Source: Actinomycetes bacterium
GTDB lineage: Bacteria > Actinomycetota > Acidimicrobiia > Acidimicrobiales > SZUA-35
Length of the DNA stretch: 64,000 bases
Direction: 5' to 3'
Assembly: GCA_024280015.1 (NCBI GenBank)
Contig: JAJRQY010000133.1
Location: forward strand, 1 to 64,000
Shown here: piece after piece, positions 1-64,000 of the stretch
How positions within the stretch are numbered: the stretch's first letter is position 1
Layout: each line of letters opens with the position of its first letter
Notes under the pieces: generated by a model
Database searches by the model: none
Seen by the model: the letters and a program-made list of their open reading frames with translations, nothing else
What the model was told of the DNA's origin: nothing
Translations under genes and position numbers: made by a program

Positions 1-1085
1 CATCCTGCACCATCAAGGGAACCTACGGCGACGACGAAATCACCGGAACCGAGGGAGATGACGTCATCTGCGCCTTCGGCGGCGACGACATTATCAACGC
101 CCTAGGTGGGAATGACATTGTCTATGGTGGACCCGGAAACGACATCATCGACGGCGGCGAGGGTGACGATGCCGTGTTCGGCAAGAGCGGCGACGACATT
201 GTTCACGGGGGACCCGGCGACGACGTCGTCGGCGGATCTAGAGGCAATGACCAACTCTTTGGTGACGATGGTGATGACATCATGCACGGTGGAGACGGCG
301 ATGACATCATGCAAGGCAATGCTGGTTCTGACCGCATCGCTGGTGGGGCAGGCGATGACCTGTTGTACGCGTTTGACTCCGACAATACTGATGGCGAAGA
401 CGACCGGAACCTGCTTGGCGGCGGGCCCGGCTGGGACTCATTGTTTGGGTCAGCCGGTGATGACATCCTGTTGATTGGAACCGACGGCGGCTTAGCTCAA
501 GGCGGACCGGGCAACGATCGCCTCATCGGGCCAACCGGGGCCAAGTTGGCCGACAACCATGTTGTGATGTTCGGCGGACCAGGAGACGACCTCTTGATTG
601 CCAACCGCGCTGGCAGGGGCTCCGGTCGAGACTTGCCTGGATCTGCGGTCCCCAAAACCAGCGACGATGTTGCCAGCTACTTCAACGGTGGTGGAGGAAT
701 CGACCGTGTTTACGCCTCCCCCCATGATGACTTCATCGAGAATGCCAATGGTTTCGTCGATGCTAAGGAGGGGAACGACACCCTCCTTCTCGTTGGCGGC
801 AAGGTGCTGGCAGGTGAAGGGGACGACTATGTAAAGGGCGCAGACACCGACGACGAGCTAGTTGGTGGACCCGGCGATGATCAACTGGCTGGCGGCGCGG
901 GCTTTGACACCTTGCGCGGCGGCCCAGGGGCGGATCGACTCGGCGGGTTCGACTTCAACACCAGCGATGGCGACAACTCAATCTGGTCCGGTACTGATGA
1001 TGACGAGGACACGGTCTGGGCCAATGCCTCGGACCGATGTCATGCTGAGCCTGAGGACAAGGTCCACGGGCTCTGCACGCCCTAG
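1..1085 (+). CDS. RTX (hemolysin-type calcium-binding repeat) protein, 5' end cut off by the window
   Basis: The reading frame is open from the first bases and ends at TAG 1083-1085, so only the C-terminal 360 or so residues are present. The sequence is built of degenerate glycine/aspartate nonapeptides of the GGxGxDxxx type (for example GGPGDDVVGG and GGDGDDIMQG), densest in the first 120 residues and again near 220-250. Such repeats fold into calcium-binding parallel beta-rolls in secreted or surface proteins. The C-terminal tail has two cysteines and no repeat. No transport gene is adjacent, so the secretion route is unknown. An internal GTG at 174 could be mistaken for the start, but repeats continue upstream of it. 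Enzymatic or adhesive function cannot be told from this part. Confidence 0.85.
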   Translation, partial: SCTIKGTYGDDEITGTEGDDVICAFGGDDIINALGGNDIVYGGPGNDIIDGGEGDDAVFGKSGDDIVHGGPGDDVVGGSRGNDQLFGDDGDDIMHGGDGDDIMQGNAGSDRIAGGAGDDLLYAFDSDNTDGEDDRNLLGGGPGWDSLFGSAGDDILLIGTDGGLAQGGPGNDRLIGPTGAKLADNHVVMFGGPGDDLLIANRAGRGSGRDLPGSAVPKTSDDVASYFNGGGGIDRVYASPHDDFIENANGFVDAKEGNDTLLLVGGKVLAGEGDDYVKGADTDDELVGGPGDDQLAGGAGFDTLRGGPGADRLGGFDFNTSDGDNSIWSGTDDDEDTVWANASDRCHAEPEDKVHGLCTP

Positions 1086-1238
1086 AAGCTCGGCCCTGAA
1101 GAATCCCACAGCCTCAATGTGCCCCCTCTGCATAGGGCTCCAGAATTCGGGAACGAAACGCCATCCGGCTGCGTTCTGTATCCGGTACCCAACTTGGTAC
1201 TACGATCGGATGACCAGCTAGGGCTCGGAGGGCACCAC

Positions 1239-2456
1239 ATGGGATTAATGGACAAGCTACGCGGTGAAATCGTTGACATCATCGAATGGATCGACGACTC
1301 ACGGACGACTCTGGCGTGGCGGTTCCCCCGCTATCAGAACGAGATCAAGAACGGCGCCCAACTCATTGTTCGTGAAGGCCAAAAGGCGGTCTTCGTCTAT
1401 CGAGGAGCCTTGGCCGATGAGTTCGAACCAGGCCACTACGCGCTGACGACCGAGAACCTGCCCCTGATGTCCACCCTGCAGGGCTGGAAGCACGGCTTTA
1501 ATAGTCCCTTCCGGGCCGAGGTCTATTTTGTCAACACCCGGCCGGTCACTGAACTGCGTTGGGGCACCCCCAACCCTGTGACCATTCGGGACCCCGACTT
1601 CAAGATGGTCCAAATCCGAGCCAACGGGCTGTGCGTGGTCAAGATTGCTGACCCGACCATCTTCTTGCGCGAAGTGATTGGTACCGATAGCGCCGTCGAA
1701 TTGGATGAGATCACCGAACTGATCCGTCGGGTCATCGTGCTGGCTTTCGCCGACATGATCACCGAATCTGGGCTTGGCGCCATCGATCTGCAAGGTCGTC
1801 AGGTTGAGCTGTCCGAACGACTTCGAGCCTTCGTCGAAGAACGAGTCGACGACGAATATGGTCTGGCCATTCCCGACCTCATGATGAACATCACCCTGCC
1901 CGACGAGGTGACCGCAGCCATGACCCGCGGTGTCGCCCGCGGCGTTGAAGAGGGTGGCTTCTTGGACAATGTTGGTTCGATGGACCGCTACACCCGCTAT
2001 AAGGCTGCCGACGCCATGACCGCCGCTGCCGCCAACCCTGGTGGAGGTGGAATGATGGGCGACATGATGGGTATGGGTATGGGTATGGCCATGGCGGGCC
2101 AGATGTCTCAGACCATGGGGCAAGCAATGAACCCACAGCAACAAGCCGCTCCGGCTGCGGCCGCACCGCCTCCTCTTCCTGGAGCAGGCGTGATGTACCA
2201 CGTTGCCATGAACGGTCAACAAGCCGGTCCGTTCTCGATGGAGCAGATGCAGGCTGGTCTGGCCAGCGGCCAGATGACACCAACCAGCCAGGTTTGGGCT
2301 GCTGGAATGGCTGGCTGGGCGGCTGCCAACACGGTGCCTGCACTAGAGGGGTTGTTCGCACCGACTCCGCCGCCACTCCCATCCGATCCACCGGCCAACG
2401 ATCCGCCAGCAGGTTCAGGAGCAGACAACACACCATCCGAACCGCCTGAGAGCTAA
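1239..2456 (+). CDS. SPFH-domain protein with C-terminal GYF_2-like domain (YdjI-like)
   Basis: 405 residues. Residues about 20-260 match the SPFH/band-7 type seen in Bacillus YdjI-like proteins (conserved start with KNGAQLIVREGQKAVFVYRG). A Met/Gly-rich linker (GMGMGMAMAG) and a Pro/Ala linker follow, then a short domain with GPFSMEQMQAGLASGQ that resembles the GYF_2 fold, and a proline-rich tail. The start ATG 1239 is chosen because GGAGG lies 7 bases upstream; the longer frame from 1119 has no such site. It is followed after 6 bases by the zinc-ribbon gene, and the two are almost certainly cotranscribed. SPFH proteins organise membrane microdomains; a role in membrane stress is inferred from the Bacillus YdjI/YdjG pairing. 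Confidence 0.8.
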   Translation: MGLMDKLRGEIVDIIEWIDDSRTTLAWRFPRYQNEIKNGAQLIVREGQKAVFVYRGALADEFEPGHYALTTENLPLMSTLQGWKHGFNSPFRAEVYFVNTRPVTELRWGTPNPVTIRDPDFKMVQIRANGLCVVKIADPTIFLREVIGTDSAVELDEITELIRRVIVLAFADMITESGLGAIDLQGRQVELSERLRAFVEERVDDEYGLAIPDLMMNITLPDEVTAAMTRGVARGVEEGGFLDNVGSMDRYTRYKAADAMTAAAANPGGGGMMGDMMGMGMGMAMAGQMSQTMGQAMNPQQQAAPAAAAPPPLPGAGVMYHVAMNGQQAGPFSMEQMQAGLASGQMTPTSQVWAAGMAGWAAANTVPALEGLFAPTPPPLPSDPPANDPPAGSGADNTPSEPPES

Positions 2457-2462
2457 CGACCG

Positions 2463-3860
2463 ATGGAGGGAAACGGTCAACCCCCACAGCCGCCGCGGCC
2501 GCCCCAGCGGCCTGGGGGCCACGAATCGCCAGCTCAACCAGCAGCACCCGGACCACCGCCGCTGGCCGATCCCGTCGCGCCCGGTCCCGTCTCCCCCGGT
2601 CCCCCAGCCAACACGCCCCCGAACCCGAGTGCGCCTGTTGCTCCGCCGCCATTACCTGACCAGCCGCATCAGATACCAAACTTTGACACCGCTCCACCTG
2701 GGACCGTCGCTCCACCAAACTCGTCCTTTCAGACCAGCGGACAGGTCGGCTATCGGAGTTATAACGAAGAGAACGAGATCACCACTCGGCCCTGTGAGAA
2801 TTGTGGCGGCCAACTTCGGTTCAATATTGAGCACCAGCAACTGGGGTGCATGAGTTGTGGACATTTACAAGACATCACTCACGACGAGGACGCCGAAGTT
2901 CAGGAGCAGGACTTTCAAGCCATGATGGTGGCCGCCCGGTCTCACAAGAATGAGCGTCTCCACAGTGCTACGGGAGAGAAAGAGGTCGTCTGTCAAAATT
3001 GCGGCGGCCACACCACCTTCGTTGGCACCCTGACCACCACCAAGTGTCCTTATTGCGCCACCGACCTGGCCCGAACCGACATCCACGATGCTCCGGACCG
3101 GCTGGCCGTTGATGGTGTTCTGCCATTCGCCATCACCGATGCCATTGCCGAGGACAAGTTGAAGGAGTGGGTCAACAAGCGCTGGTTCGCGCCAAACGAG
3201 TACAAGAAGTACTCAACCTCTGGTTCCTTTCAGAGTGTCTATGCCGCCTACTTCACCTATGACGCCGATGTGACCACCAACTATGACGGTGCCCGGGGCA
3301 CAACCCGAACCCGTACTGTTGGGTCCGGCCAAAATCGGCGGACCGAGACCTACACCACCTGGCGGAACGTGACCGGGCGAGTCTTTAACCAGTTCGACGA
3401 TGTCACCGTCTTGGCCAACACCGGCTTCAACCAGGCGTACGTCCACAAGCTGGAACCGTGGCCAACCCGGGGACTAGAACCCTACAACCCAGACTACATC
3501 GCCGGCCATCTTTGTCGAACCTATGACCTGGACGCCAAAGACTGTTTCAGCGATGCCCATCGCCAGATGAAATCTGAGGTTGAGCACACGGTACGGCGCG
3601 ACATTGGTGGCGATCAGCAGCGCATCCAACGGATGAACATGCAGTTGGCCAACCTCACCTACAAGCATGTGTTGCTTCCAATCTGGCTATTGACAGTGCT
3701 CTATGACGGTCAGGCCATGCAGGTTTTCATGAACGGCACGACCGGTGAGATTCACGGTGAACGACCATGGAGCAAGGTCAAGATCATCGCGGCGGTGGTA
3801 GCGGTCCTTCTTGTGATTATTCTGATACTTGTGATCAAATCGGCGTCAGGTTCACGATGA
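2463..3860 (+). CDS. Zinc-ribbon protein with C-terminal transmembrane anchor (YdjG/TFIIB-ribbon-like)
   Basis: 465 residues. The first 100 residues are proline-rich and probably disordered. Two zinc-ribbon cysteine pairs follow: CENCGG...CMSCGH and CQNCGG...CPYCAT. Residues about 200-420 form a conserved soluble domain containing a repeat-poor Thr/Arg-rich stretch, and the C terminus has one hydrophobic helix (IIAAVVAVLLVIILILVI) before a short tail. The family is often labelled TFIIB-type zinc ribbon or, wrongly, primosomal helicase. The gene starts 6 bases after the SPFH gene, so the two products likely work together at the membrane, the ribbon protein serving as anchor. No enzymatic motif is visible. 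Confidence 0.75.
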   Translation: MEGNGQPPQPPRPPQRPGGHESPAQPAAPGPPPLADPVAPGPVSPGPPANTPPNPSAPVAPPPLPDQPHQIPNFDTAPPGTVAPPNSSFQTSGQVGYRSYNEENEITTRPCENCGGQLRFNIEHQQLGCMSCGHLQDITHDEDAEVQEQDFQAMMVAARSHKNERLHSATGEKEVVCQNCGGHTTFVGTLTTTKCPYCATDLARTDIHDAPDRLAVDGVLPFAITDAIAEDKLKEWVNKRWFAPNEYKKYSTSGSFQSVYAAYFTYDADVTTNYDGARGTTRTRTVGSGQNRRTETYTTWRNVTGRVFNQFDDVTVLANTGFNQAYVHKLEPWPTRGLEPYNPDYIAGHLCRTYDLDAKDCFSDAHRQMKSEVEHTVRRDIGGDQQRIQRMNMQLANLTYKHVLLPIWLLTVLYDGQAMQVFMNGTTGEIHGERPWSKVKIIAAVVAVLLVIILILVIKSASGSR

Positions 3861-3888
3861 TGCAGTCGGCTAGAGCTTTGGACGCGCC

Positions 3889-4425
3889 ATGAGTCTCATT
3901 ATTCTTGTTGCCGTCGCGGCAGCCGTCGCCGCCGTCGCCGGTGTCGTTTTTGCCTTCGCCGTTGGTGCTACTGCGGTGTCCAAGAACAACAAGCAACGCA
4001 ATGAGGTCGTTCCCGGCAACAAGTCGGCTGCACCAGCGAACTGGTCAGGGTCCCATGAGCCCGAAGCCAAACTCCATCGACGACTGAGAGATGCCGTTGC
4101 TGGCTTACACACCATTGCCGGCAACGACCCGTCGTTGGCATCGACGGTGGCCGCGGTGGACAAGGACGCCTTGGACATTGATCACCAGCTGGTTGCCGCT
4201 TCGCTGCTGGCGCCCCGCTTCAAAGATCAAGCCTTGGGGGAACTGGCCGAGGCAGTCGAACAGTTGGAAGAAATCGCTGCTCACGCCGTTGGGAGCAGCA
4301 CCAGGACTTCGGAACGATCGGTCCGGGAACAGCTGGAGGATCTGTCTGATCGATTGAAGTCGATGCGTCTGGCCCGGGCGGAAGTAGACGAGGCCGACCG
4401 TCGCGGACAGACCGGCGAGGCCTGA
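3889..4425 (+). CDS. Small membrane-anchored hypothetical protein
   Basis: 178 residues: an N-terminal transmembrane helix (LIILVAVAAAVAAVAGVVFAF) followed by a mostly helical, charged cytoplasmic or extracytoplasmic domain rich in Ala, Glu and Leu that may form a coiled coil (residues 60-175). I do not recognise a family. It lies 28 bases after the zinc-ribbon gene on the same strand and is probably the third member of that unit. Its tail, rich in Arg/Glu/Leu heptad-like spacing, suggests oligomerisation. Confidence 0.6.
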   Translation: MSLIILVAVAAAVAAVAGVVFAFAVGATAVSKNNKQRNEVVPGNKSAAPANWSGSHEPEAKLHRRLRDAVAGLHTIAGNDPSLASTVAAVDKDALDIDHQLVAASLLAPRFKDQALGELAEAVEQLEEIAAHAVGSSTRTSERSVREQLEDLSDRLKSMRLARAEVDEADRRGQTGEA

Positions 4426-4522
4426 TCGGCGACCCCGGATAAAACCGAGCTGGGAGTCAGAGCAACCAAATTGACGCTGAGCTGGGGTGCTGGCCCAGAA
4501 ACGGACTAGTTTGTGTTGCGCC

Positions 4523-6805
4523 ATGGACGCATCCAGTAGTGAAGATCTCAAGAAGTCAGCCCCCGGAAACAAACTGAAAGCCAGCCATATCTGGCTCGGT
4601 GTTGGTGTTTCAATCGCGGTCATCACCGTGCTCTCGGGAATCTCGGCCACCGTGCTGCAATGGCACGACGAATCTGAGGTGCAACGTGAGGTGTTTGAGA
4701 ACATCCCCTCACCCCTGCGCTTAGCCTTCTACACCCTCATTCCCCTACTAATCCTGTGGGGGTCCGTACAGCTCTCCTACCGGGTGAAGAACTGGGAACG
4801 GGGCGCTCCCGATGACCGCTCAACCACACCCAAGAACATCAAGCAGCGGATGAGCGACTTCCGGGCCGGCGTCTATATGCAAACCCTGCTGCGTGATCCG
4901 GCCGCGGGCCTCATGCACAGCCTGATCTACTTCAACTTCCTGATCCTGTTGGCGGTAACCACGGTTCTGGAGATCAACCACCAGGTTCCCGTCGATCTGA
5001 AGTTCTTGCACGGCGATGTCTACCGAGCCTATGCCCTCATTGGTGACCTGGCTGGCCTCGGATTCCTGGCTGGCATGACGCTGGCCATCCTGCGTCGCTA
5101 TGGGCCAAAGAGCATGCGGCCCTATCGAATCGCGGTGAAATCTCGTCCCGAACACATGATCATCAATGGCGTCTTGTTCTCCATTGGATTCACCGGATTT
5201 GGTCTTGAGGCCTTCCGCATTGCCTTGGAGGATCAGCCCGAGTACGAAAAGTGGAGCGTTATTGGTTACCCATTGTCGCTGCTGGCCGACAACCTTGGAC
5301 ATCTTGCTGGCTGGCATCAGGCCTGGTGGATTCTCCACATCCTGACCTTCTGCGCCTTCCTGGTCATCATCCCCGGAACCATGTTGCGCCACATGTTTAC
5401 CTCGCCGGCCAACATGTACTTGCGTGACCGGGAGCGGCCAAAGGGCGCGATGAAGGCCATGCCCGACTTGGAGAACACCGAGCTGGAAACCTTTGGTGCC
5501 TCCACTATCGATTCCTTCACCTGGAAGCAGTTGATGGACACCGATGCCTGCACCATGTGTGGGCGTTGCACCGAAGTTTGTCCGGCCAACGCCACTGGCA
5601 AGCCGCTGGATCCCCGAGAGATCGTGCTCAAGGTCGGCGAGGTCATGTCACGGACTGGTAGCCCAGCCGTTTCACCCCCCATCGGGGTTGAGGCTGACAT
5701 CATCGTCAAATCTGATTCGGTGTTCGAGCGGATTACCACCGATGAGGTTTGGGCCTGTACCAGCTGCAAGGCATGTGACGATGTCTGCCCCGTCAATATC
5801 GAGATCTTGGACAAGATCTTGGACATGCGTCGCTATCTCACCTTGATGGAAAGCGATTTCCCAACCGAGCTTGGTACCGCCTTCCGGTCGATGGAGAACT
5901 CATCCAACCCCTGGGGAATCAGTCAAACCACCCGTTCAGACTGGGTGAAGGAACTGGATGTTGCTGTTATCGAGCAAGAGCAAATTGATGCTGGCATTGC
6001 CGGTGACGCCGAGGCAATCCTGAGTCATGAGTACCTGTACTGGGTTGGTTGCGCCGGCAGTTTCGACGACAAGAACCAGAAGGTCACCCACTCGATGGCC
6101 AAGCTCTTGCAGCGGGCCAATATTGACTTCGCCATCCTTGGCCCGTCCGAACTTTGCACCGGTGACCCGGCTCGGCGTTCGGGCAATGAGTACATCTTCC
6201 AGATGTTGGCCAAGCAGAACGTGGCCACCCTGAATGGCATTGGGGTGAAGAAAATCATCACCCAGTGCCCCCATTGCTTCAACACCTTGCAGAACGAGTA
6301 CCCCCAGCTTGGTGGCAACTATGAGGTTGTCCACCACAGCCAGTTCTTGGAGTGGTTGATCGATCAGGGCAAGCTCGACGTTTCTGAAGCCACCCTTGAG
6401 GAACGGATCGTCTACCACGACTCGTGCTACCTCGGGCGACACAATGACGTCTACATGTCGCCACGAAATGTGATCGGCTCACTCAAAGGTGTGCAGATCG
6501 TTGAAGCTGGGCGGAACGGAACCAAAGGCATGTGCTGTGGTGCCGGTGGTGCCCGCATGTTCATGGAAGAAGACATTGGCACCAAGATCAATGATGAACG
6601 TTCGCTTGAACTGATTGAGACCGGGGCCAGCCGGGTCGCTACTGCTTGTCCGTTCTGCTACGTCATGATGGACGATGGGGTGAAGGGTCACGGCAAGGAA
6701 GAAAGTGACGTCCGGGTCGCAGACATTGCCCAGCACCTGCTGGAAGCTATCGAAGCGGGCGAAGCCAAGTCTGCGTCGTCTGACAACGGTCACCATTTCG
6801 AGTAG
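4523..6805 (+). CDS. etfD: EtfD/FadF-like membrane-bound iron-sulfur oxidoreductase (ETF:menaquinone)
   Basis: About 760 residues. The N-terminal 300 residues hold five or six transmembrane helices resembling the nitrate-reductase gamma/heme b module. A cytoplasmic ferredoxin domain follows with two 4Fe-4S motifs (CTMCGRCTEVCPA and CTSCKACDDVCPV), then two CCG (HdrB/D type) domains with CPHCF and CCGAGG signatures. This architecture is that of FadF in Bacillus and EtfD (Rv0338c) in mycobacteria, which pass electrons from beta-oxidation via electron-transfer flavoprotein to menaquinone. ATG 4523 is preferred; a GTG at 4487 would add 12 residues. The gene stands alone between the SPFH unit and a convergent PLP gene. 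The fit with the several acyl-CoA enzymes elsewhere in the window is good. Confidence 0.85.
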   Translation: MDASSSEDLKKSAPGNKLKASHIWLGVGVSIAVITVLSGISATVLQWHDESEVQREVFENIPSPLRLAFYTLIPLLILWGSVQLSYRVKNWERGAPDDRSTTPKNIKQRMSDFRAGVYMQTLLRDPAAGLMHSLIYFNFLILLAVTTVLEINHQVPVDLKFLHGDVYRAYALIGDLAGLGFLAGMTLAILRRYGPKSMRPYRIAVKSRPEHMIINGVLFSIGFTGFGLEAFRIALEDQPEYEKWSVIGYPLSLLADNLGHLAGWHQAWWILHILTFCAFLVIIPGTMLRHMFTSPANMYLRDRERPKGAMKAMPDLENTELETFGASTIDSFTWKQLMDTDACTMCGRCTEVCPANATGKPLDPREIVLKVGEVMSRTGSPAVSPPIGVEADIIVKSDSVFERITTDEVWACTSCKACDDVCPVNIEILDKILDMRRYLTLMESDFPTELGTAFRSMENSSNPWGISQTTRSDWVKELDVAVIEQEQIDAGIAGDAEAILSHEYLYWVGCAGSFDDKNQKVTHSMAKLLQRANIDFAILGPSELCTGDPARRSGNEYIFQMLAKQNVATLNGIGVKKIITQCPHCFNTLQNEYPQLGGNYEVVHHSQFLEWLIDQGKLDVSEATLEERIVYHDSCYLGRHNDVYMSPRNVIGSLKGVQIVEAGRNGTKGMCCGAGGARMFMEEDIGTKINDERSLELIETGASRVATACPFCYVMMDDGVKGHGKEESDVRVADIAQHLLEAIEAGEAKSASSDNGHHFE

Positions 6806-6833
6806 CCGGTCTCGGTGGCCTGGCACGGTGTGT

Positions 6834-7931
6834 TCATCCAGCAATCACGTCCAGCGCCCGATCCACATCAGCGACGGTGTTGTAGAGATGGAAGGACAGG
6901 CGGCTCTTTCCGGCGCGGCCGGCAACGATGACACCGGCGGCTGCCAGGTCGGCACTGCTTGGTCCGGTTGAAGGAAGCTCGATGGACACGATGGCCGAGT
7001 TGGACTCAGGCATCACGAGACCAGAGCGAAGGCGGTTGGCCAAGGAGACATTGTGGGCGCCAATGGTCGCTTGGCCAACCGAGTCCAAGAGCTCCAAGGT
7101 GGGCGCGGCCCCAACCCAAGCCGCCCAGGCCGGAGAGACATCGAAACGGCGGGCACTTTGAGCGAGTCGAAGTGGTGGGCCATAGATGGACTCCCAGGGT
7201 TTCTCTCCGGCATACCAACCAGCGGCGACGGGAGTGAGTCGATCAGCGATACCGGGTTGTACCGTCATGAAACCAGAACCACGGGGGCAGCACAACCATT
7301 TGTAGGCACCGCATGCGGTGATGGAGAATCGATCAGCATCAGCCGACAACCAGCTGGCCGCTTGTGTCAGGTCGACATAGGTGAGGGTGTTGTTGGTTTC
7401 GGCCAGATCAGCCAGTTGATCAAGATCAATGACGCGGCCGTCAGCTGACTGGGCGGCGCTAACCGCAACCAGAGTCGTGCTTGGTCCGATCTCATCCAGG
7501 AGATTAGCCAGGGGAACAACTCGGACTTCAATGCCCCGTTTTTCTGCTTGAAGAAAGGGAAACAGAACCGAGGTGAAGTCTTCTTCGGCCAGCAATACTT
7601 CATCGCCAGGGGCGAGCAAGGTGGCGGCAATTCCGGTTACCACGGAGACTTGGGACAAGATGGCCACCCGGTCCGGGGTGGTACCGACCAGTGAGGCGTA
7701 TGCGGCGCGGGAGCGGGCGATGAGGTCGTCATAGACCAGAGCATCGATGTTTCCGGATTGCCAACGGCCCATGTCTTCGTGTAGCCCAGCTAGCGCGGCA
7801 TCGGCGGCCAGGCCGACGGTCGCGGTGTTCAGGTAACAGCTTGCTGGGTGAAACTGGGTCTGTGCTTGTTCTAGAGCGGAGGCGGGGGGCTGCATCATCG
7901 AGGGTTGGGGCATCTCGTAATGTTGGCGCAC
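6834..7931 (-). CDS. PLP-dependent aminotransferase class V (cysteine desulfurase/kynureninase-like)
   Basis: Up to 365 residues. The fold-type I pattern is clear: an N-terminal YLNTATVGL, a central Asp in LTYVDLTQAASW, and the Schiff-base lysine in GAYKWLCCPRGSGF. It is closest in feel to class V enzymes such as EgtE-like or isopenicillin-epimerase-like proteins; the substrate cannot be read from the sequence. The GTG at 7931 gives the longest frame, while ATG 7913 is an equally good start; neither has a strong ribosome site. It is the last gene of a minus-strand run (DUF3048, MFS, dcd) and converges on etfD. Confidence 0.75.
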   Translation of the reverse strand: MRQHYEMPQPSMMQPPASALEQAQTQFHPASCYLNTATVGLAADAALAGLHEDMGRWQSGNIDALVYDDLIARSRAAYASLVGTTPDRVAILSQVSVVTGIAATLLAPGDEVLLAEEDFTSVLFPFLQAEKRGIEVRVVPLANLLDEIGPSTTLVAVSAAQSADGRVIDLDQLADLAETNNTLTYVDLTQAASWLSADADRFSITACGAYKWLCCPRGSGFMTVQPGIADRLTPVAAGWYAGEKPWESIYGPPLRLAQSARRFDVSPAWAAWVGAAPTLELLDSVGQATIGAHNVSLANRLRSGLVMPESNSAIVSIELPSTGPSSADLAAAGVIVAGRAGKSRLSFHLYNTVADVDRALDVIAG

Positions 7932-8001
7932 AATGCGCCATCGAACAAGGCGAATCTTCTCCTAGCCGCCGCGAGGCTCAACGATGGGCTGTAGACCAGG
8001 C

Positions 8002-8568
8002 CTAAAGGTCGAAGTTCTCCCAGTAGCGGCTTGGGCGGGGTCCGACCTGTCCTTGATACTTTGAGCCCAACTTGGACGAGCCGTAGGGATTGTCTGCTGG
8101 AGTGGTCATCTGGATGAAGCTGATCTGGCCTATGCGCATCCCCGGGTAGAGGGTAATGGGCAGGCTGGCGACATTGGAGAATTCGAGGGTGAGTTGCCCA
8201 TCCCAGCCGGCATCAACGAAGCCCGCGGTGGTGTGGATGAGGAGGCCGAGGCGGCCAAGGCTGGACTTTCCTTCGATGCGGCCAACGAGATCGTCCGGGA
8301 CGGCAATCCGTTCCGCGGTCGAGCCAAGTACGAACTCTCCGGGATGTAGGATGAACGGGTCTTCGTCGGAGGCTTCGACCAGTTCGGTCAACTCCTCCAG
8401 ATTCTGCTTCACATCGATATGGCTGAGTGTGTGATTGCGAAAGACTCGGAAATAGCTGTCGAGGCGCAGATCAACTGAGGACGGTTGTACCGCCTTTTCA
8501 TCGAAGGGTTCGATGATGATTTGTCCGTTGGCGACTCGTTCTTTGATGGTGCGGTCAGAGAGGATCAC
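8002..8568 (-). CDS. dcd: dCTP deaminase (possibly bifunctional dCTP deaminase/dUTPase)
   Basis: 188 residues with full-length family features: MILSDRTIKERV at the start, VQPSSVDLRLD, the catalytic region GRIEGKSSLGRLGL, HTTAGFVDAGWDGQLTLE and the C-terminal KYQGQVGPRPSRYW. It converts dCTP to dUTP or, in the mycobacterial and archaeal bifunctional type, directly to dUMP; the length (188) and C-terminal motif are compatible with either. The start is GTG 8568. It lies 47 bases after the MFS gene in the same direction. Confidence 0.95.
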   Translation of the reverse strand: MILSDRTIKERVANGQIIIEPFDEKAVQPSSVDLRLDSYFRVFRNHTLSHIDVKQNLEELTELVEASDEDPFILHPGEFVLGSTAERIAVPDDLVGRIEGKSSLGRLGLLIHTTAGFVDAGWDGQLTLEFSNVASLPITLYPGMRIGQISFIQMTTPADNPYGSSKLGSKYQGQVGPRPSRYWENFDL

Positions 8569-8615
8569 AGGGCGTGAGGCTAGCCGCTGGACGTCGAGGT
8601 CCAGCGTGCTGGCAC

Positions 8616-9842
8616 CTAAACCGGTTCCGAAGAACGCTCGGCGGCAGCGACGCTATTGTTCTTCAGAACAACAATGAGGGCGAGACAGAACAGCAGGGCC
8701 GAGCCGGTGAAGGCGAGAGGCAGGTCGAAGCGATGGGCCACTGCCCCGAGCACAATCCCGCCCGTTGCTTCACCCAACGAGCCAGCCTGGCCAAGGAAAG
8801 ACTGCAGGGTGGCTCGAATCTGTTTTGTTGCTCGACGGTTAACCCAGACGGCACCCACCACAGGGAAGACCGACCAAGAAACACTGCGGTAGAGCAGGGC
8901 ACCGGCCGCTCCAAAAGCTAGGGATGGGGCCGAGATGAGAAGCACGATCCCAACGATGGCGATGAGGATTCCCGAAGCGTAAAGTTTTCGGGGTGCCCCG
9001 TCGCCGCCAATTCGTAAGGCAACTCCCTTGAGGAAGACCGCCGCTAACGCGTAGGCGCAAATATTGATGATCATCAGCCAGACAATGGGATCGGCCGACT
9101 CGGGGAACCCCAAGGTGTCCAATCGTTTGATGGTGAGTCGGTCGATGGCTTCTGATCCCATGTCAATCAGGATCGTGGTTAAGAACACCCCAAGGATGAT
9201 GCGTTCGCTCCGCACCAGGGCGACCCCCTGCTTGAGGATCCGGAGGGCTTGGCTCCAGGTTTCACCTTCGGCTCTGGTGAATTCGTGTTCGGTGAACAGG
9301 AGGGCGACCCCGACACCGAGAAGGACTTGGAGCACACCGAAGACAACGATGGTTGTGGTGTAGCTGGTGAGCGCACCAAGCAGTCCGGCCAGGATGATGC
9401 CGGCGATGGATCCAATCTGGGACCACTGGGCAGCCCGAGCGATGCACTGATCCGATTCGACCTGATTGTCCAGTTCGTCGGTGATCCAAGCAACATCGGC
9501 ACCACTCTTGAAGGTCCAGCCGACACCCCAGAGAACTTGGGCAACGATGAGAATCCAATAGGTGGAAGTGAGGCCGGTGGCCATCATTCCGGCGCCAACG
9601 ACAATGTGGGCGATGACGATGGAGAGCTTTCGGCTGCGGGTGTCGGCCACCACACCGGTTGGGATCTCGGCCAGGAGAACTCCGGCTTCAAGGGCCGTTC
9701 CCAGAATGACGAGCTGGAATGGTCCAAGGTCGAGGGTGTCAACCCAATAGATCATGGCGGCGAGGCCGAAGCCTCGCATGATGGCCGCCCACAACGAGGA
9801 CCACCAGATGTAGAGTTTGGCTGGGCCGAGGGATGTGAGCAC
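8616..9842 (-). CDS. MFS transporter
   Basis: 408 residues with about 12 hydrophobic helices and the MFS loop 2-3 pattern around GVVADTRSRKLSI (residues about 62-75), where Asp and Arg flank a cytoplasmic loop. The substrate is unknown; this class of small actinobacterial MFS proteins is usually annotated as drug or metabolite exporter. Start is GTG 9842 with a weak AGGAT upstream. It follows the DUF3048 lipoprotein gene by 40 bases, so the two probably share a transcript. Confidence 0.85.
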   Translation of the reverse strand: MLTSLGPAKLYIWWSSLWAAIMRGFGLAAMIYWVDTLDLGPFQLVILGTALEAGVLLAEIPTGVVADTRSRKLSIVIAHIVVGAGMMATGLTSTYWILIVAQVLWGVGWTFKSGADVAWITDELDNQVESDQCIARAAQWSQIGSIAGIILAGLLGALTSYTTTIVVFGVLQVLLGVGVALLFTEHEFTRAEGETWSQALRILKQGVALVRSERIILGVFLTTILIDMGSEAIDRLTIKRLDTLGFPESADPIVWLMIINICAYALAAVFLKGVALRIGGDGAPRKLYASGILIAIVGIVLLISAPSLAFGAAGALLYRSVSWSVFPVVGAVWVNRRATKQIRATLQSFLGQAGSLGEATGGIVLGAVAHRFDLPLAFTGSALLFCLALIVVLKNNSVAAAERSSEPV

Positions 9843-9882
9843 CCGGGGATCCTACGGGGGACCCAGAAGGAGGGCGACCCGA

Positions 9883-11181
9883 TTAGCTGGAGGAAACACC
9901 ACCGGTGACCAGTTCGACCCAGGTTCGACCGGGGGTGAGCTCAATGACATTGCCATTGGTGTCGGTGAGGATGGCGACGTCGGCCAGGGTGGGCCGTGTC
10001 CAGGTTCCGTCGATTCGTTGGCCGTCGGTAAAGACGCTGACTGGCCCGGAGCCGGCCCAGATGAACTCGGGAACGGGGCCACCCGAAGAGTCAACCATTC
10101 CGGTGTGAACTTCCTGCACGGTGGCTACCACGATGTTGGAGGCGGAGACTTGGGCGCCGTCGTCGGTGCGATGGGCCGCACCGCGTTGCTGACGGAACCA
10201 GGCACCGTCGGTCCAGGACCAGCGGACGTTGGTTGAGCCTAGGGTCATGGAGACTTGGGAGACCGGATTTCCACTAGCGGCGACGCCTTGGGCGCGGTAG
10301 GCGAACCAGGGTGCGGGTGAAGAACCGGAGCTGTTGAAGCTGTCGGAGTTGGTGTAGAGATTGGAGGGTGCTCGGCGGGAGGAGTCCCGCCAATAGGCGC
10401 CGTTGCGGGCGGCACTGAAGTTCTGGACGTAGGTCTGGCGCAGCAGCAGGGTGTCGGTGATCTGGTTGGCGCCCGAATAAGCCAGTGCGGGGCTGCCGAG
10501 GGCGCCGAGATAGGAGATGTCGGTGGTGCGTCCGGAGCGGACGGGACCGACCACGCCGTGCTGGCTGTGAAAGATGGCAGCCAGTCGGGTGATACCCCAT
10601 TCGACTTCTTCTTCAATGACAATATCGGCCCGGTTGAGGCCGGACTGGGGAGTGGCTTTTCCGGAGTTGTCGATCTTGACCACGACGGCGGGACCGGAGG
10701 CCGAGCCGGGCCAGCCCGTGAGCGGAGCTGTTCCCGGTATGACGCTGGGCGCAGGTGCTGGAGCGGTGGCTAGGACCTGGTCGAGGGTGTAGTTGCCGAT
10801 GATGCCGGTGTACTGGTCCATCAGATCACCGGGGGCCTGGGTTCCCTTCGTGCCCTTACCGGCGTCACGGATGGTGGTGGCGGGTCCTTGGCCGGATGCG
10901 GTGGTGGTCGACGTGGTTGGCTGGGTTGCCGAAGTTGGGAGCTTCTCGAACTGATCGAGGCCTTCGCGGGCATTAGTGACGAAAGGGGTGTCTGGGCTGC
11001 TGGTCTCAACCAGGGCGAGAGCACCCGGAATGGTGGTCTCGGATGAGGATGCGCCATCACCGGTGACGGTCGAGCAACCGGCTAGTGCCATCGACAGTGC
11101 CAGGGTGATGGCGGGGAGCGGATGGCGGGTGGGTTGGAAAGTGAAGCGGGACACATCTGTACTGTCGGCAGAAACCGCCAA
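9883..11181 (-). CDS. DUF3048-domain lipoprotein (YerB-like)
   Basis: Up to 432 residues. The N terminus is a signal peptide with lipobox LAGC, so the protein is likely an outer-face lipoprotein. A Thr/Ser-rich linker (residues 45-115) precedes the DUF3048 domain, recognised by PLTGWPG, VVKIDNSG, ADIVIEEEVEWGITRLAAIF and VGPVRSGRTTDI. The molecular function of this family is not known. The longest frame starts at TTG 11181; GTG 11154 would give a more usual signal peptide of about 27 residues and may be the true start. A perfect 15-bp hairpin lies about 95 bases upstream, between this gene and tRNA-Gly. Confidence 0.85.
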   Translation of the reverse strand: MAVSADSTDVSRFTFQPTRHPLPAITLALSMALAGCSTVTGDGASSSETTIPGALALVETSSPDTPFVTNAREGLDQFEKLPTSATQPTTSTTTASGQGPATTIRDAGKGTKGTQAPGDLMDQYTGIIGNYTLDQVLATAPAPAPSVIPGTAPLTGWPGSASGPAVVVKIDNSGKATPQSGLNRADIVIEEEVEWGITRLAAIFHSQHGVVGPVRSGRTTDISYLGALGSPALAYSGANQITDTLLLRQTYVQNFSAARNGAYWRDSSRRAPSNLYTNSDSFNSSGSSPAPWFAYRAQGVAASGNPVSQVSMTLGSTNVRWSWTDGAWFRQQRGAAHRTDDGAQVSASNIVVATVQEVHTGMVDSSGGPVPEFIWAGSGPVSVFTDGQRIDGTWTRPTLADVAILTDTNGNVIELTPGRTWVELVTGGVSSS

Positions 11182-11275
11182 AACCCAAGCTCAGGTGCGG
11201 TTGCCGCTCAGATCTGCCCCTGCGCTCAGGCTTGAACACCTTGTGATGGTCCCTTCCCTTCGCGCCGTACATTGT

Positions 11276-11309
11276 GCAGTTCACGACCCACTATTGGGTC
11301 GTGAACTGC
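11276..11309. repeat. Perfect 15-bp inverted repeat with 4-base loop
   Basis: Left arm GCAGTTCACGACCCA (11276-11290), loop CTAT, right arm TGGGTCGTGAACTGC (11295-11309). The stem extends by one more A-T pair. It is not followed by a T run on either strand and lies between divergent transcripts (DUF3048 gene leftward, tRNA-Gly rightward), where a terminator is not expected. It may be an operator or a mobile-element or recombination remnant. Confidence 0.85.
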
Positions 11310-11405
11310 ATTATCTTCCCAACCCACTCGCCACAAGCAGGGTGTTGCACGCAGAAGAATGTGGCCGGGGATGCCACAGGGCGGGCGCTAGAGTGAGCGG
11401 ATCAT

Positions 11406-11479
11406 GCGGGTGTAGTTCAATGGTAGAACATCAGCTTCCCAAGCTGAATACCGGGGTTCGATTCCCCGTACCCGCTCCA
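11406..11479 (+). tRNA. tRNA-Gly (anticodon CCC)
   Basis: A 74-base cloverleaf including encoded CCA. Acceptor GCGGGTG (11406-11412) pairs with the 3' strand TACCCGC, the D arm carries GTTCAATGGTAGAAC, the anticodon stem TCAGC/GCTGA encloses loop TTCCCAA with anticodon CCC, and the T arm has CGGGG-TTCGATT-CCCCG. A tyrosine recombinase gene begins its 3' end 137 bases downstream, the usual arrangement for elements inserted at tRNA 3' ends. Confidence 0.97.
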
Positions 11480-11483
11480 CTTG

Positions 11484-11505
11484 TTTCTAGCGTGTTTTCC
11501 CTGGT
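11484..11505 (+). repeat. Possible att core copy (left), matched at 13251-13270
   Basis: TTTCTAGCGT followed by GTTTTCCCTGGT begins five bases after the tRNA CCA. The same TTTCTAGCGT followed by TTCCCCTGGT recurs at 13251-13270. The match is imperfect (two-base indel and one substitution) and does not include the tRNA itself, so the assignment as attachment site is tentative. Confidence 0.4.
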
Positions 11506-11580
11506 AGAAGCACCTTTTCGCTTCGGACTATCAAGCCCTTAGTCACCCTTTGGATTCTGTTAAAGTCCCCTATTTTCCTT

Positions 11581-11613
11581 TGCTAGTTGCACGCTAGTTG
11601 CACGAAAGCTGCA
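11581..11613 (+). repeat. Three tandem 11-bp repeats, probable integrase arm-type sites (left)
   Basis: TGCTAGTTGCA, CGCTAGTTGCA and CGAAAGCTGCA lie head to tail at 11581, 11592 and 11603, just beyond the integrase stop codon. Two of them share AGTTGCACG, resembling AGTGGTACG repeated with the same 11-base period at 13072-13093 on the other side of the integrase gene. Confidence 0.6.
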
Positions 11614-11615
11614 TG

Positions 11616-12725
11616 CTACGTCTCATCTCGTCTGCCAATGAGCTGGTCTATTCCAGTTGCTAGCTGCCCATCTCTGCCTTCGGCGACATGTTGATAGATC
11701 ATGGCAGCATCAGGAGACGCGTGTCCGAGTCGAGCTTGGATCTCTTTTAGAGTTCCTCCAGCAATCGCTGACAGCGTTCCAGCAAGATGACGCAAGTCAT
11801 GGAACCTCATCGAGGGAAGACCCGATTTACCACGAGCGTGATTCCAAATTCGTGTCCAACTCGATGAGCGCGGTACGTCACCCGTGCTCTTCAAAGTAAA
11901 CAACAACGAGTCAGGATCTTCATCAACGTAGCGATCAAGGTGCAGGACGATCTCGTCAATAATGCTCGCCGGAATGGCGACTGCCCGGCGAGCAGCTTTC
12001 GTCTTGGGTTCGGAGAAGACCAGACCCTTGCCTGCAACCTCAATTCGTTGACGCTCAACGATCAGTCGCGGATATGGATCACCCAGATCAACGTGGCGTC
12101 TTGCCAGGCCTAGGCCCTCGCTCTTGCGGAGTCCGCAAAATGCTGCGATGAGAACCAGCGTTCGAAACCGTGGCTCAATGGCACCAGCCAGGTCATAGAC
12201 CTGTTCCACAGTTGGGATTGTCCGCTCGCTTGAATTCTCTTGAGCAGCACCCCGGACTCGGCAAGGGTTCTCCGAGATGAGCCCGTCATCAACAGCTGTA
12301 CCAAGAATCGTACGCAACTGGCGGTACGCCTTGGGAGCCATGGATGGTTGCTTCTTCAACAGCGACGAGTTCCACTTCCGTACATGCTCAGCTGTTATCC
12401 CGACCAAAGTGAAGCCGCCGAATTCGGGAAGGATGTGGACTTTCAACTGGCTGGCGTAGACCTCGCGGGTGCGATCGCGTAGCACTCTCTGGCCCATCCA
12501 GTCTTCTGCATAGGCAGTGAATCTGATCTTCCCTCGCCTGCTGTCCACCGTCGTACCACCAGAGCGGAGCTTGGTCTCTTCCGATGAGAGCCAAACATTC
12601 GCGTCAGCCTTGGCTTTCCAAGTATTCGGGCCCGGGACGCGCTTTCCCAGATGCGGGTGCAGGTAGCTGGCTTGCCACCGTCCTGACGGGAGACGCCTCA
12701 CCATTCCGAAGGAGCGTCTACTCAC
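11616..12725 (-). CDS. Tyrosine recombinase / phage-type integrase
   Basis: 369 residues with the usual layout: an N-terminal arm-binding beta domain (residues 1-60), a core-binding SAM-like domain (65-160), and the catalytic domain. Catalytic residues are visible as Arg in CGLRKSEGLGL, His-x-x-Arg in FHDLRHLAGTL, His in LGHASPDAAM and the nucleophile Tyr in IYQHV. It integrates or excises DNA by site-specific recombination. Its place 137 bases from tRNA-Gly, with tandem repeats at both flanks, indicates an integrated element. No excisionase, replication or conjugation gene is seen next to it. Confidence 0.92.
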   Translation of the reverse strand: MSRRSFGMVRRLPSGRWQASYLHPHLGKRVPGPNTWKAKADANVWLSSEETKLRSGGTTVDSRRGKIRFTAYAEDWMGQRVLRDRTREVYASQLKVHILPEFGGFTLVGITAEHVRKWNSSLLKKQPSMAPKAYRQLRTILGTAVDDGLISENPCRVRGAAQENSSERTIPTVEQVYDLAGAIEPRFRTLVLIAAFCGLRKSEGLGLARRHVDLGDPYPRLIVERQRIEVAGKGLVFSEPKTKAARRAVAIPASIIDEIVLHLDRYVDEDPDSLLFTLKSTGDVPRSSSWTRIWNHARGKSGLPSMRFHDLRHLAGTLSAIAGGTLKEIQARLGHASPDAAMIYQHVAEGRDGQLATGIDQLIGRRDET

Positions 12726-13071
12726 TGGACGTTCTCAGCTTTGTAATGCATGCAACATCTCTATCAGGCCGGCGACCGCGAATCCAACGCCGCAAACTCC
12801 GGGGAGGGAAATCTCGGCAATTACCGACGCTCAAAGCGTGCATTCACTGGCTGATCCAAGCCGTGAAGACTTAGAGCGCATCCGAGTACCCCATCCTCTC
12901 ATATCAGCCGCCAACTGCGAAGAGCGGAGTGACGTCAAGACGGCTTTCGAGGCCGCCAGCCGTCTGCCCTCACACTTCTGCTTTTGGCCTGTTTATCCAG
13001 GTCACAGCCTTGCCAATGGATCGCACGGCTCGTCCTCTGATATCACGTCTTGGCCCCTAAACACCCCTGCC

Positions 13072-13093
13072 AGTGGTACGTGAGTGGTACGAG
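13072..13093 (+). repeat. Two tandem 11-bp repeats, probable integrase arm-type sites (right)
   Basis: AGTGGTACGTG and AGTGGTACGAG in direct tandem. They share the period and seven of nine bases of the AGTTGCACG unit found on the other side of the integrase, supporting a common binding protein. Confidence 0.5.
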
Positions 13094-13250
13094 ATTCTCT
13101 GAGCTCAGATCCGACAAGCCAGCACCGAAGCGGCGTCAATGACACCGATGGATTGCTCTTCAGAACCCTTGGTCGGCTACCCGTTCTGGACTCCCTGCTG
13201 CAGCCGCAACGGCCTTCAAGAACGAACAAGCGAGACTTCGTCTCACTGCA

Positions 13251-13270
13251 TTTCTAGCGTTTCCCCTGGT
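13251..13270 (+). repeat. Possible att core copy (right)
   Basis: TTTCTAGCGT then TTCCCCTGGT, the partner of 11484-11505. No remnant of the tRNA 3' end precedes it, which weakens the reading as a true attR. Confidence 0.35.
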
Positions 13271-13474
13271 CAACCGACTGAGCTAGTTCAACGGGGACGG
13301 TGCCCGTTTACAGCTGAGCCCGTCTGCAAACAGCTGCCAGTGGCAGCCCAGTGGCATTCCACATCGATGACTTGGCCATGTTGATCCACGGCTCAGGAGG
13401 CGTATCGTCGGGCGTTCTACAAGGCCGCTTGGGTCGCGGACTCCGGAGCATTCCGAGAGTGACGAACCAACGAA

Positions 13475-14050
13475 TCAGTTCCCAAACGACTCGACAACAA
13501 CGTAGTTCTCGTCGGTATTAGGAGACAACTCCTTTATTCTCCCACAATTGTTCGTATTACCTCGCATGGTCGCCTCGCCCTGAAGGAAGTCGATGCTTAT
13601 GAACTCGGTGTCCCGCGCCGCACGGATTCTGTGCACACGCATCGCAGCTGGCAAGACTTCTTCCTCAGCATCAACATGGCTGAGGCGCTTCACCGACCAG
13701 CCCTCAGCCTCCAAATAGACACTCAGCCGTTCAGCCTGAATCGCTAGTTCTTCAAGATCAATCGGGTCTGCAAGCGAATAGTAGGACTGGCGGCTGATAC
13801 CAAGACAGCGTTCGTAATCGTCTCCGATGTCACCCCCCGCCCATATTCCGTGCGACACCGTGACCGGAGCACCGCCCCCGAAATCGTTGAGCACATTCTC
13901 ATACAAGTCATCTTCAAAAGCCTCAACCCGATGCTGATGACGAACCGCTCCAAAATAGTTTTGAATCAATGCAAAGGCCACGACCATCGCAACCAACGCC
14001 ACGACCATTGCAACCAAGACCACGACCACACGCTTGAGAGTCTTCATCAT
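13475..14050 (-). CDS. Hypothetical membrane-anchored protein
   Basis: About 191 residues. The N terminus is a single strongly hydrophobic helix (VVVVLVAMVVALVAMVVAFAL) and the rest is an acidic soluble domain with two cysteines (YERCLG and NNCGR) that could be extracytoplasmic. ATG 14050 or the adjacent ATG 14047 is chosen because GGAGGA lies just upstream; the frame extends 20 codons further to 14110 without a ribosome site. No family recognised. It is the first gene past the integrase element and may be cargo or ordinary accessory DNA. Confidence 0.55.
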   Translation of the reverse strand: MMKTLKRVVVVLVAMVVALVAMVVAFALIQNYFGAVRHQHRVEAFEDDLYENVLNDFGGGAPVTVSHGIWAGGDIGDDYERCLGISRQSYYSLADPIDLEELAIQAERLSVYLEAEGWSVKRLSHVDAEEEVLPAAMRVHRIRAARDTEFISIDFLQGEATMRGNTNNCGRIKELSPNTDENYVVVESFGN

Positions 14051-14222
14051 CCATCCTCCGCAGGCGACCAAAGGCAAGGCTGAGAGGTCATCTTGAGAAT
14101 CGTCATCCAAACCAGTATCGACAACCGCACTGAATCACTTGAGACCCACTTCGACCCGAATCCAGCGACGAGTGTGAACCCATCACTGAATCACCTCACC
14201 CGCCGGAGATCAGTCGAGCCGA

Positions 14223-16634
14223 TCACCGGCCAGCATCCCAACGGGCTTGCCCCTGCGCCGGACCCAGAGCAGTCGGATAGACAGCCACCCCAGCATAGTC
14301 ACCGGGGGAATCACCAAGCACCAAACCCCGATCCAACACCGTGTCAACCACCCGATCCACCTGACCAACAAGCACCGCATCCACATAAACCCGCAACGTC
14401 ACCCCGTCATAAGACAACACCACATGATGCCAAACCCCATCAGTCAACGACATCCCAACCGGCAAACCAAACGCATTCCGATTAGCACTACTCACACCCT
14501 CAACATCAGTAATCAACGTCCCATTCTGGGCATAAACCAACCCGAAATAGTTGCCGTAATTCAACAACCACCGCTCCCCCGAAGCCGGCTCACCCCGGAA
14601 CCACAACTCCAACGTCCGGGCCTCAGCACCCACCGGTAGACCCGTGGAGTCAATCGTGGCAACCGTCCCAGCCGTGGCGATTCTCGCCGCTGGGTTAGTG
14701 GGTTCGGATAACGCGGCGCCAGCTGCACTGAGGTCAACACTCGGGCCGTAGACAGCAGGAGTATCCGGGTTGACGGCGTCGGTTCCATCGACATTATCGA
14801 AACGCTGATACAACAGCGGCGGATCTGATGTCACGGCCTCTGAGTACAGGGTCGGCCGGAACTCAGTCTCAGACACATTGAATGTGTAATCACCCGTCAC
14901 CGCGGTACTGGCGGAAACCGTCAAACTGTAGGAACCCTCAACCAGGTTCAGGTAGGCGTCACGGCACCCAAACAAGCCAGGTAGTGGCTGGCCGTCTGGG
15001 CCATACAACTGGGCTGTCGTACCAGCAAAGCACTCCTGCCAATCCCACTTCACGAACTGGCCACCAGCCGGAACATCAAACACGTGACGGTTCTCACCCC
15101 TCGCAAACCCAATGCTGGCGGTGGCGGTGTCACCCAGGGTGTAGTCCAAGATCTGGGGGACAAGAATGTTGGTTTGGATTGACACGTTGTCAATCCCCCA
15201 GAACTGGCCCCCCGCAGCCGACAGACCAGAACCCGCGAATTGGAGTTCCAAGTCTTGTTGCCAATGCGCGAAGTTCGCGGTGAGTGTGTACACCGACAGA
15301 CTGCTGGTGGCCTCACTGGCCCCGGACTGCGGTACCGAACCTGCTACGGGGTAGGACTGGGTTCCTGTCGTGTTCGACAGAGTGGCGTTAAACACTTGCC
15401 CACTGTTGGTTTCAGTCACCGTGAAGGTGTCACCACCGCTAGTGCCGGTCCACGGGCCCTGAACCAGCAGATCGAAACTCAGGGCTGCTTCACTATGTGG
15501 TGGCAGGTCTTGTAACAACAAGGTGTTCGAAGTTGAGGCTTGGGGACCCAGATAGGTGCGGTCACCAAGAGTGCTGATAATTGTGTTGGTGAATCCTGGG
15601 GCCGTGGCGTCATCAAAGTTCGCTTCATACACTCCGGCAGTAGCAGCGACGGGTTCTCTCACCCCAATAGCGCCTTCAACAAACGATGTGTCTCCAGTCA
15701 GGACCAGGTCCAAGACGCAGGCATCAAGGATTACCGGGTTGATGATTCCGGCTGCTCGACATATTGCTTCGGCGGCTGCCCATTCTTCTGGGTCAAGGCT
15801 CGATACCCGTGGGATTGACGTTGGGAACGACAAGTCTGTGAACGTGTCAGTCGTCTCGCCTGTCGCATAGGTGAACAAGGACTCTTGATTAGTGATTCGC
15901 CACGAGTCGGCGTAGGCCCCGTAAAGCAGTGACAAGGGAACTGGTTGAGGGAGGGCGCCGCCGCCGCGGGCGGCGAAGTCGTTTGCGGGGTCAGTATCGG
16001 CGTTGCCAAGCAATCCGCTGATTTGTCCGGCCATGGATGGTGGCAGGTACGGATATATCCGTAGAGCTGGGAGCTTGTAGGCCACATCCATCCTTGGACG
16101 TAACTCTTCAGTACCGGGCCACGCAATTGAATACGTCGTACCGGAGCGTTCAATGAATGCTCCATTACCGAGGTCATAGACTCCCTCGGTTGGGAAGACC
16201 ACAACTTGGCCATCTACTAGGAGTTCGCCTTCGAGGCGTACTTCTACGGTGTGGTCACCAACTTTGGCGGCCACGGCGTCGCTGATGGAGGCCACGGTGG
16301 AGGATCCCCACGGGGTCATGCGGGCTTGTATTTCCGGATGAGTGGGGGCCATCGAAGTTGGGCGGGAGGAACCGTAGGACTCGCTCAGTCCCAGGCCAGT
16401 GAGTAAGGCTTCGAAGGGGTTGTCGGCACCGGTGGGCGAGATGGCGATCTGGGTGACTTGGTAGGCCGGAACCGTGGCCACGAACTCACTGGCGAGACGC
16501 GACTTTCCCACGCCGGGATCCCCGGCGACAACAAAGACTCTCGACTTGCCCGTCCCTCCCCTCCATGCATGGAGACGGGCAAGTTCCCGAGTTCGACCGA
16601 CGAAGAGGTCTTGGCCGTCTTCACCAGCTCTCAT
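14223..16634 (-). CDS. Chimeric protein: AAA-ATPase N-terminal fragment, VWD domain, lectin-like C terminus
   Basis: 803 residues with an unlikely combination. Residues 10-85 are the start of an AAA_16-type ATPase (FVGRTREL and Walker A GDPGVGKS at 38-45) as found in LuxR-type or adenylate-cyclase regulators, but it stops before Walker B. From about residue 105 the protein becomes an extracellular-type sequence: a von Willebrand type D-like domain (GLLGNADTDPANDF near 215), a central beta-rich region (330-600) and a C-terminal LamG/concanavalin-like domain with WHHVVLSYDG (about 750). There is no signal peptide for the extracellular part. The likely explanation is a fusion created by deletion or recombination near 16350-16390, or an assembly join. 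It follows the acidic-protein gene by 65 bases on the same strand. Confidence 0.6.
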   Translation of the reverse strand: MRAGEDGQDLFVGRTRELARLHAWRGGTGKSRVFVVAGDPGVGKSRLASEFVATVPAYQVTQIAISPTGADNPFEALLTGLGLSESYGSSRPTSMAPTHPEIQARMTPWGSSTVASISDAVAAKVGDHTVEVRLEGELLVDGQVVVFPTEGVYDLGNGAFIERSGTTYSIAWPGTEELRPRMDVAYKLPALRIYPYLPPSMAGQISGLLGNADTDPANDFAARGGGALPQPVPLSLLYGAYADSWRITNQESLFTYATGETTDTFTDLSFPTSIPRVSSLDPEEWAAAEAICRAAGIINPVILDACVLDLVLTGDTSFVEGAIGVREPVAATAGVYEANFDDATAPGFTNTIISTLGDRTYLGPQASTSNTLLLQDLPPHSEAALSFDLLVQGPWTGTSGGDTFTVTETNSGQVFNATLSNTTGTQSYPVAGSVPQSGASEATSSLSVYTLTANFAHWQQDLELQFAGSGLSAAGGQFWGIDNVSIQTNILVPQILDYTLGDTATASIGFARGENRHVFDVPAGGQFVKWDWQECFAGTTAQLYGPDGQPLPGLFGCRDAYLNLVEGSYSLTVSASTAVTGDYTFNVSETEFRPTLYSEAVTSDPPLLYQRFDNVDGTDAVNPDTPAVYGPSVDLSAAGAALSEPTNPAARIATAGTVATIDSTGLPVGAEARTLELWFRGEPASGERWLLNYGNYFGLVYAQNGTLITDVEGVSSANRNAFGLPVGMSLTDGVWHHVVLSYDGVTLRVYVDAVLVGQVDRVVDTVLDRGLVLGDSPGDYAGVAVYPTALGPAQGQARWDAGR

Positions 16635-16699
16635 GTCAACGAGATCCCCCTTCGTTCTGAGCGCCCAGACCGGGTTGCCCAGCCTGACGACTTGTTCGA

Positions 16700-18226
16700 C
16701 TACTCAGCCGCGTCCAGGAGCGCTGGTGAGCCATCCATGAGTTCGAAGTCCTCAACCGGCGAGCCGTCATCAAGTCTGATGTCGCTTTGCTCATAGCCAT
16801 CGATACTGCCATCATCGAGCTCGATGGTCACATTGTCTCCGCCAAGGTCAGTCGTTGGGTCAATGTAAGATCCGGGTTCGCTGGGGTCATCCACGTGATC
16901 GGGGCCATAGTCGATGGGGGCTGGATCCGGACTGTTGGTGCCACTGCCGAATGTGCTGGTGTCCTCGGAGTCTGCCGGCTGGGTGAGATCTTCTTGGCTC
17001 GTGCTGCCGGCCTCTCCCCCACCGTCTCCATATCCCTCGTCGTGATAGTCAATGTCTCCTTCGACCGGGATAATCCGTTCGCCCGGTATGCGACGCAGCT
17101 CGTCCTGCAATGCTGGGTCACCGCCTTCGGTCCCATCCCATCCGGGATGGTTCACGCCTTCGCTTGTCGCTGGTGCAGGCTCACCGGAAGACCCATCGTC
17201 TTTGGCCGGTGCCGGAGGACCCATCTCTTCCTCTGGTACCGGAGGACCCATCTTCGCTGCTTCCGCAGCCGCGGCTTCATCCGCGTCAATCGACGCCTGG
17301 AATGCCTCATTGGCTTTCTCGATTGCGTCGTCGCCCCAGTATTCATTAACACCGTCCGTTGCGTAGTAGCCCTCGTCACTCGACTCGAAAATCCACCCAG
17401 TATCCCAGTCAATGTAAGTCTGTGAACCGTCATCGTTGTCAAACCGATCGAGGTAAAAGGAGGGTTCGGACCCCTCGGTTGGGCTGGTTGGCTCGGGGTC
17501 GCTGAGATCAACTGGAGCCTTGTTCTTGATTCCTGAGGCGCGAGGGTCAACCAGTTCCGGCGGATCATCACTGGCCACAAACTCCGGAGCATCTATGTCG
17601 ATCTCACTACCGTGTGTTGGTAGTTGAGGTCCCGTGTCGGCTTCATCATTGATGCCCTTCTCCTGCTGGCCTTGACCCGGCAAGCCAACGTCATCGAAGA
17701 CCGACGACTCAGATTCATCTCCACTCTCGGGTATCTCACCCATTGGGGGATCATCAAACTCGGCTGGATCCGAGTCCGTGGCCTCTACGGCAACCCCTTC
17801 GTCCGGTGCTACGCCATTGTTGCTGGCGTCAGCCCCGCCGCTGGAATCAGAGTCAGCAGCATCATCTTCACTGACAGCTTCGGAATCATCACTGCCGTCC
17901 TGGGAAATGCTGTTCCCGTTGGAAGCCTCATCGTTGTCAAAGGTGGCTGAATCCGGATCGAAGTTCTGCCCTCCTCCGTCGCCTTGACCAGTGGAGATGT
18001 CGTTGCTGGATTCGCTGCCGTCATCAAAGGAGTCCGGATCAACGGCCGCTCCGCTGCTGTCACCGCTGGAGTCTTCCTGCTCATCTCCCTTGCCAGTAGG
18101 TTTCGCCGGCTCCGGCTTGCCCTTCGATGGCGATCCCTTGGTGTCCGCGGGTTCCTCCTTGGCCGCCGGTTCCCCTTTGGATGACGGGCGTTCTTCGGCC
18201 TTCTTCTCTTCAAGCTTGTCTGGCAT
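16700..18226 (-). CDS. Large acidic, intrinsically disordered protein of unknown function
   Basis: 508 residues, extremely rich in Asp, Glu, Ser, Gly and Pro, with a lysine-rich first 50 residues (KLEEKKAEER, KGEPAAKEEP). No signal peptide, membrane helix or folded domain is clear except a short island around 230-275 containing FYLDRFDNDDGSQTYIDWD and GYYATDGVNEYWGD, which may be a small beta fold. Proteins of this make-up can bind calcium or act as scaffolds, but nothing in the sequence proves it. The frame is open and free of stops over 1.5 kb, and the short island argues for a real gene. Start ATG 18226; it precedes the chimeric gene. Confidence 0.6.
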   Translation of the reverse strand: MPDKLEEKKAEERPSSKGEPAAKEEPADTKGSPSKGKPEPAKPTGKGDEQEDSSGDSSGAAVDPDSFDDGSESSNDISTGQGDGGGQNFDPDSATFDNDEASNGNSISQDGSDDSEAVSEDDAADSDSSGGADASNNGVAPDEGVAVEATDSDPAEFDDPPMGEIPESGDESESSVFDDVGLPGQGQQEKGINDEADTGPQLPTHGSEIDIDAPEFVASDDPPELVDPRASGIKNKAPVDLSDPEPTSPTEGSEPSFYLDRFDNDDGSQTYIDWDTGWIFESSDEGYYATDGVNEYWGDDAIEKANEAFQASIDADEAAAAEAAKMGPPVPEEEMGPPAPAKDDGSSGEPAPATSEGVNHPGWDGTEGGDPALQDELRRIPGERIIPVEGDIDYHDEGYGDGGGEAGSTSQEDLTQPADSEDTSTFGSGTNSPDPAPIDYGPDHVDDPSEPGSYIDPTTDLGGDNVTIELDDGSIDGYEQSDIRLDDGSPVEDFELMDGSPALLDAAE

Positions 18227-18336
18227 CGACTTCTCCCTCAGTTGTCTGGATGACCGTTGTCATTGTCAAGCAACCGCCCACCAAGGCGCATCCGTGAGTT
18301 CACGGATTTCGGCAATACTCATTGGCCGGGAACCAC

Positions 18337-19866
18337 ATGACAACCAGCAACGTCAGAGAATGCATGAGCTATCGGCGGATCATCAGTTTTCTTGGCATTG
18401 CTGCGATTCTCGCCGCCAGCTGTGGTGCCGGTGATTCTGTCGGTCCCGGCGACTCTGTCGGCTCTGGTGACTCGCTCGATGAGCAGGCCGAGACGCCTTC
18501 AACCACGGGAACGATCGTGCCAGCGTCGACCGAGCCTTCAGCGGTGATCACCAAGGACCTGGACCGGTTTGGTCACTTCCCTTCCGAACCCAACGATGAC
18601 TGGCTGATCGGCACCGACTACGAAGCCACCCTGTTCCTCGATTTGGAGAGCGGACAGGCCTTCGAAGGTGTTGAGGTCAGCATCTACTTCTCCGGTCGAA
18701 GCCAGATCTCGGTCTCGGCCAGTGGTTGTGGTGTTGGTGGCGGCGGTTTCACCCTCGTCGATGGCCGGATCACCAATCCCGACATGGGCCTCGACGCGAT
18801 GGCATGCACGCCCTCCGACGCCAAGATTTATGAGGCGGTACTGGCCCTGATGGAGACTGAACCCGAGATCAGAGCGGACGGCCCTCGACTGCTGCTCCTC
18901 ACCAGCGACTACCGGCTGGAGATGGAAGCAACCGGCCCCGGAATCGTCCCCCTCATCGAGGACAACGAACGGTTCATCGGTGTCGAGACCACCGTCACCG
19001 GCCTCGATCCGTCCAGGATCGAACTGGCCTCACCGGCGCACTTTGTTATCAAGGTGAACGTTCCGACTTGTGAGTTCTACGGAGGTGCCACCGAGGACGA
19101 CCAGGCAACGTTCCGGATGGAGCCATACCTGGATACTGGTCAGTGTGAATACTCACCGGCTCCGGATCTTGCTGCTCAAGCGTTCTTCGCTGAAGGTGTG
19201 ACCGCAAGGCGAGACGGTCAGACAATCGAGGTCTTCAACAGCCAAGGCACCTTGCAATTTCGTATCGCCACCGATGACGATCCGCCGATGACTCTCGAGA
19301 CCCCGGATCCACCGGAGCGAATCATTCCCGATCGGCCCGATCGTTCCCAAGCCGCCGCCGCAGGCAGGCTTTCCGAACCCTGGTACACCCACCGTGCTGG
19401 TTCCACCGCAAGTGGCGAGGCCGACGTCCCTGTCCCCGAGGGATGGCAAGCCAACGACCCGACTCAACCAATCATTGCGGTTGCTGGGCGGGGAGGGTTG
19501 GAGGTGTATGACCTTCCGGCCGAACTCTTGCCGTGGGACGCCGAGAACCATCATGATCTGCTGGACTTGATGGAAGGTCCCACGCCCGTAACCGTCAAGC
19601 TGTATCGCCAGGAGGGTGATCAGGTCGTCGAATCCGGTGCCACCGCAACGGTGCAGCAATACCGGTACGGGAGCGACGATCCCCAAACCTGGCTTCGCCA
19701 AGTCGTATGGATTCTCGAACGCGATGGGCGCACAACTCTCGCCCTCGTCGTCTATCCCGAATTTCCTGAAGACTCCAGCTTTGCTGAGCCCGAGGACCCA
19801 ATCAATCTCTCATTAACCGGACTTGACCCGGTCCATCTCCTGGAGGACATCCGCTTCTTTGAGTAG
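18337..19866 (+). CDS. Putative secreted lipoprotein of unknown function
   Basis: About 509 residues. The N terminus is a signal sequence (SYRRIISFLGIAAILAASC) with a Cys lipobox, then a Gly/Asp/Ser/Thr linker and a large extracytoplasmic domain with no recognised family. Several starts are possible: TTG 18322, ATG 18337 and ATG 18364; the last gives the most compact signal peptide. The gene converges with the glutamine-synthetase-like gene and the intervening 44 bases contain a CGGGCTG/CAGCCCG inverted pair with a long loop. Confidence 0.65.
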   Translation: MTTSNVRECMSYRRIISFLGIAAILAASCGAGDSVGPGDSVGSGDSLDEQAETPSTTGTIVPASTEPSAVITKDLDRFGHFPSEPNDDWLIGTDYEATLFLDLESGQAFEGVEVSIYFSGRSQISVSASGCGVGGGGFTLVDGRITNPDMGLDAMACTPSDAKIYEAVLALMETEPEIRADGPRLLLLTSDYRLEMEATGPGIVPLIEDNERFIGVETTVTGLDPSRIELASPAHFVIKVNVPTCEFYGGATEDDQATFRMEPYLDTGQCEYSPAPDLAAQAFFAEGVTARRDGQTIEVFNSQGTLQFRIATDDDPPMTLETPDPPERIIPDRPDRSQAAAAGRLSEPWYTHRAGSTASGEADVPVPEGWQANDPTQPIIAVAGRGGLEVYDLPAELLPWDAENHHDLLDLMEGPTPVTVKLYRQEGDQVVESGATATVQQYRYGSDDPQTWLRQVVWILERDGRTTLALVVYPEFPEDSSFAEPEDPINLSLTGLDPVHLLEDIRFFE

Positions 19867-19910
19867 CGGGCTGCGCTGTCCGCCCATCATCGCAAAGTCA
19901 ACAGCCCGAG

Positions 19911-21314
19911 TTACAGGGTTTCGAAATAGCGGTCCAGTTCCCAAGGAGTTGGTGCGAGACTGGCGGCATCTCCGCCACCGGTGTTGAAGGCGAGCCATTC
20001 GAAACGGCGCAAGCCAATCCAATAGTCAACGAATCCATCGCCCAACATTCGACGCAGTCGTTCATCGGCACCTAGCGCTTCACCGGCCGCAGGCACCGAC
20101 CTTGCCAGTTCTTCGGGATTGCCCGGACCACTTGGCAACCCCCAGGCCATCTTGGTGAACTTGGCTGGAGGCTCGACCTTGTCATCAAGACCAGCCAAGC
20201 CGCCGGCCAGAATAACCGCGGCAGCGAAATGAGGATGCACATCACCAGCGCCAACCCGGTGCTCTATTCTTGCAGAGCCCGCCGACCCACTCAGCACCCG
20301 CAGGGCCGTCGACTTATTGTCCATGTCCCAGGTGGCATGCGTGGGTACCGCCTTGAATGGCTCGGCTCGGCGGAAGCTATTGGGAGTCGGCACCATGATC
20401 GAAACCGAGCCCTGCAGTGTTGCCATCAGACCAGCCAGCCAGTGACGGGCAGTCACCGACAAATTGTCGTCCTCGGCCGGGTCAAAGAACACTGGTCCGG
20501 ACTCGTCCTGTAGCGAATGGTGCACGTGCAGCCCGTTGCCGTAGTCCTGCGTCACCCGCGCCATGAAGGTCACCGACAGCCCCCGCTCAAAGGCAACCTC
20601 CTTGCAGACCTGACGAGCCAGGATCACATGATCAGCCGCGGCCAGCGGACCCGTCGGCATCAGGTTCAATTCGAACTGCCCCGCCGCAGCCTCGGCGTTC
20701 CAGGCTTCCCACGGCACCCCGTAACCATCAAGGCGAGAGCAGATTTCGGTCATGACGCCATCCAACCGGTGCAAATCCTGTACCAGGTAGGGCACCATTG
20801 AGGCCACACCGAATGGAGTAAGACGCTTCCAGCCAGCCGCCCGATTCTCGGCGAAGGTCCGCTCAAAAAACTGGCCTTCGAGCTCGAAAGCAAAGAGGCT
20901 CTGATACCCCTTGGCTGCCAGCTGTTCGCTCAGCCCACGAACCAAGCCGCGCCCACAAACCGGAATCGGTGTGCCCTCAGCATCGACGGCGTCAGCCAGA
21001 CACATGGCTAATCCGTCAACTTCGGGAACTACGGCCAGGGTCGAAAGATCGGGGACCAGGTGCACATCGCCCATGACGGTTGAGCGCCAATCGGCACTGA
21101 ACCCGAAGGCCGGTTCGCCTGCCCGGTCGGTGCCGAAGGCATAGTCGACAATGCCAACCCCTGACTCCAGGCACGACAAGAAGGTCCGCGGGTGAAGGAT
21201 CTTCCCGATGGGAAGCGAATCGGGTTGGATGCCCTGCACTCGTATCCGGGTGATCTTGTTGTCGGCCAAGAATTGCTGTGCAGCTTCTCGTTCCCCGCTT
21301 GAAGAAGAATTCAT
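19911..21314 (-). CDS. Glutamine synthetase family protein (gamma-glutamyl-amine ligase-like)
   Basis: 467 residues covering both the beta-grasp and catalytic domains. Visible signatures: FELEGQFF (metal-binding Glu pair), GQFELNL, GNGLHVHHSL (His), NSFRR and ARIEHRVGAGD. These fit the GlnA3/PuuA branch, which ligates glutamate to polyamines or other amines, rather than the housekeeping GlnA type with its adenylation loop. It is translationally coupled: its ATG overlaps the stop of the upstream SCP2-like gene by four bases (ATGA). The substrate is not determined. Confidence 0.8.
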   Translation of the reverse strand: MNSSSSGEREAAQQFLADNKITRIRVQGIQPDSLPIGKILHPRTFLSCLESGVGIVDYAFGTDRAGEPAFGFSADWRSTVMGDVHLVPDLSTLAVVPEVDGLAMCLADAVDAEGTPIPVCGRGLVRGLSEQLAAKGYQSLFAFELEGQFFERTFAENRAAGWKRLTPFGVASMVPYLVQDLHRLDGVMTEICSRLDGYGVPWEAWNAEAAAGQFELNLMPTGPLAAADHVILARQVCKEVAFERGLSVTFMARVTQDYGNGLHVHHSLQDESGPVFFDPAEDDNLSVTARHWLAGLMATLQGSVSIMVPTPNSFRRAEPFKAVPTHATWDMDNKSTALRVLSGSAGSARIEHRVGAGDVHPHFAAAVILAGGLAGLDDKVEPPAKFTKMAWGLPSGPGNPEELARSVPAAGEALGADERLRRMLGDGFVDYWIGLRRFEWLAFNTGGGDAASLAPTPWELDRYFETL

Positions 21315-22003
21315 CCCAGCTCTCCAAACAAGTGGTCGATAGTGAAACGGGTGAGCACCGACAAGTCGCGCAGGTCACCGATCAACTTGAGATTTCCGGC
21401 CAGCACCTCTTCAGCCACCAGTGCGGATCCTGACATCACTGCGGCCAATTGCTCTGCCGAGCCATGAATCTCGATGGCAGCTTCACCGTCACCGCCCCAT
21501 TGCTGTGACTCTGAGGTGTTACTGACAACCAGGCGCAACGGCCGTGGGCAGGTTTCATCGGCCAATGCACCAGCCATGAACTGCTCGGCTTCTTGGCGCC
21601 ACTCCCCAATCGGCGGTTCCAGAAGCTTTCCCATGGCTAGGGCCAGAACCGGGTGGCGGGCGGCACCGGTGATCTTGGGTTTGACTGAATCATCGGCCAG
21701 GTCGGCAACAATGGTGACGTCCGCGTTGGCTAGCGCTCCCCTCCGAATGTGAATCGAGGTGCCATCGAAATGAGCAGTCACAGCCTGGGGGTCAGTCATG
21801 GACTGGAGTACCGCGTTACCCCGTGCCCGTCGAACCAGTTTCTCCGTTGAGGGCTGGCTGAGTGAGCGACGAGCCATAGCGGCGACAACCCGGACAATGG
21901 GAACGGCGTTGTCTTCGGTTACGACATCCATGAAACGTCCATCAGGTCCAGTCCCCACCCCTCGCTCCGATTCCACGACTGGAGCGGATCCCAAATCAAG
22001 CAT
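21311..22003 (-). CDS. SCP2-like/unknown-function protein coupled to the GS-like gene
   Basis: 230 residues. The arrangement of alternating beta strands and helices (VTAHFDGTSIHIRRG, ADVTIVADL, and again EAAIEIHGS near 175) suggests two SCP2 sterol-carrier-like halves, but the match is by eye only. The start at 22003 lacks a ribosome site and may be leaderless; ATG 21931 is an alternative. A 16-bp palindrome sits 6 bases upstream of the 22003 start, in the divergent promoter shared with the acyl-CoA ligase. Confidence 0.5.
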   Translation of the reverse strand: MLDLGSAPVVESERGVGTGPDGRFMDVVTEDNAVPIVRVVAAMARRSLSQPSTEKLVRRARGNAVLQSMTDPQAVTAHFDGTSIHIRRGALANADVTIVADLADDSVKPKITGAARHPVLALAMGKLLEPPIGEWRQEAEQFMAGALADETCPRPLRLVVSNTSESQQWGGDGEAAIEIHGSAEQLAAVMSGSALVAEEVLAGNLKLIGDLRDLSVLTRFTIDHLFGELG

Positions 22004-22008
22004 TGTTT

Positions 22009-22024
22009 GGTTGGTCGACCAACC
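22009..22024. promoter_or_regulatory. 16-bp perfect palindrome, likely TetR-type operator
   Basis: GGTTGGTCGACCAACC, perfectly symmetric, in the 121-base divergent promoter between the SCP2-like gene (leftward) and the acyl-CoA ligase (rightward). A partial second copy, AACCAGTTGGTT, follows at about 22026. Lipid-metabolism operons of actinobacteria often carry such TetR-family sites. Confidence 0.65.
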
Positions 22025-22124
22025 TAACCAGTTGGTTCGAAGCCATCAAGTTTGCTGCGATGCAGCTTTGAGCAAGAAGCTCGGTCGACTAGCATCGGGC
22101 TACCTCACCTGGATGGAGCCAACG

Positions 22125-23681
22125 ATGAACGACAGCGGTTCGAAGCAAACCATCTATCAGTGGCTCCAGACCCAAGAGGGCTCCCAGCCTAACGGTGTCG
22201 CCATCACCTCCGCCGCGGTGACAATGACGTTTGCCCAGTTGGGGGAGGCGACGAGGAGCCTGGCCGCCGGGTTGGCCGAACTTGGTGTTGAACCGGGTGA
22301 CATCGTTGCCGTGCAGCTTCCTAACGTGGCGGAGTATCTCATCATGCTGCTGGCCACATCGGCGCGAGGGGCAGTCCTGCAAACCTTGCACATGCCCTAT
22401 CGCCAGTCAGAACTTGAGGCCCTTCTGGTCCACTCCGGCGCCAAGGTTGCTGTCGTTCTTGGGTCATTCAAGGACCGAAGCCCCGCCCAAGAACTCATCG
22501 ACCTCGGAGACAAGATCCCCCAACTCGACACCATTGTCTCGGTTGGAACCCCGACAGATGGGGCGCTGGACTACGCCGCGGTGTCAACCGCAAGTCCGAG
22601 TCCCACAGCCGTGGTGCAGGCAAACGTCGACGCTCCCTACATCCTGCTCTATACGTCAGGAACGACCGCTCAGCCAAAGGGTGTTGCTCATAGTTCACGA
22701 CACTTCCTGGAGAATGCCAAACGAGCCTCGTCCGAGCTCGGTCTCACCAAGGATGACCGAGTCACATCGCTGGCACCCTTCTCCCACCTCTATGGGATGT
22801 TCACCCTCCAAATCGCTATGGCTGCCGGCTCATGCACAACCATGATCCCCGCCTTCAATCCTCAAACCATCGTGGATGACCTAACCGAACTGGCCCCAAC
22901 CGCCTTGTTCACCGCTCCCGCCCACCTGGCACCACTCATTGCTTCCAACCAGCTCACCGAATCCTCCCTTCGTGCTACCCGCCTGGTCTGCCTGTCAGGC
23001 TCTGCGGTGCCACCAGCCTTGGCCCAGTCGGTTGATGATCTGCTCCCAGATGGCTCCGTCATTGGACTCTGGGGAATGACCGAGCTGCAGGTGGGCGCCT
23101 ACGGTCGCCCTGATGATCCACTGGATACACGAATCACATCCACCGGCCGAGCTGCTACCGGCATCCGCCTGCGAGTGGTTGACGCCGAAGGCAACGATCT
23201 GCCAAGCGGAGTAAAGGGCGAACTCCAAGCCCGAGACTCCTCGGTGTTCACGAGCTACCTCAATGACCAACAAGCGAGCAAGGCTGCCTTCACCGATGAC
23301 GGCTGGTTCAGAACCGGTGACCTGGCCACAATCGATGCTGATGGGTATCTCCGTATCACCGGTCGGACCAAGGAGATCATCAATCGTGGTGGTATCAAAT
23401 ACAACCCGGCCGAGGTCGAGGCCATCCTGGTGAATCACCCGGCAATCGCGGTGTGCGCCATTGTGCCAGTACCAGATCCGACCCTGGGTGAGCGAGCCTG
23501 CTTGTGTGTCCAGGCGACACCTGGAGACACCGTCACATTGGAAGAAGTCTGCCAGCTTCTCGATGACAACAAGATGGCCAAGTACAAATGGCCCGAACGA
23601 CTTGAGTTATTCGACGAGCTTCCAATGACACCAACGAGAAAGGTACAGCGGTCCAAGGTTGCCGCTCTACTCAGCAAATGA
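22125..23681 (+). CDS. AMP-dependent acyl-CoA synthetase/ligase
   Basis: 518 residues of the ANL superfamily: P-loop-like YTSGTTAQPKGVAHS, GLWGMTELQVG, GWFRTGDLATIDADGYL, ITGRTKEIINRGGIKYNP and the C-terminal lysine in PTRKVQR. It activates a carboxylic acid as acyl-AMP then acyl-CoA; the cyclohexanecarboxylate/fatty-acid type is likely but the substrate is unknown. ATG 22125 is chosen for its upstream GGAG at 22115; the frame reaches back to 21798 without support. Its stop overlaps the start of the next gene by four bases (ATGA at 23678), so the Fe-S protein is translationally coupled. Confidence 0.88.
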   Translation: MNDSGSKQTIYQWLQTQEGSQPNGVAITSAAVTMTFAQLGEATRSLAAGLAELGVEPGDIVAVQLPNVAEYLIMLLATSARGAVLQTLHMPYRQSELEALLVHSGAKVAVVLGSFKDRSPAQELIDLGDKIPQLDTIVSVGTPTDGALDYAAVSTASPSPTAVVQANVDAPYILLYTSGTTAQPKGVAHSSRHFLENAKRASSELGLTKDDRVTSLAPFSHLYGMFTLQIAMAAGSCTTMIPAFNPQTIVDDLTELAPTALFTAPAHLAPLIASNQLTESSLRATRLVCLSGSAVPPALAQSVDDLLPDGSVIGLWGMTELQVGAYGRPDDPLDTRITSTGRAATGIRLRVVDAEGNDLPSGVKGELQARDSSVFTSYLNDQQASKAAFTDDGWFRTGDLATIDADGYLRITGRTKEIINRGGIKYNPAEVEAILVNHPAIAVCAIVPVPDPTLGERACLCVQATPGDTVTLEEVCQLLDDNKMAKYKWPERLELFDELPMTPTRKVQRSKVAALLSK

Positions 23682-24706
23682 CTGCCAAACGACCACCGCG
23701 TAGAATGGAACGCCGGACTCCGGTCTGGGAAGCGCCGGCAGAAATTCTTGACCTGTTTCCTGAAATCTCTGGCAATACCATCAATGGTCTGGGCGAAACG
23801 AAAAGCCGACCTATTTCGCCACCAATGTGGCGCAACCCAAAATCTATTGCCCACGGCGAAGTCCAGAACCACATCACTCGCGAATACACCAGCCACGAAG
23901 TTCTTCGTACCACCATGCGAGCGCCGGGAGGGTTCACTCCGGATCCAATAGCGATCGACCAGACGCAGAACTCCCCAGCTGACTGGGACCGGCTGGTCCG
24001 CGAGTTCGCCCTCGGGGAGGCGGAGAACTCGGCCACCAAAGTTGGTATTGTCCGGTTCCGTCAGGAGTGGGCCTTTGAGGGAATGGATGTCCCCTTCAAG
24101 TGGATAATCCTCTTGGCGGACCGCATGGAGTACGAGGCCCTGTCTCAAGCTCCGGAGTGGGAGGCTGCCCGAGAGGTACATCACAGCTATAACCGGGGCA
24201 CAGCTGCAGCAAGAGAAGTGGCCAACTGGATTCGAGGACATGGCTATGAAGCCGAAGGCCACGGGGGACCCGGCGCTGGACCAGTCCTTCTTCTGCCCGC
24301 GGCGATCGAGGCCGGCTTTGGTGAACTGGGCAAGCACGGTTCACTCATCGACACCGACCTGGGCTCTGGTTTTCGAATCAGCGCGGTGATGACCAATCTG
24401 CCACTCGTGGATTCGGCTAAGCCGGAGCCATTCTTTGTTGATTCATTTTGTGTTGGCTGCCGGATCTGCACCGACGCATGCCCTCCAGCAGCGATCACTC
24501 CGGACAAGCAGCTGGTGCGTGGCGACATCAAGTGGTACGTCGATTTCGACAAGTGCCTCCCCTACTTCGCAGTCTCCTACGGCTGCGGTGCCTGCATTGC
24601 CATCTGTCCTTGGACGAAACCGGACCAGGCACAGCGACTGACCGACGTGATGCGACGAAAGAACGCCAAGGCCATGGCCAAAGCTGCGGCAACCGAGATC
24701 GAATAG
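23678..24706 (+). CDS. Reductive-dehalogenase-like double 4Fe-4S protein
   Basis: 342 residues. Residues 150-255 resemble the corrinoid-binding core of the RdhA/QueG group (GAGPVLLLPAAIEAGFGELG, then TDLGSGFRISAVMTNLPL). Two clusters follow: CVGCRICTDACPP (Cys 258, 261, 264, 268) and Cys 293 with GCGACIAICPW (Cys 303, 306, 310). There is no Tat signal, so it is cytoplasmic and more like the non-respiratory or QueG-like members. It could reduce a halogenated or other electrophilic substrate using B12, but the substrate and B12 dependence are unproven. It is translationally coupled to the acyl-CoA ligase and followed by CcdA and a thioredoxin-like gene. Confidence 0.65.
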   Translation: MTAKRPPRRMERRTPVWEAPAEILDLFPEISGNTINGLGETKSRPISPPMWRNPKSIAHGEVQNHITREYTSHEVLRTTMRAPGGFTPDPIAIDQTQNSPADWDRLVREFALGEAENSATKVGIVRFRQEWAFEGMDVPFKWIILLADRMEYEALSQAPEWEAAREVHHSYNRGTAAAREVANWIRGHGYEAEGHGGPGAGPVLLLPAAIEAGFGELGKHGSLIDTDLGSGFRISAVMTNLPLVDSAKPEPFFVDSFCVGCRICTDACPPAAITPDKQLVRGDIKWYVDFDKCLPYFAVSYGCGACIAICPWTKPDQAQRLTDVMRRKNAKAMAKAAATEIE

Positions 24707-24781
24707 GAAGAGATCGTGGGCAACAGGTTTACCTCAAGGGTCTGAGGGAATGGATCAGGGCCTTCATGCGGTTTAGAAGGA

Positions 24782-25549
24782 GTGATCGAGACAGAGGCCG
24801 TCACGGTGCTGAGCTATGTCATTGCTTTCGGTGGTGGGTTGATCAGCTTCGCGTCCCCATGCGTCCTGCCAGTCGTACCCGGGTACTTGTCCCTCATCAC
24901 TGGGCTTGAAGTCAGCGAGCTTCAAGAGTCGAAATCATCCAACAGTTGGACCGTTGTTCGAGACACCAGCCTGTTCATCCTCGGGTTCGGTTCGGTTTTT
25001 GTACTCCTCGGCTTGTCGGCCACCACCATCGGGCAGTTCATCTTCAATCAGCAGATCCTGCTTACCAGGATCTCCGGCGGCCTGGTTTTGGGTATGGCGC
25101 TGTTCATGCTCGGTTCACTCTTCCTGCAAGCTCCGTGGCTCTATCAAGAGAAACGCTTCCAGCCCGAACTGGGCAAGTACGGCCGAGCGGCACCAACCGT
25201 TGCCGGAGTCGCCTTTGGTTTTGGTTGGACACCATGCATCGGACCCATCCTGACCTCGGTCTTGGCCATTGCCGCCGCATCGGGACGAGCAACAACAGGA
25301 GCATCCCTGCTGGCCGTGTACACCCTGGGTTTGGGCTTGCCTTTCTTGATCATGGGCCTGCTCATGAGCCGCCTCACCGGCAGCCTGAACTGGGTCAAGT
25401 CCCACCTGCAACACATTGTGATCGTGTCATCACTCTTCATGGCCATCTTCGGCATCTTGCTCATCCTCAACAAGCTGATCTGGATCACCACCCAACTTCA
25501 GAGTGTCATGCGATCGGTCGGCCTGGAGTGGCTCGTCAATCTTGGCTAA
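24782..25549 (+). CDS. ccdA: CcdA/DsbD-type membrane thiol-disulfide transporter
   Basis: 255 residues, six hydrophobic helices and the two membrane cysteines of the family (FASPCVLPVVPGY near residue 27 and GWTPCIGPIL near 149). It moves reducing equivalents across the membrane to extracytoplasmic thioredoxin-like proteins, for cytochrome c maturation or disulfide repair. The GTG at 24782 follows AGAAGG with too short a gap, so GTG 24806, with GAGG eight bases upstream, may be the true start. The TlpA-like partner gene follows 44 bases later. Confidence 0.88.
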   Translation: MIETEAVTVLSYVIAFGGGLISFASPCVLPVVPGYLSLITGLEVSELQESKSSNSWTVVRDTSLFILGFGSVFVLLGLSATTIGQFIFNQQILLTRISGGLVLGMALFMLGSLFLQAPWLYQEKRFQPELGKYGRAAPTVAGVAFGFGWTPCIGPILTSVLAIAAASGRATTGASLLAVYTLGLGLPFLIMGLLMSRLTGSLNWVKSHLQHIVIVSSLFMAIFGILLILNKLIWITTQLQSVMRSVGLEWLVNLG

Positions 25550-25593
25550 GGCCCAGCCCAAACCCATCACCCCAATTCACGAAGCGAGTGCTC

Positions 25594-26262
25594 ATGTCGA
25601 AGAAGAAGAACAACAATCGATCAACCAAGAAAAGTCCAAAGCAACAATCGCCGGCGAAACAATCAGCTAGGCGAGCTGCCCAGGAAGAACGGCGCCAGCA
25701 CAAGATTAAGAAGGCCAAGCGTGACCGAATCCTTCTGAGTGCCGGAGTAATGGCTGTCGTGTTGGCCGTCATTGCCTTCGCCGTCGTCTCCAGTCGCCCC
25801 GAAACCGGCGAGACCGAGGCAACGGCGTGGGATCTCCCCGCTCTTGATTCGGACCTGGACGATGGAACCAATGGCCGCTTCACCCTGGCCAGCTATGAGG
25901 GCACACCATTGGTGGCGAACTTCTTTGCCTCCTGGTGTGCGGCATGTGAGGGGGAGCTACCAGCATTTCGGGCCGCAAGCGAAGAGTTTGAGGGTGAGCT
26001 GGAGATTGTTTTTGTGAACAGCAACGAGACTGGCAACTGGCGGCCCATGGCTGAACGAACCGGGATCACCGATCAGCCTCTGTTGCGCGACATCAATGGC
26101 GCTGGCGGCAATGGGCTCTACCGGAGCCTCGGTGGGAGCGGCGGCATGCCACTCACCGTTTTCTATGATGCCCAGGGTCGTGTGTTACAGGTTGATCGCG
26201 GCGCTCTCACCACCGAAACACTGGCCGCACGTCTGGACCAGCTCTACGGGATCCGTAGCTAG
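25594..26262 (+). CDS. TlpA/ResA-like thiol-disulfide oxidoreductase
   Basis: 222 residues: a basic, lysine-rich cytoplasmic head, one transmembrane helix (about 60-80), then an extracytoplasmic thioredoxin fold with active site WCAAC in ASWCAACEGELPAF. It probably receives electrons from the adjacent CcdA. A long upstream extension of the frame through ccdA is spurious; ATG 25594 is the natural start. Its TAG stop shares bases with the stop of the convergent HxlR gene. Contrast with the UGA-containing homologue at 60684-61283. Confidence 0.85.
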   Translation: MSKKKNNNRSTKKSPKQQSPAKQSARRAAQEERRQHKIKKAKRDRILLSAGVMAVVLAVIAFAVVSSRPETGETEATAWDLPALDSDLDDGTNGRFTLASYEGTPLVANFFASWCAACEGELPAFRAASEEFEGELEIVFVNSNETGNWRPMAERTGITDQPLLRDINGAGGNGLYRSLGGSGGMPLTVFYDAQGRVLQVDRGALTTETLAARLDQLYGIRS

Positions 26263-26615
26263 ACCGAAGCATTTGCCAACATCGCGTTGCCTGGCAGTTG
26301 ATCACCGAATTCGGCCATCGCCAGCAGGACTGCTTCCAGATTCTGTCCAAGCGACGTTAGCTCATACTCCGTCGATGGCGGAACGGTCGGAAATGCCGTT
26401 CGAGTGAGCACACCGTTGCTTTCCAGATGGCGGAGACGTGCTGTGAGCACCTTCGGGCTGATCCCAGCAAGCCCTCGCTGAATCTCGGAGAAGCGCTTCT
26501 TACCGGGCAGGAGTTCTCGAATAACGAGGGTTGTCCAACGTCCCTGGATGAGATCAGCAGTTTTCTTTATCGGACACTCTTCTTCGCAGGCCCCTAGTTC
26601 CGCAAAACTCTCCAT
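26259..26615 (-). CDS. HxlR-family transcriptional regulator
   Basis: 118 residues from ATG 26615, with the winged helix-turn-helix of the HxlR family: CPIKKTADLIQGRWTTLVI, RFSEIQRGLAGISPKVLTARL and PPSTEYELTSLG. Cysteine pair CEEEC at the N terminus could be a redox sensor as in YodB-like members. The frame runs to 26687, but that extra stretch is the translation of the operator repeats. It diverges from the small membrane protein gene at 26709, which it probably controls. Confidence 0.85.
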   Translation of the reverse strand: MESFAELGACEEECPIKKTADLIQGRWTTLVIRELLPGKKRFSEIQRGLAGISPKVLTARLRHLESNGVLTRTAFPTVPPSTEYELTSLGQNLEAVLLAMAEFGDQLPGNAMLANASV

Positions 26616-26636
26616 CTGGTGCTCTACTTTCCAAAA

Positions 26637-26680
26637 GGTAACTACTTCCCAAAGGGTAGCTACTTCCGTATGGTAACTCA
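26637..26680. promoter_or_regulatory. Direct repeats, probable HxlR operator
   Basis: GGTAACTACTTCC (26637), GGTAGCTACTTCC (26655) and GGTAACTCA (26672), spaced 18 and 17 bases, in the divergent promoter between the HxlR gene and the membrane protein gene. The GTAGCTAC within the second copy is palindromic. Confidence 0.7.
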
Positions 26681-26708
26681 TGTCCATCCCCTGTCAAGGA
26701 GTGCCACA

Positions 26709-27134
26709 ATGAGAAACCTCAAGATCCTTTTGCGAGTCGTCGGAGTAATCCAGATCGTGCTTGGGGTCCTGTACCTGTTCGCCCCAGGCTTCCTCTTGGA
26801 GTCAATGGGCCACAGCGTCCCTAGCGACGACACGTTCTATCCCCTGGCCATGTTGGCCTCGCGCTTCATCGGCTACGGGGCAGCCTTCCTTTTCATCTCA
26901 CGCGAGCCATCAAAGCACAGCCTGTGGATCGACATCATGATCGTCATCCAGCTCCTGGACCTCGCTGGTGGCATCTTCTACACCAGCACCGGGGTCGTCC
27001 CACTATCGCTGTCTGGATTCCCTATGTTCAATGCGACCTGGATCTCCGGCCTGCTCTATTTCTGGAGGCCCAATACCTCACCAACAGAGACGCCCGCCAA
27101 GAACCAGCCAACGGTCACGGCAACGGGAGCCTGA
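26709..27134 (+). CDS. Small four-helix membrane protein, likely HxlR target
   Basis: 141 residues with four hydrophobic helices and a Thr/Pro-rich tail; resembles DUF4345/DoxX-like small membrane proteins but I do not assign a family. The start ATG 26709 has a consensus AAGGAG seven bases upstream. It is divergent from the HxlR gene across the operator repeats, so it is likely induced by whatever that regulator senses. Confidence 0.65.
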   Translation: MRNLKILLRVVGVIQIVLGVLYLFAPGFLLESMGHSVPSDDTFYPLAMLASRFIGYGAAFLFISREPSKHSLWIDIMIVIQLLDLAGGIFYTSTGVVPLSLSGFPMFNATWISGLLYFWRPNTSPTETPAKNQPTVTATGA

Positions 27135-27223
27135 CCCCCCGGCATCCACTTGTGTGCCATTAGTCTCAGCACCCGAGTCGGCCGACGCGTTGCCCTCGCT
27201 GCCAAGCTGTCTAAGGTTGGAAG

Positions 27224-27721
27224 ATGACCTCGCGAAATACCCCACTCCAGCTTCTGGCCTGGACCTGGCTAGGCATGGTGGTCGGAGTATCCCTCATCGC
27301 AACACCAGCCAAGTTCCGGGCTGAGTCCTTAGAACTGGAAGTTGCGCTTGATGTTGGGCGCACCACCTTTGGCCTGTTCAGTTGGTTGCAATGGGGCTTG
27401 ATCATCGCGCTGGTTTCACTGATTGCCGGAGCTCACCAGCAAGGCCAGGCCGACCAGCGTCACTGGTTGCTTGTACTTGGGGTTGGGATCATCTTGGTGG
27501 CCCAATCGCTCTGGATCTTGCCCGAGCTCAATGACCGTGTTGCCATCGTCATCGCCGGCGACCCACTGCCTGGCTCACCAATCCATTTCATCTTCGCCAT
27601 CTTTGAAGGAACCAAGATCGTCCTTCTTGGCCTACTTGGGCTACTCATTCCACGGCAGGCCAACAGTCATCTCCAGAATCTGAACGTTGACCGGGTCCCG
27701 GCTGAGGAATCAGCAACCTGA
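27224..27721 (+). CDS. Hypothetical membrane protein
   Basis: 165 residues with four predicted membrane helices (residues about 10-28, 50-70, 80-98 and 125-145). DUF4149-like proteins have similar size and topology, but the resemblance is weak. It stands 90 bases after the previous gene and its stop nearly abuts the convergent methyltransferase gene. Confidence 0.6.
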   Translation: MTSRNTPLQLLAWTWLGMVVGVSLIATPAKFRAESLELEVALDVGRTTFGLFSWLQWGLIIALVSLIAGAHQQGQADQRHWLLVLGVGIILVAQSLWILPELNDRVAIVIAGDPLPGSPIHFIFAIFEGTKIVLLGLLGLLIPRQANSHLQNLNVDRVPAEESAT

Positions 27722-27724
27722 TCA

Positions 27725-28489
27725 TCAGACTGTTGCTTGAAACCAGCCCCAGCGCTGCTCGCCGCGCTCAGCTCGGTCAATCTTGGATAACCATCCGACC
27801 CGAAGCTCATCTTGGTCGGCCTGGGATAGATCGGTGTTTGGGAGCTCTTCCAGTTCACGATGATGAATGTCGATGAACCGCTGGGTCTGGTCCATGGCTG
27901 ACACTCCACCAAATCCGGCATCAGTCAAGAGGGTTCCAATCTCATCGACAGTTCGCAAGTCATAGCCGAACTCGGTGACATAGGACTGGAAGGCTTCACT
28001 TGGTTGATCCGGACCGCAGCAGTAGTCAGTGAAAAGGAGTGTCCCGCCCGGTTTGAGAGAGTCTCGCAGAATTCTGAAGAGACCAGCCTTGTCATGGATA
28101 TGGAGGAAGACCTCACGACTATGGATCAAGTCGAACTGGTGGGGAAGTTCGTGGGTCAGGATGTCGCCGTGAACCATCGTGACCTGAGCTGACAGGCCGT
28201 AGCCGTGGCACCGCTTTGCTGCCTCATCGACCATATTGCGTGACAAGTCAATGGCATAAACCTCAGAGCCACGCTCTGACGCCATCATGAATGCTGCCCC
28301 ACCAAGCCCACAACCAACATCAAGCACCGTTTGGCCAGGACGCCAGGTCAACTCATCAAAGATCTCTGCTGTTGTTCGGCGTCCACCCGGACTGACGAAG
28401 TCTCGGGCATAAATCGCTTCATAGGACCGAAGCCCTGCAACGGTGTATTGGTGGTCATCGAGGGCTGGACCGTTGTCGTTACTTGCCAT
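27725..28489 (-). CDS. SAM-dependent methyltransferase, phosphoethanolamine N-methyltransferase-like
   Basis: 254 residues. Class I Rossmann motifs are clear (VLDVGCGLGG, YAIDLSRNMV, IHSREVFLHIHDK, LKPGGTLLFTDYCCGP). Features peculiar to the plant/protist phosphobase methyltransferases are present as well: SYEAIYARDFVSPGGRRTT at the start and the tail pattern GYDLRTVDEIGTLLTDAGF. It therefore probably methylates phosphoethanolamine or a related base, toward phosphocholine or betaine; the substrate is inferred from family. A CDP-alcohol transferase-like gene is close by at 29704-30381. Confidence 0.75.
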   Translation of the reverse strand: MASNDNGPALDDHQYTVAGLRSYEAIYARDFVSPGGRRTTAEIFDELTWRPGQTVLDVGCGLGGAAFMMASERGSEVYAIDLSRNMVDEAAKRCHGYGLSAQVTMVHGDILTHELPHQFDLIHSREVFLHIHDKAGLFRILRDSLKPGGTLLFTDYCCGPDQPSEAFQSYVTEFGYDLRTVDEIGTLLTDAGFGGVSAMDQTQRFIDIHHRELEELPNTDLSQADQDELRVGWLSKIDRAERGEQRWGWFQATV

Positions 28490-28628
28490 CGGGCAAGGCT
28501 AGTCGGTCAGGAGAATCGCTACCCGGCCGAAACGCAATCTCGAATCGTTGACTAACGGCCCGTTAACGGCCCAATGCCATCATCGGCGCTCAGCGTGGCA
28601 CACCTGTCGCCTGAGCATTGGAGGGAAC

Positions 28629-29675
28629 ATGAGAAAGCAGAATCTGGGCATATTGCTCGCGATGTCACTGGCAACCTCGGCTTGCGGGTTTGTTAGTGAT
28701 CAGATCACCAGCGCAACCGACGGCAACGAGGCACCAGAAGTCCAAAGCAGTCTTGTCACTGAGGAATCACCAGTCGACAACGACACCACGGGTGCCGACG
28801 AGGCCGAAGCGGCCCAAACACCAGAACCAATGGACGACGAGGCTGTCGCTGCGATGGCCGCTAGCGAGGAATCCAGAGTCATGGGTTTGACCGGCCCGAT
28901 TCGAGAACTGCCAGCCTTCGCGTCATTCTCAGAAACAGAGCTTCATCCATTCCTGGTAGAGGTCATGAGCTTCCCAGCAGAGGTGCCCCTTCCTGAGGGA
29001 CTCATGTTGACCTACATGTCGGCCTACCAGAACTTCTACGCAGAGGCGACCGAGTCTTCCTTGTCGGTCCGCACTACGTATCTGCCTTCATTTGATCGTG
29101 ATTGGTTCCGCGACGAAATGCCCCAACTCATGGACCCAGCAATCTGGGTTCCAGAAGGAATCGACGAGGACCTTGAGTACAACTCAACCGAACTGTCCTT
29201 CGCCCCCGCCGATCCAAACAGTCCAATATCCACCGTCTACTACGAGTACATCGATGGGGATACCAGCAACCAGCCGGAGCTAAGGGTTCGTGTCTCGGGC
29301 AACTATGTCGAAGGCCCGGCTGAAGTCCAGCTCAACACCGACGTCTGGGCCTGGCTGCTTAGGCCCATCGTCGAGCCCGGGCTCTATCCCGACAGTCTCG
29401 AAGTGGTCGTTGATGAGTACGGCGAAGATGTCTACTACTCCCTGTCCTGGGAGGGGCCAGTCGGGGCTTACGCATCGATCGTTGACTATTTCAAGACAAA
29501 CGAAGCTGGCCCAGGGCTCACGACGGGTGAGGCCGAAGTTGACGACGATCCGTGGCCATCAACCGATTTCGACCTGACGGGAGCCGACGGTTTCGACGGA
29601 AAGATCGGCATCTCGGAGTACGACCCGGAGCGAGAGATCGGAGTTCGAATGAGCGGCTCGATTCCTATGCCCTAG
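28629..29675 (+). CDS. Putative lipoprotein
   Basis: 348 residues. The signal sequence ends in a lipobox-like SLATSAC, followed by an acidic Glu/Thr linker (25-85) and a domain of unknown function from about 100 to the end. The start ATG 28629 follows GGAGG with five bases between. No homologous family is recognised. It diverges from the methyltransferase gene and converges on the CDP-alcohol transferase-like gene. Confidence 0.7.
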   Translation: MRKQNLGILLAMSLATSACGFVSDQITSATDGNEAPEVQSSLVTEESPVDNDTTGADEAEAAQTPEPMDDEAVAAMAASEESRVMGLTGPIRELPAFASFSETELHPFLVEVMSFPAEVPLPEGLMLTYMSAYQNFYAEATESSLSVRTTYLPSFDRDWFRDEMPQLMDPAIWVPEGIDEDLEYNSTELSFAPADPNSPISTVYYEYIDGDTSNQPELRVRVSGNYVEGPAEVQLNTDVWAWLLRPIVEPGLYPDSLEVVVDEYGEDVYYSLSWEGPVGAYASIVDYFKTNEAGPGLTTGEAEVDDDPWPSTDFDLTGADGFDGKIGISEYDPEREIGVRMSGSIPMP

Positions 29676-29703
29676 GGCAACAAACCCCGTTTGGCTTGGG
29701 TGG

Positions 29704-30381
29704 CTACGGGCGCGGTTGCCCATCGACATTGGCGTCATAATCCATCTGCCACAACATCTTGGAAGTTTGCACAACCATGATGAGGAAGGCGACAAGGTTG
29801 AGTCCAACGATGACGGGAACGCCCCAACTGAAGATCGTTGTACCAACGAAGTAGACGAAGGTGTTGAGGGCGACGTAGCCGATACGAATCTCGGTCGGCC
29901 CAATGCCGTAGTAGGCAATCTGAAACTGGTTGGTGGCAGCGAAGGCAAGGAAGGAGGTAGCCATGGTGGCCAGGGTGATCAGCAGCAGGATGAGGAAGAG
30001 GAACTCCAACCACCAGGCGTCGACCAGGAACGAATAGCCAATGACAATCGAGCCGGCAAAGATCAGATCCAGCAAATGGTCCATGAAGAAGCCCCACTTG
30101 ACCAAACCCTGCTTTCGGTACTTGCCCAACGATCCATCAAAGGAGTCGGTCAGCCATTGACCAATGACCATGACCGACATGGCGTGTAGCCAGATCCGAT
30201 TGTCGACCGCCAGCCAGCCAAACAGGACCGTTCCCACGGACCACAGCAGGGTGATCATGGTCAGGTGATGACTCAGGATTGGCTTGGGAATTTTCGGAAT
30301 ACCCCAGTCGATGAAGCGTCGCTCAACCGGGCCGAGCAGTGATTGCCCCTTTTTCTTGTCACCCGCAAATTCCTCGGCCAT
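29704..30381 (-). CDS. CDP-alcohol phosphatidyltransferase-like membrane protein
   Basis: 225 residues with about six membrane helices. The signature of the family is recognisable but imperfect: DSFDGSLGKYRKQ, then GFFMDHLLD, where the usual AR pair is GK and the spacing to the GxxxD is one residue longer. Catalysis would need the conserved Asp residues, which are kept. The start ATG 30381 with GGGAG upstream is preferred over the frame to 30477. It could make phosphatidylcholine-like lipids together with the nearby phosphobase methyltransferase, but this is only inference. Confidence 0.65.
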   Translation of the reverse strand: MAEEFAGDKKKGQSLLGPVERRFIDWGIPKIPKPILSHHLTMITLLWSVGTVLFGWLAVDNRIWLHAMSVMVIGQWLTDSFDGSLGKYRKQGLVKWGFFMDHLLDLIFAGSIVIGYSFLVDAWWLEFLFLILLLITLATMATSFLAFAATNQFQIAYYGIGPTEIRIGYVALNTFVYFVGTTIFSWGVPVIVGLNLVAFLIMVVQTSKMLWQMDYDANVDGQPRP

Positions 30382-30589
30382 GCCAAGAGTCTCCCAAGCA
30401 ATGGCAGGCCCCGGGTGGACCGGTTGCGGAAAGACCAATCCAATCATGCTCGGCCCGGACTCTCCCGCAGCTGCCACCCAGACACACCACGGCCCACCGA
30501 CCTTGCTTCAACCACCACAAACATGGTTGCAAGATCGATGAGCCACGCCACCGGGTGTCGCCCGACTCTCCCGTTTTCGATGGACCTGG

Positions 30590-32173
30590 TCAGCTCAAGA
30601 CAGCTGGCTCTGGGGCATTCACCCCACCAACCAGTCCGTCCTTCGCTTCAGCATCGATCGCCCGCTGAAGATCTTCCGTGTTCAGGTTGATTAGCTGCGG
30701 CTCGGTCAGACCTACGTTCGATGCTCCCTTACGGATCAGCCAACGAAGGAAGAACCCCAGGGCAAGAATCCACGAGGCGTAGATGACCTTCTGCATGGCA
30801 ACACTGTTCGGAGCGATGAGCTCATACCACTTGTAGGACTCGATCATTACCGTCGACTCCAAGAAGGACTTGTGCTGGTCGAGGAACAATGTGTAGGGCA
30901 GATACCCCACAGCGAAACCAATGAAACCGAGCATGGTGTTGAGGTAGCCCATGCCGATTCGCATGTAGGAACGGATCTCGCAACCAATCATCATGACCGC
31001 ACCCAGGCCGAGGAGGAAACCTCCGATGAGGCTTCCGGCAGTGAATTGATACTTCAGGCTCCCGCCAAAGCCTGGTTGGGTTCCAAGCATCCACATCAGC
31101 ACAACGAAGCCCCCGGTAAGGACCCACGAGGTGGCAAGGCCAATGATTGGCAGGTAGCCCCGCATCAAGGTTCGAGTGATCTTTGGCACCCCCCATTTGG
31201 CGTAGCGGCTGTCGTGGTCTCGCATCGAACCGGCCGACTCCAAGCTCACCAGAGCGCACTCTGTTCCGAAGCCGCTTTTGGCCATTCCGACACCGCCAAT
31301 GATTCCAGCAAGCAGGGTGCCAAGAACATAGATCCAGCCCTTGGATGCTGCTGACTTACCGAACTCGACGACTTCGCCGTCCTTCAGGTGTTCGAGAGCT
31401 TCGGGATTGAACAGTCCGCCGAAGATGGCCACGGCCAGCAAGCTGACGGAGAAGGCCATACCAACCCAATACCAGGGATTCTTCTTCCACTGATACTTGG
31501 GGTCATAGGTGGCACACGTATCGTCGCCTGCCTCGCAATAGGACTTGGTTTCTTGGTGCTTGAAGTACTGGCCGACACCGAGTTTCGTCAACAAGCCAAA
31601 GGCTGTTGCTCCGCCTGCCGCCATCATCATGACGGTGAAGGTCGAGTGGATACTCATCATGGGGACGCCACCAAGAAGATGGTTGAGCGTGCAACCTCCG
31701 GCCAAGCGGGTGCCGTAGCTGAAGATCATTCCGCCAAGGAAGGAGATACCAAGGACCTTGGCCGGGTACTTCACCCACGCCCGTGATTCGCGCTCAGCCA
31801 GGGCCACGATTAGGCCACCGATAACCATGCCGACGATGGGCCAGCCAACCCCGGGGGTGAAAGCTCCACCACTGGCAACGCCATCGACGGAGTTCCCGTA
31901 GAGCTCCAAGTCAAAGCCGAAGATCTTGCCGATGGTGAACTCCAGGCCACGAAACATCTTGCCGAGGTCGGTCGTCACGGTGATTGGCTTTGTTGTATCC
32001 CCACCGCTAATGAGCAGGGTGATCATGTAAATGATCTGGGCGACACCGAAGACGATGCCCGCCCATAAGAACGACCATTGTCGTCGGGACAGGCTCAACC
32101 TGCCTCCCAGATTCACACTTGTCTTCGGTGCCGTCGTACCCCCAGGACGCACCGTGTCAACGGGTCTAGTCAT
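30590..32173 (-). CDS. YeeE/YedE family membrane transporter (thiosulfate/selenium-type)
   Basis: 527 residues, about ten membrane helices, made of two related halves. The family cysteines are present in GGCTLNHLLGG and MIGCEIRSYMRIGMG. Members import thiosulfate (YeeE/TsuA) or are linked to selenium metabolism (YedE). The window also holds a probable selenoprotein, which makes the selenium reading worth testing. The tail (residues about 490-527) is soluble with PQLINLNTEDL; no TusA gene is seen next door. It diverges from the ECF sigma gene at 32302. Confidence 0.82.
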   Translation of the reverse strand: MTRPVDTVRPGGTTAPKTSVNLGGRLSLSRRQWSFLWAGIVFGVAQIIYMITLLISGGDTTKPITVTTDLGKMFRGLEFTIGKIFGFDLELYGNSVDGVASGGAFTPGVGWPIVGMVIGGLIVALAERESRAWVKYPAKVLGISFLGGMIFSYGTRLAGGCTLNHLLGGVPMMSIHSTFTVMMMAAGGATAFGLLTKLGVGQYFKHQETKSYCEAGDDTCATYDPKYQWKKNPWYWVGMAFSVSLLAVAIFGGLFNPEALEHLKDGEVVEFGKSAASKGWIYVLGTLLAGIIGGVGMAKSGFGTECALVSLESAGSMRDHDSRYAKWGVPKITRTLMRGYLPIIGLATSWVLTGGFVVLMWMLGTQPGFGGSLKYQFTAGSLIGGFLLGLGAVMMIGCEIRSYMRIGMGYLNTMLGFIGFAVGYLPYTLFLDQHKSFLESTVMIESYKWYELIAPNSVAMQKVIYASWILALGFFLRWLIRKGASNVGLTEPQLINLNTEDLQRAIDAEAKDGLVGGVNAPEPAVLS

Positions 32174-32301
32174 GACACAACCTTTCTTTATTCAGAGATC
32201 TGTTGGAACACATTCCCAACCTTGTGACTCATAGATTCGGGAGGGGCGAAAAGGGCGCGCCAAACCACCAGGACCAAAGTCACATCTTCGGTATCTGAGG
32301 C

Positions 32302-32829
32302 GTGGCCTACAATTGGGAAGTGGCTGACGACAGCATCTGGAACTACTCCGAGGATCTCCGACGCTTCGCCCACTATCTCTGTCACGATGCCGACGACGCG
32401 GAAGACGTTGCTCAGACTGCCTTACTGAAGGCGGCGCAGAGTAAGGGCGGTGCCTTTCGAGCAGAGGCCTCGGTCCGGACCTGGCTTCACACCATTGTCA
32501 GCAATGAATGCCGGATGCTCCATCGTCATCTGCCACCGGAGTCCTTGGATGATTTACTGGAGGATGCCCGAACCACATCAGCTGCTGGCGCTCATCGCCC
32601 GACCAATCCGGAAGCAGCAGCGCTGATTGCGGAGACCGGGCGAATGGTTTTGTCCAACCTGCGCAAGCTTCCGCCCCCCTACCAGCGGGTTCTCGTTCTC
32701 AAAGATGGTTGCGGCATGCGGACCTCTGAGGTGGCTGAGATCCTCGATACGACGGTTGGGGCAACCAAGTCACGTCTCTACCGGGCTCGCAAGACCATGC
32801 GCGATGAACTGGCACAAGAACCGTCATGA
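32302..32829 (+). CDS. ECF-type RNA polymerase sigma factor
   Basis: 175 residues with region 2 (DAEDVAQTALLKA, then RTWLHTIVSNECR) and region 4 (LPPPYQRVLVLKDGCGMRTSEVAEILDTTVGATKSRLYRAR). Start GTG 32302. It is divergent from the YeeE/YedE gene, which it may regulate; no anti-sigma factor is recognisable next to it. It converges with the membrane partner gene of the second sigma factor. Confidence 0.88.
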   Translation: MAYNWEVADDSIWNYSEDLRRFAHYLCHDADDAEDVAQTALLKAAQSKGGAFRAEASVRTWLHTIVSNECRMLHRHLPPESLDDLLEDARTTSAAGAHRPTNPEAAALIAETGRMVLSNLRKLPPPYQRVLVLKDGCGMRTSEVAEILDTTVGATKSRLYRARKTMRDELAQEPS

Positions 32830-32860
32830 GCGAATCGGTCAGGTCATTGGCTGGACGGCT

Positions 32861-34021
32861 CTAGCCCTCGAAAGCCTCACGCCACTCATCCTCAGACACG
32901 ATCCGTAGCCCCCTGATGATCTTGTGGAGATCTTCAATCGAGACCTGCCCACTAACTAATACCGCACGGTTGGGTGTGGCCTGCCAGATGAGCCCATTGG
33001 TGGGGCCCACCTCGTCCTCATGCTCCGGCGATGGCTCAACATACTCAAATGTTTCCCGGGCCTCCCACCCAAACCGGCCGCCCTGTTCCCACCGGGACCA
33101 TTGGCCACCGGAGAAACCAGCGAACATCGCCCCCGACGGTACGTTCGCCGTCTCGATGGTGATGGACCCGTCGAACTCACCGATGGCATCGAACGCACTA
33201 GTCCCGATCCGAGCAAATGCGGGGTCGAGCTCGACCGAATCCATCAGGGTCAGGTCAGAACTCTCGGACAGGACCAGACGACCAATACCGTTCATCTCCA
33301 GCTCACCGAGGACCGTCAACAACTCGCTGGTGGTCAGCGTCGATGAGGTCAAAGACAGGAAGAACTCGTCACGCTGTTGAACAACCTGTCGTGAGGGACC
33401 GAATTCACTGACAAGAGCTGGACCACCGGGGGCGGGGTGCTCGACCACTTCCGTCCCAGGCATGAAGTGAGGCTCGCCCTCAGATATCCAAGCAGAAACC
33501 GGGTGATGAAAGACATCCCCAACAGCAATCGCAAAGACGTAGCCACGCAGGGGCACGGAAGAGTCAGGCACTCCAAATGGCCCATCGGACCGCTCACCGC
33601 TCAGCTCCAGTTCCAGGTCAGGATCCGGTAGGACAAAGAGGGCACCGGGCGGGTCGGGCGGTAGGTCGGCCGAGGCCAGTGACGACAACTGGCCATTTAG
33701 CCATAGACCGCCAACAACCACAACCAGAAGCAAGACACTGGCGCCAACCAAGGTCCGAGCGCCTCGAGGAACTCGCGCTCCCAACGATCGAACTTCCTCC
33801 ACTGAGGTGAGCGACGAGACGGCATCTCTTCCTCCGACCGGGGCAAGGATCTCGACTGGTTCAAGGGGCCGGAGAAGGTCACCGTCCGTTTCGTCCGAAC
33901 CGTCAAAGGCGACCAGGGTGTCAAACCGCGACCAGCCATCACCTTTCAGCGCTAGTCCAACCTCACCTTCAAGCCAGGTGCCATAGCGCGATAGTTGATC
34001 GACTACGAGTTGTTCAGACAT
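32861..34021 (-). CDS. Anti-sigma-factor-like single-pass membrane protein
   Basis: 386 residues from ATG 34021: a cytoplasmic head of about 100 residues, one membrane helix (LVGASVLLLVVVVGGLWL) and a large extracytoplasmic domain. The first 8 bases of the gene overlap the end of the second sigma factor gene, a layout typical for sigma/anti-sigma pairs. There is no clear zinc-binding anti-sigma motif, so the role is inferred from layout. Confidence 0.6.
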   Translation of the reverse strand: MSEQLVVDQLSRYGTWLEGEVGLALKGDGWSRFDTLVAFDGSDETDGDLLRPLEPVEILAPVGGRDAVSSLTSVEEVRSLGARVPRGARTLVGASVLLLVVVVGGLWLNGQLSSLASADLPPDPPGALFVLPDPDLELELSGERSDGPFGVPDSSVPLRGYVFAIAVGDVFHHPVSAWISEGEPHFMPGTEVVEHPAPGGPALVSEFGPSRQVVQQRDEFFLSLTSSTLTTSELLTVLGELEMNGIGRLVLSESSDLTLMDSVELDPAFARIGTSAFDAIGEFDGSITIETANVPSGAMFAGFSGGQWSRWEQGGRFGWEARETFEYVEPSPEHEDEVGPTNGLIWQATPNRAVLVSGQVSIEDLHKIIRGLRIVSEDEWREAFEG

Positions 34022-34490
34022 GGGGTTCAACCTCCAGGCTGAGTTGCAGGCTCTTGAGACCCCGAGAGACATGGGTTCGAACCGTCGAATGGTCAATGTC
34101 CAAGAGTTCGGCCACCTCGGCCTTGGTCCAGGAGAAGGCGTGAACGAGGAGCACACAAAGCCGTTGAGACTCACTCAGCTTGTCTAGAGCCGGAATCAGA
34201 CCCGGCTCAAACTCCGGGAGTTCAGATACCAAAGGAATCGGCAGCTTCGTTAATTGTCCAAGAGGACCGGACTGTCGGGAGCTACGAGTAAGCGCTGCTC
34301 GTGCTGATGTTTGGCCAACCCGAAACAGGTAACCAGAGGGATTGGCCATGGTGGACAATCGGTCCCAGTTCTCCCAGCCGTAAGCCATGGCATCGGATGC
34401 CGCTTCAATGCCTATCTCCGGACCGTAGGCGGCAATGAGCCCGGCCCTGATCCTGACCTGGTTCTGTTCGATGAAGTCACTAAAGGCCAC
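34014..34490 (-). CDS. ECF-type RNA polymerase sigma factor
   Basis: 158 residues. Region 4 is clear: LSESQRLCVLLVHAFSWTKAEVAELLDIDHSTVRTHVSRGL. Region 2 is short and divergent (AASDAMAYGWENWDRL), as in SigK/SigE-like minor factors. The stop overlaps the membrane partner gene by eight bases, so both are cotranslated. The likely role is extracytoplasmic stress signalling. Confidence 0.8.
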   Translation of the reverse strand: MAFSDFIEQNQVRIRAGLIAAYGPEIGIEAASDAMAYGWENWDRLSTMANPSGYLFRVGQTSARAALTRSSRQSGPLGQLTKLPIPLVSELPEFEPGLIPALDKLSESQRLCVLLVHAFSWTKAEVAELLDIDHSTVRTHVSRGLKSLQLSLEVEPHV

Positions 34491-34541
34491 AACTACCTAG
34501 AGCATCCCACGCCTGTCAATCGTGACAAGGAAGTCCCCGAA

Positions 34542-35267
34542 TTAGGTGAGCAGCTTCTTGGCTGCAACCTCTGCCGCCTCATAGGCGTCAAAGGCCAGGC
34601 GGCCACCGGTACTGGCGCGGCGAACACCAAGCGCAGCCAATTCCGTGGGTGAAGGCCCAGCCGACATCAGCAAGACATTCACCGGTTTTGATACCTCGGC
34701 CAGTGCCCGAGCAATGTCGTCTGGTTGGGTGAGGCCCGGGGCATAGAGCACATCAGCGCCAGCTTCTTCATAGGACTGAAGTCGAGTGATGGTGTCATCT
34801 AGGTCCTGTCGGCCATACAGGAAGTTCTCTGCCCGAGCGGTCAGAACCATGCCAGTACTCTTGGCCACCTCGGCCGCCGCCTTGACCCGCGCCACGGCGG
34901 TATCCAACGGTTCGACCGAATTGGCCACCGGGTCATAGTCCTCAACCGACAGCCCGGCAGCCCCGAGCTCAGCGAGCACTCGAGCATTGCTCGCTACCTC
35001 ATCGGGCGTAGAGCCGAAGAGCTGTTCGCTATCAACACTGAGGGGGATCTCGACCGCTTGAACCAGATCGGCAACGTGGGCACAGAGCTGTTCGAAGTTC
35101 ACTTCCTGGTCTTGCAGGCCCAGCGATGCGGCGTGGCCCGAGCTGGTGGTGGCGATGGCCTTGAAGCCGAGCTTCTCAAATCGGACTGCTGACCCGATGT
35201 CCCAGGCGTTTGCCATCACGAAGAAGCCGTTGGTATGGAGGGCATGGAAGGTGGGTGCTGAGCTCAT
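34542..35267 (-). CDS. Isocitrate lyase/PEP mutase family protein
   Basis: 241 residues with FVMANAWDIGSAVRFEKLGF, ATTSSGHAASLG, LSVDSEQLFG, AGLSVEDYDP and LTARAENFLYGR, characteristic of the PEP mutase / oxaloacetate decarboxylase-like superfamily. The usual lyase catalytic Cys motif KKCGH is absent; the exact reaction (C-C or C-P bond chemistry on a 2-oxo acid) is undetermined. The gene is alone between the sigma factor and the ArsR regulator. Confidence 0.8.
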   Translation of the reverse strand: MSSAPTFHALHTNGFFVMANAWDIGSAVRFEKLGFKAIATTSSGHAASLGLQDQEVNFEQLCAHVADLVQAVEIPLSVDSEQLFGSTPDEVASNARVLAELGAAGLSVEDYDPVANSVEPLDTAVARVKAAAEVAKSTGMVLTARAENFLYGRQDLDDTITRLQSYEEAGADVLYAPGLTQPDDIARALAEVSKPVNVLLMSAGPSPTELAALGVRRASTGGRLAFDAYEAAEVAAKKLLT

Positions 35268-35372
35268 CTCCCCAACCTAGATCAGGACCGTTTCGTTCGG
35301 TACCGAAACCTCCGACAATGCCACTGTCCAGCTAGGAGCCATTTGCTACGGCACTTAGCCCTCGTGCCAGCG

Positions 35373-35738
35373 TTATCGAGTGCAGTTGGGGTCATGGCCG
35401 AGCAGGCAGAGGCCCAGCTCGATCAGTCCACCGACGCACGGGTCGATCAACCGGTAGTACATGCGGTTGCCATCGCGCCTGGTGGCAACAATCTGCTGGT
35501 CAGCCATTCGTTGCAGATGATTAGAAACCGTCTGTGCGCTGGCCTCAACCTCGGTGGCGATGTCGCCAACGGTGATCTCCTCGGCGCGGGCAATGGAATG
35601 GAGGATGCGCAGCCGCGTATCACTGGCTAGGACACGGAAGAGACCAGCCAGCTCGTCCACTTCGGGCTCGCCTATCAAGGCTCGCTGAGCCAGAGCAGGG
35701 GGTATGAGATTGCTCGAAGGGGTTGACATCAGTTCCAC
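35373..35738 (-). CDS. ArsR-family transcriptional repressor
   Basis: 121 residues with winged helix-turn-helix LFRVLASDTRLRILHSI, TVGDIATEVEASAQTVSNHLQ, and wing region GNRMYYRLID. Three cysteines near the C terminus (DPCVGG, LGLCLLGHDPNC) could bind As(III) or another metal, though the position differs from classic ArsR. It diverges from the ArsI-rhodanese gene and an imperfect inverted repeat overlaps the latter's start region. Confidence 0.85.
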   Translation of the reverse strand: MELMSTPSSNLIPPALAQRALIGEPEVDELAGLFRVLASDTRLRILHSIARAEEITVGDIATEVEASAQTVSNHLQRMADQQIVATRRDGNRMYYRLIDPCVGGLIELGLCLLGHDPNCTR

Positions 35739-35739
35739 T

Positions 35740-35767
35740 ATTCCATTATGTTGTGTAATACATGAAT
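35740..35767. promoter_or_regulatory. AT-rich imperfect inverted repeat, probable ArsR operator
   Basis: ATTC-NNN-TAT, eight-base spacer, ATA-NNN-GAAT, between the ArsR gene (start 35738) and the ArsI-rhodanese gene (start 35789). The position and AT-richness in GC-rich DNA fit an ArsR/SmtB binding site. Confidence 0.65.
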
Positions 35768-35788
35768 ACTATGCTCGGAGGCAGCCCA

Positions 35789-36544
35789 ATGTCCAGGTTC
35801 CAACTCTCACTCAACGTCAGCGACGTCGATGCTTCGGTTGAATTCTATAGCAAATTGCTTGGCGTCAAGCCAGCCAAACATCGCGACGGGTACGCCAACT
35901 TCATCGTCGAAGACCCACCCCTCAAGCTGATTGTGATCGAGGCTGAAGGTGAATCTGGGTCGATCAACCATGTTGGAATCGAATATGAATCCGGCGACGA
36001 GGTGGCTAGCCAGACCCAACGCATCGCAGAGTTGGAACTCCCTGTCAAAGTTGATGATCCGCACACCTGCTGCTTCGCCACCCAAGAAAAGGCGTGGACC
36101 ATTGATGCCGACGGGATTCCTTGGGAGCTCTACACGGTGGTCGACGACACCGAACACTTTGGAGCCAACCCGCACGGCGGAACGCCCCTTGACGTACTTC
36201 TCCCGCCAGTATCGGTTGAGGAGTTGGAAGCTGCACTTGAGGACCCCAATGTGGTAGTCATCGATGCCCAAGGGGATGACAGCTACGGCACGGCACACAT
36301 CGCCGGAACCAACCACTTCGACTTCAATGGGGTCGCCGAGCAAGCAGCGACCACGATTGCTTCGAAGGACCAGCGGGTGCTGGTGTACTGCACAGACAAG
36401 GACTGTCTCGGAGCTGAGTTCGTCGGAACCCTGCTGGTCGAGGCCGGCTACAGCAATGTCGGTCGCTTCCCCGGTGGCGTCGAAGACTGGGCGGCCTCGG
36501 GCCGAACGGTCGAGACTGGATCTGGCGTCTCGGCATCTTCGTGA
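35789..36544 (+). CDS. arsI: ArsI-like C-As lyase (VOC domain) fused to a rhodanese domain
   Basis: 251 residues from ATG 35789 (GGAGG seven bases upstream). Residues 1-125 are a VOC dioxygenase domain of the ArsI/CadI type: LSLNVSDVDASVEFYSKLLG, Gln5, His61 and Glu113 as metal ligands, and the vicinal Cys94-Cys95 thiol pair (HTCCFATQEKAW) that binds trivalent organoarsenicals. Residues 138-245 are a rhodanese domain with Cys201 and Cys206 (VYCTDKDCLGAEF). ArsI cleaves the carbon-arsenic bond of methyl-As(III). The attached rhodanese could supply or carry sulfur or reduce arsenate-like species; this is inference. Overlaps of four bases link it to the next gene. Confidence 0.8.
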   Translation: MSRFQLSLNVSDVDASVEFYSKLLGVKPAKHRDGYANFIVEDPPLKLIVIEAEGESGSINHVGIEYESGDEVASQTQRIAELELPVKVDDPHTCCFATQEKAWTIDADGIPWELYTVVDDTEHFGANPHGGTPLDVLLPPVSVEELEAALEDPNVVVIDAQGDDSYGTAHIAGTNHFDFNGVAEQAATTIASKDQRVLVYCTDKDCLGAEFVGTLLVEAGYSNVGRFPGGVEDWAASGRTVETGSGVSASS

Positions 36545-37596
36545 CAGCCACGCACCCACCCTTGGATGTCCAGGCCGATACCGATTCAACCACCAGTCTC
36601 GGAAGGCTGGACCGATTCCAACCCCTCCTGTTAGTCGCGTCGATCGCAATAGGGCTGGGTCTAGCCAAGGCCTTCCCGACCATGGCAGACAAGCTTGGTT
36701 CACTGGTGTCCATTGGGGTTTTTGTTCTCATCTTTCTGGTCATGCTGGGATTGGATTTCAGCCAGGTCGCTACCGCCTTCAGGCAGCGGCGATTTCTGGC
36801 CATTGCCATCGGGCTGAACTTCATTGTCAACCCCCTACTAGCTTGGGCTCTGGGGACGGTCTTCCTTCAGGATCAACCAGACCTTCGAGTCGGTCTAATC
36901 CTGTTCCTGGTAACGCCATGTATTGGCTGGTATCTGATTTTCACAGAACTGGCGGCCGGAGACGCCGGTCTAGGAATCAGCCTGCTGGGACTCAACCTTG
37001 TCCTGCAGGTCCTGCTTCTACCCATCTACCTGCTGGCGTTCGAGGGCACCGCAACCACTATTGACCCGACGAGCATCGTCAAAAGCGTGCTGGTCTTTCT
37101 GGTACTTCCCGCGTTGGCGGCAACCATGACGCGACGCCTGCTGGCCTCAAGTCCGGTCACAATCGATGAGGTTCAGCGGACCATCACTCGGACACAGCTC
37201 AAAACCATTGCGCTCGTCGTTGTGATCGTTTCCATGTTCGCCTCCCAAGCCAGCGTGATTTTCGACAACCCCAACATTGTTCTCACCCTGATCAAACCAA
37301 TGGTGGCCTTCTTTGTGATTGCTTTCCTCGTCGCGCTGTTAGTCGGCCGATTAGCGGGTCTGCCCTATGAACAAACCGCACTACTCGCCTTCACCACCAC
37401 CTCACGAAACTCCGAAGCATCACTGGCGATCGCAGCCACCGCGTTCGCCAGCCCACTTGTTGCCCTGACCGTCGTCATCGGCCCGGTCATCGAACTGCCC
37501 TTCCTCGTGCTCATGGTCCGAGTCCTACTTGGGATGCGGCCCACCACATGTCCTACCGACACAGAAACCTCTCCGCTGAAAGGTGCCAAGCAATGA
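36541..37596 (+). CDS. ACR3/BASS-like arsenical permease
   Basis: 351 residues with about ten hydrophobic helices, of the bile-acid:sodium symporter superfamily that includes ACR3 arsenite efflux pumps. The membrane cysteine typical of ACR3 is present in FLVTPCIGWYLIF. It begins at GTG 36541, overlapping the stop of the ArsI gene (GTGA), and its own stop overlaps the next ATG. Given the arsenic-type neighbours it probably exports arsenite or an organoarsenical, though other BASS substrates are possible. Confidence 0.7.
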   Translation: MTATHPPLDVQADTDSTTSLGRLDRFQPLLLVASIAIGLGLAKAFPTMADKLGSLVSIGVFVLIFLVMLGLDFSQVATAFRQRRFLAIAIGLNFIVNPLLAWALGTVFLQDQPDLRVGLILFLVTPCIGWYLIFTELAAGDAGLGISLLGLNLVLQVLLLPIYLLAFEGTATTIDPTSIVKSVLVFLVLPALAATMTRRLLASSPVTIDEVQRTITRTQLKTIALVVVIVSMFASQASVIFDNPNIVLTLIKPMVAFFVIAFLVALLVGRLAGLPYEQTALLAFTTTSRNSEASLAIAATAFASPLVALTVVIGPVIELPFLVLMVRVLLGMRPTTCPTDTETSPLKGAKQ

Positions 37597-38528
37597 CTGA
37601 CACCGACCGACTCAACACCCCGAACGTCACCAACCCCCAACTCGAGGACCGCTACGCCACCAACAACGGGGTCAAGATCCACTACATGGCTGGCGGGTCC
37701 GGACCGCTTGTCGTGTTCATTCACGGTTTCCCCGACTTCTGGTACAGCTGGCGCCACCAGATTGATGGCCTCCTCGCCACCCACTCGGTTGCCGCCATGG
37801 ACACCCGTGGGTTCAACTTGAGTGACGCACCCCGCGGAGTAGAGAACTACTCCATGGAACACCTCGTTGGAGATGTCGCAGCCGTCATCCTCAACGAAGC
37901 ACGCGAGTCGGCCACCATTGTTGGACATGACTGGGGTGGAGCAACGGCCTGGGCTTTTGCTCAAGCAAACCCGTCACTCACTGAGCGACTGATCATTGTC
38001 AATGTCCCTCATCCAGCAGCGATGTCTACGGAAATGAAACGACCCGGGAGTAGTCAACTCGGAGCGTTCGCCTACACCCATGACTTCCGCCAAGAAGGCT
38101 CTGAGCGGGCAATGAACGCCGACGCACTGGCCGAGTTTCTCGCCCGGGATGACACCAGTCGGGACCGGTACGCCGAAGCCTTCAAGCGGTCCGACGTTGA
38201 GGCAATGATGAACTACTACCGTCAGAACCCGCCCGACCGTGCCCACGACACCTCACCTAGGCCGATCACAGCTCCTGTTCTGCAGTTCCATGGACTTGAT
38301 GATCCTGTCCTGCTCGCTGACAGTCTGGACGGAACATGGCATCATCTGGCACAGACATGGACCTTGGTGACGATTCCTCGTGCTGGCCACTGGCCTCATC
38401 ACGACCAGCCTGACCTGGTCACAAACACCATGCGTCAGTGGCTGAGCCAGCCCATCCCCACCCTCGAACCGGTCGAACGGCCCGATTCTCCGCTCTCTGG
38501 TTGTTGTGGCGGTAGCGGCGGGGCCTAG
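37593..38528 (+). CDS. Alpha/beta hydrolase, epoxide-hydrolase-like, with Cys-rich tail
   Basis: 311 residues from ATG 37593 (ATGA overlap with the permease stop). Alpha/beta fold signatures: HGFPDFWYSWRHQ (oxyanion hole), nucleophile Asp in VGHDWGGATAW, and His in RAGHWPHHD near the C terminus. The nucleophile Asp indicates an epoxide hydrolase or haloalkane/haloacetate dehalogenase type. The C terminus ends SGCCGGSGGA, a Cys-Cys tail unusual for this family and possibly arsenic- or metal-binding, matching the operon's theme. Its stop shares bases with the stop of the convergent membrane protein gene. Confidence 0.8.
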   Translation: MTDTDRLNTPNVTNPQLEDRYATNNGVKIHYMAGGSGPLVVFIHGFPDFWYSWRHQIDGLLATHSVAAMDTRGFNLSDAPRGVENYSMEHLVGDVAAVILNEARESATIVGHDWGGATAWAFAQANPSLTERLIIVNVPHPAAMSTEMKRPGSSQLGAFAYTHDFRQEGSERAMNADALAEFLARDDTSRDRYAEAFKRSDVEAMMNYYRQNPPDRAHDTSPRPITAPVLQFHGLDDPVLLADSLDGTWHHLAQTWTLVTIPRAGHWPHHDQPDLVTNTMRQWLSQPIPTLEPVERPDSPLSGCCGGSGGA

Positions 38529-39355
38529 GCCGTCTCACCATCTGTGGGGGCCGGGTTCGCCCCAGAGCGCTGCAGCAAGACCAGGCCTGCCCCACAAAAT
38601 GCCGTGACGAACAACAGGCCACCGCTGATCTCTGGCGGCCAGCCGAGACTTTCGCGCGATGCCACCAGAAGGTAGGAGGCCCAGAGAACGAGCGGGCCGA
38701 TCATGGCCGCCGACAGCAAATTCCACCACCATCGACGAAAAGCAAGGTAGGCAAGGTCAAAAGCAAGGCCACCTGCGGCCGCTAACCCGATCGCCCAATA
38801 CTCCTGAGAGAACGCCAGAGACTCTAGGGTCTGGGCCGTCATCCAGACCAGGGTGGCCGCGCCAAAGGGCAGCCTCCACCGACCGGCCACCAGCAGGAGA
38901 GGGCCGAGTAGCACCAGAGTCGCCACTGCTGCTCCTCCAAAGAACTGTTGCACGGCTCCCCGGCCAGCGCCAGTGCCAGCGTCGAAGGTTTGGCGAGCGA
39001 AGTAGGGGTAGGGCAGATACCAGAGGTATTGCACAAAGAAGACAATGAGAGCGGTAGCCACGATTGCTGTTCCGACTGCCAGCCAGGGGTTGTGATCTCC
39101 ACGCTCAGCCGAGGAGCGAACCGGGGTCCACAGGATCAGCAGAGCCCCGGCGAACAGCATGAGGTGGGTGGGCGAAAGCAAGGCGTCAATACCAACCTCG
39201 ATGCCAAAGGCGGTATGCCAAACCCCGTCCCCAACTCCCCCAAGTCCGAACAGGCCGAGCCCGAACAGCGCGGGCCGGTGAGACTGCGGAAACCAGTCCA
39301 TCAGTCCTCCTGGGCGGCGACGTTGGTAGCCAATCCAGGCGATCCACGCGGTCAC
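38525..39355 (-). CDS. Polytopic membrane protein of unknown function (possibly truncated by an amber codon)
   Basis: 276 residues from GTG 39355, with about seven hydrophobic helices; no family recognised. The open frame continues upstream of GTG 39355 and encodes what looks like another helix (NFFTLWHANFYAAFTIV), back to a TAG at 39425-39427. Seven codons further up is an ATG (39448) with a GAGGTG ribosome site. So the natural start may be 39448, with codon 8 an amber stop. ATG 39301 with AGGAGG is the next alternative. Hydrophobic helix content and Trp-rich segments are like ordinary integral membrane proteins. Confidence 0.6.
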   Translation of the reverse strand: MTAWIAWIGYQRRRPGGLMDWFPQSHRPALFGLGLFGLGGVGDGVWHTAFGIEVGIDALLSPTHLMLFAGALLILWTPVRSSAERGDHNPWLAVGTAIVATALIVFFVQYLWYLPYPYFARQTFDAGTGAGRGAVQQFFGGAAVATLVLLGPLLLVAGRWRLPFGAATLVWMTAQTLESLAFSQEYWAIGLAAAGGLAFDLAYLAFRRWWWNLLSAAMIGPLVLWASYLLVASRESLGWPPEISGGLLFVTAFCGAGLVLLQRSGANPAPTDGETA

Positions 39356-39580
39356 GATCGTGAATGCAGCATAGAAGTTGGCGTGCCACAGGGTGAAGAA
39401 ATTCTCGGTTGCCGTATCAGAAAGCTAGTTCGATCGTGACCAAAGCATCGATCCCACCTCAAGATGCCGCGCCGCCGTCGGAGACTCGTCATTGACCTCG
39501 ACCGACTTTCACCACCATGCGTGAACAACGAGATTGTTACAATCTTCTCGGCACCGTTCGAAGCCGTTTATGATCTCGAC

Positions 39581-40708
39581 ATGGCGAGCGCATTTCCGGC
39601 AATACAGACCGTTGACTACCACACTGCGGGCGAACCGTTTCGAATCGTCACCGGCGGCACCCCAATCCCCGAAGGGGCGACCGTCCTCGATCGGCGCACA
39701 TGGGCTCAAGAACACCTGGACGAGGCACGCTCGTTCCTGGTCAACGAACCTCGCGGCCACGCCGACATGTACGGCTGCTTCGTCACTCCCCCCGATGATG
39801 ACAAGGGTGATCTCGGGGTCGTGTTCTTTCACAAGGATGGTTTCAGCACAGCCTGCGGACACGGCACCATCGCCCTGGTCACCTGGGCCATTGACTCCGG
39901 TCTCATTGACATCCCCGCCGCTTTGGAAACATGCAAGGCTCGTATTGTCGGGGAAGAGACCATCGTCAAGGTCGTTGTCGATGCTCCGTCCGGCCGCCTC
40001 CACACCGAAGCCACCATCGACCAAGACGGGTCAGTCACCCAGGTGCAGTTCTGGAATGTGGCTGCCTTCGTGAGCGAAACCGGCATCGAAGTCTCAACAT
40101 CGCACGGTCCACTCTCGGTCGACGTTTCCTTTGGAGGTGCCTTCTACGGATCGGTTGCCCTGGATGGAACCGACCTCTGTCTTGAGCCATCCTCACTCGA
40201 CCAACTCATCAAACTTGGGCGAGAGATCAAGACGCACTTCGAGGACCACCCGGCAGTACAACACCCAACCGAAACCCGACTCTCGGAGATGTACGGAGTC
40301 ATCTTTCACCGAGACGTCAACCCCGCCACCTACGACGACCCGACCAGCACACTGCTCCACCAACGCAATGTGACAGTGTTTGCCGACGGCGAGGTCGACC
40401 GGTCTCCTTGCGGCTCAGGCACCTCGGCCCAACTAGCACTCTTGCGCTACCGCGGCCAACTGCGGGTCGGCGAACCCTTCCTCAATGAGGGGATCGCTGG
40501 CGGCATTTTTCGCGGCCAAGTCGAGTCGGTGATTGAACCGGGAACACCACGCCAGGATGCTGAGCCAGACAGTTGGGGTTATGGGACCGAGCCTGATGCT
40601 CCAACCCTGGTTGGCACCTCGGTGATTGGCTCGGCGTACCAGGTGGCCAGCTGCAACTTCACCCTCGACCCGGCTGACCCCATCGGCCTCGGCTTTCAAC
40701 TTCGCTAG
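39581..40708 (+). CDS. Proline racemase / hydroxyproline epimerase family enzyme
   Basis: 375 residues from ATG 39581 (MASAFPAIQTVDYHTAGEPFR-type start, the family's beginning). The two catalytic cysteines are both kept: Cys in FSTACGHGT and Cys in RSPCGSGTSAQ, as in proline racemase and 4-hydroxyproline 2-epimerase; the dehydratase branch has Thr at the second site. Additional family motifs: NEPRGHADMYG and FGGAFYGSVA. The longer frame from 39464 has no domain content. Confidence 0.85.
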   Translation: MASAFPAIQTVDYHTAGEPFRIVTGGTPIPEGATVLDRRTWAQEHLDEARSFLVNEPRGHADMYGCFVTPPDDDKGDLGVVFFHKDGFSTACGHGTIALVTWAIDSGLIDIPAALETCKARIVGEETIVKVVVDAPSGRLHTEATIDQDGSVTQVQFWNVAAFVSETGIEVSTSHGPLSVDVSFGGAFYGSVALDGTDLCLEPSSLDQLIKLGREIKTHFEDHPAVQHPTETRLSEMYGVIFHRDVNPATYDDPTSTLLHQRNVTVFADGEVDRSPCGSGTSAQLALLRYRGQLRVGEPFLNEGIAGGIFRGQVESVIEPGTPRQDAEPDSWGYGTEPDAPTLVGTSVIGSAYQVASCNFTLDPADPIGLGFQLR

Positions 40709-40818
40709 CTGTCAAATGACGGCTCGCCCGTTGTGGTTGATAGTGACGGAGGTCCTTACCGCTCCCGAACAATGATCTCTACGATTGCGTCAATACTCAA
40801 GACTGGGAATGACTCTTC

Positions 40819-41571
40819 GTGACTGACAATCAAACACCCGACAATCAACCATCGGACCATGCGGTCATTGACGATCAGATCACCCTCGGCGATCTGATCG
40901 TGCAGTATCCCGAGCTTACCTCAACCTTGGAGGCATTGAATCTGGACTATTGCTGTGGCGGTCAGCAGACACTGACAGCAGCATGCTCGGTGGCTGGCAT
41001 CGACCTGGCTACCACCCTGGAAACCTTGAACGCTACGCCACTGGTTGCAGAGCCCGCCGAGTGGGCCTCACTGGACATGGCTGCGCTAGCGGACCATGTC
41101 GAAACCGTCCACCATGCCTACCTCCATGATGCCCTCCCCCGACTCGGAGACCTAGCGGAGAAGGTGGCTGGAGTGCACGGCGAGAACCATCCCGAACTCA
41201 TCCACGTTCAGCAAACCTACGCCGCCCTTCGCTCCGACCTCGAACCCCACCTGATGAAGGAAGAACGCGTACTCTTTCCCATGATTCGCGAACTAGCCGC
41301 GGCAACATCAGCCCCGAGCTTTCACTGTGGAACCCTGGCCAACCCAATCTCGGCCATGGCTTTTGAGCATGAGCAAGCGGGAGAGCTTCTGGCCAGGCTC
41401 CGCCAACTCACCGATGACTACACCGCACCAAGCGATGCCTGTGGAAGTTACCGCGCCCTCTACAGCGGGCTAGCTGAACTCGAAACTGATACCCACCATC
41501 ACATCCACAAAGAAAACCACGTCCTGTTCCCCAACGCAATGCGCCAAGAACAGGCAATGTCTCAAGGCTGA
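40819..41571 (+). CDS. scdA: RIC/ScdA-like iron-sulfur cluster repair di-iron protein
   Basis: 250 residues. The N-terminal ScdA_N (DUF542) domain has the pair in LDYCCGGQQTL; the rest is a hemerythrin-like domain with VHHAYLHDALPRL, HLMKEERVLFP, FEHEQAGELLARL and HHIHKENHVLFP, giving the His/Glu ligands of a di-iron centre. RIC proteins repair Fe-S clusters after nitric oxide or oxidative damage. Start GTG 40819. No NO-sensing regulator is adjacent. Confidence 0.92.
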   Translation: MTDNQTPDNQPSDHAVIDDQITLGDLIVQYPELTSTLEALNLDYCCGGQQTLTAACSVAGIDLATTLETLNATPLVAEPAEWASLDMAALADHVETVHHAYLHDALPRLGDLAEKVAGVHGENHPELIHVQQTYAALRSDLEPHLMKEERVLFPMIRELAAATSAPSFHCGTLANPISAMAFEHEQAGELLARLRQLTDDYTAPSDACGSYRALYSGLAELETDTHHHIHKENHVLFPNAMRQEQAMSQG

Positions 41572-41632
41572 AACTCATTGCTTCTGGCGCCCTCATTACT
41601 GCTGGCAGGTTGGGGGCTGGGAAAGCCGGGGG

Positions 41633-43519
41633 CTAGTGAGGCGCCATTCGGACCTCGGGCGACTCCTGGGGCCAGTTCTGCTCCAGAGCGGGCCAGCTGT
41701 CTTCTTGCCACTGTCCAACCAGGCTGATCAAGGCCTCGGTCGCAACCCGATCACGATCACGCCACGACCCATCTCCCAACAAGCCACCAGCCGGAAGATC
41801 AGACCCATAGTCGCTGAGCATGCCCGGATACAGGGCACCGTCCTCCGCCTTCCAGGTTTGCTGGAAGTGACTAAAGGCATCATTGAGGCGAGCCATGACC
41901 ACCCGGTAGCGGACAACACGATGCGCAGCCCAGTCGAAAGTCAACAGTTCTTCACCTGCGACCGAACCGCGTTCGGCCAGATCCAGAATCATTTGCGGCG
42001 ACATTCTCAAGTTGTGACCACCTTCCTCTGGCCGCAATCGAACCTCAACCACCCGGTCGGCATAACCCTGCATCATGACCTGCTTGGAATCAGACCAGTC
42101 CTGCATGGTGTTCAACACCGCGGAAGTGAATCCACCGACCGTGTCAAAGGACCGGGCCCGAGGCAGTGCAATATCATCAGTTGCTTGTGGGCGATAGACC
42201 AGCGTTTCCGGCTGGGCTGGGTCAGCCGACGTCAGGTTGATTCCAAAGGTTGGTCGTACCGGCAGCAGTGCATCAAAGAAGTGCATGGGAAAGTTGCTGC
42301 TGATCCCCCCATCAGCAAACAACATCCGAACCACTGGCCCACCATTGCGGGTGGCCGCATAGAGCGGTACGGCGGTGATCAGGAACGGGTTGCTCAAACT
42401 CATCCGAGCCATAACCACCACCGGCAAGAAGCGGGGTTCAGGGAAGCACCACAAGACACCGCCGGTATCCGGATGTCGCAAGGCCGACTCCTTGTGCATC
42501 ATGGTAGAAACCACTCGGGTCGGAAACAAGGCCAACATCTCGCCCTCGTCAAAGACAAAGTCACCACTATCCAGGGGCAAGCGATAGGCCTGCCGTGTGG
42601 TGAGGTTGGTTGTCATTACTTCCAGGTCGATTGCTCGCTTCGCCCGGTCACGGGATCGAGGCTGTTCACCATCGCCGCCCACGTATTCTTCGTCCGCTAG
42701 AGCCTCTGTTCCCCAAAGGTCGCCCAGCGTTAGGCAGCGATCCCGGTTGCTAACCCCTGCCACCAGATCCAGCTTCTTGCTCAGCCAGATGGTGAGCGGT
42801 GGCTCCTCTTCACTCTGGGTCATGCCGTCGGCAATGCCAAAATCGACGGTGGGAAAGACCTTGTTCCCATCCAGCAGCATTCGAACAAGGGAGGCAAGAA
42901 CCCCAAGCAGGCAGCCAATGATCAGAGGAAGGATCATGGCCAAGCCAAGGCGAAGCGGTGAGAACTGGGCTTGAGTGATGACAAATCCGCTGAGGGCAAT
43001 CAGCAAGGCAACAAAGACACCACTCAGAAAGGTCAGAGGGCGAAGCCGAGCGGCCTGCGTCGCTCCCGACACCAATTTGGCCAACCAGCCCTTTGTGGTG
43101 TCGGTGGCAACGAAGAAAAGGTCAGCCAGATCCCGGGTCTGAGGCAAGGGTTGGAACATTGGTTCGAGGGCAGCACCGAGTTCTACTGGTAGGGCCGCCA
43201 GTTGACGGAACCCCTCAGAGGCATCGCTTGCACTCTCGTCACGACCGTCACCCACGCTCGTACCCGTACCGTCACCCGCATCACCAGAAGCAGTCTGTCT
43301 CCGGTATTCAGCGGCCGCGGCCAGAACAGCCGCGATCGCGCCGGCCGACGATCCGCCAATCTTGCGAAGGCGGTAGCGCGTGGCCAGTTGGCAGACCGTG
43401 AGGGGATAGACAACTCCGGAAGTCACCCCACCCTTCATCACCATGTCGCATTCAAGAGCACCATCAACCTGATAGTCAGCAACAGCAAGCTGGTGCCACG
43501 GATGGGTTTGATCTGTCAT
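41633..43519 (-). CDS. Patatin-like phospholipase with inserted membrane helices
   Basis: 628 residues. Catalytic features are those of patatins: oxyanion loop MKGGVTSGVVYPL (residues 28-40), nucleophile Ser in GGSSAG (55-60), and catalytic Asp in FADGGISSNFP (about 400). Between them two hydrophobic helices (about 162-183 and 190-213) are inserted. The protein thus appears anchored in the membrane while the lipase domain flanks the insertion. A Gly/Asp-rich loop (78-100) separates the Ser motif from the helices. Hydrolyses ester-linked lipids; natural substrate unknown. Confidence 0.82.
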   Translation of the reverse strand: MTDQTHPWHQLAVADYQVDGALECDMVMKGGVTSGVVYPLTVCQLATRYRLRKIGGSSAGAIAAVLAAAAEYRRQTASGDAGDGTGTSVGDGRDESASDASEGFRQLAALPVELGAALEPMFQPLPQTRDLADLFFVATDTTKGWLAKLVSGATQAARLRPLTFLSGVFVALLIALSGFVITQAQFSPLRLGLAMILPLIIGCLLGVLASLVRMLLDGNKVFPTVDFGIADGMTQSEEEPPLTIWLSKKLDLVAGVSNRDRCLTLGDLWGTEALADEEYVGGDGEQPRSRDRAKRAIDLEVMTTNLTTRQAYRLPLDSGDFVFDEGEMLALFPTRVVSTMMHKESALRHPDTGGVLWCFPEPRFLPVVVMARMSLSNPFLITAVPLYAATRNGGPVVRMLFADGGISSNFPMHFFDALLPVRPTFGINLTSADPAQPETLVYRPQATDDIALPRARSFDTVGGFTSAVLNTMQDWSDSKQVMMQGYADRVVEVRLRPEEGGHNLRMSPQMILDLAERGSVAGEELLTFDWAAHRVVRYRVVMARLNDAFSHFQQTWKAEDGALYPGMLSDYGSDLPAGGLLGDGSWRDRDRVATEALISLVGQWQEDSWPALEQNWPQESPEVRMAPH

Positions 43520-43646
43520 CGGTGGGTCCCTTCAACAACGCACAGAGTGGGTGACTCTGCGTACCACTTTGCCAGAGGGACATCGCCTCAACCGGAATTA
43601 GAGTTCAGACAATGACAAGGACAACCGAGACCCTCCAGGCCAAACC

Positions 43647-44972
43647 ATGACCTTCACCGTTCAGGCGACCGTGATGCAAACCCCTACCCGGGACGAACTG
43701 GAGGTTCTGAGTGACGTGGTCATCACTGTCGACAACTCAGAGTCTGATAGCTCGGGAACGATCACGGCAATCGAACCAAGCTCGACCTTCACTGGCAGTA
43801 TCGACATCACCCTGAATCCCGATGCTGTCTTGATGCCAGGAATGATCGATCTGCACATCCACGCTCCGCAGTGGCCCCAACTCGGTACCGGCCTCGATGT
43901 CCCGCTCGAACAATGGTTGTTCGACTACACCTTCCCCCTCGAAGCTCGCTACACCGATCTGGACTTTGCCGCCGAAGTCTGGACCGACCTGGTCACGACC
44001 TTACTCAGGCACGGCACAACCACTGCCGTGTACTACGCCACCCAAGACCTGGCGGCCACCACCCTGCTCGCCGAAACTTGCAGTGACCTTGGACAACGAG
44101 CCTTCGTCGGGCGAGTAGCCATGGACCACCCAACTGGAACTCCCGAGTGGTATCGCGACGCCACTGCTCAAGAGGGAATCAAGGACTCTCGAGCCTCAAT
44201 CGATCAGATCCAAGCCTTGGGGAACGACCTGGTTCAGCCGGTCATCACCCCTCGTTTCATTCCCGCCTGTAGCGACGAGCTGCTCACCGGCCTCAGCCAA
44301 CTTGCGGCAGAATCTGGGGTTCGGATCCAAACCCATTGCTCGGAGTCGGATTGGGAACACGGCTACGTCCTGGAGCGACACGGCATGAGCGACACGGAGT
44401 CTTTGGCCCGGTTCGGCCTCATCCAATCTGGGACCGTGCTTGCTCACGCCGCCCACGTCAGCACGTCAGACCTGGAGCTTTTGGCCAAGTCCGGAGCCGG
44501 GATCGCTCACTGCCCTCTTTCCAATGCCTACTTCGGCGACGCGGTGTTCCCCGCTCGACGAGCCTTGGATGCCGGAGTTCACGTCGGATTGGGGACCGAC
44601 ATAGCTGGAGGGTCCGAACCGGGCCTGCTCGCCCAGTGCGCTCATGCAGTCACCGTCTCCCGCCACCTGGAAGACGGCGTTGACGCTAGCGTGGCTAGAT
44701 CACACCGTGGGGTTGATGACAGCCGAATCAGTGCCATAACCGCCTTCTGGATGGCAACAATGGGTGGAGCAAACCTGCTTGATGCTCCCATTGGAATGAT
44801 CGAAGTTGGCCGAGCGTTCGATGCCTTTGTGGTGGACCCAACTCGAAGTTCGACAAGTCCCCTGCGACGCTGGGACCTGGATGATGACGCCCGCTGGTTC
44901 GAGAAACTCCTTCGCCTCACTCGACCGGCCGACATCGACATGATCTGGGTTGACGGCATCCAGATCGGATAG
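43647..44972 (+). CDS. guaD: Guanine deaminase
   Basis: 441 residues of the amidohydrolase superfamily with metal ligands His70 and His72 (PGMIDLHIHAPQ, the APQ is typical for guanine deaminase), His in IQTHCSESDWEH and Asp in VGLGTDIAGG. RFIPACS and AHCPLSNAYF fit the guanine deaminase branch. It converts guanine to xanthine. It is followed by two inverted repeats and the NAD-glutamate dehydrogenase gene. Confidence 0.88.
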   Translation: MTFTVQATVMQTPTRDELEVLSDVVITVDNSESDSSGTITAIEPSSTFTGSIDITLNPDAVLMPGMIDLHIHAPQWPQLGTGLDVPLEQWLFDYTFPLEARYTDLDFAAEVWTDLVTTLLRHGTTTAVYYATQDLAATTLLAETCSDLGQRAFVGRVAMDHPTGTPEWYRDATAQEGIKDSRASIDQIQALGNDLVQPVITPRFIPACSDELLTGLSQLAAESGVRIQTHCSESDWEHGYVLERHGMSDTESLARFGLIQSGTVLAHAAHVSTSDLELLAKSGAGIAHCPLSNAYFGDAVFPARRALDAGVHVGLGTDIAGGSEPGLLAQCAHAVTVSRHLEDGVDASVARSHRGVDDSRISAITAFWMATMGGANLLDAPIGMIEVGRAFDAFVVDPTRSSTSPLRRWDLDDDARWFEKLLRLTRPADIDMIWVDGIQIG

Positions 44973-45001
44973 AAACCACAGCGCCCGGCCTCCCCACCAA
45001 T

Positions 45002-45034
45002 TTCTGATAGTTCGTTGGGAAATCTGTATCAGAA
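45002..45034. repeat. 8-bp inverted repeat (TTCTGATA/TATCAGAA) upstream of gdh
   Basis: TTCTGATA at 45002-45009 and TATCAGAA at 45027-45034, perfectly complementary, with a 17-base loop. It lies between guaD and gdh and could be the guaD terminator or an operator for gdh. Confidence 0.55.
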
Positions 45035-45058
45035 GTCTTATCCAGCCCTGTAAGTAGC

Positions 45059-45074
45059 CGTACTTGGAAGTACG
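45059..45074. promoter_or_regulatory. 7-bp inverted repeat (CGTACTT-GG-AAGTACG) near the gdh promoter
   Basis: A perfect dyad with a two-base centre, 52 bases before the gdh start. Its size and compactness suggest a binding site for a dimeric regulator. Confidence 0.5.
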
Positions 45075-45125
45075 AGCGCCCCTTTACGAACCAGGCTGGC
45101 GCGTGAGAATCCAAGGGAAACACGG

Positions 45126-48100
45126 ATGCGGAGCGGCACAGGATCACGGGACCGATCAGGACAAGCGAAACTCGGTGGAGCTGAGCAAATCAAGGAAGCA
45201 GCAGTAGATGCCGCCATTGAGACTGCGCAAACTCATCTTCAAGGAGTGAGTTCAGCCGACATCGAGGCGTTGATCCGTCTTTACTACCGACGCGTCTCGC
45301 CCCAAGACATCACCGAGCATGAACCAACGAACCTACTCGGAGCAGCCATCGGCCACTGGGGACTCGGCTCCCAACGCAGTGCCGGCGAAGCCCTGGTCCG
45401 CGTCTTCAATCCCAACGCCGAGGAAGACGGCTGGAACTCATCCCACACCACTATCAATGTTGTCACCGACGACTCTCCCTTTATCGTCGACTCCGTTCTT
45501 TCTCTCTTGGAATCCAACAACATCCACGTCCATCTGCTCGCCCATCCAATCATTGCTGTCACCCGCGATGACTGGGGTTCGATGCTCTCGATGGCTGATC
45601 CAGCAGAATCCAGTACCGGTCAGGGCCTGCTTGAGTCATACCTGCATCTCGAAGTTGATCGCATCACCTCCAGCGATGATCAACAAGCATTGCAAGATCA
45701 GATATCTACCGTCCTACGCAGTGTTCGTTGTGTTGTTCAAGACTGGAAGCCGATGCGCGAGCGGGCATTGGCAATCGCCAACGAACTCGACCAGTGGGAA
45801 GCCGAAGAAGATGCTGGTTCGCCACGATTCGAAGCATCGGTTGGTACTGGCCCGGGCGAGGTAGCCGAACTCCTCCGCTGGATGGAGGGCGGCGCCTTCA
45901 CCTTCATGGGCTACCGCGAGTACAGCTTCAATGACTCGCCAGCCACACAAGACAGCACGGCTTCACCGAGTTCCACCTCGCGGCCAGAAACGGGCCTTGG
46001 CACTCTTCGTCAGACCGAAGCCGTCACCCGCAGTTTCGCCGATTTGCCCGCGGAAACAGCCGCACTCGCCCGCCTGCCCCGAATTCTCAATCTGACCAAG
46101 GCCAACAGCTTTGCCACCGTTCATCGCTCCGTTCCCCTGGACTACATTGGCATCAAGGAGATCAGTCCTGAAGGCAAGGTCATTGGTGAACGCCGCTTCT
46201 TAGGTTTGTTCACGTCCAACGTCTACAGCGGACGAGTTCAAGACATCCCGGTAGTTCGAGAGAAGGTGGCCGAGCTCATTCGACGAGCAGACTTCAATGC
46301 TGGCAGCCACGACCGCAGTCGGCTGCTCAATGTGCTCCAGACTTATCCTCGCGACGAACTCTTCCAAGCTGACATTGACTGCCTGGAGGAGATGGTGCAG
46401 GACGTGCTCAACTTGCGCGATCGCCGCCAGGTCAGCCTCCTACAACGCCGCGACGACTTCGGACGCTTCTTGTCTTGCTTGGTATTCGTTCCTCGGGATC
46501 GACACAGCACCGATGTTCGATTGGAAATTGAACGGATCCTGATGAAGGCCTATCAAGGCACTTCCGTTCGATTCTCAACCGAGATCTCCGACTCGCCCTT
46601 GGCCCGCCTCCACCTGGTGATCTACATCGACCCCAGCAAGGCACCAGACCTGCCGGAACTCTCGGCGGTAGAAAGCCGCCTGAACCGAGTCATCAAAAGC
46701 TGGACTGATGACCTTCGTGTCGCCTTGGTGGAGAGCAACGGTGAGGAGTCCGGCCTGGCTGCGTTCGACCGCTATTGCCGAGCGTTCTCCGCCAGCTATC
46801 GCAACGATGTACCCGCCGAGTCTGCGGTGGCGGACATTGCCCACATGGACGCGCTCAAACCTGGATCCGTCGATGTGCGGCTGCACCGCCCTTTGAACCT
46901 CAGCCCTTTGGGTTCGGACCGCAGCGAAGCACCCGGTTCGGCCATGCGCTGCAAGTTGTACTGCGACGACAAACCAGTCACTCTTACCCAGTTCATTCCC
47001 TTGCTTCATGACCTTGGCGCCACCGTCATCGATGAACGCCCGCATGAGGTACGAGTTAGTGGCGAGCAGACCCGCTACATCTATGACATTGGTATCGAGC
47101 TGGCCAAAGATCTGGATCCGGCCGGACGTGAGCGGGTACGAGAGGCCGTTCTTGCTGTGTGGAACGGCCTGGCAGAAAGCGACAATTACGCAAATCTCAT
47201 CACTACGGCCGAACTGGGATGGCGTGATGTGTTGGTCTTGCGGGCCTACTCCCGTTACCTGCTCCAGATCGGCAGTCACTACAGCCAGTCCTACGTCATG
47301 GACACCCTGAATCAGAATCCCACCATTGCTTCCCAGCTTATTGACCTCTTCACCGCCAAGTTCGATCCCCAATCACACAACACCGACCGCGCGTGGCAGC
47401 TCAACACCGAGGTTCTGGCAGCTATCGATCAGGTCGAAAGCTTGGACGCCGACCAGATCCTTCGCTCGTTTGTTTCGCTCATAGCAGCCACCAATCGAAC
47501 CAACCATTGGCAGACCCCAGCACGACCAGATCGAGCAGCACTCGCCCTCAAGCTCGACCCAAGAACCATCCCCGATATCCCCAAACCCGTACCACTGGCC
47601 GAAGTCTTCGTCTACAGCCCTCGCACCGAGGGAGTGCATCTTCGCACAGCCAAGGTGGCCCGAGGCGGCTTGCGTTGGTCTGACCGGATGGAAGACTTCC
47701 GAACCGAGATTCTTGGGTTGATGAAGGCCCAGTCGGTGAAGAACTCCGTCATTGTTCCCGCCGGAGCAAAAGGTGGCTTCATTGCTAAGCAGCTACCAAG
47801 TGGGGACCGTGACACCGTCATGGCCGAGGTTGTTGCCTGCTATGAGACCTTCATTGGTGCCCTGCTGGACATCACCGACAATCTGGTTGAGGGCAAGGTT
47901 GTCCCCCCAACCGATGTTGTTCGCCATGATGAGGACGACCCCTACCTGGTCGTTGCCGCTGACAAGGGGACGGCGACGTTCTCCGACATCGCCAACGGAA
48001 TTGCCGAAGATCGCGGCTTCTGGCTTGATGACGCCTTCGCCTCAGGTGGGTCGGTTGGCTATGACCACAAGGCACTAGCCATCACTGCCCGTGGAGCTTG

Positions 48101-50048
48101 GGTCTCGGTTGAACGACACTTCCGCGACCTCGATCTGGACGTCGCGGCCAAAAACTTCACCGTGGTTGGTATCGGGGACATGTCTGGTGATGTATTCGGC
48201 AATGGACTTCTCCGCTCCAACAGGGCGCGCCTGATTGCAGCCTTTGACCACCGCAACATCTTCATCGACCCAAACCCTGACTCTGGGGCCTCCTTCGCCG
48301 AACGTCAGCGCCTATTCGACCTCCCCCGATCCAGTTGGGAAGACTACGACACCAGTCTCATGTCGACCGGTGGGGCGGTCTTCTCTCGCACCGCAAAATC
48401 AATCGAACTGAGTCCGGAGATCGTGGCGGCATTGGACATACCGAGCGGTGTCACAACCATGACCCCCAATGAGCTGATGCGCGCAATCCTGCTCGCGCCA
48501 GTTGACCTCCTCTGGAACGGCGGTATTGGCACCTACGCCAAAGCATCAACAGAAACCAATACCGAGGTTGGTGACCGCAACAATGATGCAATCCGTGTGG
48601 ACGGAAACCAGCTGCGCTGCCAGGTCGTTGGCGAAGGTGGCAACCTCGGATTCACTCAACAAGCCCGGATTGAGTTCGCCCTAAACGGCGGCCACATCAA
48701 TACTGATGCCATTGACAACTCCGGAGGCGTTGACTGTTCGGACCACGAGGTCAACTTGAAGATCCTCATGGCCCAAGCCGAGGCCGACGGCGACATCACC
48801 CGCAAGCAACGCAACGATCTGCTCGGCTCACTTGCCGATGAGATTTGTGACCACGTATTGGGTAGCAACTACGCCCAAACAGGCGCACTCACGGTAGCGA
48901 GCTTCGAGGCTGCAGGCATGGTGGCTGTTCATGACCGTTTGATGAATTGCCTCAAGCACGAAGCTGGTCTTGATCGAGCACTTGAGAGCCTGCCGACCAG
49001 TGCAGACCTGGTGGAGCGGGGTTCCAACGGCAAGGGTTTGACCCAACCAGAACTAGCCGTGCTCATGGCCTACACCAAGAACATGGTTGCCGACCAGCTC
49101 CGAGAATCTGATCTTCCGCTAAGCCCAGCCTTTGACCAAACCATTCTCGACTACTTCCCCAAGGCCGTCAGCAACCGCTTCCCGGTTCGCTCCCTGAACC
49201 ATCCGTTGAGAAACGAACTAGTGGCAACACTGGTGGCAAACGATGTGGTGAACCGTGGTGGCATAACCATGGTTCATCGACTCATGGGAGAGACGTCCGC
49301 CACCGTGGCCGATATCGCCACCGCCCACACCGCGGCATGGCAGATCTATGATCTGGCCCCCATCATGCACGAAATCAGTGCGCTGGACTCCCTCGTTCCG
49401 GCCGAGGTACAGACCATCACCGTGCAAGAGGTCATTCGTCTCGGCGAGCGAGCAACCCGTTGGCTACTTCGAAACGAATCCCAACCCTTGAAGATTGATG
49501 CGGTGGTCGGTACCTACCGAGATCCGGTTGAAGTCTTGAACGAGACCCTGGCCGATGAGGAAAGCTTCGCCATGGCTCAAGCCTTCATCGACACCGGCGT
49601 TCCGGAGAAGTTGGCTCATACCGTCGCCATGCTCGGCAAGGCATTCGGTTCACTGGATCTGGCCAACGTGGCCAGTAAAACCAATAGTGAACTGGGGCGA
49701 GTTGCTGCCATCCACGCATCGATTGATCAGCACCTGGACCTGCCGTGGCTGCGCAGGCAGATTGTTGGCCTGCCGCGAGACGACCATTGGCAAACCCTGG
49801 CCCGAAGCGCACTTCGAGACGAGTTCTTCTTCGAACATGCCGAAGTCACTTCTACCATTGCCACCTGGGCCGGAGCAGATGAAGACGAGGCTCCCAACCA
49901 GCTTGTCGAACATTGGTTGGACCATCACGCGGTGTCGGCGCGCCGTTGCCGACAGACCTTTGGTGACATACAGGGCGCGGGAGAGCACGACCTTGCCCAA
50001 ATCTCGGTCGCCCTGCGAGCCTTGCGTCAACTCAGTCGAGCGCGCTAG
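45126..50048 (+). CDS. Large NAD-specific glutamate dehydrogenase
   Basis: 1640 residues, the size of the GDH180 family (1600-1650). N-terminal region with ACT-like regulatory segments, then the catalytic core around residues 840-900 with VARGGLRWSDRMEDFRTE and VPAGAKGGF (substrate-binding lysines), the NAD-binding part with GIGDMSGDVFGNG and a long C-terminal domain. It catabolises glutamate to 2-oxoglutarate and ammonia with NAD. Start ATG 45126 with AAGGGA upstream. It is the largest gene of the window. Confidence 0.97.
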   Translation: MRSGTGSRDRSGQAKLGGAEQIKEAAVDAAIETAQTHLQGVSSADIEALIRLYYRRVSPQDITEHEPTNLLGAAIGHWGLGSQRSAGEALVRVFNPNAEEDGWNSSHTTINVVTDDSPFIVDSVLSLLESNNIHVHLLAHPIIAVTRDDWGSMLSMADPAESSTGQGLLESYLHLEVDRITSSDDQQALQDQISTVLRSVRCVVQDWKPMRERALAIANELDQWEAEEDAGSPRFEASVGTGPGEVAELLRWMEGGAFTFMGYREYSFNDSPATQDSTASPSSTSRPETGLGTLRQTEAVTRSFADLPAETAALARLPRILNLTKANSFATVHRSVPLDYIGIKEISPEGKVIGERRFLGLFTSNVYSGRVQDIPVVREKVAELIRRADFNAGSHDRSRLLNVLQTYPRDELFQADIDCLEEMVQDVLNLRDRRQVSLLQRRDDFGRFLSCLVFVPRDRHSTDVRLEIERILMKAYQGTSVRFSTEISDSPLARLHLVIYIDPSKAPDLPELSAVESRLNRVIKSWTDDLRVALVESNGEESGLAAFDRYCRAFSASYRNDVPAESAVADIAHMDALKPGSVDVRLHRPLNLSPLGSDRSEAPGSAMRCKLYCDDKPVTLTQFIPLLHDLGATVIDERPHEVRVSGEQTRYIYDIGIELAKDLDPAGRERVREAVLAVWNGLAESDNYANLITTAELGWRDVLVLRAYSRYLLQIGSHYSQSYVMDTLNQNPTIASQLIDLFTAKFDPQSHNTDRAWQLNTEVLAAIDQVESLDADQILRSFVSLIAATNRTNHWQTPARPDRAALALKLDPRTIPDIPKPVPLAEVFVYSPRTEGVHLRTAKVARGGLRWSDRMEDFRTEILGLMKAQSVKNSVIVPAGAKGGFIAKQLPSGDRDTVMAEVVACYETFIGALLDITDNLVEGKVVPPTDVVRHDEDDPYLVVAADKGTATFSDIANGIAEDRGFWLDDAFASGGSVGYDHKALAITARGAWVSVERHFRDLDLDVAAKNFTVVGIGDMSGDVFGNGLLRSNRARLIAAFDHRNIFIDPNPDSGASFAERQRLFDLPRSSWEDYDTSLMSTGGAVFSRTAKSIELSPEIVAALDIPSGVTTMTPNELMRAILLAPVDLLWNGGIGTYAKASTETNTEVGDRNNDAIRVDGNQLRCQVVGEGGNLGFTQQARIEFALNGGHINTDAIDNSGGVDCSDHEVNLKILMAQAEADGDITRKQRNDLLGSLADEICDHVLGSNYAQTGALTVASFEAAGMVAVHDRLMNCLKHEAGLDRALESLPTSADLVERGSNGKGLTQPELAVLMAYTKNMVADQLRESDLPLSPAFDQTILDYFPKAVSNRFPVRSLNHPLRNELVATLVANDVVNRGGITMVHRLMGETSATVADIATAHTAAWQIYDLAPIMHEISALDSLVPAEVQTITVQEVIRLGERATRWLLRNESQPLKIDAVVGTYRDPVEVLNETLADEESFAMAQAFIDTGVPEKLAHTVAMLGKAFGSLDLANVASKTNSELGRVAAIHASIDQHLDLPWLRRQIVGLPRDDHWQTLARSALRDEFFFEHAEVTSTIATWAGADEDEAPNQLVEHWLDHHAVSARRCRQTFGDIQGAGEHDLAQISVALRALRQLSRAR

Positions 50049-50124
50049 TGCAACGCTCCATCCAACACAGCTGACTCCAAGACCAATCCTCTAGACTTGA
50101 GGGTTCGTCGATAGTGAGGTCACG

Positions 50125-51762
50125 ATGGCTTTGGAACTCAACACGTTGGCAGCATTCTCCCCCCGCAAGGGTCCGGTGTTGGTTGTGATTGCCGACGGAG
50201 TTGGCGTTGCGCCAAGCGGTCCAAGCAATGCCGTAACCGAGGCACCGACGCCGGCATTAGACCGGCTGGCTGCCAGTCCGTTCTATACCGAATTGTTGGC
50301 GCATGGCCCGGCGGTCGGCCTGCCTTCCGAAGACGACATGGGCAATAGCGAGGTTGGCCACAATGCTCTTGGAGCAGGCCGTATCTTCGCCCAGGGGGCA
50401 AAGCTCGTCAACCAGTCGCTGGCCGACGGAAGCCTTTTTGAAACCGAGACCTGGCGCAACGCCATCAAACATGGGCAGTCAGGGACCCTTCATTTTCTCG
50501 GCCTGCATTCTGATGGAGGTGTGCATTCCAGCTTGAGTCAGCTCCACCAACTCTTGCGCCGCGCTGCGGAAGACGGGGTGAGAAGCATCTGTGTACACAT
50601 CCTTCTGGATGGTCGCGATGTTGGGCCCAGGTCAGCCCTGAGCTATATCACCAAGACAGAACATGTTCTGGCTGAACTAAACGAGCAATACAACGCTGAT
50701 GGGGACGAAGCCAACTTCCGCATCGCCTCAGGCGGAGGCCGCATGACGATCACCATGGATCGCTACCAAGCCGACTGGGACATGGTGGAACGTGGCTACA
50801 ACTGCCACACGCATGGCCAAGCCCGACACTTTCCGTCAGCAATCACAGCGGTGGAGACCATGTACTCCGAGTCAGACAAGGGTGACCAATACCTGGACGC
50901 CTTCGTTGTTGCCGACGATGCAGACAAGCCGGTTGGCATCATCGACAATGGCGACGCCGTCATACTGTTCAACTTCCGCGGCGATCGAGCAATCGAGATC
51001 TCCCAGGCCTACGAAGACGCGGACTTCACCGCCTTTGACCGTGGCAGGAACCCCGAGGTTTTCTTCGCCGGCATGCTGCAATATGACGGGGATGCCCTGA
51101 TTCCCAAAAACTACTTGGTTGATCCTCCATCCATTGACAACACCATGGGTGAGTACTTGTGCGCGGCCGGAGTGCGCAGCTTCGCTATCAGCGAAACCCA
51201 GAAGTTTGGGCATGTGACCTACTTCTGGAACGGAAACCGGTCGGGCTACCTGGATGAGTCATTGGAGACCTATGTCGAGATTCCATCCGACAATGTTGAG
51301 TTCAATACCACGCCAGGTATGAAGCTGCGCGAGATCACCGACAAGACAATCGACATGCTTCGAAGTGGGAACTACGACTTTGGTCGTCTCAATTTTCCCA
51401 ATGGCGACATGGTTGGCCATACCGGTGACCTTGACGCGACCATCGATGCCATGGTTGTCCTTGACCAGTGTGTTGCTGAACTCATCGAGGTAATCGATGA
51501 ACTTGGCGGTGTCCTGGTTTACACCGCCGATCATGGCAATGCCGACATCATGTACACCGAGAAGGATGGGGTGCGCTCACCAAAGACGTCCCACACGCTG
51601 AGCCTGGTTCCTTTCGCCATCCATGACGCGTCCTTTGCCAACGATTACGCCATGGCTCCGGTTGCCCACGCTGGCCTAGCCAATGTCACGGCGACCGTTA
51701 TGAACCTGCTGGGTTTCGAAGCGCCACCGGACTATGAACCAAGCTTGATCACCTTCAACTAG
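50125..51762 (+). CDS. gpmI: 2,3-bisphosphoglycerate-independent phosphoglycerate mutase
   Basis: 545 residues, full length for the family. VVIADGVG (Asp24 metal ligand), DDMGNSEVGHN with phospho-Ser75, LHSDGGVHSS, HILLDGRDVGPRS, FNFRGDRA and TADHGNAD (metal ligands) are all present. Converts 3-phosphoglycerate to 2-phosphoglycerate in glycolysis and gluconeogenesis, with Mn2+. Ribosome site GAGGT before ATG 50125. It follows gdh by 76 bases, likely same transcript. Confidence 0.96.
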   Translation: MALELNTLAAFSPRKGPVLVVIADGVGVAPSGPSNAVTEAPTPALDRLAASPFYTELLAHGPAVGLPSEDDMGNSEVGHNALGAGRIFAQGAKLVNQSLADGSLFETETWRNAIKHGQSGTLHFLGLHSDGGVHSSLSQLHQLLRRAAEDGVRSICVHILLDGRDVGPRSALSYITKTEHVLAELNEQYNADGDEANFRIASGGGRMTITMDRYQADWDMVERGYNCHTHGQARHFPSAITAVETMYSESDKGDQYLDAFVVADDADKPVGIIDNGDAVILFNFRGDRAIEISQAYEDADFTAFDRGRNPEVFFAGMLQYDGDALIPKNYLVDPPSIDNTMGEYLCAAGVRSFAISETQKFGHVTYFWNGNRSGYLDESLETYVEIPSDNVEFNTTPGMKLREITDKTIDMLRSGNYDFGRLNFPNGDMVGHTGDLDATIDAMVVLDQCVAELIEVIDELGGVLVYTADHGNADIMYTEKDGVRSPKTSHTLSLVPFAIHDASFANDYAMAPVAHAGLANVTATVMNLLGFEAPPDYEPSLITFN

Positions 51763-51816
51763 ACGGATTGGGCGCTCGGCACCACGACCGCTGACGCAGT
51801 GCCAGGTCAAGGCTGA

Positions 51817-52692
51817 CTAGACACCAACCGGCTCCTGGTACTCCAAGCCAATGCGGGCAAGACGTGTCTTGAACTCACTGAGGATCGTATTGGCCAAGAT
51901 GGCTTCGGTCTCTTCAGAAGATGCGGTTGAAAGATCGATCCCGTGGAAGTAGGCAGCACCGACCTCGCCCACTGCCTCCCGTTCTTTCTCCACGGTCTCA
52001 CTATTGTGCTTGAAGCTCAGTTGGAGGGTCTTGAGCATGTGGAATGCCATATCCTTTTGCATCTGCTCGACCTCGGGCTTCTTCTCCGGGTGCTCCTTGA
52101 TGAGCGAGCCAATCCGGTTCTCACCAAAGCCAACATGGCGACGCTCATCAGCAATGGTGCCAGCCAGGGTGTGAGCAAACTTGGGGTTGGTCTCTCGATT
52201 CGTGATTTCCCGCATCTCAAAAACCGTGAAGGCCAGACCTTCCAGCACGATGTTCTGGCCGACGACTCCAGCGATGAAGTCACCGGAGTCGATCTTCTCC
52301 AACAGGACTTCGGCGAAGTTCACCAGGTGAGGGTTAACGAAATGGTCAATGGTCGATTCAAGATCGGCCCGCTTCACGCCCAGGTCATAGAGTCGCTCGG
52401 TGAAGATCTCAACATGGCGCGCCTCATCCAAGGTCTGGGTGGCCAGGAAGTGTTTCGATGGATAGTCCGGGGCAAGATTGACCAGGCCGGAGGAGGCAGC
52501 AAGTGCCGCCCGTTCACCCACTACTAACTGGACGGTGCTGCGAATAGCAGCGGTACGAAGCTCGTCATCCTTCAGGATCAGATCGGCTTCGGTTTCGCCA
52601 GCCTCATGCCCATTGACGGTGTCCTCCAAGTAGCCCTGTGGACATAGTTCCAGCCAGCGCTGGATCGAATAGGAGTTTAGAAAGTCGGCCAT
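51817..52692 (-). CDS. Di-iron ferritin-like (R2/R2lox-type) protein, paralogue C
   Basis: 291 residues. A four-helix di-iron signature is visible: Glu60, Glu90-x-x-His93 (LDEARHVE), Glu151 and Glu183-x-x-His186 (ADERRHVGFGE), the pattern of R2-like ligand-binding oxidases and ribonucleotide reductase R2 proteins, but without the R2 tyrosyl-radical context that I could confirm. The start ATG 52692 has AAGGGGA upstream. It is the last of five genes transcribed together from about 55971, 57 bases beyond the acyl-CoA dehydrogenase gene. It is almost the same as the 55096-55971 protein (see findings). Substrate unknown; oxidation of a lipid or acyl-CoA is plausible from the neighbours. Confidence 0.78.
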   Translation of the reverse strand: MADFLNSYSIQRWLELCPQGYLEDTVNGHEAGETEADLILKDDELRTAAIRSTVQLVVGERAALAASSGLVNLAPDYPSKHFLATQTLDEARHVEIFTERLYDLGVKRADLESTIDHFVNPHLVNFAEVLLEKIDSGDFIAGVVGQNIVLEGLAFTVFEMREITNRETNPKFAHTLAGTIADERRHVGFGENRIGSLIKEHPEKKPEVEQMQKDMAFHMLKTLQLSFKHNSETVEKEREAVGEVGAAYFHGIDLSTASSEETEAILANTILSEFKTRLARIGLEYQEPVGV

Positions 52693-52749
52693 GATGGTCC
52701 CCTTTTGGTGTGTGTTGGTTTTGGTTTTGTGAATAGCAGACGCTGGGGC

Positions 52750-53967
52750 CTACCCAGATTTGGCTTCTACGGATCGAGCCCTTTGGGCCAGCGTGCGACG
52801 ACCAAGGGAGGTTTTGTGAACCTCATCGGCACCGTCATAGATCCGACCAGCCCGCTCATGGCGGTACCAGTAGGACAAGATCGTGTCGTCAGTAAGCCCA
52901 AGGGCGCCATGTACCTGGATGGAACGATCAAGTACATCCAGCATGGTGTTAGCCACGGTGAACTTGATGGCAGAGATCTCATCGCGGGCGGCTTTGGCTC
53001 CAACCTGATCAATCATCCAAGCGGCGTGCAGGGTCATGAGTCTGGCACCTTGGATCTGGGCTCGGCTTTCGGCTACCCAATGTTGGATCACCTGGCGACT
53101 TCCCAATGTGTCGCCCTCGGGACTGATCTGTCGTTGGTTGGCTCGATCACACATCATGTCGAAGCTGCGGGTGGCGATGCCAAGCCAGCGCATGCAGTGG
53201 TGGACACGCCCTGGTCCAAGACGCTCTTGAGCAATAGCAAAGCCTGCCCCTTCGTGACCCAACAGGTTTGACTGGGGCACACGGCAGTCTTGGTAGAGAA
53301 TCTCGGCGTGAGATGCATGGCCACTTCCGCTGTGACCCATCACGCTGACATTGCGAACCAGGTTGAACCCTGGTGTCTTGGTCGGAACCAGGATCATGCT
53401 GGCTTGCTGATAGGTCGGCGCATCCGGGTCTGTTACCACCATGACAATGGCGAAGTCGGCTCCATCTGCAGATGAGGTGAACCACTTCTGACCGTTAATG
53501 ACATAGTCATCACCGTCTTTGATTGCCGTGGTCTCCATCATGGTTGGGTTGGACCCCGGCATGTTGGGTTCAGTCATAGAGAAACACGAACGAATCTCGC
53601 CTTCGACTAGGGGGCGAAGGAATCGCTCTCGCTGTTGGTCAGTGGCGTGGGTATGCAGGATCTCAATGTTGCCGGCGTCAGGCGCCTGGGTTCCAAAAAC
53701 CAGATGGCCAAGAGGGCTTCGGCCGAGGGCTTCGCTCAAGAGGCCGTGATCAACCAGGCTCAGGCCTAGGCCACCTAGTTCGCTGGGGTGATTTGGCGCC
53801 CACAGCTCCATCTGGCGAACCTTGGCCTGGCAAGCAGCTACCCCACTGGCGAGGGTTTCTGAGTCACCGTGCAGCATCTCGCCTTCAAGGGGAATGACCT
53901 CATCATCGATGAATTCATTGACCATTCCCAGGATGGTTTGCATCTCCTCCGAGACGGTGAAATCCAT
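52750..53967 (-). CDS. Acyl-CoA dehydrogenase
   Basis: About 405 residues from ATG 53967 (AGGAG eight bases upstream). Family features: N-terminal helical domain, CFSMTEPNMPGSNPT (FAD region), ADFAIVMVV, a central GLTDDTILSYWYRHERAGRIYDGADEVH (C-terminal catalytic and FAD region). The catalytic Glu cannot be assigned by eye. It oxidises an acyl-CoA with FAD, feeding electrons through ETF to EtfD-like oxidoreductases such as the gene at 4523-6805. In the operon it lies between a zinc ribbon and the di-iron paralogue C. Confidence 0.88.
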   Translation of the reverse strand: MDFTVSEEMQTILGMVNEFIDDEVIPLEGEMLHGDSETLASGVAACQAKVRQMELWAPNHPSELGGLGLSLVDHGLLSEALGRSPLGHLVFGTQAPDAGNIEILHTHATDQQRERFLRPLVEGEIRSCFSMTEPNMPGSNPTMMETTAIKDGDDYVINGQKWFTSSADGADFAIVMVVTDPDAPTYQQASMILVPTKTPGFNLVRNVSVMGHSGSGHASHAEILYQDCRVPQSNLLGHEGAGFAIAQERLGPGRVHHCMRWLGIATRSFDMMCDRANQRQISPEGDTLGSRQVIQHWVAESRAQIQGARLMTLHAAWMIDQVGAKAARDEISAIKFTVANTMLDVLDRSIQVHGALGLTDDTILSYWYRHERAGRIYDGADEVHKTSLGRRTLAQRARSVEAKSG

Positions 53968-53987
53968 TGGGCTGCTCCTCGCGCGTA

Positions 53988-54281
53988 CTAGTAGGTGACG
54001 TCGGTTTGTAGTGTTCCGTCTTCGCCCAACACGACAATCATGCGAGACATGCACGGCATGCAGTAGAGACGATCACCAACCCGGATCTCTCGTTTGGATC
54101 GGATGACGACCTTGCAAACTGGGCAGATGATTTCGTTCGGGCCAAGCTCGTCGCCTGGTCCTTCCCAGTGTCGATAGAACTTGCGCCACTTCTTTGGCAC
54201 TTCCCGAAAGCCGCACTCCTCCAACTCGAAGGTCTGCCGGGGAACTTCACTCAGAACTGCCTGTTCATTTGGATCGTTCAC
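53988..54281 (-). CDS. Small zinc-ribbon protein in the di-iron operon
   Basis: 97 residues with one ribbon, CPVC...CMPC (19 residues between pairs), in the C-terminal half and an N-terminal acidic half (VPKKWRKFYRHWEGPGDE). Its ATG overlaps the stop of the preceding di-iron gene by four bases (ATGA), so it is translationally coupled. Function unknown; a metallochaperone, subunit or regulator of the di-iron enzymes is possible from context. Confidence 0.7.
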   Translation of the reverse strand: MNDPNEQAVLSEVPRQTFELEECGFREVPKKWRKFYRHWEGPGDELGPNEIICPVCKVVIRSKREIRVGDRLYCMPCMSRMIVVLGEDGTLQTDVTY

Positions 54282-55099
54282 ACCAGGCCCAACCGGTCCA
54301 TGGTTTCGATGTATTCGCGCCCCATTGCCTCTCGCATCGAGGCATCTCCGGGAAGGTCATCCGCAGCCCGAGAGAACACCGCCAAGACCAGGCCGTCCAT
54401 CTCGTGGCGAATATCAGCCAGACGGCGACGGTTCCCCGGGTGCTCGGACAAGAGTCGGCCAAGGTCATTCTCCCCGAATCCCAGGTGACGCCGTTCGTCC
54501 TTCATCACCCCATTGAGGATCTGTGCTGTTACTGGATCAGCCGTCGTGGCATGCACCAGGAAGGCGGCATGTTCCATGCTTTCCAGGATCACATTCTGAG
54601 CCAGCAGAGCAGCAGACCAGTCGCCGGCCTTCACCAACTCCAACAAGCGTCGCTTAAACACCTGCAAGGTTGGATTGGCCCGACGCTCGATCTCGCCTTC
54701 GGGGTCGGTAACTCCAAGGTCCTGCAGGCGACGCAGGAACACTTCCAAGTGTCGAGCTTCGTCGACTACTTGGGTTGCCAGAAAAATCTTGGAGTGGCGA
54801 TTGGGAGCAATGGCAATCATGCCGCTGGCTCCCTCAAGTGCCGCGGTTTCTCCTACGCAGTAGTTGCAGAGGGTGGTAATCAGGGAGTCCTTGTCCGATT
54901 CGGTCAGATCGTCGGGCCGATCTGAGATTGGCTCGTCGCCAGATTCATGTCCATAGGGGTTATCAGTCAGGTATCCCTCGACTGCCTGGAACCAGAACTC
55001 AAAGGAATGAACTTCATCTAAGAAGTCCTCAGGGTTCATGCCGTGTGGATCAAACTCTGACGAATCAAACTCCGGCCGATCGACCTCACTCATGTTCAC
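54278..55099 (-). CDS. Di-iron ferritin-like protein, paralogue B (divergent)
   Basis: 273 residues from GTG 55099, overlapping the stop of the upstream paralogue by four bases (GTGA); ATG 55093 is an alternative. The N-terminal 35 residues are acidic. Di-iron ligands by position: Glu84, Glu114-x-x-His117 (VDEARHLEVF), Glu173, Glu202-x-x-His205 (KDERRHLGFGEND). It keeps all six ligand positions but is clearly different in sequence from the A and C copies, so it may form a heteromer or have a separate substrate. Confidence 0.78.
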   Translation of the reverse strand: MNMSEVDRPEFDSSEFDPHGMNPEDFLDEVHSFEFWFQAVEGYLTDNPYGHESGDEPISDRPDDLTESDKDSLITTLCNYCVGETAALEGASGMIAIAPNRHSKIFLATQVVDEARHLEVFLRRLQDLGVTDPEGEIERRANPTLQVFKRRLLELVKAGDWSAALLAQNVILESMEHAAFLVHATTADPVTAQILNGVMKDERRHLGFGENDLGRLLSEHPGNRRRLADIRHEMDGLVLAVFSRAADDLPGDASMREAMGREYIETMDRLGLV

Positions 55100-55971
55100 A
55101 CACCAACGGGAGCTTGGTATTCCAGACCAATTCTGGCCAGCCGGGTTCGGAACTCGCTGATGACCGTTGCTTCAAGAACGGCTTGCATCTCTTGCGAACT
55201 TGCGCTGGACAGATCGGTTCCGTGGAAGTTGGCTTCACCAACATCACCAATGGCTTCGCGCTCCTTGTCGACGGTGTCTGCACCCTCTTCGAAGCTGAGG
55301 CTGAAGGTCTTGAGCATGTGATAGGCCATGTCCTTTTGCATCTGCTCGACCTCGGGCTTCTTCTCCGGGTGCTCCTTGATGAGCGAGCCAATCCGGTTCT
55401 CACCAAAGCCAACGTGACGACGCTCATCAGCAATGGTGCCAGCCAGGGTGTGGGCGAACTTGGGGTTCGGGACTCGGTTGGTGGTTTCCATCATCTCAAA
55501 GACGGAAAAGGCTAGACCTTCCAACACGATGTTCTGACCGACGACTCCGGCAATGAAGTCGCCCGAGTCGATCTTCTCCAACAGGACCTCGGCGAACTTC
55601 ACCAGGTGAGGATTGACGAAGTTGTCAATGGTCGATTCCAAATCGGCCCGCTTCACGCCCAGGTCGTACAGTCGCTCGGTGAAGATCTCGACATGACGGG
55701 CCTCATCCAAAGTCTGCGTAGCCAAGAAGTGCTTTGATGGGTAGTCCGGAGCAAGATTGACCAGCCCAGAAGAGGCAGCAAGTGCAGCCCGCTCTCCAAC
55801 GACCAGCTGCACCGTACTGCGGATGGCGGCAGTGCGGAGGTCGTCATCCTCCAGGATTGACTCAGCTTCGGTCTCGCCTTCTTGGTGCCCGTTGACAGTG
55901 TCTTCCAAATAACCCTGTGGACAGAGCTCCAGCCAACGCTGGATCGAGTAAGAATTCAGAAAGTCGGCCAT
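55096..55971 (-). CDS. Di-iron ferritin-like protein, paralogue A
   Basis: 291 residues from ATG 55971 (GGGGA upstream), exactly the length of paralogue C and nearly the same sequence, with the same ligands (Glu60, Glu90/His93, Glu151, Glu183/His186). It is the first gene of the operon A-B-zinc ribbon-acyl-CoA dehydrogenase-C. The longer frame to 55995 adds only eight residues. Two inverted repeats upstream (56117-56165) suggest regulation. Confidence 0.8.
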   Translation of the reverse strand: MADFLNSYSIQRWLELCPQGYLEDTVNGHQEGETEAESILEDDDLRTAAIRSTVQLVVGERAALAASSGLVNLAPDYPSKHFLATQTLDEARHVEIFTERLYDLGVKRADLESTIDNFVNPHLVKFAEVLLEKIDSGDFIAGVVGQNIVLEGLAFSVFEMMETTNRVPNPKFAHTLAGTIADERRHVGFGENRIGSLIKEHPEKKPEVEQMQKDMAYHMLKTFSLSFEEGADTVDKEREAIGDVGEANFHGTDLSSASSQEMQAVLEATVISEFRTRLARIGLEYQAPVGV

Positions 55972-56116
55972 GGTGGTTCCCCAAGCTTTAGTCAAGGCTC
56001 CACCAGATCCGGTCCGGTGACTGGGGAGGAGCAGTCGGTACTCCGAAGTTAGAGAGTCCGAGCACCCCTGAAATAGGGACCAAAGGCCCTAGAGCAGAGC
56101 TTTGTGACCAGTTTTA

Positions 56117-56165
56117 CTTACAACGTAAGGTTGGGCAGGGCTCTTCTCTTTTGTGTGCACAAAAG
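56117..56165. promoter_or_regulatory. Two inverted repeats in the di-iron operon promoter
   Basis: CTTAC-AAC-GTAAG at 56117-56129 and CTTTTGTG-TG-CACAAAAG at 56148-56165. They lie about 150-190 bases upstream of the first di-iron gene (start 55971) and just downstream of the PNPOx-like gene stop. A seven-base GCTCTTC occurs on both sides of the second repeat. Either may be a regulator site, for example for the TetR protein encoded at 58620. Confidence 0.55.
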
Positions 56166-56207
56166 CTCTTCGAATTAGGGGCGGTGTTTGGCTGACCGGG
56201 CCGACAC

Positions 56208-56579
56208 CTAAGCCTCGGTGGCCGGACGATGCAGAATCCCACTGGTGGGCGTGATGATCATCTGGATCCGGTCGCTATCACCTGATTGAGCATCTGAAAC
56301 TTCAACCGAACCACCGCCAACCAGCTCTGCCACTCCGTCAACAATCAGACTGTATTCACCCTCGGCAAACGCTGGCCACAAGAGGCTGAGCTCGGGCTGA
56401 ACGGCAATATTGCGTGAACAACTCCGCCCGGGTCTAGCCAAGATCTTGCCGTCGTCCAGACGAACCAGAAGCTGGATGATGTGTGGGCGACCCTCACCCG
56501 ACGACGTCATGACAAAGGGAGCGTTTCCATAGCGTTCCAACTCTGCTGCTAACTCCGTGACTTCAACCTTGATACTCAT
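56208..56579 (-). CDS. PNPOx-like split-barrel flavin/F420-type protein
   Basis: 123 residues with the split-barrel fold pattern: FVMTSSGEGRPHIIQLLVRLDDGKIL, RNIAVQPELSLLWP, and a final small beta hairpin. Members bind FMN or F420 and reduce small substrates; cofactor and substrate are not determined. It is divergent from the DUF2867 gene, sharing a promoter with two small inverted repeats. Confidence 0.75.
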   Translation of the reverse strand: MSIKVEVTELAAELERYGNAPFVMTSSGEGRPHIIQLLVRLDDGKILARPGRSCSRNIAVQPELSLLWPAFAEGEYSLIVDGVAELVGGGSVEVSDAQSGDSDRIQMIITPTSGILHRPATEA

Positions 56580-56641
56580 GGACGAGACAGTAGTGGCCCA
56601 GGATAAAGTCGCGCGACGTCATCCTGGAGGTGACGAAAACC

Positions 56642-56694
56642 ATACGGTAGCGTATTGTCTATCTGTACCAAGTGCACTATTGTCCATACGTATG
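56642..56694. promoter_or_regulatory. Inverted repeats in the divergent PNPOx/DUF2867 promoter
   Basis: ATACG-GTAG-CGTAT (56642-56655) and the palindrome CATACGTATG (56685-56694), the latter overlapping the probable start codon of the DUF2867 gene. ATTGTC is repeated between them. Confidence 0.45.
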
Positions 56695-57363
56695 AGTATG
56701 GGCAAGAGATTGAAACCTGAGGAGTACACGCAAGGCACCTGGCGAATTTCTGAGCTGGCGCAAGACTTCGAACTGTTGGACGTCTGGGCTCTGCCCGCCT
56801 CCGGCAGACTGGAAGAGTTCGGCGACTTGTGCGGCATCGTGCTGGATCCAAGTCCGGCTGCTAGCACATCCAGCAGCCGCCCCCAGCGGGCATCCGCATG
56901 GGCCTCAGACCAACTGTTCACCATCCGGTACAAGCTTGGAAAGATTTTTGGATGGGATGACGATGTCAACACTCTCCCAATACCCGGGTGTACGGAAACC
57001 TCTTTGAGGGAACGTTTGAGTGTGGAGGAGGCGGCAGAGTTGGACCAGTGGGATCAGACTCCGCAGCCTGAGGACTCAACGCAGGACCAGTCCACCACCT
57101 CATCACTCGAACTCGCCTTCCGACCAATACTCAAAACCGAAACCGAGTTTGCGGCGGAACTTTCGAACAAGACAGTTCACGCAGTCATGCACCTTGGGTG
57201 GGTCCAACTAGGACCGGACAGCTATGAGGGCCAGCTTGGTGTTTACGTAAAGCACCGGGGTCGCCTGGGACGGCCGTACATGACCGCTATCGCTCCCTTC
57301 CGGCATTATCTGGTCTATCCGGCCATGATGAAACGTATCGGCCGCTCCTGGCAAGCCCGCTAG
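56692..57363 (+). CDS. DUF2867-domain protein
   Basis: About 223 residues from ATG 56692, with the alternative start just beyond at 56698. It has the DUF2867 layout: KLGKIFGWDD, FAAELSNKTVHAVMHLGWVQ, and C-terminal YVKHRGRLGRPYMTAIAPFRHYLVYPAMMKRIGRSW. The function of this family is unknown. Upstream of the ATG the frame extends to 56557 across the promoter repeats, which are not coding. It converges with the methyltransferase gene. Confidence 0.75.
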   Translation: MSMGKRLKPEEYTQGTWRISELAQDFELLDVWALPASGRLEEFGDLCGIVLDPSPAASTSSSRPQRASAWASDQLFTIRYKLGKIFGWDDDVNTLPIPGCTETSLRERLSVEEAAELDQWDQTPQPEDSTQDQSTTSSLELAFRPILKTETEFAAELSNKTVHAVMHLGWVQLGPDSYEGQLGVYVKHRGRLGRPYMTAIAPFRHYLVYPAMMKRIGRSWQAR

Positions 57364-57391
57364 CTCATCCTTATGACAAGGCTATGAGCTA
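57361..57391. terminator. Inverted repeat between convergent genes, probable bidirectional terminator
   Basis: TAGCTCAT (57361-57368) and ATGAGCTA (57384-57391), with inner CCTT/AAGG pairing, cover both stop codons of the convergent DUF2867 and methyltransferase genes. There is no T run, as often in high-GC organisms. Confidence 0.6.
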
Positions 57392-58591
57392 CGCCTTGTT
57401 GGAGCGCAACACCACAAACTTGGGGTTGGAAGCAAGCGTCTTCACATTGCCAAACACGTTGTTCATGGCCTTGTGGTGACCAAGGTGGCGGTTAGCAACA
57501 ACCAGCAACTGTCCTCCTGGCTTGAGGACCCGGCCAGCATCGGCAAACATCTGTCTTGCTGTCTCATCACCAACGACATATTGATCATGGAAGGGAGGGT
57601 TGATGACAACAAGATCGACGCTGGCGTCTTCAACCGCATCGGCACCGTCAGCAACAACAAACTTGTCGTCGCGCTCCTCGTCAAAGGCACGTACTGCGGT
57701 CGCTTGGGCCGAGGCAACGGCGAGGTAAGAATTGTCGGTGAAGACAACGGAGCAATTCGGGTTGGCCTTAGCCGCCGAGACTCCAAGGATGCCGTTTCCA
57801 CAACCCAGGTCCAGGACAACATCTCCATCACCCGGAGCAGGCAAGTGTTCTAGGAAGAAGCGAGTTCCAATATCGAGCTTTCGGTTGGCGAAGACTCCAG
57901 GCATGGTCACAGCAGCGAGGCCCGAGCCAAATTCATAGCTTGTTGGTTGTCCGACTGGTCCAGGGTTAAGATCTGGATCGAAGGTAGTAAACGACAAGCG
58001 AGCCTTCTTCGTTGCCCTCGACGTCGTGGTCGGACCGAGGATCTTCTCGAACAGTTCCAGAGTTGAGGTGTGGATGTGCTTGACCATCCCTGCGCCGATG
58101 ATCACCGTCTGTTCGTCCACGAACGGACGGATCTGACCCAACTGGTATTCGAGCAAGGCCAACGTCTTGGGAATCTTGATCAGCACCGTCCCGATTCGAT
58201 CTTCGGTGTCGCCTTCAGAACTGACCGCGCCACCCTCTTCTTCAGCATCCTCATCATCACCATCACCAAAGGGCAGATCGGTGCTTGGAAGACACAAGAG
58301 TGAAGCAGGATCGATGTTGTTGGCGGCAAGGTTCTGTAGGGCAGCCTGGTGCGCCAGGAACGAGTCAGACCAGGATGTCGGTTCGCTGTCAGCCAAGGCG
58401 CAAGCCAAGGCGCCGAAGCTGTCATTGATGATGAGCAGTGAGCCTGTTGGACCGCCAATCTCAGCCAGGTGGTTCAGGAGGTATTCATCAGCAGCATCCC
58501 AGGCCTGGAGGTTGTGTCGAACCGGGAAACGCTCAAGGGTAAAGGTGCCCTGGGGGCTAGAGAAGGTGTTCTGATCAAGCTGATTGTTCAC
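57389..58591 (-). CDS. rlmG: RlmG/RsmC-like rRNA guanine-N2 methyltransferase
   Basis: 400 residues in two halves: a degenerate N-terminal methyltransferase domain and a catalytic C-terminal half with VVLDLGCGNGILGVSA, VFTDNSYLAV and DLVVINPPFHDQY; the NPPF motif is the N2-guanine type. It is close to RlmG (23S) in length (about 380-400) and to RsmC (16S); I prefer RlmG. An acidic insertion (DDEDAEEEGG, residues about 112-130) sits in the N-terminal half. Start GTG 58591. Confidence 0.8.
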   Translation of the reverse strand: MNNQLDQNTFSSPQGTFTLERFPVRHNLQAWDAADEYLLNHLAEIGGPTGSLLIINDSFGALACALADSEPTSWSDSFLAHQAALQNLAANNIDPASLLCLPSTDLPFGDGDDEDAEEEGGAVSSEGDTEDRIGTVLIKIPKTLALLEYQLGQIRPFVDEQTVIIGAGMVKHIHTSTLELFEKILGPTTTSRATKKARLSFTTFDPDLNPGPVGQPTSYEFGSGLAAVTMPGVFANRKLDIGTRFFLEHLPAPGDGDVVLDLGCGNGILGVSAAKANPNCSVVFTDNSYLAVASAQATAVRAFDEERDDKFVVADGADAVEDASVDLVVINPPFHDQYVVGDETARQMFADAGRVLKPGGQLLVVANRHLGHHKAMNNVFGNVKTLASNPKFVVLRSNKA

Positions 58592-58619
58592 GGTGGTTGA
58601 CCATAACTGGCGCTACTGC

Positions 58620-59192
58620 TCAGGAAGCGGGTCCGGCAAGCAACATCTCGGCCATCTGATTGAGATAGGCCTTGCCTGGGTTGGCCAGATACTTGTCGTT
58701 CGGCATTGCCGCTTGGAGTTGGAAATGGCCGAGATAGCTGGCCACTGCTAGTCGGGCCTGGCGTTTTGCCTTCGCTGGAGTGAATCCGAGCTCGACAAAA
58801 AGATCGGCGACGAACTCCACTCTGGCCAGCGTGATTCGTTGCAGGATTGGGCCAACGACCGGGTCGTTTGCTTGCGCTGCCAAACCGACATCAATCGGTC
58901 CGTGTTGTTGGTCAGTGACGATGAGTGAGAGCAGTGAAATGAGACGTTGGCGAGGATCGTTGACTTCTCGGAGCTGGCGAATGATCTCCAGCGTTCCCTT
59001 CTCTTCCCACACAAGAAGGGCGGCTTCAATGGCCTCACCTCGATCAGCAAAGTGCCAATAGAAGCTTCCCTTGGTGACACCCAACTCTCTTGCTAGGCCC
59101 TCGATGGAGACGCTGCCTACTCCACCATGAGCAATTGCCCCGAGGACCGCCATTGTCCAGTCTGTCGCCGTTCGTCGAGGGGCCATGGCCAT
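58620..59192 (-). CDS. TetR-family transcriptional regulator
   Basis: 190 residues. N-terminal helix-turn-helix with VSIEGLARELGVTKGSFYWHF, then a variable ligand domain. It follows the P450 gene by 78 bases on the same strand, and may regulate it. The HTH's STY/FYWHF ending is canonical. Target sites could be among the inverted repeats found between 56100 and 56700, or elsewhere. Confidence 0.88.
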   Translation of the reverse strand: MAMAPRRTATDWTMAVLGAIAHGGVGSVSIEGLARELGVTKGSFYWHFADRGEAIEAALLVWEEKGTLEIIRQLREVNDPRQRLISLLSLIVTDQQHGPIDVGLAAQANDPVVGPILQRITLARVEFVADLFVELGFTPAKAKRQARLAVASYLGHFQLQAAMPNDKYLANPGKAYLNQMAEMLLAGPAS

Positions 59193-59270
59193 ACGCTAAC
59201 CTACGGCGCCGCTGACGCGATCGAGCCGTGATCGAGCCATGGTCAAGCCAGCAGGAGAGACCGGGAATCT

Positions 59271-60527
59271 TCAGGCCGGAGTGAAGTTGGCAGGTAAGTG
59301 TTTGATTCCGTGGATGAAACTCGATGCGAGCTGTACCGGGTCACCAGTCGCCTCGATATCGGGGAGGCGATCAAACAGGTGACGGAACATGACGGTTATC
59401 TCGCGGCGGGCAAGGTGGGCACCGAGACAGAAGTGAGGCCCTGGGCCACCGAATCCCAGATGTTGATTGGGTTCTCGCAACACATCAAAGTCATACGGAC
59501 GCTCAAAGACGTCCTCATCCCGGTTGGCGGCCAGGTAGTTCATGAAAAGCTTGTCGCCTGCCTTGATTTGCTGTCCACCAAGTTCGGTGTCGGTCAAAGC
59601 CGTTCGCCTCATGTAGGTCACCGGTGAAGCAAGCCGGACGATCTCTTCCACTGCGGTGCCAGCAACACCCTCGAAGTCGTTGGTCCAAAGCGCCCGCTGG
59701 TCCGGATTCTTGGTCAAGTAGGTCAATCCCCAACTGATGGCGTTGCGAGTGGTCTCGTTTCCGGCCACTACTAACAAGATGAAGAAGCTGGCCACATCAG
59801 CATGGCTTAGCTTCTCACCGTCAACTTCGGCGTTCACCAGGATGGTGGTGAGGTCATCGTCGTTCTTGCCCTCTTTCGATTTTGCTACCTCGGTCATGAG
59901 CGCAGCCAGATCTCCGCCAGCGGTCAGAATCGCAGTCAGAATGTCAGCGTCAGGAGCAACAAACTCGGGATCGCCTGCACCAAGGATGATGTTCGTGTTG
60001 TCAAACACCATCTGGGTCTCGGACTCGGGGATTCCCATCAGGTCACAAACAATGCGAAGTGGTAGGCGGGCGGCGACATCAGTAACGAAATCACACTCAC
60101 CTCGTTCAGCAAGCTCGTCGATGATGAGTTCGGCCTGAACCTCCACAGAGTCCTCCAGCTTCTTCATCATCCGCGGGGTGAAGCCGGGGGCAACCAACCT
60201 TCGAAGACGAGCGTGGCGCGGATTGTCCATGGCGATCATGGAACCGAAGAATTCGTTGAACTCCGGGGGGCTATCGATGGCAGTCACACCGGCGGCGGAG
60301 GAGTAGATCTCCGCGTGCTTGGACACTTCCAGAATCTGGTCATAGCGGGTCACGATCCAACCGCCTTGGCCTTGGGGAAGGGGTACTCCAGGATCGGGTT
60401 TTGGTTCCTGGATGTACATCAGGCCGCGAGAGCGGATGGTGGCCAAATCAGCGTCAATCTCCGCCATTGGTCGTACCCAGAACTGACCATGGAGGGGATT
60501 GCGAAGGCCTACGAATTCATGCGACAT
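59271..60527 (-). CDS. Cytochrome P450
   Basis: 418 residues, standard bacterial P450 length. The I-helix is AGNETTRNAISWG, the ExxR is in VEEIVRLASP, and the heme-binding loop is FGGPGPHFCLGAHLAR with the thiolate Cys. It hydroxylates or otherwise oxidises a hydrophobic substrate with electrons from a ferredoxin, which is not encoded nearby. Start ATG 60527 with GGAG upstream. The bacterial CYP family cannot be assigned by eye. Confidence 0.95.
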   Translation of the reverse strand: MSHEFVGLRNPLHGQFWVRPMAEIDADLATIRSRGLMYIQEPKPDPGVPLPQGQGGWIVTRYDQILEVSKHAEIYSSAAGVTAIDSPPEFNEFFGSMIAMDNPRHARLRRLVAPGFTPRMMKKLEDSVEVQAELIIDELAERGECDFVTDVAARLPLRIVCDLMGIPESETQMVFDNTNIILGAGDPEFVAPDADILTAILTAGGDLAALMTEVAKSKEGKNDDDLTTILVNAEVDGEKLSHADVASFFILLVVAGNETTRNAISWGLTYLTKNPDQRALWTNDFEGVAGTAVEEIVRLASPVTYMRRTALTDTELGGQQIKAGDKLFMNYLAANRDEDVFERPYDFDVLREPNQHLGFGGPGPHFCLGAHLARREITVMFRHLFDRLPDIEATGDPVQLASSFIHGIKHLPANFTPA

Positions 60528-60639
60528 GGTTTCTCCAGCGATGCTTCGGTGTTCTTCATGGTCTCAAGCGATAGAAGAACACCGCAACATTGGCCGCCGA
60601 GCGGACCATTTGGCAAACTGCGACCAAAAATGATCGTTA

Positions 60640-60664
60640 CCCGACCAGCTCAGTGCTAGTCGGG
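60640..60664 (-). terminator. Intrinsic terminator of the selenoprotein-like gene
   Basis: Hairpin with arms CCCGAC and GTCGGG plus inner AGC/GCT, read on the minus strand just after the stop at 60684 and followed by a T-rich stretch (ATCATTTTT). It sits between the selenoprotein-like gene and the P450 gene. Confidence 0.65.
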
Positions 60665-60683
60665 CAACGTCGAACATGATCAG

Positions 60684-61283
60684 CTAGCCAGCAAGGAGAG
60701 CTTCCACGCCCTCGGTCAAACCATCAAGGCCAATGGCCCCGTTGTGGGTGGTTGTTGTACCGTCATCATTAATGAAAACGACTGCTGGCTGAGAGCCAAT
60801 GCCATAGGCGAGCCAGACCCCACCCGTGGTGTCGATGGCATGCTCAAAACCATCTACTCCACCAGTGGCAACGAACGATTCATAGGAAGCATCGTCACCC
60901 TTGCCTGCGACACCAATCACGGTGACGTCGGATCCGTACTTTGCTTGCACCTCTGCGACCGCAGGGGCTTCACGTTGACAAGTAGGTCACCACGGAGCCC
61001 AGAACCAGAGCACGACATCTTTCCCCTGCAGGGCACCAAAGTCGATCTGGTCACCGCTAATGGTGGCCAAGACCTCAGTCGAGCGAGCCTGAGGAGCTTC
61101 CTCGGTTGGTGCCGCAGAGTCGTCGGTTGGTGCTGCAGAGTCGTCGGTGCCCTGGGTCGTCAACGGAGCATCGGTACCCGGCTCTGCAGTCTGCGGATCG
61201 GAACCACATGCGCCGGCCACAAGAGCAGCAGCCATCAGAAGGCCAAGAGCCTTCAGTGATGTCTTGGGTGGTGGAAAGTTCAT
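60684..61283 (-). CDS. TlpA/DsbE-like thioredoxin lipoprotein with in-frame UGA at the active site (probable selenoprotein)
   Basis: 199 residues if the UGA at 60989-60987 is read as selenocysteine (residue 99). The first 98 residues are a lipoprotein signal (ALVAGAC), a Thr/Ser/Glu linker and the start of a thioredoxin fold ending in WFWAPW. After the UGA the same frame continues PTCQREAPAVAEVQAKYGS to a normal stop at 60684. The active site is therefore WAPW-U-P-T-C, where homologues have WCPxC. A GGUC-loop hairpin 22-34 bases downstream fits a bacterial SECIS. It acts outside the membrane as a thiol-disulfide oxidoreductase. Alternatives: nonsense mutation of TGC/TGT, or sequencing error; the intact downstream frame and the hairpin argue against both. 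Confidence 0.82.
60949..60968 (-). promoter_or_regulatory. Putative bacterial SECIS element
   Basis: On the minus-strand transcript, starting 19 bases after the UGA: stem CUGC/GCAG enclosing loop GGUC, extended outward by one C-A mismatch and C-G, C-G and G-U pairs. The loop starts 26 bases after the UGA. Bacterial SECIS hairpins begin at similar distances and carry G and GU early in the loop, as in E. coli fdhF (GGUCU). Confidence 0.6.
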
Positions 61284-61406
61284 GGATGAAACACTAGCCC
61301 TTCAGGTCTGGCAAGCAGACGCGCCTCTTCTTATGATCTTCTGAACTCACGGGAAGCACGTATCATTCCCGAAGACTGCAGGTTCCTCTCCGGAGAACTC
61401 TTCACG

Positions 61407-63182
61407 CTAGATGGATGTCGAGGACTCCGATTTTACCGGCCGCAAAACAAGCAGCCGGTCACCAACCGTTCGATCAAAGGAAGCGGTGGGCGCAACATCT
61501 CCTTCGATAGCAGCAATAACGAGATCATCAGCTCGCCGTTCGGTTCCAGCAATGGTGTGAAAGGTTCCCCCGGTCTGCAGGGCGCTGGTCGCCTTCTTGT
61601 CGAGCTCATCGGTTCGGAAGACACCACGAATGGCCATGGCCGAACTCACTCCGGCTCCTTCCATCCCTCGCCCGACACCCAAGGAGTACACATTGGCTCG
61701 CCCAACGAGTGGACCAAGACTGGACACGACGGCAGTGGCCAACTCAGTGCGATCAGTCAGAACCAGGACGGTACGTATGCCAAGTGCTTCTGCTGCTTCT
61801 TCAACGTCTTCGTTCTGTAGCTCGCCCCAAAACACCAGCAAGGCTCGTTCTTGGGCACGTTCTCGTTCACGAACCTGGTCGGTAAACAACATGATTGGCA
61901 CGCCGCCGTCTTGTAACTGCTCAGCCAGCCGCAAGTGCCATGGTTCGGCTCCAACGATAGCCACGGCCCGCTGGGGTGGTCGAGCAACCTTGAGGAAGCG
62001 AGCGGCCGGAACAGCAGCAAAGCCGTAGAACACCACGGTTAGCACGATCACTGAGAAGGTGATGGAGACAATGGGTCCAGGTTCTTGTCCCTTGTGCTCA
62101 ATTTCCAAAGCGAACACCGCTGACACAGCAGCAGCCACGATGCCTCGGGGGGCGACGAAGGCCAGCATGGCCCGCTCGCGAATGGTCAGGGCCGAATGAA
62201 AAGTGGATGCGGCAACAGCGAGCGGCCGGGCGACGAGGATAAGGACCAGGGTGAGGATGACCGCCCTGGGGAAGACCTCGGCCATCTCGTCCAGGTCAAC
62301 TCGAGCCCCCAAGATCATGAACAAGCCACCAAGAACCAGCAGGCTTAGCTCTTCTTCGAACTCTCGAATGTGGCGCGACGGGGCACGACGCTGGTTAGCC
62401 AGCACCAAGCCGAGGGCGGTGGTGGCCATCAGCCCAGCTTCAGGGGCGACCGTGTTGGCAAGGGCAAAGGCACCGATGGCGGTAGCCAACGCGACGGGGT
62501 TGTGGAGGTGGTCGGGCACCCAGTGGTTTCCGAGGGCCCAAGCCAAGGCAAAGCCGAGACCGCCACCAACAATGGCGCCAGCTCCCAAGGTCAAGGCAAT
62601 GGAGACAGCAACCCTCCCAGGGCTTGCTCCTTCGAGTAAGGCATCGAGGGTGACCACTCCGAGGGTGGCGCCAATGGGGTCGATGACGATGCCTTCCCAA
62701 CGCAGGACCTCGGCTACCGATGGGCGGGGTTTTGCTAGTCGAAGTAGTGGCTGAACAACGGTTGGGCCCGACACAACGAGGAGGGCACCGATGAGGGCGG
62801 CAGTGGCGCGACGTAGCTCGAAGAGTTGCCAAGCGGTTACTCCGGCAATAACCCAGGTGATCAGGGCACCAATACTGACGAGGCGGCCAACGACGCTTTG
62901 CACGCCACCGACCTTGTCAAAGCGCAGGCCAAGACCACCTTCAAACAACAAGATGCCAACGCCGAGCGAGACGAGGGGAAAGAGCACGTCGCCAAACTGT
63001 TCATCGGGGTTGAGGATCCCGAGCACCGGACCAGCGATGACTCCAGCCGGAAGTAGAAGCAAAATGGAGGGAATTTTGAGCCGAGGGGCCAGCCACAAGC
63101 AGGCCATGCCAACCCCAACAATGACCGCAACGGCGCTAGTCACCGATAGGGATTCAAAAGCAAGAATCAATGAACTGGCCAT
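61407..63182 (-). CDS. Na+/H+ antiporter (CPA1-like) with C-terminal TrkA-N-like domain
   Basis: 591 residues. About 12 hydrophobic helices in the first 400 residues with the CPA motifs (IDPIGATLG carrying the conserved Asp, FVAPRGIVAAAVSAVFALE). The C-terminal 180 residues form a soluble domain of TrkA-N/RCK type (AVAIVGAEPWHLRLAEQLQDGG, TVLVLTDRTELATAVVSSLG) that may bind NAD or nucleotides to regulate activity. Probably exchanges Na+ or K+ for H+. Confidence 0.85.
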   Translation of the reverse strand: MASSLILAFESLSVTSAVAVIVGVGMACLWLAPRLKIPSILLLLPAGVIAGPVLGILNPDEQFGDVLFPLVSLGVGILLFEGGLGLRFDKVGGVQSVVGRLVSIGALITWVIAGVTAWQLFELRRATAALIGALLVVSGPTVVQPLLRLAKPRPSVAEVLRWEGIVIDPIGATLGVVTLDALLEGASPGRVAVSIALTLGAGAIVGGGLGFALAWALGNHWVPDHLHNPVALATAIGAFALANTVAPEAGLMATTALGLVLANQRRAPSRHIREFEEELSLLVLGGLFMILGARVDLDEMAEVFPRAVILTLVLILVARPLAVAASTFHSALTIRERAMLAFVAPRGIVAAAVSAVFALEIEHKGQEPGPIVSITFSVIVLTVVFYGFAAVPAARFLKVARPPQRAVAIVGAEPWHLRLAEQLQDGGVPIMLFTDQVRERERAQERALLVFWGELQNEDVEEAAEALGIRTVLVLTDRTELATAVVSSLGPLVGRANVYSLGVGRGMEGAGVSSAMAIRGVFRTDELDKKATSALQTGGTFHTIAGTERRADDLVIAAIEGDVAPTASFDRTVGDRLLVLRPVKSESSTSI

Positions 63183-63279
63183 GGGAAGTGAACCTTAGGC
63201 CACCGATTAACGAATCAGTTGTCTCGCTTGATGGCTATTGCCCAGATTGACGCACTCAGCTTCTGGCCCAGGGTTTCAT

Positions 63280-63296
63280 GCCTGCGATTCGCAGGC
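63280..63296. terminator. Inverted repeat (GCCTGCGA-T-TCGCAGGC) beside a stop codon
   Basis: A near-perfect hairpin (stem GCCTGC/GCAGGC, loop GATTC) immediately after the stop of the small lipoprotein gene (63297). There is no T tail. Confidence 0.5.
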
Positions 63297-63794
63297 CTAT
63301 TTGCAGACCTCATCAGCGACAACACTGGTGAGGGCAACAAGGGTGGAAGGACCAGCCTTCTCTCCATATTGACCCTCGCGTAGAAACTGGATATTGGCAG
63401 CGAAGTTGTCGAGAGTCTCTCGAGATGTTCCAAAGAGTCCCTCGATGTCTTGGACCGGCCGCAGGCCTTCGATTGCCTCATCGACCGCATCGAGATCAAT
63501 GGCAAGGACGTCCATCATCTCTTGGTCAGTGATCTGGGGAATGACTCCCGTGACATTGCGCAGCACCGCGAGGTGCTCTTCCATGGTCGCACAATCAAGA
63601 TCGCTTGTGCTGCCTGAATCAGATGTGTCGTCACTACTTTCAGCCTGGCCGGATGCAACCGATGTGCTCTGTTCGGGCGAGGCTGGTGAGGAATCCTCTG
63701 ACCCCGATGAGCAAGCCGCCATCAGGAGTGTGAGCACTATGAGGCTGCTGGCAGCCCGGACTAGTGCGCGTGTTGGTCTGGTCGGATGGTGCAT
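63297..63794 (-). CDS. Small lipoprotein, unknown function
   Basis: 165 residues: signal peptide with lipobox LMAAC, a Ser/Glu/Gln/Asp-rich linker to about residue 68, and a helical domain with two cysteines (SDLDCATMEEHL and the final VADEVCK). The pair suggests a disulfide outside the membrane. No family recognised. Confidence 0.65.
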   Translation of the reverse strand: MHHPTRPTRALVRAASSLIVLTLLMAACSSGSEDSSPASPEQSTSVASGQAESSDDTSDSGSTSDLDCATMEEHLAVLRNVTGVIPQITDQEMMDVLAIDLDAVDEAIEGLRPVQDIEGLFGTSRETLDNFAANIQFLREGQYGEKAGPSTLVALTSVVADEVCK

Positions 63795-63935
63795 GATCGT
63801 TCCCTCTTCGATATTGCCCGATGTCTTTTCAGTACCTATCGGTCACATTGCTAGAAGCATGAGCAACAGGAGGCAGACAAACAGAACTGGACCCGGCGTC
63901 AGTGATTCTCGATGTTCTTCGTCCGGGGTTGGCCC

Positions 63936-64000
63936 TTAGTCGTTTGGTTCATGAGGGAGGAATCCAGCAGCGAGGGAAGCGAGTTGGAACAGGCGGTCCG
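63936..64000 (-). CDS. C-terminal end of a gene running out of the window
   Basis: The minus strand has an open frame from the window edge to a TAA stop at 63938-63936, encoding DRLFQLASLAAGFLPHEPND. Its amino-acid make-up looks like a normal protein tail, but 21 codons are too few to identify it. No other convincing gene exists between 63795 and 64000. Confidence 0.4.
   Translation of the reverse strand, partial: DRLFQLASLAAGFLPHEPND

Follow-up and report, generated by a model that had tools for sequence, protein, structure and literature searches.

In this study, we identified a conserved three-gene module (A-B-Zn) that encodes two ferritin-like proteins, sister members of the VlmB/ADO branch of dimetal oxygenases, and a small zinc-ribbon protein. 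The module was found in a stretch of 64,000 nucleotides, hereafter called the window. A-B-Zn is likely a multi-component oxygenase. More specifically, we propose, with a probability of roughly 45%, that its three components make up a self-contained, O2-using dimetal oxygenase, probably a di-iron one, that acts on an aliphatic acyl or ester lipid. At the sequence level, the module is a new and tightly conserved combination of known folds.

The five genes of the locus lie on the minus strand in the order A, B, Zn, ACAD (acyl-CoA dehydrogenase), and C (Table 1). This arrangement and the 4-nt overlaps at the A/B and B/Zn junctions confirm the layout given in a sequence-only reading of the same DNA, which had described a five-gene operon. 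The likeliest start of the ACAD gene is the ATG at 53967 (MDFTVSEE), 20 nt past the zinc-ribbon gene; a longer ORF from 54054 would overlap that gene. A promoter scan did not find a sigma-70-like site, and terminator-like sites were not clearly above the chance level. A blastn search of plasmids gave mostly weak matches to ACADs. The region upstream of A (56208-57363) holds a 123-aa ORF on the minus strand, which has no family match, and a DUF2867 protein gene on the plus strand. The gene order 123-aa ORF, methyltransferase-like gene, TetR, and P450 is common to the window and locus L024.

Table 1 Genes of the A-B-Zn locus in the window.
Gene	Coordinates	Strand	Product and role
A	55971-55096	minus	291 aa counted from ATG; predicted VlmB/ADO-type ferritin-like dimetal oxygenase, core component 1
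B	55099-54278	minus	273 aa; predicted paralog and sister of A, core component 2
Zn (zinc ribbon)	54281-53988	minus	97 aa; core component 3
ACAD	53967-52750	minus	405 aa; predicted ACAD10/11-LvaC-type acyl-CoA dehydrogenase family protein, optional partner
C	52692-51817	minus	291 aa; recent duplicate of A, ligands kept

When approximately 85,000 species genomes of bacteria and archaea were scanned with an A-type alignment, 27 further loci besides the window emerged; their titles, together with taxon-limited searches, suggest an origin in Acidimicrobiia and related actinobacterial MAGs. B and then the zinc-ribbon gene directly follow A, in the same order and on the same strand, in all 25 loci with room for them; the other two contigs stop at A or just beyond and were left out of this count. 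The junctions in the 25 loci are mostly overlaps of 1-4 nt or lie a few nt apart, with a largest gap of 87 nt. The A-seeded scan was complemented by independent whole-genome searches with zinc-ribbon and B models. Among 395 Acidimicrobiia genomes, the zinc-ribbon model matched in five (a module prevalence of ~1%) and the B model in six, namely the same five and one with a partial match (query positions 7-193 of 262), which probably sits at a contig edge. Across 396 genomes sampled from the whole phylum, the only two with the zinc-ribbon protein were ones in which the module had already been found. Because the independent searches find the same genomes, A, B, and Zn are gained and lost together. 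The distances of A and B are correlated across loci (r = 0.63, not corrected for the species tree). The module is distributed over a scattered set of uncultured Acidimicrobiia, and its flanking genes differ widely from locus to locus. The sequence-only reading had allowed that homologs might prove to be single and unlinked in most genomes; neighborhood analysis across Acidimicrobiia found those of A, B, and Zn adjacent and co-occurring.

The operon itself stands, but what is conserved is the trio A-B-Zn, neither the full set of five genes nor the combination suggested earlier, in which three di-iron enzymes are joined by one acyl-CoA dehydrogenase. An orthologous ACAD gene follows Zn in 3 of the 26 loci where this position is visible (the window, L024, and L031); in the A tree, these loci are split between two distinct regions. 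Along its whole length, C shares 87% identity with A, so that the supposed trio of di-iron proteins is a pair plus a recent duplicate. C pairs with the A of the window at 100/99 support, to the exclusion of the nearest locus, L024, and its branch is longer (0.16 vs 0.027); C is therefore a recent, faster-evolving copy that postdates the split from the nearest relative. C is missing from L024, and a C-type copy was found only in the window. Nucleotide identity between A and C is patchy, ranging from 62 to 97% per 60 nt with a peak at codons 181-220, perhaps a trace of gene conversion in the tandem pair. Locus L027 (1394-3335) is a second case with two A-type genes ahead of B-Zn; the tree does not show them as direct sisters, and the extra copy is separate from C.

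The ligands of A (E60, E90xxH93, E151, and E183xxH186) are the same in all 28 sequences of the A type, and those of B (E84, E114xxH117, E173, and E202xxH205) in all 26 of the B type, including the divergent B of L043. The earlier assignment of A, B, and C as di-iron proteins, each with six ligands (E, ExxH, E, ExxH), is upheld, with all six present in the three proteins. A and B share 38% identity. Of the solved structures, VlmB (6d9f/8wvr) comes closest to each of them, with ADO or R2lox next. A matched VlmB at 1.7e-14 in phmmer, and the B profile matched VlmB at 3.5e-13 and then ADO at 3e-10. A has no family match in Pfam, and it reaches R2lox models only below the threshold. The tree with distant outgroups separates A from B at 90/85 support, while its long branches make the placement of VlmB or FDO paralogs unreliable.

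Diagnostic residues of other ferritin-like families are absent from both proteins, at positions equated by ligand spacing or offset rather than by superposition. The residues that form the Val-Tyr ether cross-link in R2lox are replaced by A63/Q146 in A and A87/Q168 in B, where the Ala is invariant and the Gln invariant or nearly so. The radical Tyr of class I RNR R2, four residues after the first His ligand, is Phe in 27 of 28 A and 26 of 26 B sequences. The seventh His ligand of AurF/CmlI, four residues before the last ExxH with the spacing taken from Dob3 (PMC13061610), corresponds to Thr179 in all A and Val198 in all B sequences. Together, the nearest structure, the invariant ligands, and the absence of AurF, R2lox, and RNR diagnostic residues place A and B as sister paralogs in the VlmB/ADO ferritin-like dimetal oxygenase branch. 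A scan of viral contigs with A gave matches of ~27-36% identity, which were taken to be RNR R2-type proteins and set aside as irrelevant.

If A alone were catalytic, B and Zn would be chaperone or regulatory proteins. This division of labor agrees with the higher mean column identity of A (76% vs 68% for B) and with the extra copies in the window and L027, which are of the A type alone; we consider it fairly unlikely, given that the six B ligands are kept in all 26 sequences, even in L043. The closeness to VlmB in both structure and sequence suggests another reading, in which the module tailors a nitrogen-containing natural product (azoxy, N-oxide, or similar), as the azoxy synthase VlmB does by oxidizing nitrogen. 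However, VlmB-like genes in Streptomyces adjoin serS, a VlmO-like membrane protein, and an ACAD-fold enzyme, in one case with a flavin reductase, and this serS/VlmO-like set is not seen among the module flanking families listed. Moreover, a search of nine module genomes for a VlmO-like hydrazine synthase at E 0.01 gave no match; its two control records were positive, and a very divergent VlmO could escape it. Identity to VlmB-like proteins is low as well, at ~27-32%, and we regard the nitrogen-product reading as unlikely.

About as improbable is an ADO-like aldehyde-deformylating pair that makes alkanes from fatty aldehydes. B does exceed the Pfam Ald_deCOase cut-off, the VlmB homolog 6d9f was deposited with aldehyde-deformylating activity, and the WS/DGAT genes near the module (see below) would fit a fatty alcohol/aldehyde pool. 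Yet B scores 36.4 bits against a cut-off of 222.65 for the NCBIfam ADO equivalog TIGR04059, to which A has no match, and acyl-ACP reductase (AAR, TIGR04058), the one aldehyde source searched, had no match above the cut-off in ten module genomes while the Synechococcus control was positive. We know of no ADO system that has a zinc-ribbon partner.

The third component has four Cys residues (CPVC-x17-CMPC) that are invariant in 26 sequences, a conserved N-terminal extension of aromatic and basic character, and a C-terminus that reads V-x-(Y/F) in all 26, one with an extra Q. It has no family match in Pfam, NCBIfam, or PHROGs, and its profile found no meaningful match among PDB sequences. Its predicted structure (pLDDT 87) matched the LysW zinc ribbon over ~46 residues with a modest score (Z 4.9), suggesting that the two proteins share a common fold only. 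Rubredoxin was not seen among the fold matches listed.

The neighborhoods of the module point to the class of substrate. Wax ester synthase/DGAT (WS/DGAT) genes occur in the flanks of 6 of 27 loci (L030, L032, L034, L037, L040, and L044), whereas their density in ten module genomes would predict 0.39; since the neighbor families were picked after the flanks had been seen, the probability is indicative only. L032, L037, and L040 are syntenic, and a rearranged cluster is common to L030 and L044; the WS/DGAT neighborhoods hence represent about three to four independent events. Esterases, other ACADs, a MaoC protein, and P450s are also found near module loci, and most loci carry neither WS/DGAT nor ACAD. 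The nearest lipid-type genes in the window, according to Pfam and NCBIfam searches, are ACAD and a P450 (59271-60527). These neighbor genes lend moderate support to an action on lipids or esters. They also agree with the lipid or acyl context of the sequence-only reading; the desaturation pathway it had envisaged received no specific support. Two further arrangements were seen. In L042 (6281-7863), a P450 gene and a small gene for a ferredoxin-like protein, a possible electron donor, lie directly upstream of the module, and L039 (707-2023) encodes, close to the module but on the strand opposite to it, another ferritin-like protein of ~440 aa with a sub-threshold AurF match.

The best solved relative of the window ACAD is mouse ACAD11 (8v3u, 2e-86). 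An HCMR motif (HHCMR in the window), an upstream Arg, and a catalytic Asp are present in the ACADs of the window, L024, and L031, and missing from the neighboring ACADs of L029, L032, L036, and L037. The HCMR region and the upstream Arg are common to ACAD11 and bacterial LvaC and are needed in ACAD11 for the elimination of phosphate from 4-phosphoacyl-CoA (PMC12440821). Judged by these residues, the window ACAD appears to be of the ACAD10/11-LvaC type rather than a conventional dehydrogenase, equipped for 4-phosphoacyl-CoA chemistry. A paralog with the same three features is encoded elsewhere in the genome (contig C98). No 4-hydroxyacyl-CoA kinase (LvaA-like) is fused or adjacent to the operon ACAD, and the 20 APH-family kinase matches scattered through the genome include none assignable as its partner. 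On contig C13 of this genome (30098-31808), one APH-family kinase match adjoins an ACAD match on the same strand, a possible LvaA/LvaC-like pair. A 4-hydroxyacyl pathway via the window ACAD is possible, and speculative.

We propose the following scheme for the three-component oxygenase. A and B would assemble into a hetero-oligomer that holds two metal sites; the zinc-ribbon protein would have a structural, assembly, or coupling role instead of serving as a rubredoxin-type electron carrier. Electrons would be supplied by a general ferredoxin or flavin reductase, and an aliphatic acyl or ester lipid would be oxidized at a C-H bond or an aldehyde carbon. In the genome of the window, the product, possibly a hydroxyacyl chain, may be passed to the ACAD10/11-LvaC-type enzyme; known enzymes of this type take off a phosphorylated 4-hydroxyl group and thereby open the way for the chain into beta-oxidation. 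In its boldest version, the scheme describes a new class of heteromeric oxygenase: two different VlmB/ADO-type subunits, both metal-loaded, and a dedicated zinc-ribbon protein would hydroxylate acyl chains and feed the ACAD11-type enzyme, giving a bacterial route by which 4-hydroxyacyl-CoA is made and then removed; we regard this version as a long shot.

No described family or system matching the A-B-Zn set was found, and the open-access literature contains no description of the module that we could find, in line with the sequence-only reading, which knew of no described system of this kind. Because the A and zinc-ribbon families have no Pfam entry, annotation pipelines would miss the module. 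Its components nevertheless resemble known proteins. LysW, an amino-group carrier, shares the zinc-ribbon fold, whereas its EDWGE carrier tail is absent from all 26 module proteins, which have the N-terminal extension instead and show no demonstrable sequence homology to it. The window ACAD resembles ACAD10/11 and LvaC, which belong to 4-hydroxy acid catabolism, in its motif residues and differs in having no fused or adjacent kinase and in being encoded with a di-iron oxygenase module. R2lox (R2-like ligand-binding oxidase) has the same ferritin-like dimetal fold (Z 23.0 for the predicted A structure, pLDDT 87), with weak similarity in NCBIfam. Cyanobacterial ADO shares the 2-His/4-carboxylate ligands, the DE..H..(Y/F)GE motif, and the fold of A (Z 23.7), whereas the module proteins fall far under the equivalog cut-off, have a longer N-terminus, and come with an obligate paralog and a zinc ribbon. 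VlmB, from the valanimycin pathway, is closest: the ferritin-like fold of A matches it almost from end to end (279 residues, Z 29.5), and the six ligands align. Identity, however, is ~24-32%, and VlmB-like genes are single in azoxy-type clusters, whereas the module consists of two paralogs and a zinc ribbon. Characterized VlmB- and ADO-type enzymes are, to our knowledge, single polypeptides. Two fully liganded sister enzymes that are inseparable from a zinc-ribbon protein across Acidimicrobiia suggest that uncultured bacteria have a multi-component architecture of a new kind and, in their lipid or ester oxidation, a step not yet assigned.

Follow-up and report, generated by a model that had tools for sequence, protein, structure and literature searches.

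A probable lipid-anchored DsbE/DsbF-like selenoprotein and its large family in Acidimicrobiia

Two minus-strand open reading frames (61283-60987 and 60950-60684) share one phase and are connected by a UGA, and we wondered whether they form a single gene in which this codon is read as selenocysteine (Sec). Throughout the window, the whole stretch of 64,000 nucleotides that was analysed, coordinates refer to its first letter. The minus strand from 61283 to 60684 is one 199-codon frame, interrupted only by TGA at 60989-60987 (codon 99), which bears out the initial annotation in placing the UGA where the first active-site Cys is expected; ordinary gene finding splits the gene in two at this codon. 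The coding sequence (60684-61283) starts with ATG at 61283 and ends with TAG at 60686-60684, a reading that follows from the frame and from homologues that read through the same UGA. Residues before Sec99 are VVLWFWAPW and those after it PTCQREAPAVAEV. Codon 99 (60987-60989) supplies the first redox residue of WAPW-U-PTC, and the TGT of codon 102 (60978-60980) encodes Cys, the second redox residue of the UxxC motif, as judged from the sequence and its homologues. In the joined 199-aa product, Pfam matches to Redoxin (PF08534, 7e-14) and AhpC-TSA (PF00578, 6.3e-13) are each unbroken across the UGA and a Pfam Thioredoxin match likewise crosses it, in line with the earlier view that the downstream half continues a thioredoxin fold to a natural stop. 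The read-through protein comprises an N-terminal signal with a lipobox (61206-61283; MNFPPPKTSLKALGLLMAAALVAGA-C26, with LLMAAALVAGA before the predicted lipid-anchored Cys26), a T/A/D/E-rich low-complexity linker and a thioredoxin-fold domain (residues 71-199; 60687-61073). Cys26 is at least 90% conserved (alignment A3) and the lipobox pattern is recognisable in 141 of 170 collected family members. By this pattern, the selenoprotein looks like an exported or membrane-tethered lipoprotein.

In 39 genomes from the same taxonomic family, a search returned dozens of homologous sequences in which a TGA lies in frame. The closest, in a sister genome of the same genus, is 61% identical, and the majority of the family's other genera likewise have UGA at this residue. 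Extraction and alignment showed UGA as the first redox residue at 67 distinct sites of this taxonomic family; in the 54 aligned sequences it is invariant. Homologues carry either Sec or Cys at residue 99, the outcome of the alignment that the initial annotation had proposed as a check, and a conserved in-frame UGA where homologues have Cys is the pattern of a bacterial selenoprotein. Including named records, at least 170 distinct family members were collected. Scanning the collection for W-F-W-A-P-x-UGA-x-x-[C/U] gave at least 116 stretches, all but a few of which read on as family members; among the scan matches listed, most are Acidimicrobiia records, with some Nitriliruptoria-type and Pseudonocardia records. 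The host genome itself contains at least three UGA members, namely the gene at 60684-61283, one on contig C55 (WAPWUATC) and one on contig C44 (WAPHUPSC). The locus had been described as an unusual lipoprotein selenoprotein; the selenoprotein part of this description is supported, but the gene is one of a large lineage-wide family and not an oddity. As the genome is represented by one draft assembly, in 175 contigs, the UGA might be suspected to be a Cys codon turned into a stop, either by true mutation or by an artefact, that is, a pseudogene or an assembly error. However, the UGA copies in the same genus and in most other genera exclude a sequencing error in practice, and with UGA at codon 99 in 67 distinct family sites and a downstream half under protein constraint, this conservation refutes the pseudogene or assembly-error explanation in practice, leaving it a negligible probability.

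Exactly 26 nt after the UGA lies the hairpin CCCCUGC-GGUC-GCAGAGG (60949-60968, minus strand; stem 60968-60961 with 60956-60949, loop 60960-60957). Published limits for bSECIS elements are a loop of 3-9 nt, an upper stem of 4-16 bp, G in the first two loop positions, a spacing of 16-37 nt and an MFE <= -7.5 kcal/mol (PMC13188914); the hairpin falls within them, with its GGUC loop, 4-bp apical stem, 26-nt spacing and -10.7 kcal/mol. Folding of the single sequence was not significant as evidence for a SECIS: with a z-score of -1.14 when folded alone, and 29 of 200 shuffles folding equally well, it is weak evidence. That the hairpin is more than chance follows instead from its conserved offset, from compensatory changes and from the freezing of the codons beneath it. 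For the hairpin type of this gene, we considered the 54 aligned UGA sequences outside a group with the motif WAPH-U, and CGGUC occurs at the identical offset in 54/54. Double-compensatory cells on the alignment number 44 versus 11.4 in shuffles (0/500 shuffles reach 44), and the covariation score is 0.293 versus at most 0.093 for slid stems. In other members, the stem CCCCUGC/GCAGAGG is replaced by CCCCAC/GUGGAGG, CCCCUAC/GUAGAGG or GCCGACGC/GCGUCGGU; in three sequences (L030, L033 and L034), pairing in the common stem register is poor. Codons beneath the hairpin are frozen (A+9 GCG 36/36, V+10 GUC 54/54, E+12 GAG 30/30), whereas Ala at -3 and Val at +13 vary freely among three or four codons (V+13 GUC 15/38). 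As the protein residues PAVA versus PTVV track the stem type, the RNA constrains the protein. The CGGUC was found at the hairpin position in none of six Cys homologues, nor in the other Cys loci examined. A covariance model of this hairpin type (R1) matches the gene in its own genome with E 5e-19 and has strong matches only in genomes with selA. Together, the conserved offset, covariation and published limits uphold the earlier suggestion of a SECIS-type GGUC hairpin at this site.

The WAPH-U group consists of L095 and 12 relatives, for example the copy in the host genome at contig C44:20015-20071. Its members carry two short hairpins, the second of which has the loop AGUU(N), lies 34 nt after the UGA and covaries. 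Hairpin covariation, as expected of bacterial selenoproteins, was thus found both for the type at 60684-61283 and for the WAPH-U type, and both loop classes are presumably read by the same SelB.

The host genome contains a complete set of selA, selB, selC and selD; a lack of selB, selC and selD had been named in the initial annotation as grounds for rejecting a selenoprotein. The tRNA-Sec scores 66.4 bits and is called SeC by ARAGORN, selA and selB form an overlapping pair, and SelB carries the winged helix PF09107. SelD is an established kind of selenoprotein; here, selD (L240, contig C58) is itself a UGA gene (HGAGUGCK), and a GGUC-loop hairpin follows its UGA in both the host genome and the sister genome. 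Across a class-wide draw of 198 genomes, selA is present in 14 of the 15 genomes with a UGA homologue, the exception being 79% complete. One sister genus (g8) lacks selA and yields nothing for selC at the 63-71 bit level, and its selD-like matches are all weak; its homologues contain no UGA among the matches listed, and hairpin matches are absent or at background level. By these comparisons, g8 serves as a natural negative control for the Sec family. Another genus (g7, genome G016) has selA and no UGA copy of the 60684-61283 type among the matches listed, so machinery and family are not one-to-one. As homologues with Cys at the same position exist, a tRNA with a UCA anticodon that is not a selenocysteinyl-tRNA might recode the UGA to Cys, Ser or Trp. 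We consider this very unlikely, as the UCA tRNA scores as tRNA-Sec, the genome also has SelA, SelB and SelD, UGA homologues and selA occur together across genomes and the hairpin is of the SECIS type. Sec incorporation at UGA 99 is, at the level of sequence evidence, strongly supported, and the conserved UGA, covarying hairpin and selABCD together strengthen the original call of a probable selenoprotein.

To which thioredoxin-like enzymes does the predicted selenoprotein belong? The AlphaFold model has a pLDDT of 96-98 over the thioredoxin-fold domain, and the best match by profile, sequence and fold is M. tuberculosis DsbF (profile E 8e-47, 40% identity, rmsd 1.1 A). DsbF (Rv1677, PDB 3ios) and M. 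tuberculosis DsbE (MPT53, PDB 1lu4) rank together as top relatives; both share with the selenoprotein a single-domain thioredoxin fold (TM by target 0.93 for DsbF and 0.90 for DsbE) and are ∼40% identical to it, and DsbF also has WFWAPW-x-PTCQ. Whereas these two proteins have a Cys-x-x-Cys active site, the first Cys is here predicted to be Sec, by a UGA and a downstream SECIS. Because of UxxC in place of CxxC, we call the protein DsbE/DsbF-like and not a plain DsbE/DsbF member, which refines the earlier label 'thioredoxin-like' while retaining its thioredoxin fold. ResA is the next-best fold match. ResA/TlpA/StoA thiol-disulfide oxidoreductases have fold, membrane anchoring and export in common with the selenoprotein but only ∼26% identity. 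No NCBIfam model, including ResA, DsbE-subfamily and TlpA models, reaches its cut-off: ResA NF002854 scores 59.7 bits (cut-off 170), thioredoxin TIGR01068 37.4 bits (cut-off 96.8) and the ResA-like WAxxUGC family NF041054 31.3 bits (cut-off 300).

Sec is reactive in a way that favours the reduction of peroxides, and CcdA usually delivers electrons outward. Sec might accordingly be inserted into an enzyme that is mainly an envelope reductase or peroxidase (TlpA/ResA-like or peroxiredoxin-like) and not a thiol oxidase. The Pfam assignment to Redoxin/AhpC-TSA, the rank of ResA as next-best fold and the frequent adjacency of CcdA to Cys homologues all fit such an enzyme, but the ResA, DsbE-subfamily and TlpA cut-offs are missed, and DsbF and DsbE, the closest relatives with solved structures, are oxidising. 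We regard a mainly reductive or peroxidatic role as a serious possibility that nevertheless falls clearly short of probable. Both Mt-DsbE and Mt-DsbF have oxidative activity (PMC3853704). Overall, we favour, with a probability of roughly nine in ten, an extracytoplasmic, lipid-anchored DsbE/DsbF-type thiol-disulfide oxidoreductase in which Sec replaces the first active-site Cys (UxxC). Its elements, namely the predicted UGA recoding, SECIS-type element, Sec machinery, fold and exported lipoprotein, are well supported by comparative analysis. In the mechanism that we propose, SelB with Sec-tRNA(UCA) would bind the GGUC-loop hairpin just 3' of UGA 99, and the codon would be recoded to Sec in place of release-factor action, with physical insertion of Sec as the presumed outcome. 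In the exported, lipidated protein, the Sec-Cys pair would then swap disulfides with cell-envelope substrates. Like M. tuberculosis DsbE and DsbF, the enzyme may have a net oxidative activity, and its redox state might be reset by a CcdA-type membrane protein or by small thiols.

The gene neighbourhood offers a view of possible redox partners. Conservation of the flanking Na+/H+ antiporter and P450 genes does not extend beyond the genus, and neighbours elsewhere are diverse. Pyridine-nucleotide-disulphide oxidoreductases were rejected as partners, as the neighbours of this type that were checked are lipoamide dehydrogenases; with this identity and the diversity of neighbours, no general partner emerged from the neighbourhood. 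VKOR was likewise set aside, with no match above cut-off in 39 genomes. On actinomycete plasmids, Cys homologues lie directly upstream of ccdA in all four annotated cases, and a CcdA-like sequence adjoins many of the Cys homologues, whereas among 96 longer Sec loci it does so at just four (L116, L152, L163 and L186). A CcdA-type partner is therefore plausible for the Sec lipoprotein and would usually be encoded elsewhere, and the identity of the partner is uncertain. As PF02683 overlooked a CcdA-like gene, detected by tblastn, next to a Cys homologue on contig C100, absences of PF02683 were left unused as a measure of CcdA. The window also encodes a CcdA/DsbD_TM-like membrane protein (24746-25546, plus strand), followed at ∼25640-26259 (plus strand) by a Cys-type TlpA-like thioredoxin (NFFASWCAACEGELPAF). 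This pair resembles a conventional redox pair and is a possible partner in trans.

The gene at 60684-61283 falls within a kind already known, the UxxC thioredoxin-fold selenoproteins, and adds a member to it. Two selenoproteome reviews (PMC9312934, PMC13188914) list a 'Redoxin family protein' (PF08534, UxxC) and a 'Prx-like thiol:disulfide oxidoreductase' (PF00578, UxxC/UxxU) that share the Pfam domains and motif type. These are represented there by one example accession each, the reviews citing the sequences MBA3499694.1 and HEU0032618.1, so the likeness is one of description and not of compared sequences, and neither review mentions Acidimicrobiia. The GOS bin 'Trx-like 1' (COG0526, UxxC; PMC2398784), abundant in marine metagenomes, also holds UxxC thioredoxin-fold selenoproteins but is a broad domain-based bin, without assignment of lineage, lipoprotein or SECIS class. 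Among open papers, none was found that links Acidimicrobiia to selenoproteins in any substantive way, which makes for a weak statement of novelty. An Acidimicrobiia-wide expansion and a subclade of DsbF-like members with UxxU look undescribed in the searchable open papers; what may be new is the scale of the family in Acidimicrobiia, the DsbE/DsbF-like identity and the UxxU subclade. As gene finding splits such genes at the UGA, a large set of exported redox enzymes is easily missed in these mostly uncultured actinobacteria, and the gene studied here is part of this large, little-noticed family. The finding would tie selenium supply to cell-envelope protein folding or redox defence in Acidimicrobiia. 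As a tentative proposal, to which we give somewhat less than an even chance, Acidimicrobiia may possess an envelope thiol-disulfide system built on Sec. Its multi-copy DsbE/DsbF-type Sec lipoproteins would include an old UxxU subclade with a diselenide-based cycle, where a single short hairpin serves to recode both UGAs, nine bases apart; one SelB would read both the GGUC and the AGUU loop class, and part of the protein (PAVA versus PTVV) would be dictated by the RNA stem.

In the UxxU subclade, a second UGA takes the place of the Cys codon equivalent to codon 102. It has 14 members (L035, L038, L039, L040, L042, L044, L067, L073, L077, L078, L079, L082, L083 and L146) with the motif WAPW-U-P-[F/H/V]-U, two UGAs nine bases apart and one hairpin of the same class. 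A tree of the 11 sufficiently long members, built with active-site columns masked, places them in one clade with a single change, and on this tree the subclade is of single origin. Prx-like families are known to include UxxU selenoproteins (PMC9312934, PMC2398784), and the open papers searched contain no report of UxxU in a DsbF-like lipoprotein. The clade provides a natural setting in which to test diselenide redox chemistry and the way in which one SECIS can serve two adjacent UGAs. Other active-site variants occur in the family. A WAPWCSWC copy (L075, genome G006, contig C25) has a Sec copy as its closest neighbour on the tree, which suggests a likely Sec-to-Cys reversal with loss of the hairpin. 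Two deviant relatives (L092 and L093) with the motif WGAHUGIC keep the UGA and have lost the proline before the motif, and L076 and L080 are tandem UGA-containing family genes, WAPWUPTC then WFYAPTUTTC, ∼580 bp apart.

Follow-up and report, generated by a model that had tools for sequence, protein, structure and literature searches.

A conserved GGUC-loop hairpin behind the in-frame UGA of an actinobacterial redoxin gene

A redoxin gene with an in-frame UGA

The window analyzed here, i.e., 64,000 nucleotides of contig JAJRQY010000133.1 from a genome of the order Acidimicrobiales (assembly GCA_024280015.1), carries on its minus strand a redoxin gene that contains a single in-frame UGA (Table 1). 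Its reading frame (60684..61283) is open for 98 codons 5' and 100 codons 3' of this UGA, and the product belongs to the thioredoxin-fold redoxins (Pfam matches: Redoxin, 7e-14; AhpC-TSA, 6e-13). The nearest solved relatives, by sequence match to the PDB, are Mycobacterium tuberculosis DsbF (3ios, 2e-26) and MPT53 (1lu4, 2e-24), two secreted disulfide oxidoreductases with which the product has the WxPW-CxxC active site in common. Both have Cys where the redoxin of the window is predicted to have Sec: the first active-site Cys of DsbF and MPT53 aligns with the UGA (WAPW-C-PTC in DsbF, WAPW-U-PTC here). The N-terminus is hydrophobic and ends in Ala-Cys (MAAALVAGAC), which looks like a lipoprotein-type signal. 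The gene thus probably encodes an Mpt53/DsbF-like (DsbE/TlpA) thiol-disulfide oxidoreductase that is predicted to be exported and lipid-anchored.

Table 1 Features of the redoxin locus, in window coordinates.
Feature	Position	Strand	Basis
Predicted selenoprotein gene, 199 residues + stop, one UGA read through	60684..61283	-	Translation
UGA predicted to be read as selenocysteine, residue 99, first Cys of CxxC (WAPW-U-PTC)	60987..60989	-	Alignment to DsbF/MPT53 Cys; UGA at the same codon in 98 distinct homologues
Second active-site Cys codon (UGU); UGA instead in 14 homologues (UxxU)	60978..60980	-	
SECIS hairpin GCC.CUGC-GGUC-GCAG.GGU	60949..60968	-	Fold, covariation
Core stem 5' arm CUGC	60961..60964	-	Compensatory changes at three of four pairs
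Apical GGUC loop (proposed core for SelB binding); first base 27 nt after UGA	60957..60960	-	Homologue contrast, synonymous constraint
Core stem 3' arm GCAG	60953..60956	-	Compensatory changes at three of four pairs

Among known selenoproteins, the product shows the features of the Redoxin/DsbE-like (Mpt53/DsbF) UxxC class, i.e., the Redoxin/AhpC-TSA fold (Pfam and PDB sequence matches) and Sec in place of the first Cys of a CxxC motif for which Cys homologues exist. A table in PMC13188914 lists a Redoxin family selenoprotein (PF08534, UxxC) and a Prx-like thiol:disulfide oxidoreductase (PF00578, UxxC or UxxU); judged by Pfam family and motif alone, the present family resembles these entries in having Sec first in UxxC and in including a UxxU clade. 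We also considered NF041054, the NCBIfam model for ResA-like WAxxUGC selenoproteins. Both are ResA-like thioredoxin-fold selenoproteins with Sec in the active site, but the motif differs (WAPWUPTC here) and the match (1.2e-7, 31.3 bits) lies far below the 300-bit cut-off, so that the product was not assigned to this family.

A homology search covering 298 genomes of this order identified relatives in 108; most have an in-frame TGA, and single genomes hold as many as six redoxin homologues. One UGA-bearing relative (L054) comes from an uncultured Acidimicrobiales bacterium. No redoxin relatives were found in the viral contigs searched. For comparative analyses, we used 98 distinct UGA forms, almost all of them from this order, together with 94 distinct Cys forms that come mainly from other actinobacteria. 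Two further UGA redoxin paralogues lie in the genome of the window, the closest of which (L018, G000:C55, 2-1345) adjoins a gene resembling a heavy-metal P-type ATPase.

A rival reading takes the UGA as a true stop, with the gene a pseudogene or the UGA a sequencing error, and the hairpin irrelevant; standard annotation would end the gene at the UGA, and the listed open reading frames break there. Against this, 98 homologues retain a conserved, uninterrupted frame on either side of the UGA, which always falls at the same active-site Cys; a sequencing error is unlikely given that number of homologues, which includes two paralogues from this very genome, and the selenocysteine machinery co-occurs. 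We regard a true stop as exceedingly improbable.

The hairpin as a single sequence

On the minus strand, positions 60968-60949 read GCCCCUGCGGUCGCAGAGGU and fold as (((.((((....)))).))) with a free energy of -8.5 kcal/mol. The pairing is the one drawn in the earlier note from the sequence alone: CUGC/GCAG around GGUC and, past one C.A mismatch, C-G, C-G, and G-U. The hairpin lies within coding sequence (EAPAVAEV of the redoxin) and leaves the frame intact, again as proposed.

In the SECIS element of Escherichia coli fdhF, the GGUC core sits in a small loop at the apex of a hairpin within the coding region, right after the UGA and at a UGA-to-loop distance of 18 nt. The hairpin of the window has the same core, which we take to be the SelB recognition core as in fdhF, likewise in a small apical loop within the coding region just 3' of the UGA. 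It differs from fdhF in its spacing (26 nt), in its 4-nt loop closed by C-G, in the C.A mismatch four pairs below the loop, and in its host gene.

As restated in PMC13188914, the consensus bSECIS model of Zhang and Gladyshev (2005) has a loop of 3–9 nt, an upper stem of ≥4 bp, a G at the first or second loop position with another G after it, a distance of 16–37 nt from the UGA, and a minimum free energy ≤ -7.5. Against rules of this kind (with the upper stem set to 4–16 bp and G or U as the usual base after the G at the first or second loop position), the hairpin lies 3' of an in-frame UGA within the coding region, has a 4-nt loop (GGUC) on 4 bp with pairing resumed past one mismatch, begins its loop 26 nt after the UGA (60989-60987), within the 16–37 nt range (the earlier note had likewise judged the placement typical of bacterial SECIS elements), and folds below the limit of -7.5 kcal/mol (-8.5 for the 20-mer, -10.7 for 28 nt). 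The genome also encodes SelB, tRNA-Sec, SelA, and SelD. Overall, we found no departures from the model as given in PMC13188914, and the redoxin family is unusually strict in loop and spacing.

These generic rules, in turn, discriminate poorly: at a 4-bp stem, they are passed by 92/98 UGA homologues and by 60/96 Cys homologues. The 20-mer is matched or exceeded in stability by 10 of 200 shuffles (z = -1.8), and across the 64-kb window, GGUC hairpins with four or more contiguous pairs number 20. For the window's other GGUC hairpins with a UGA 16–37 nt upstream, we translated the frames; two have long downstream frames, and none reads as a gene conserved on both sides. An Rfam scan of the window returned a tRNA-Gly as its sole match. 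The hairpin on its own is weak evidence, close to chance.

Conservation and covariation among homologues

The comparison of homologues gave a different picture. GGUC stands at the same place in 90/98 UGA forms vs 12/94 Cys forms, and GUC is found at positions 28–30 after the UGA in all 98 UGA forms. Six of the seven stem pairs examined are formed in 80–96% of UGA forms, while position 22-35 is a mismatch in most of them, likewise in the window. Counting paired cells across the stem, we obtained 544 for the UGA forms vs 454 in shuffled data (sd 6.3), an excess of 14 sd, and 307 vs 300 (sd 7.7) for the Cys forms, an excess of <1 sd.

Stem covariation with the loop G and U retained, which the earlier note had named as a check, was indeed found: across 55 UGA sequences aligned without gaps, the covariation score was 0.453 vs 0.135 for shuffled alignments and ≤0.104 for versions with slid partners, and 50 cells had changed on both sides. 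This alignment was picked for the presence of GGUC, while the 98-sequence count was not. Folding of the region 3' of the UGA was also suggested there. RNAalifold recovers the core stem unaided; the 57 nt after the UGA taken alone fold no better than shuffles (62/200 fold equally well; z = -0.44, not significant). Phylogenetically independent contrasts gave no clear contradiction, with 2–3 pairs on starred branches, too sparse for significance.

Codon usage was the next line of evidence. All UGA forms (98/98) use GUC for the Val codon in the loop vs 171/384 (45%) in flanking codons of the same genes (p = 1.6e-29), and the Ala codon preceding it is GCG in 58/58 cases against a background of 82/378 (22%; p = 1.2e-33). 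Conservation and covariation of the hairpin in the 98 UGA homologues are far beyond chance.

These patterns bear on the reading of the hairpin as a coding accident, in which the conserved REAPAVAEV codons are self-complementary by chance. Lone GGUC hairpins are not rare, as the count for the window illustrates, and the stretch does encode protein with a conserved peptide. Yet residues on both arms co-change while the pairs persist (APAVAE, ADAVAS, STVVEV, PSVEEA), the GGUC loop is retained, and synonymous positions do not vary; among Cys homologues whose peptide is similar in this region, most have no such hairpin. We therefore consider a coding accident highly unlikely.

The earlier note would have given up its proposal had the hairpin or the loop GU been missing from homologues with the UGA. 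The GUC present throughout speaks for the proposal, with the qualification that the canonical hairpin is absent in 8/98. These eight, which lack GGUC at the canonical place, include L019, a paralogue on contig C44 of the same genome. Candidate hairpins 34–35 nt after the UGA, with loops AGUUY, AGGUG, or AGGCU, were seen in L019, L211, and L212, and in L151, L171, L185, and L187, a set that combines some of the exceptions with some near relatives, most of them without the canonical hairpin. L199 has AGUC in the loop, and no candidate hairpin passed the filter in L210 and L213. The SECIS may have moved downstream in these sibling UGA homologues.

Selenocysteine machinery and spacing of GGUC hairpins

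The same assembly carries SelA and SelB adjacent at one locus (SelA being named from the sequence of the open reading frame next to SelB), a tRNA-Sec (66.4 bits), SelD (375 bits) with its own in-frame UGA, and a UGA-containing formate dehydrogenase, FdhA (623 bits). The C-terminal end of SelB matches that of E. coli SelB (...TTRKFVLPLLNHFDQTGQTRRR...). The SelD UGA is followed by a GGUC-loop hairpin at 32 nt (L214:1531-1590) and the FdhA UGA by one with GGUCU at 18 nt (L216:1735-1774), presumably the same spacing as in fdhF. Since SelD and FdhA are unrelated to the redoxin, the GGUC hairpins after their UGAs are better explained by a shared core for SelB recognition than by constraint on the coding sequence.

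Across the order, tRNA-Sec was detected in 182 of 298 genomes, and selenocysteine use appears to be widespread in this lineage. Counting UGA-form genomes among the matches listed, from which a few may be absent, tRNA-Sec was found in 86/90 of these vs 96/208 of the remaining genomes (p = 3.7e-18), and was not found in four of the 90. Recoding of the UGA by other means, i.e., as Trp, as Cys, or by plain read-through, has no specific support to set against this machinery (tRNA-Sec, SelA, SelB, and SelD all present), the position of the recoded site at the active-site Cys, a loop matching the SelB recognition core of fdhF, and the UGAs of SelD and FdhA, both classical selenoproteins. We consider such recoding very unlikely.

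What we observed at the locus (the frame, the hairpin, its conservation, covariation, and synonymous constraint, and the machinery in the same genome) is thus best read as a working SECIS at 60949..60968. With high confidence, we propose that the gene product is an Mpt53/DsbF-like oxidoreductase, exported and probably lipid-anchored, in which the nucleophilic Cys is replaced by Sec. SelB binding, Sec insertion, export, and the redox role are inferred from sequence. SelB-GTP carrying Sec-tRNA(Sec) would bind the GGUC loop through the C-terminal winged-helix domain of SelB and, competing with release factor, deliver selenocysteine to the UGA that lies 26 nt upstream; the ribosome would then translate on through the hairpin (EAPAVAEV), and the outcome would be an exported redoxin whose nucleophile is a selenol.

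In 14 homologues (L047, L053, L140, L141, L144, L149, L154, L155, L162, L165, L166, L167, L168, and L191), which group as a single branch in the protein tree (support 91), the arrangement is UGA-N6-UGA. All 14 keep the GGUC loop, 26 nt from the first UGA and 17 nt from the second, on hairpins of 3 to 8 contiguous pairs. Two of them, L149 and L162, are arranged in tandem on the same contig (G171:C253). UxxU selenoproteins have been reported before (PMC2398784; PMC13188914, as Prx-like). We think it somewhat probable that in this clade a single GGUC SECIS serves two UGAs, with a possible diselenide active site, and that siblings with the hairpin perhaps moved to 34–35 nt complete a natural distance-tolerance series for SelB.

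The bacterial SECIS of this gene is genuine, although its mechanism is already known and UxxC redoxin selenoproteins already appear in reviews (PMC13188914). On this evidence, a 20-nt hairpin picked by eye is a real recoding signal, and a redoxin of a little-studied actinobacterial order, predicted to be exported, is most probably a selenoprotein that gene callers split in two. With GGUC 18 nt from the UGA in FdhA, 26 nt in the redoxins, and 32 nt in SelD, all in one genome, and two UGAs before one hairpin in relatives, this spread of spacings would offer a natural set for how distance governs SelB-dependent recoding.
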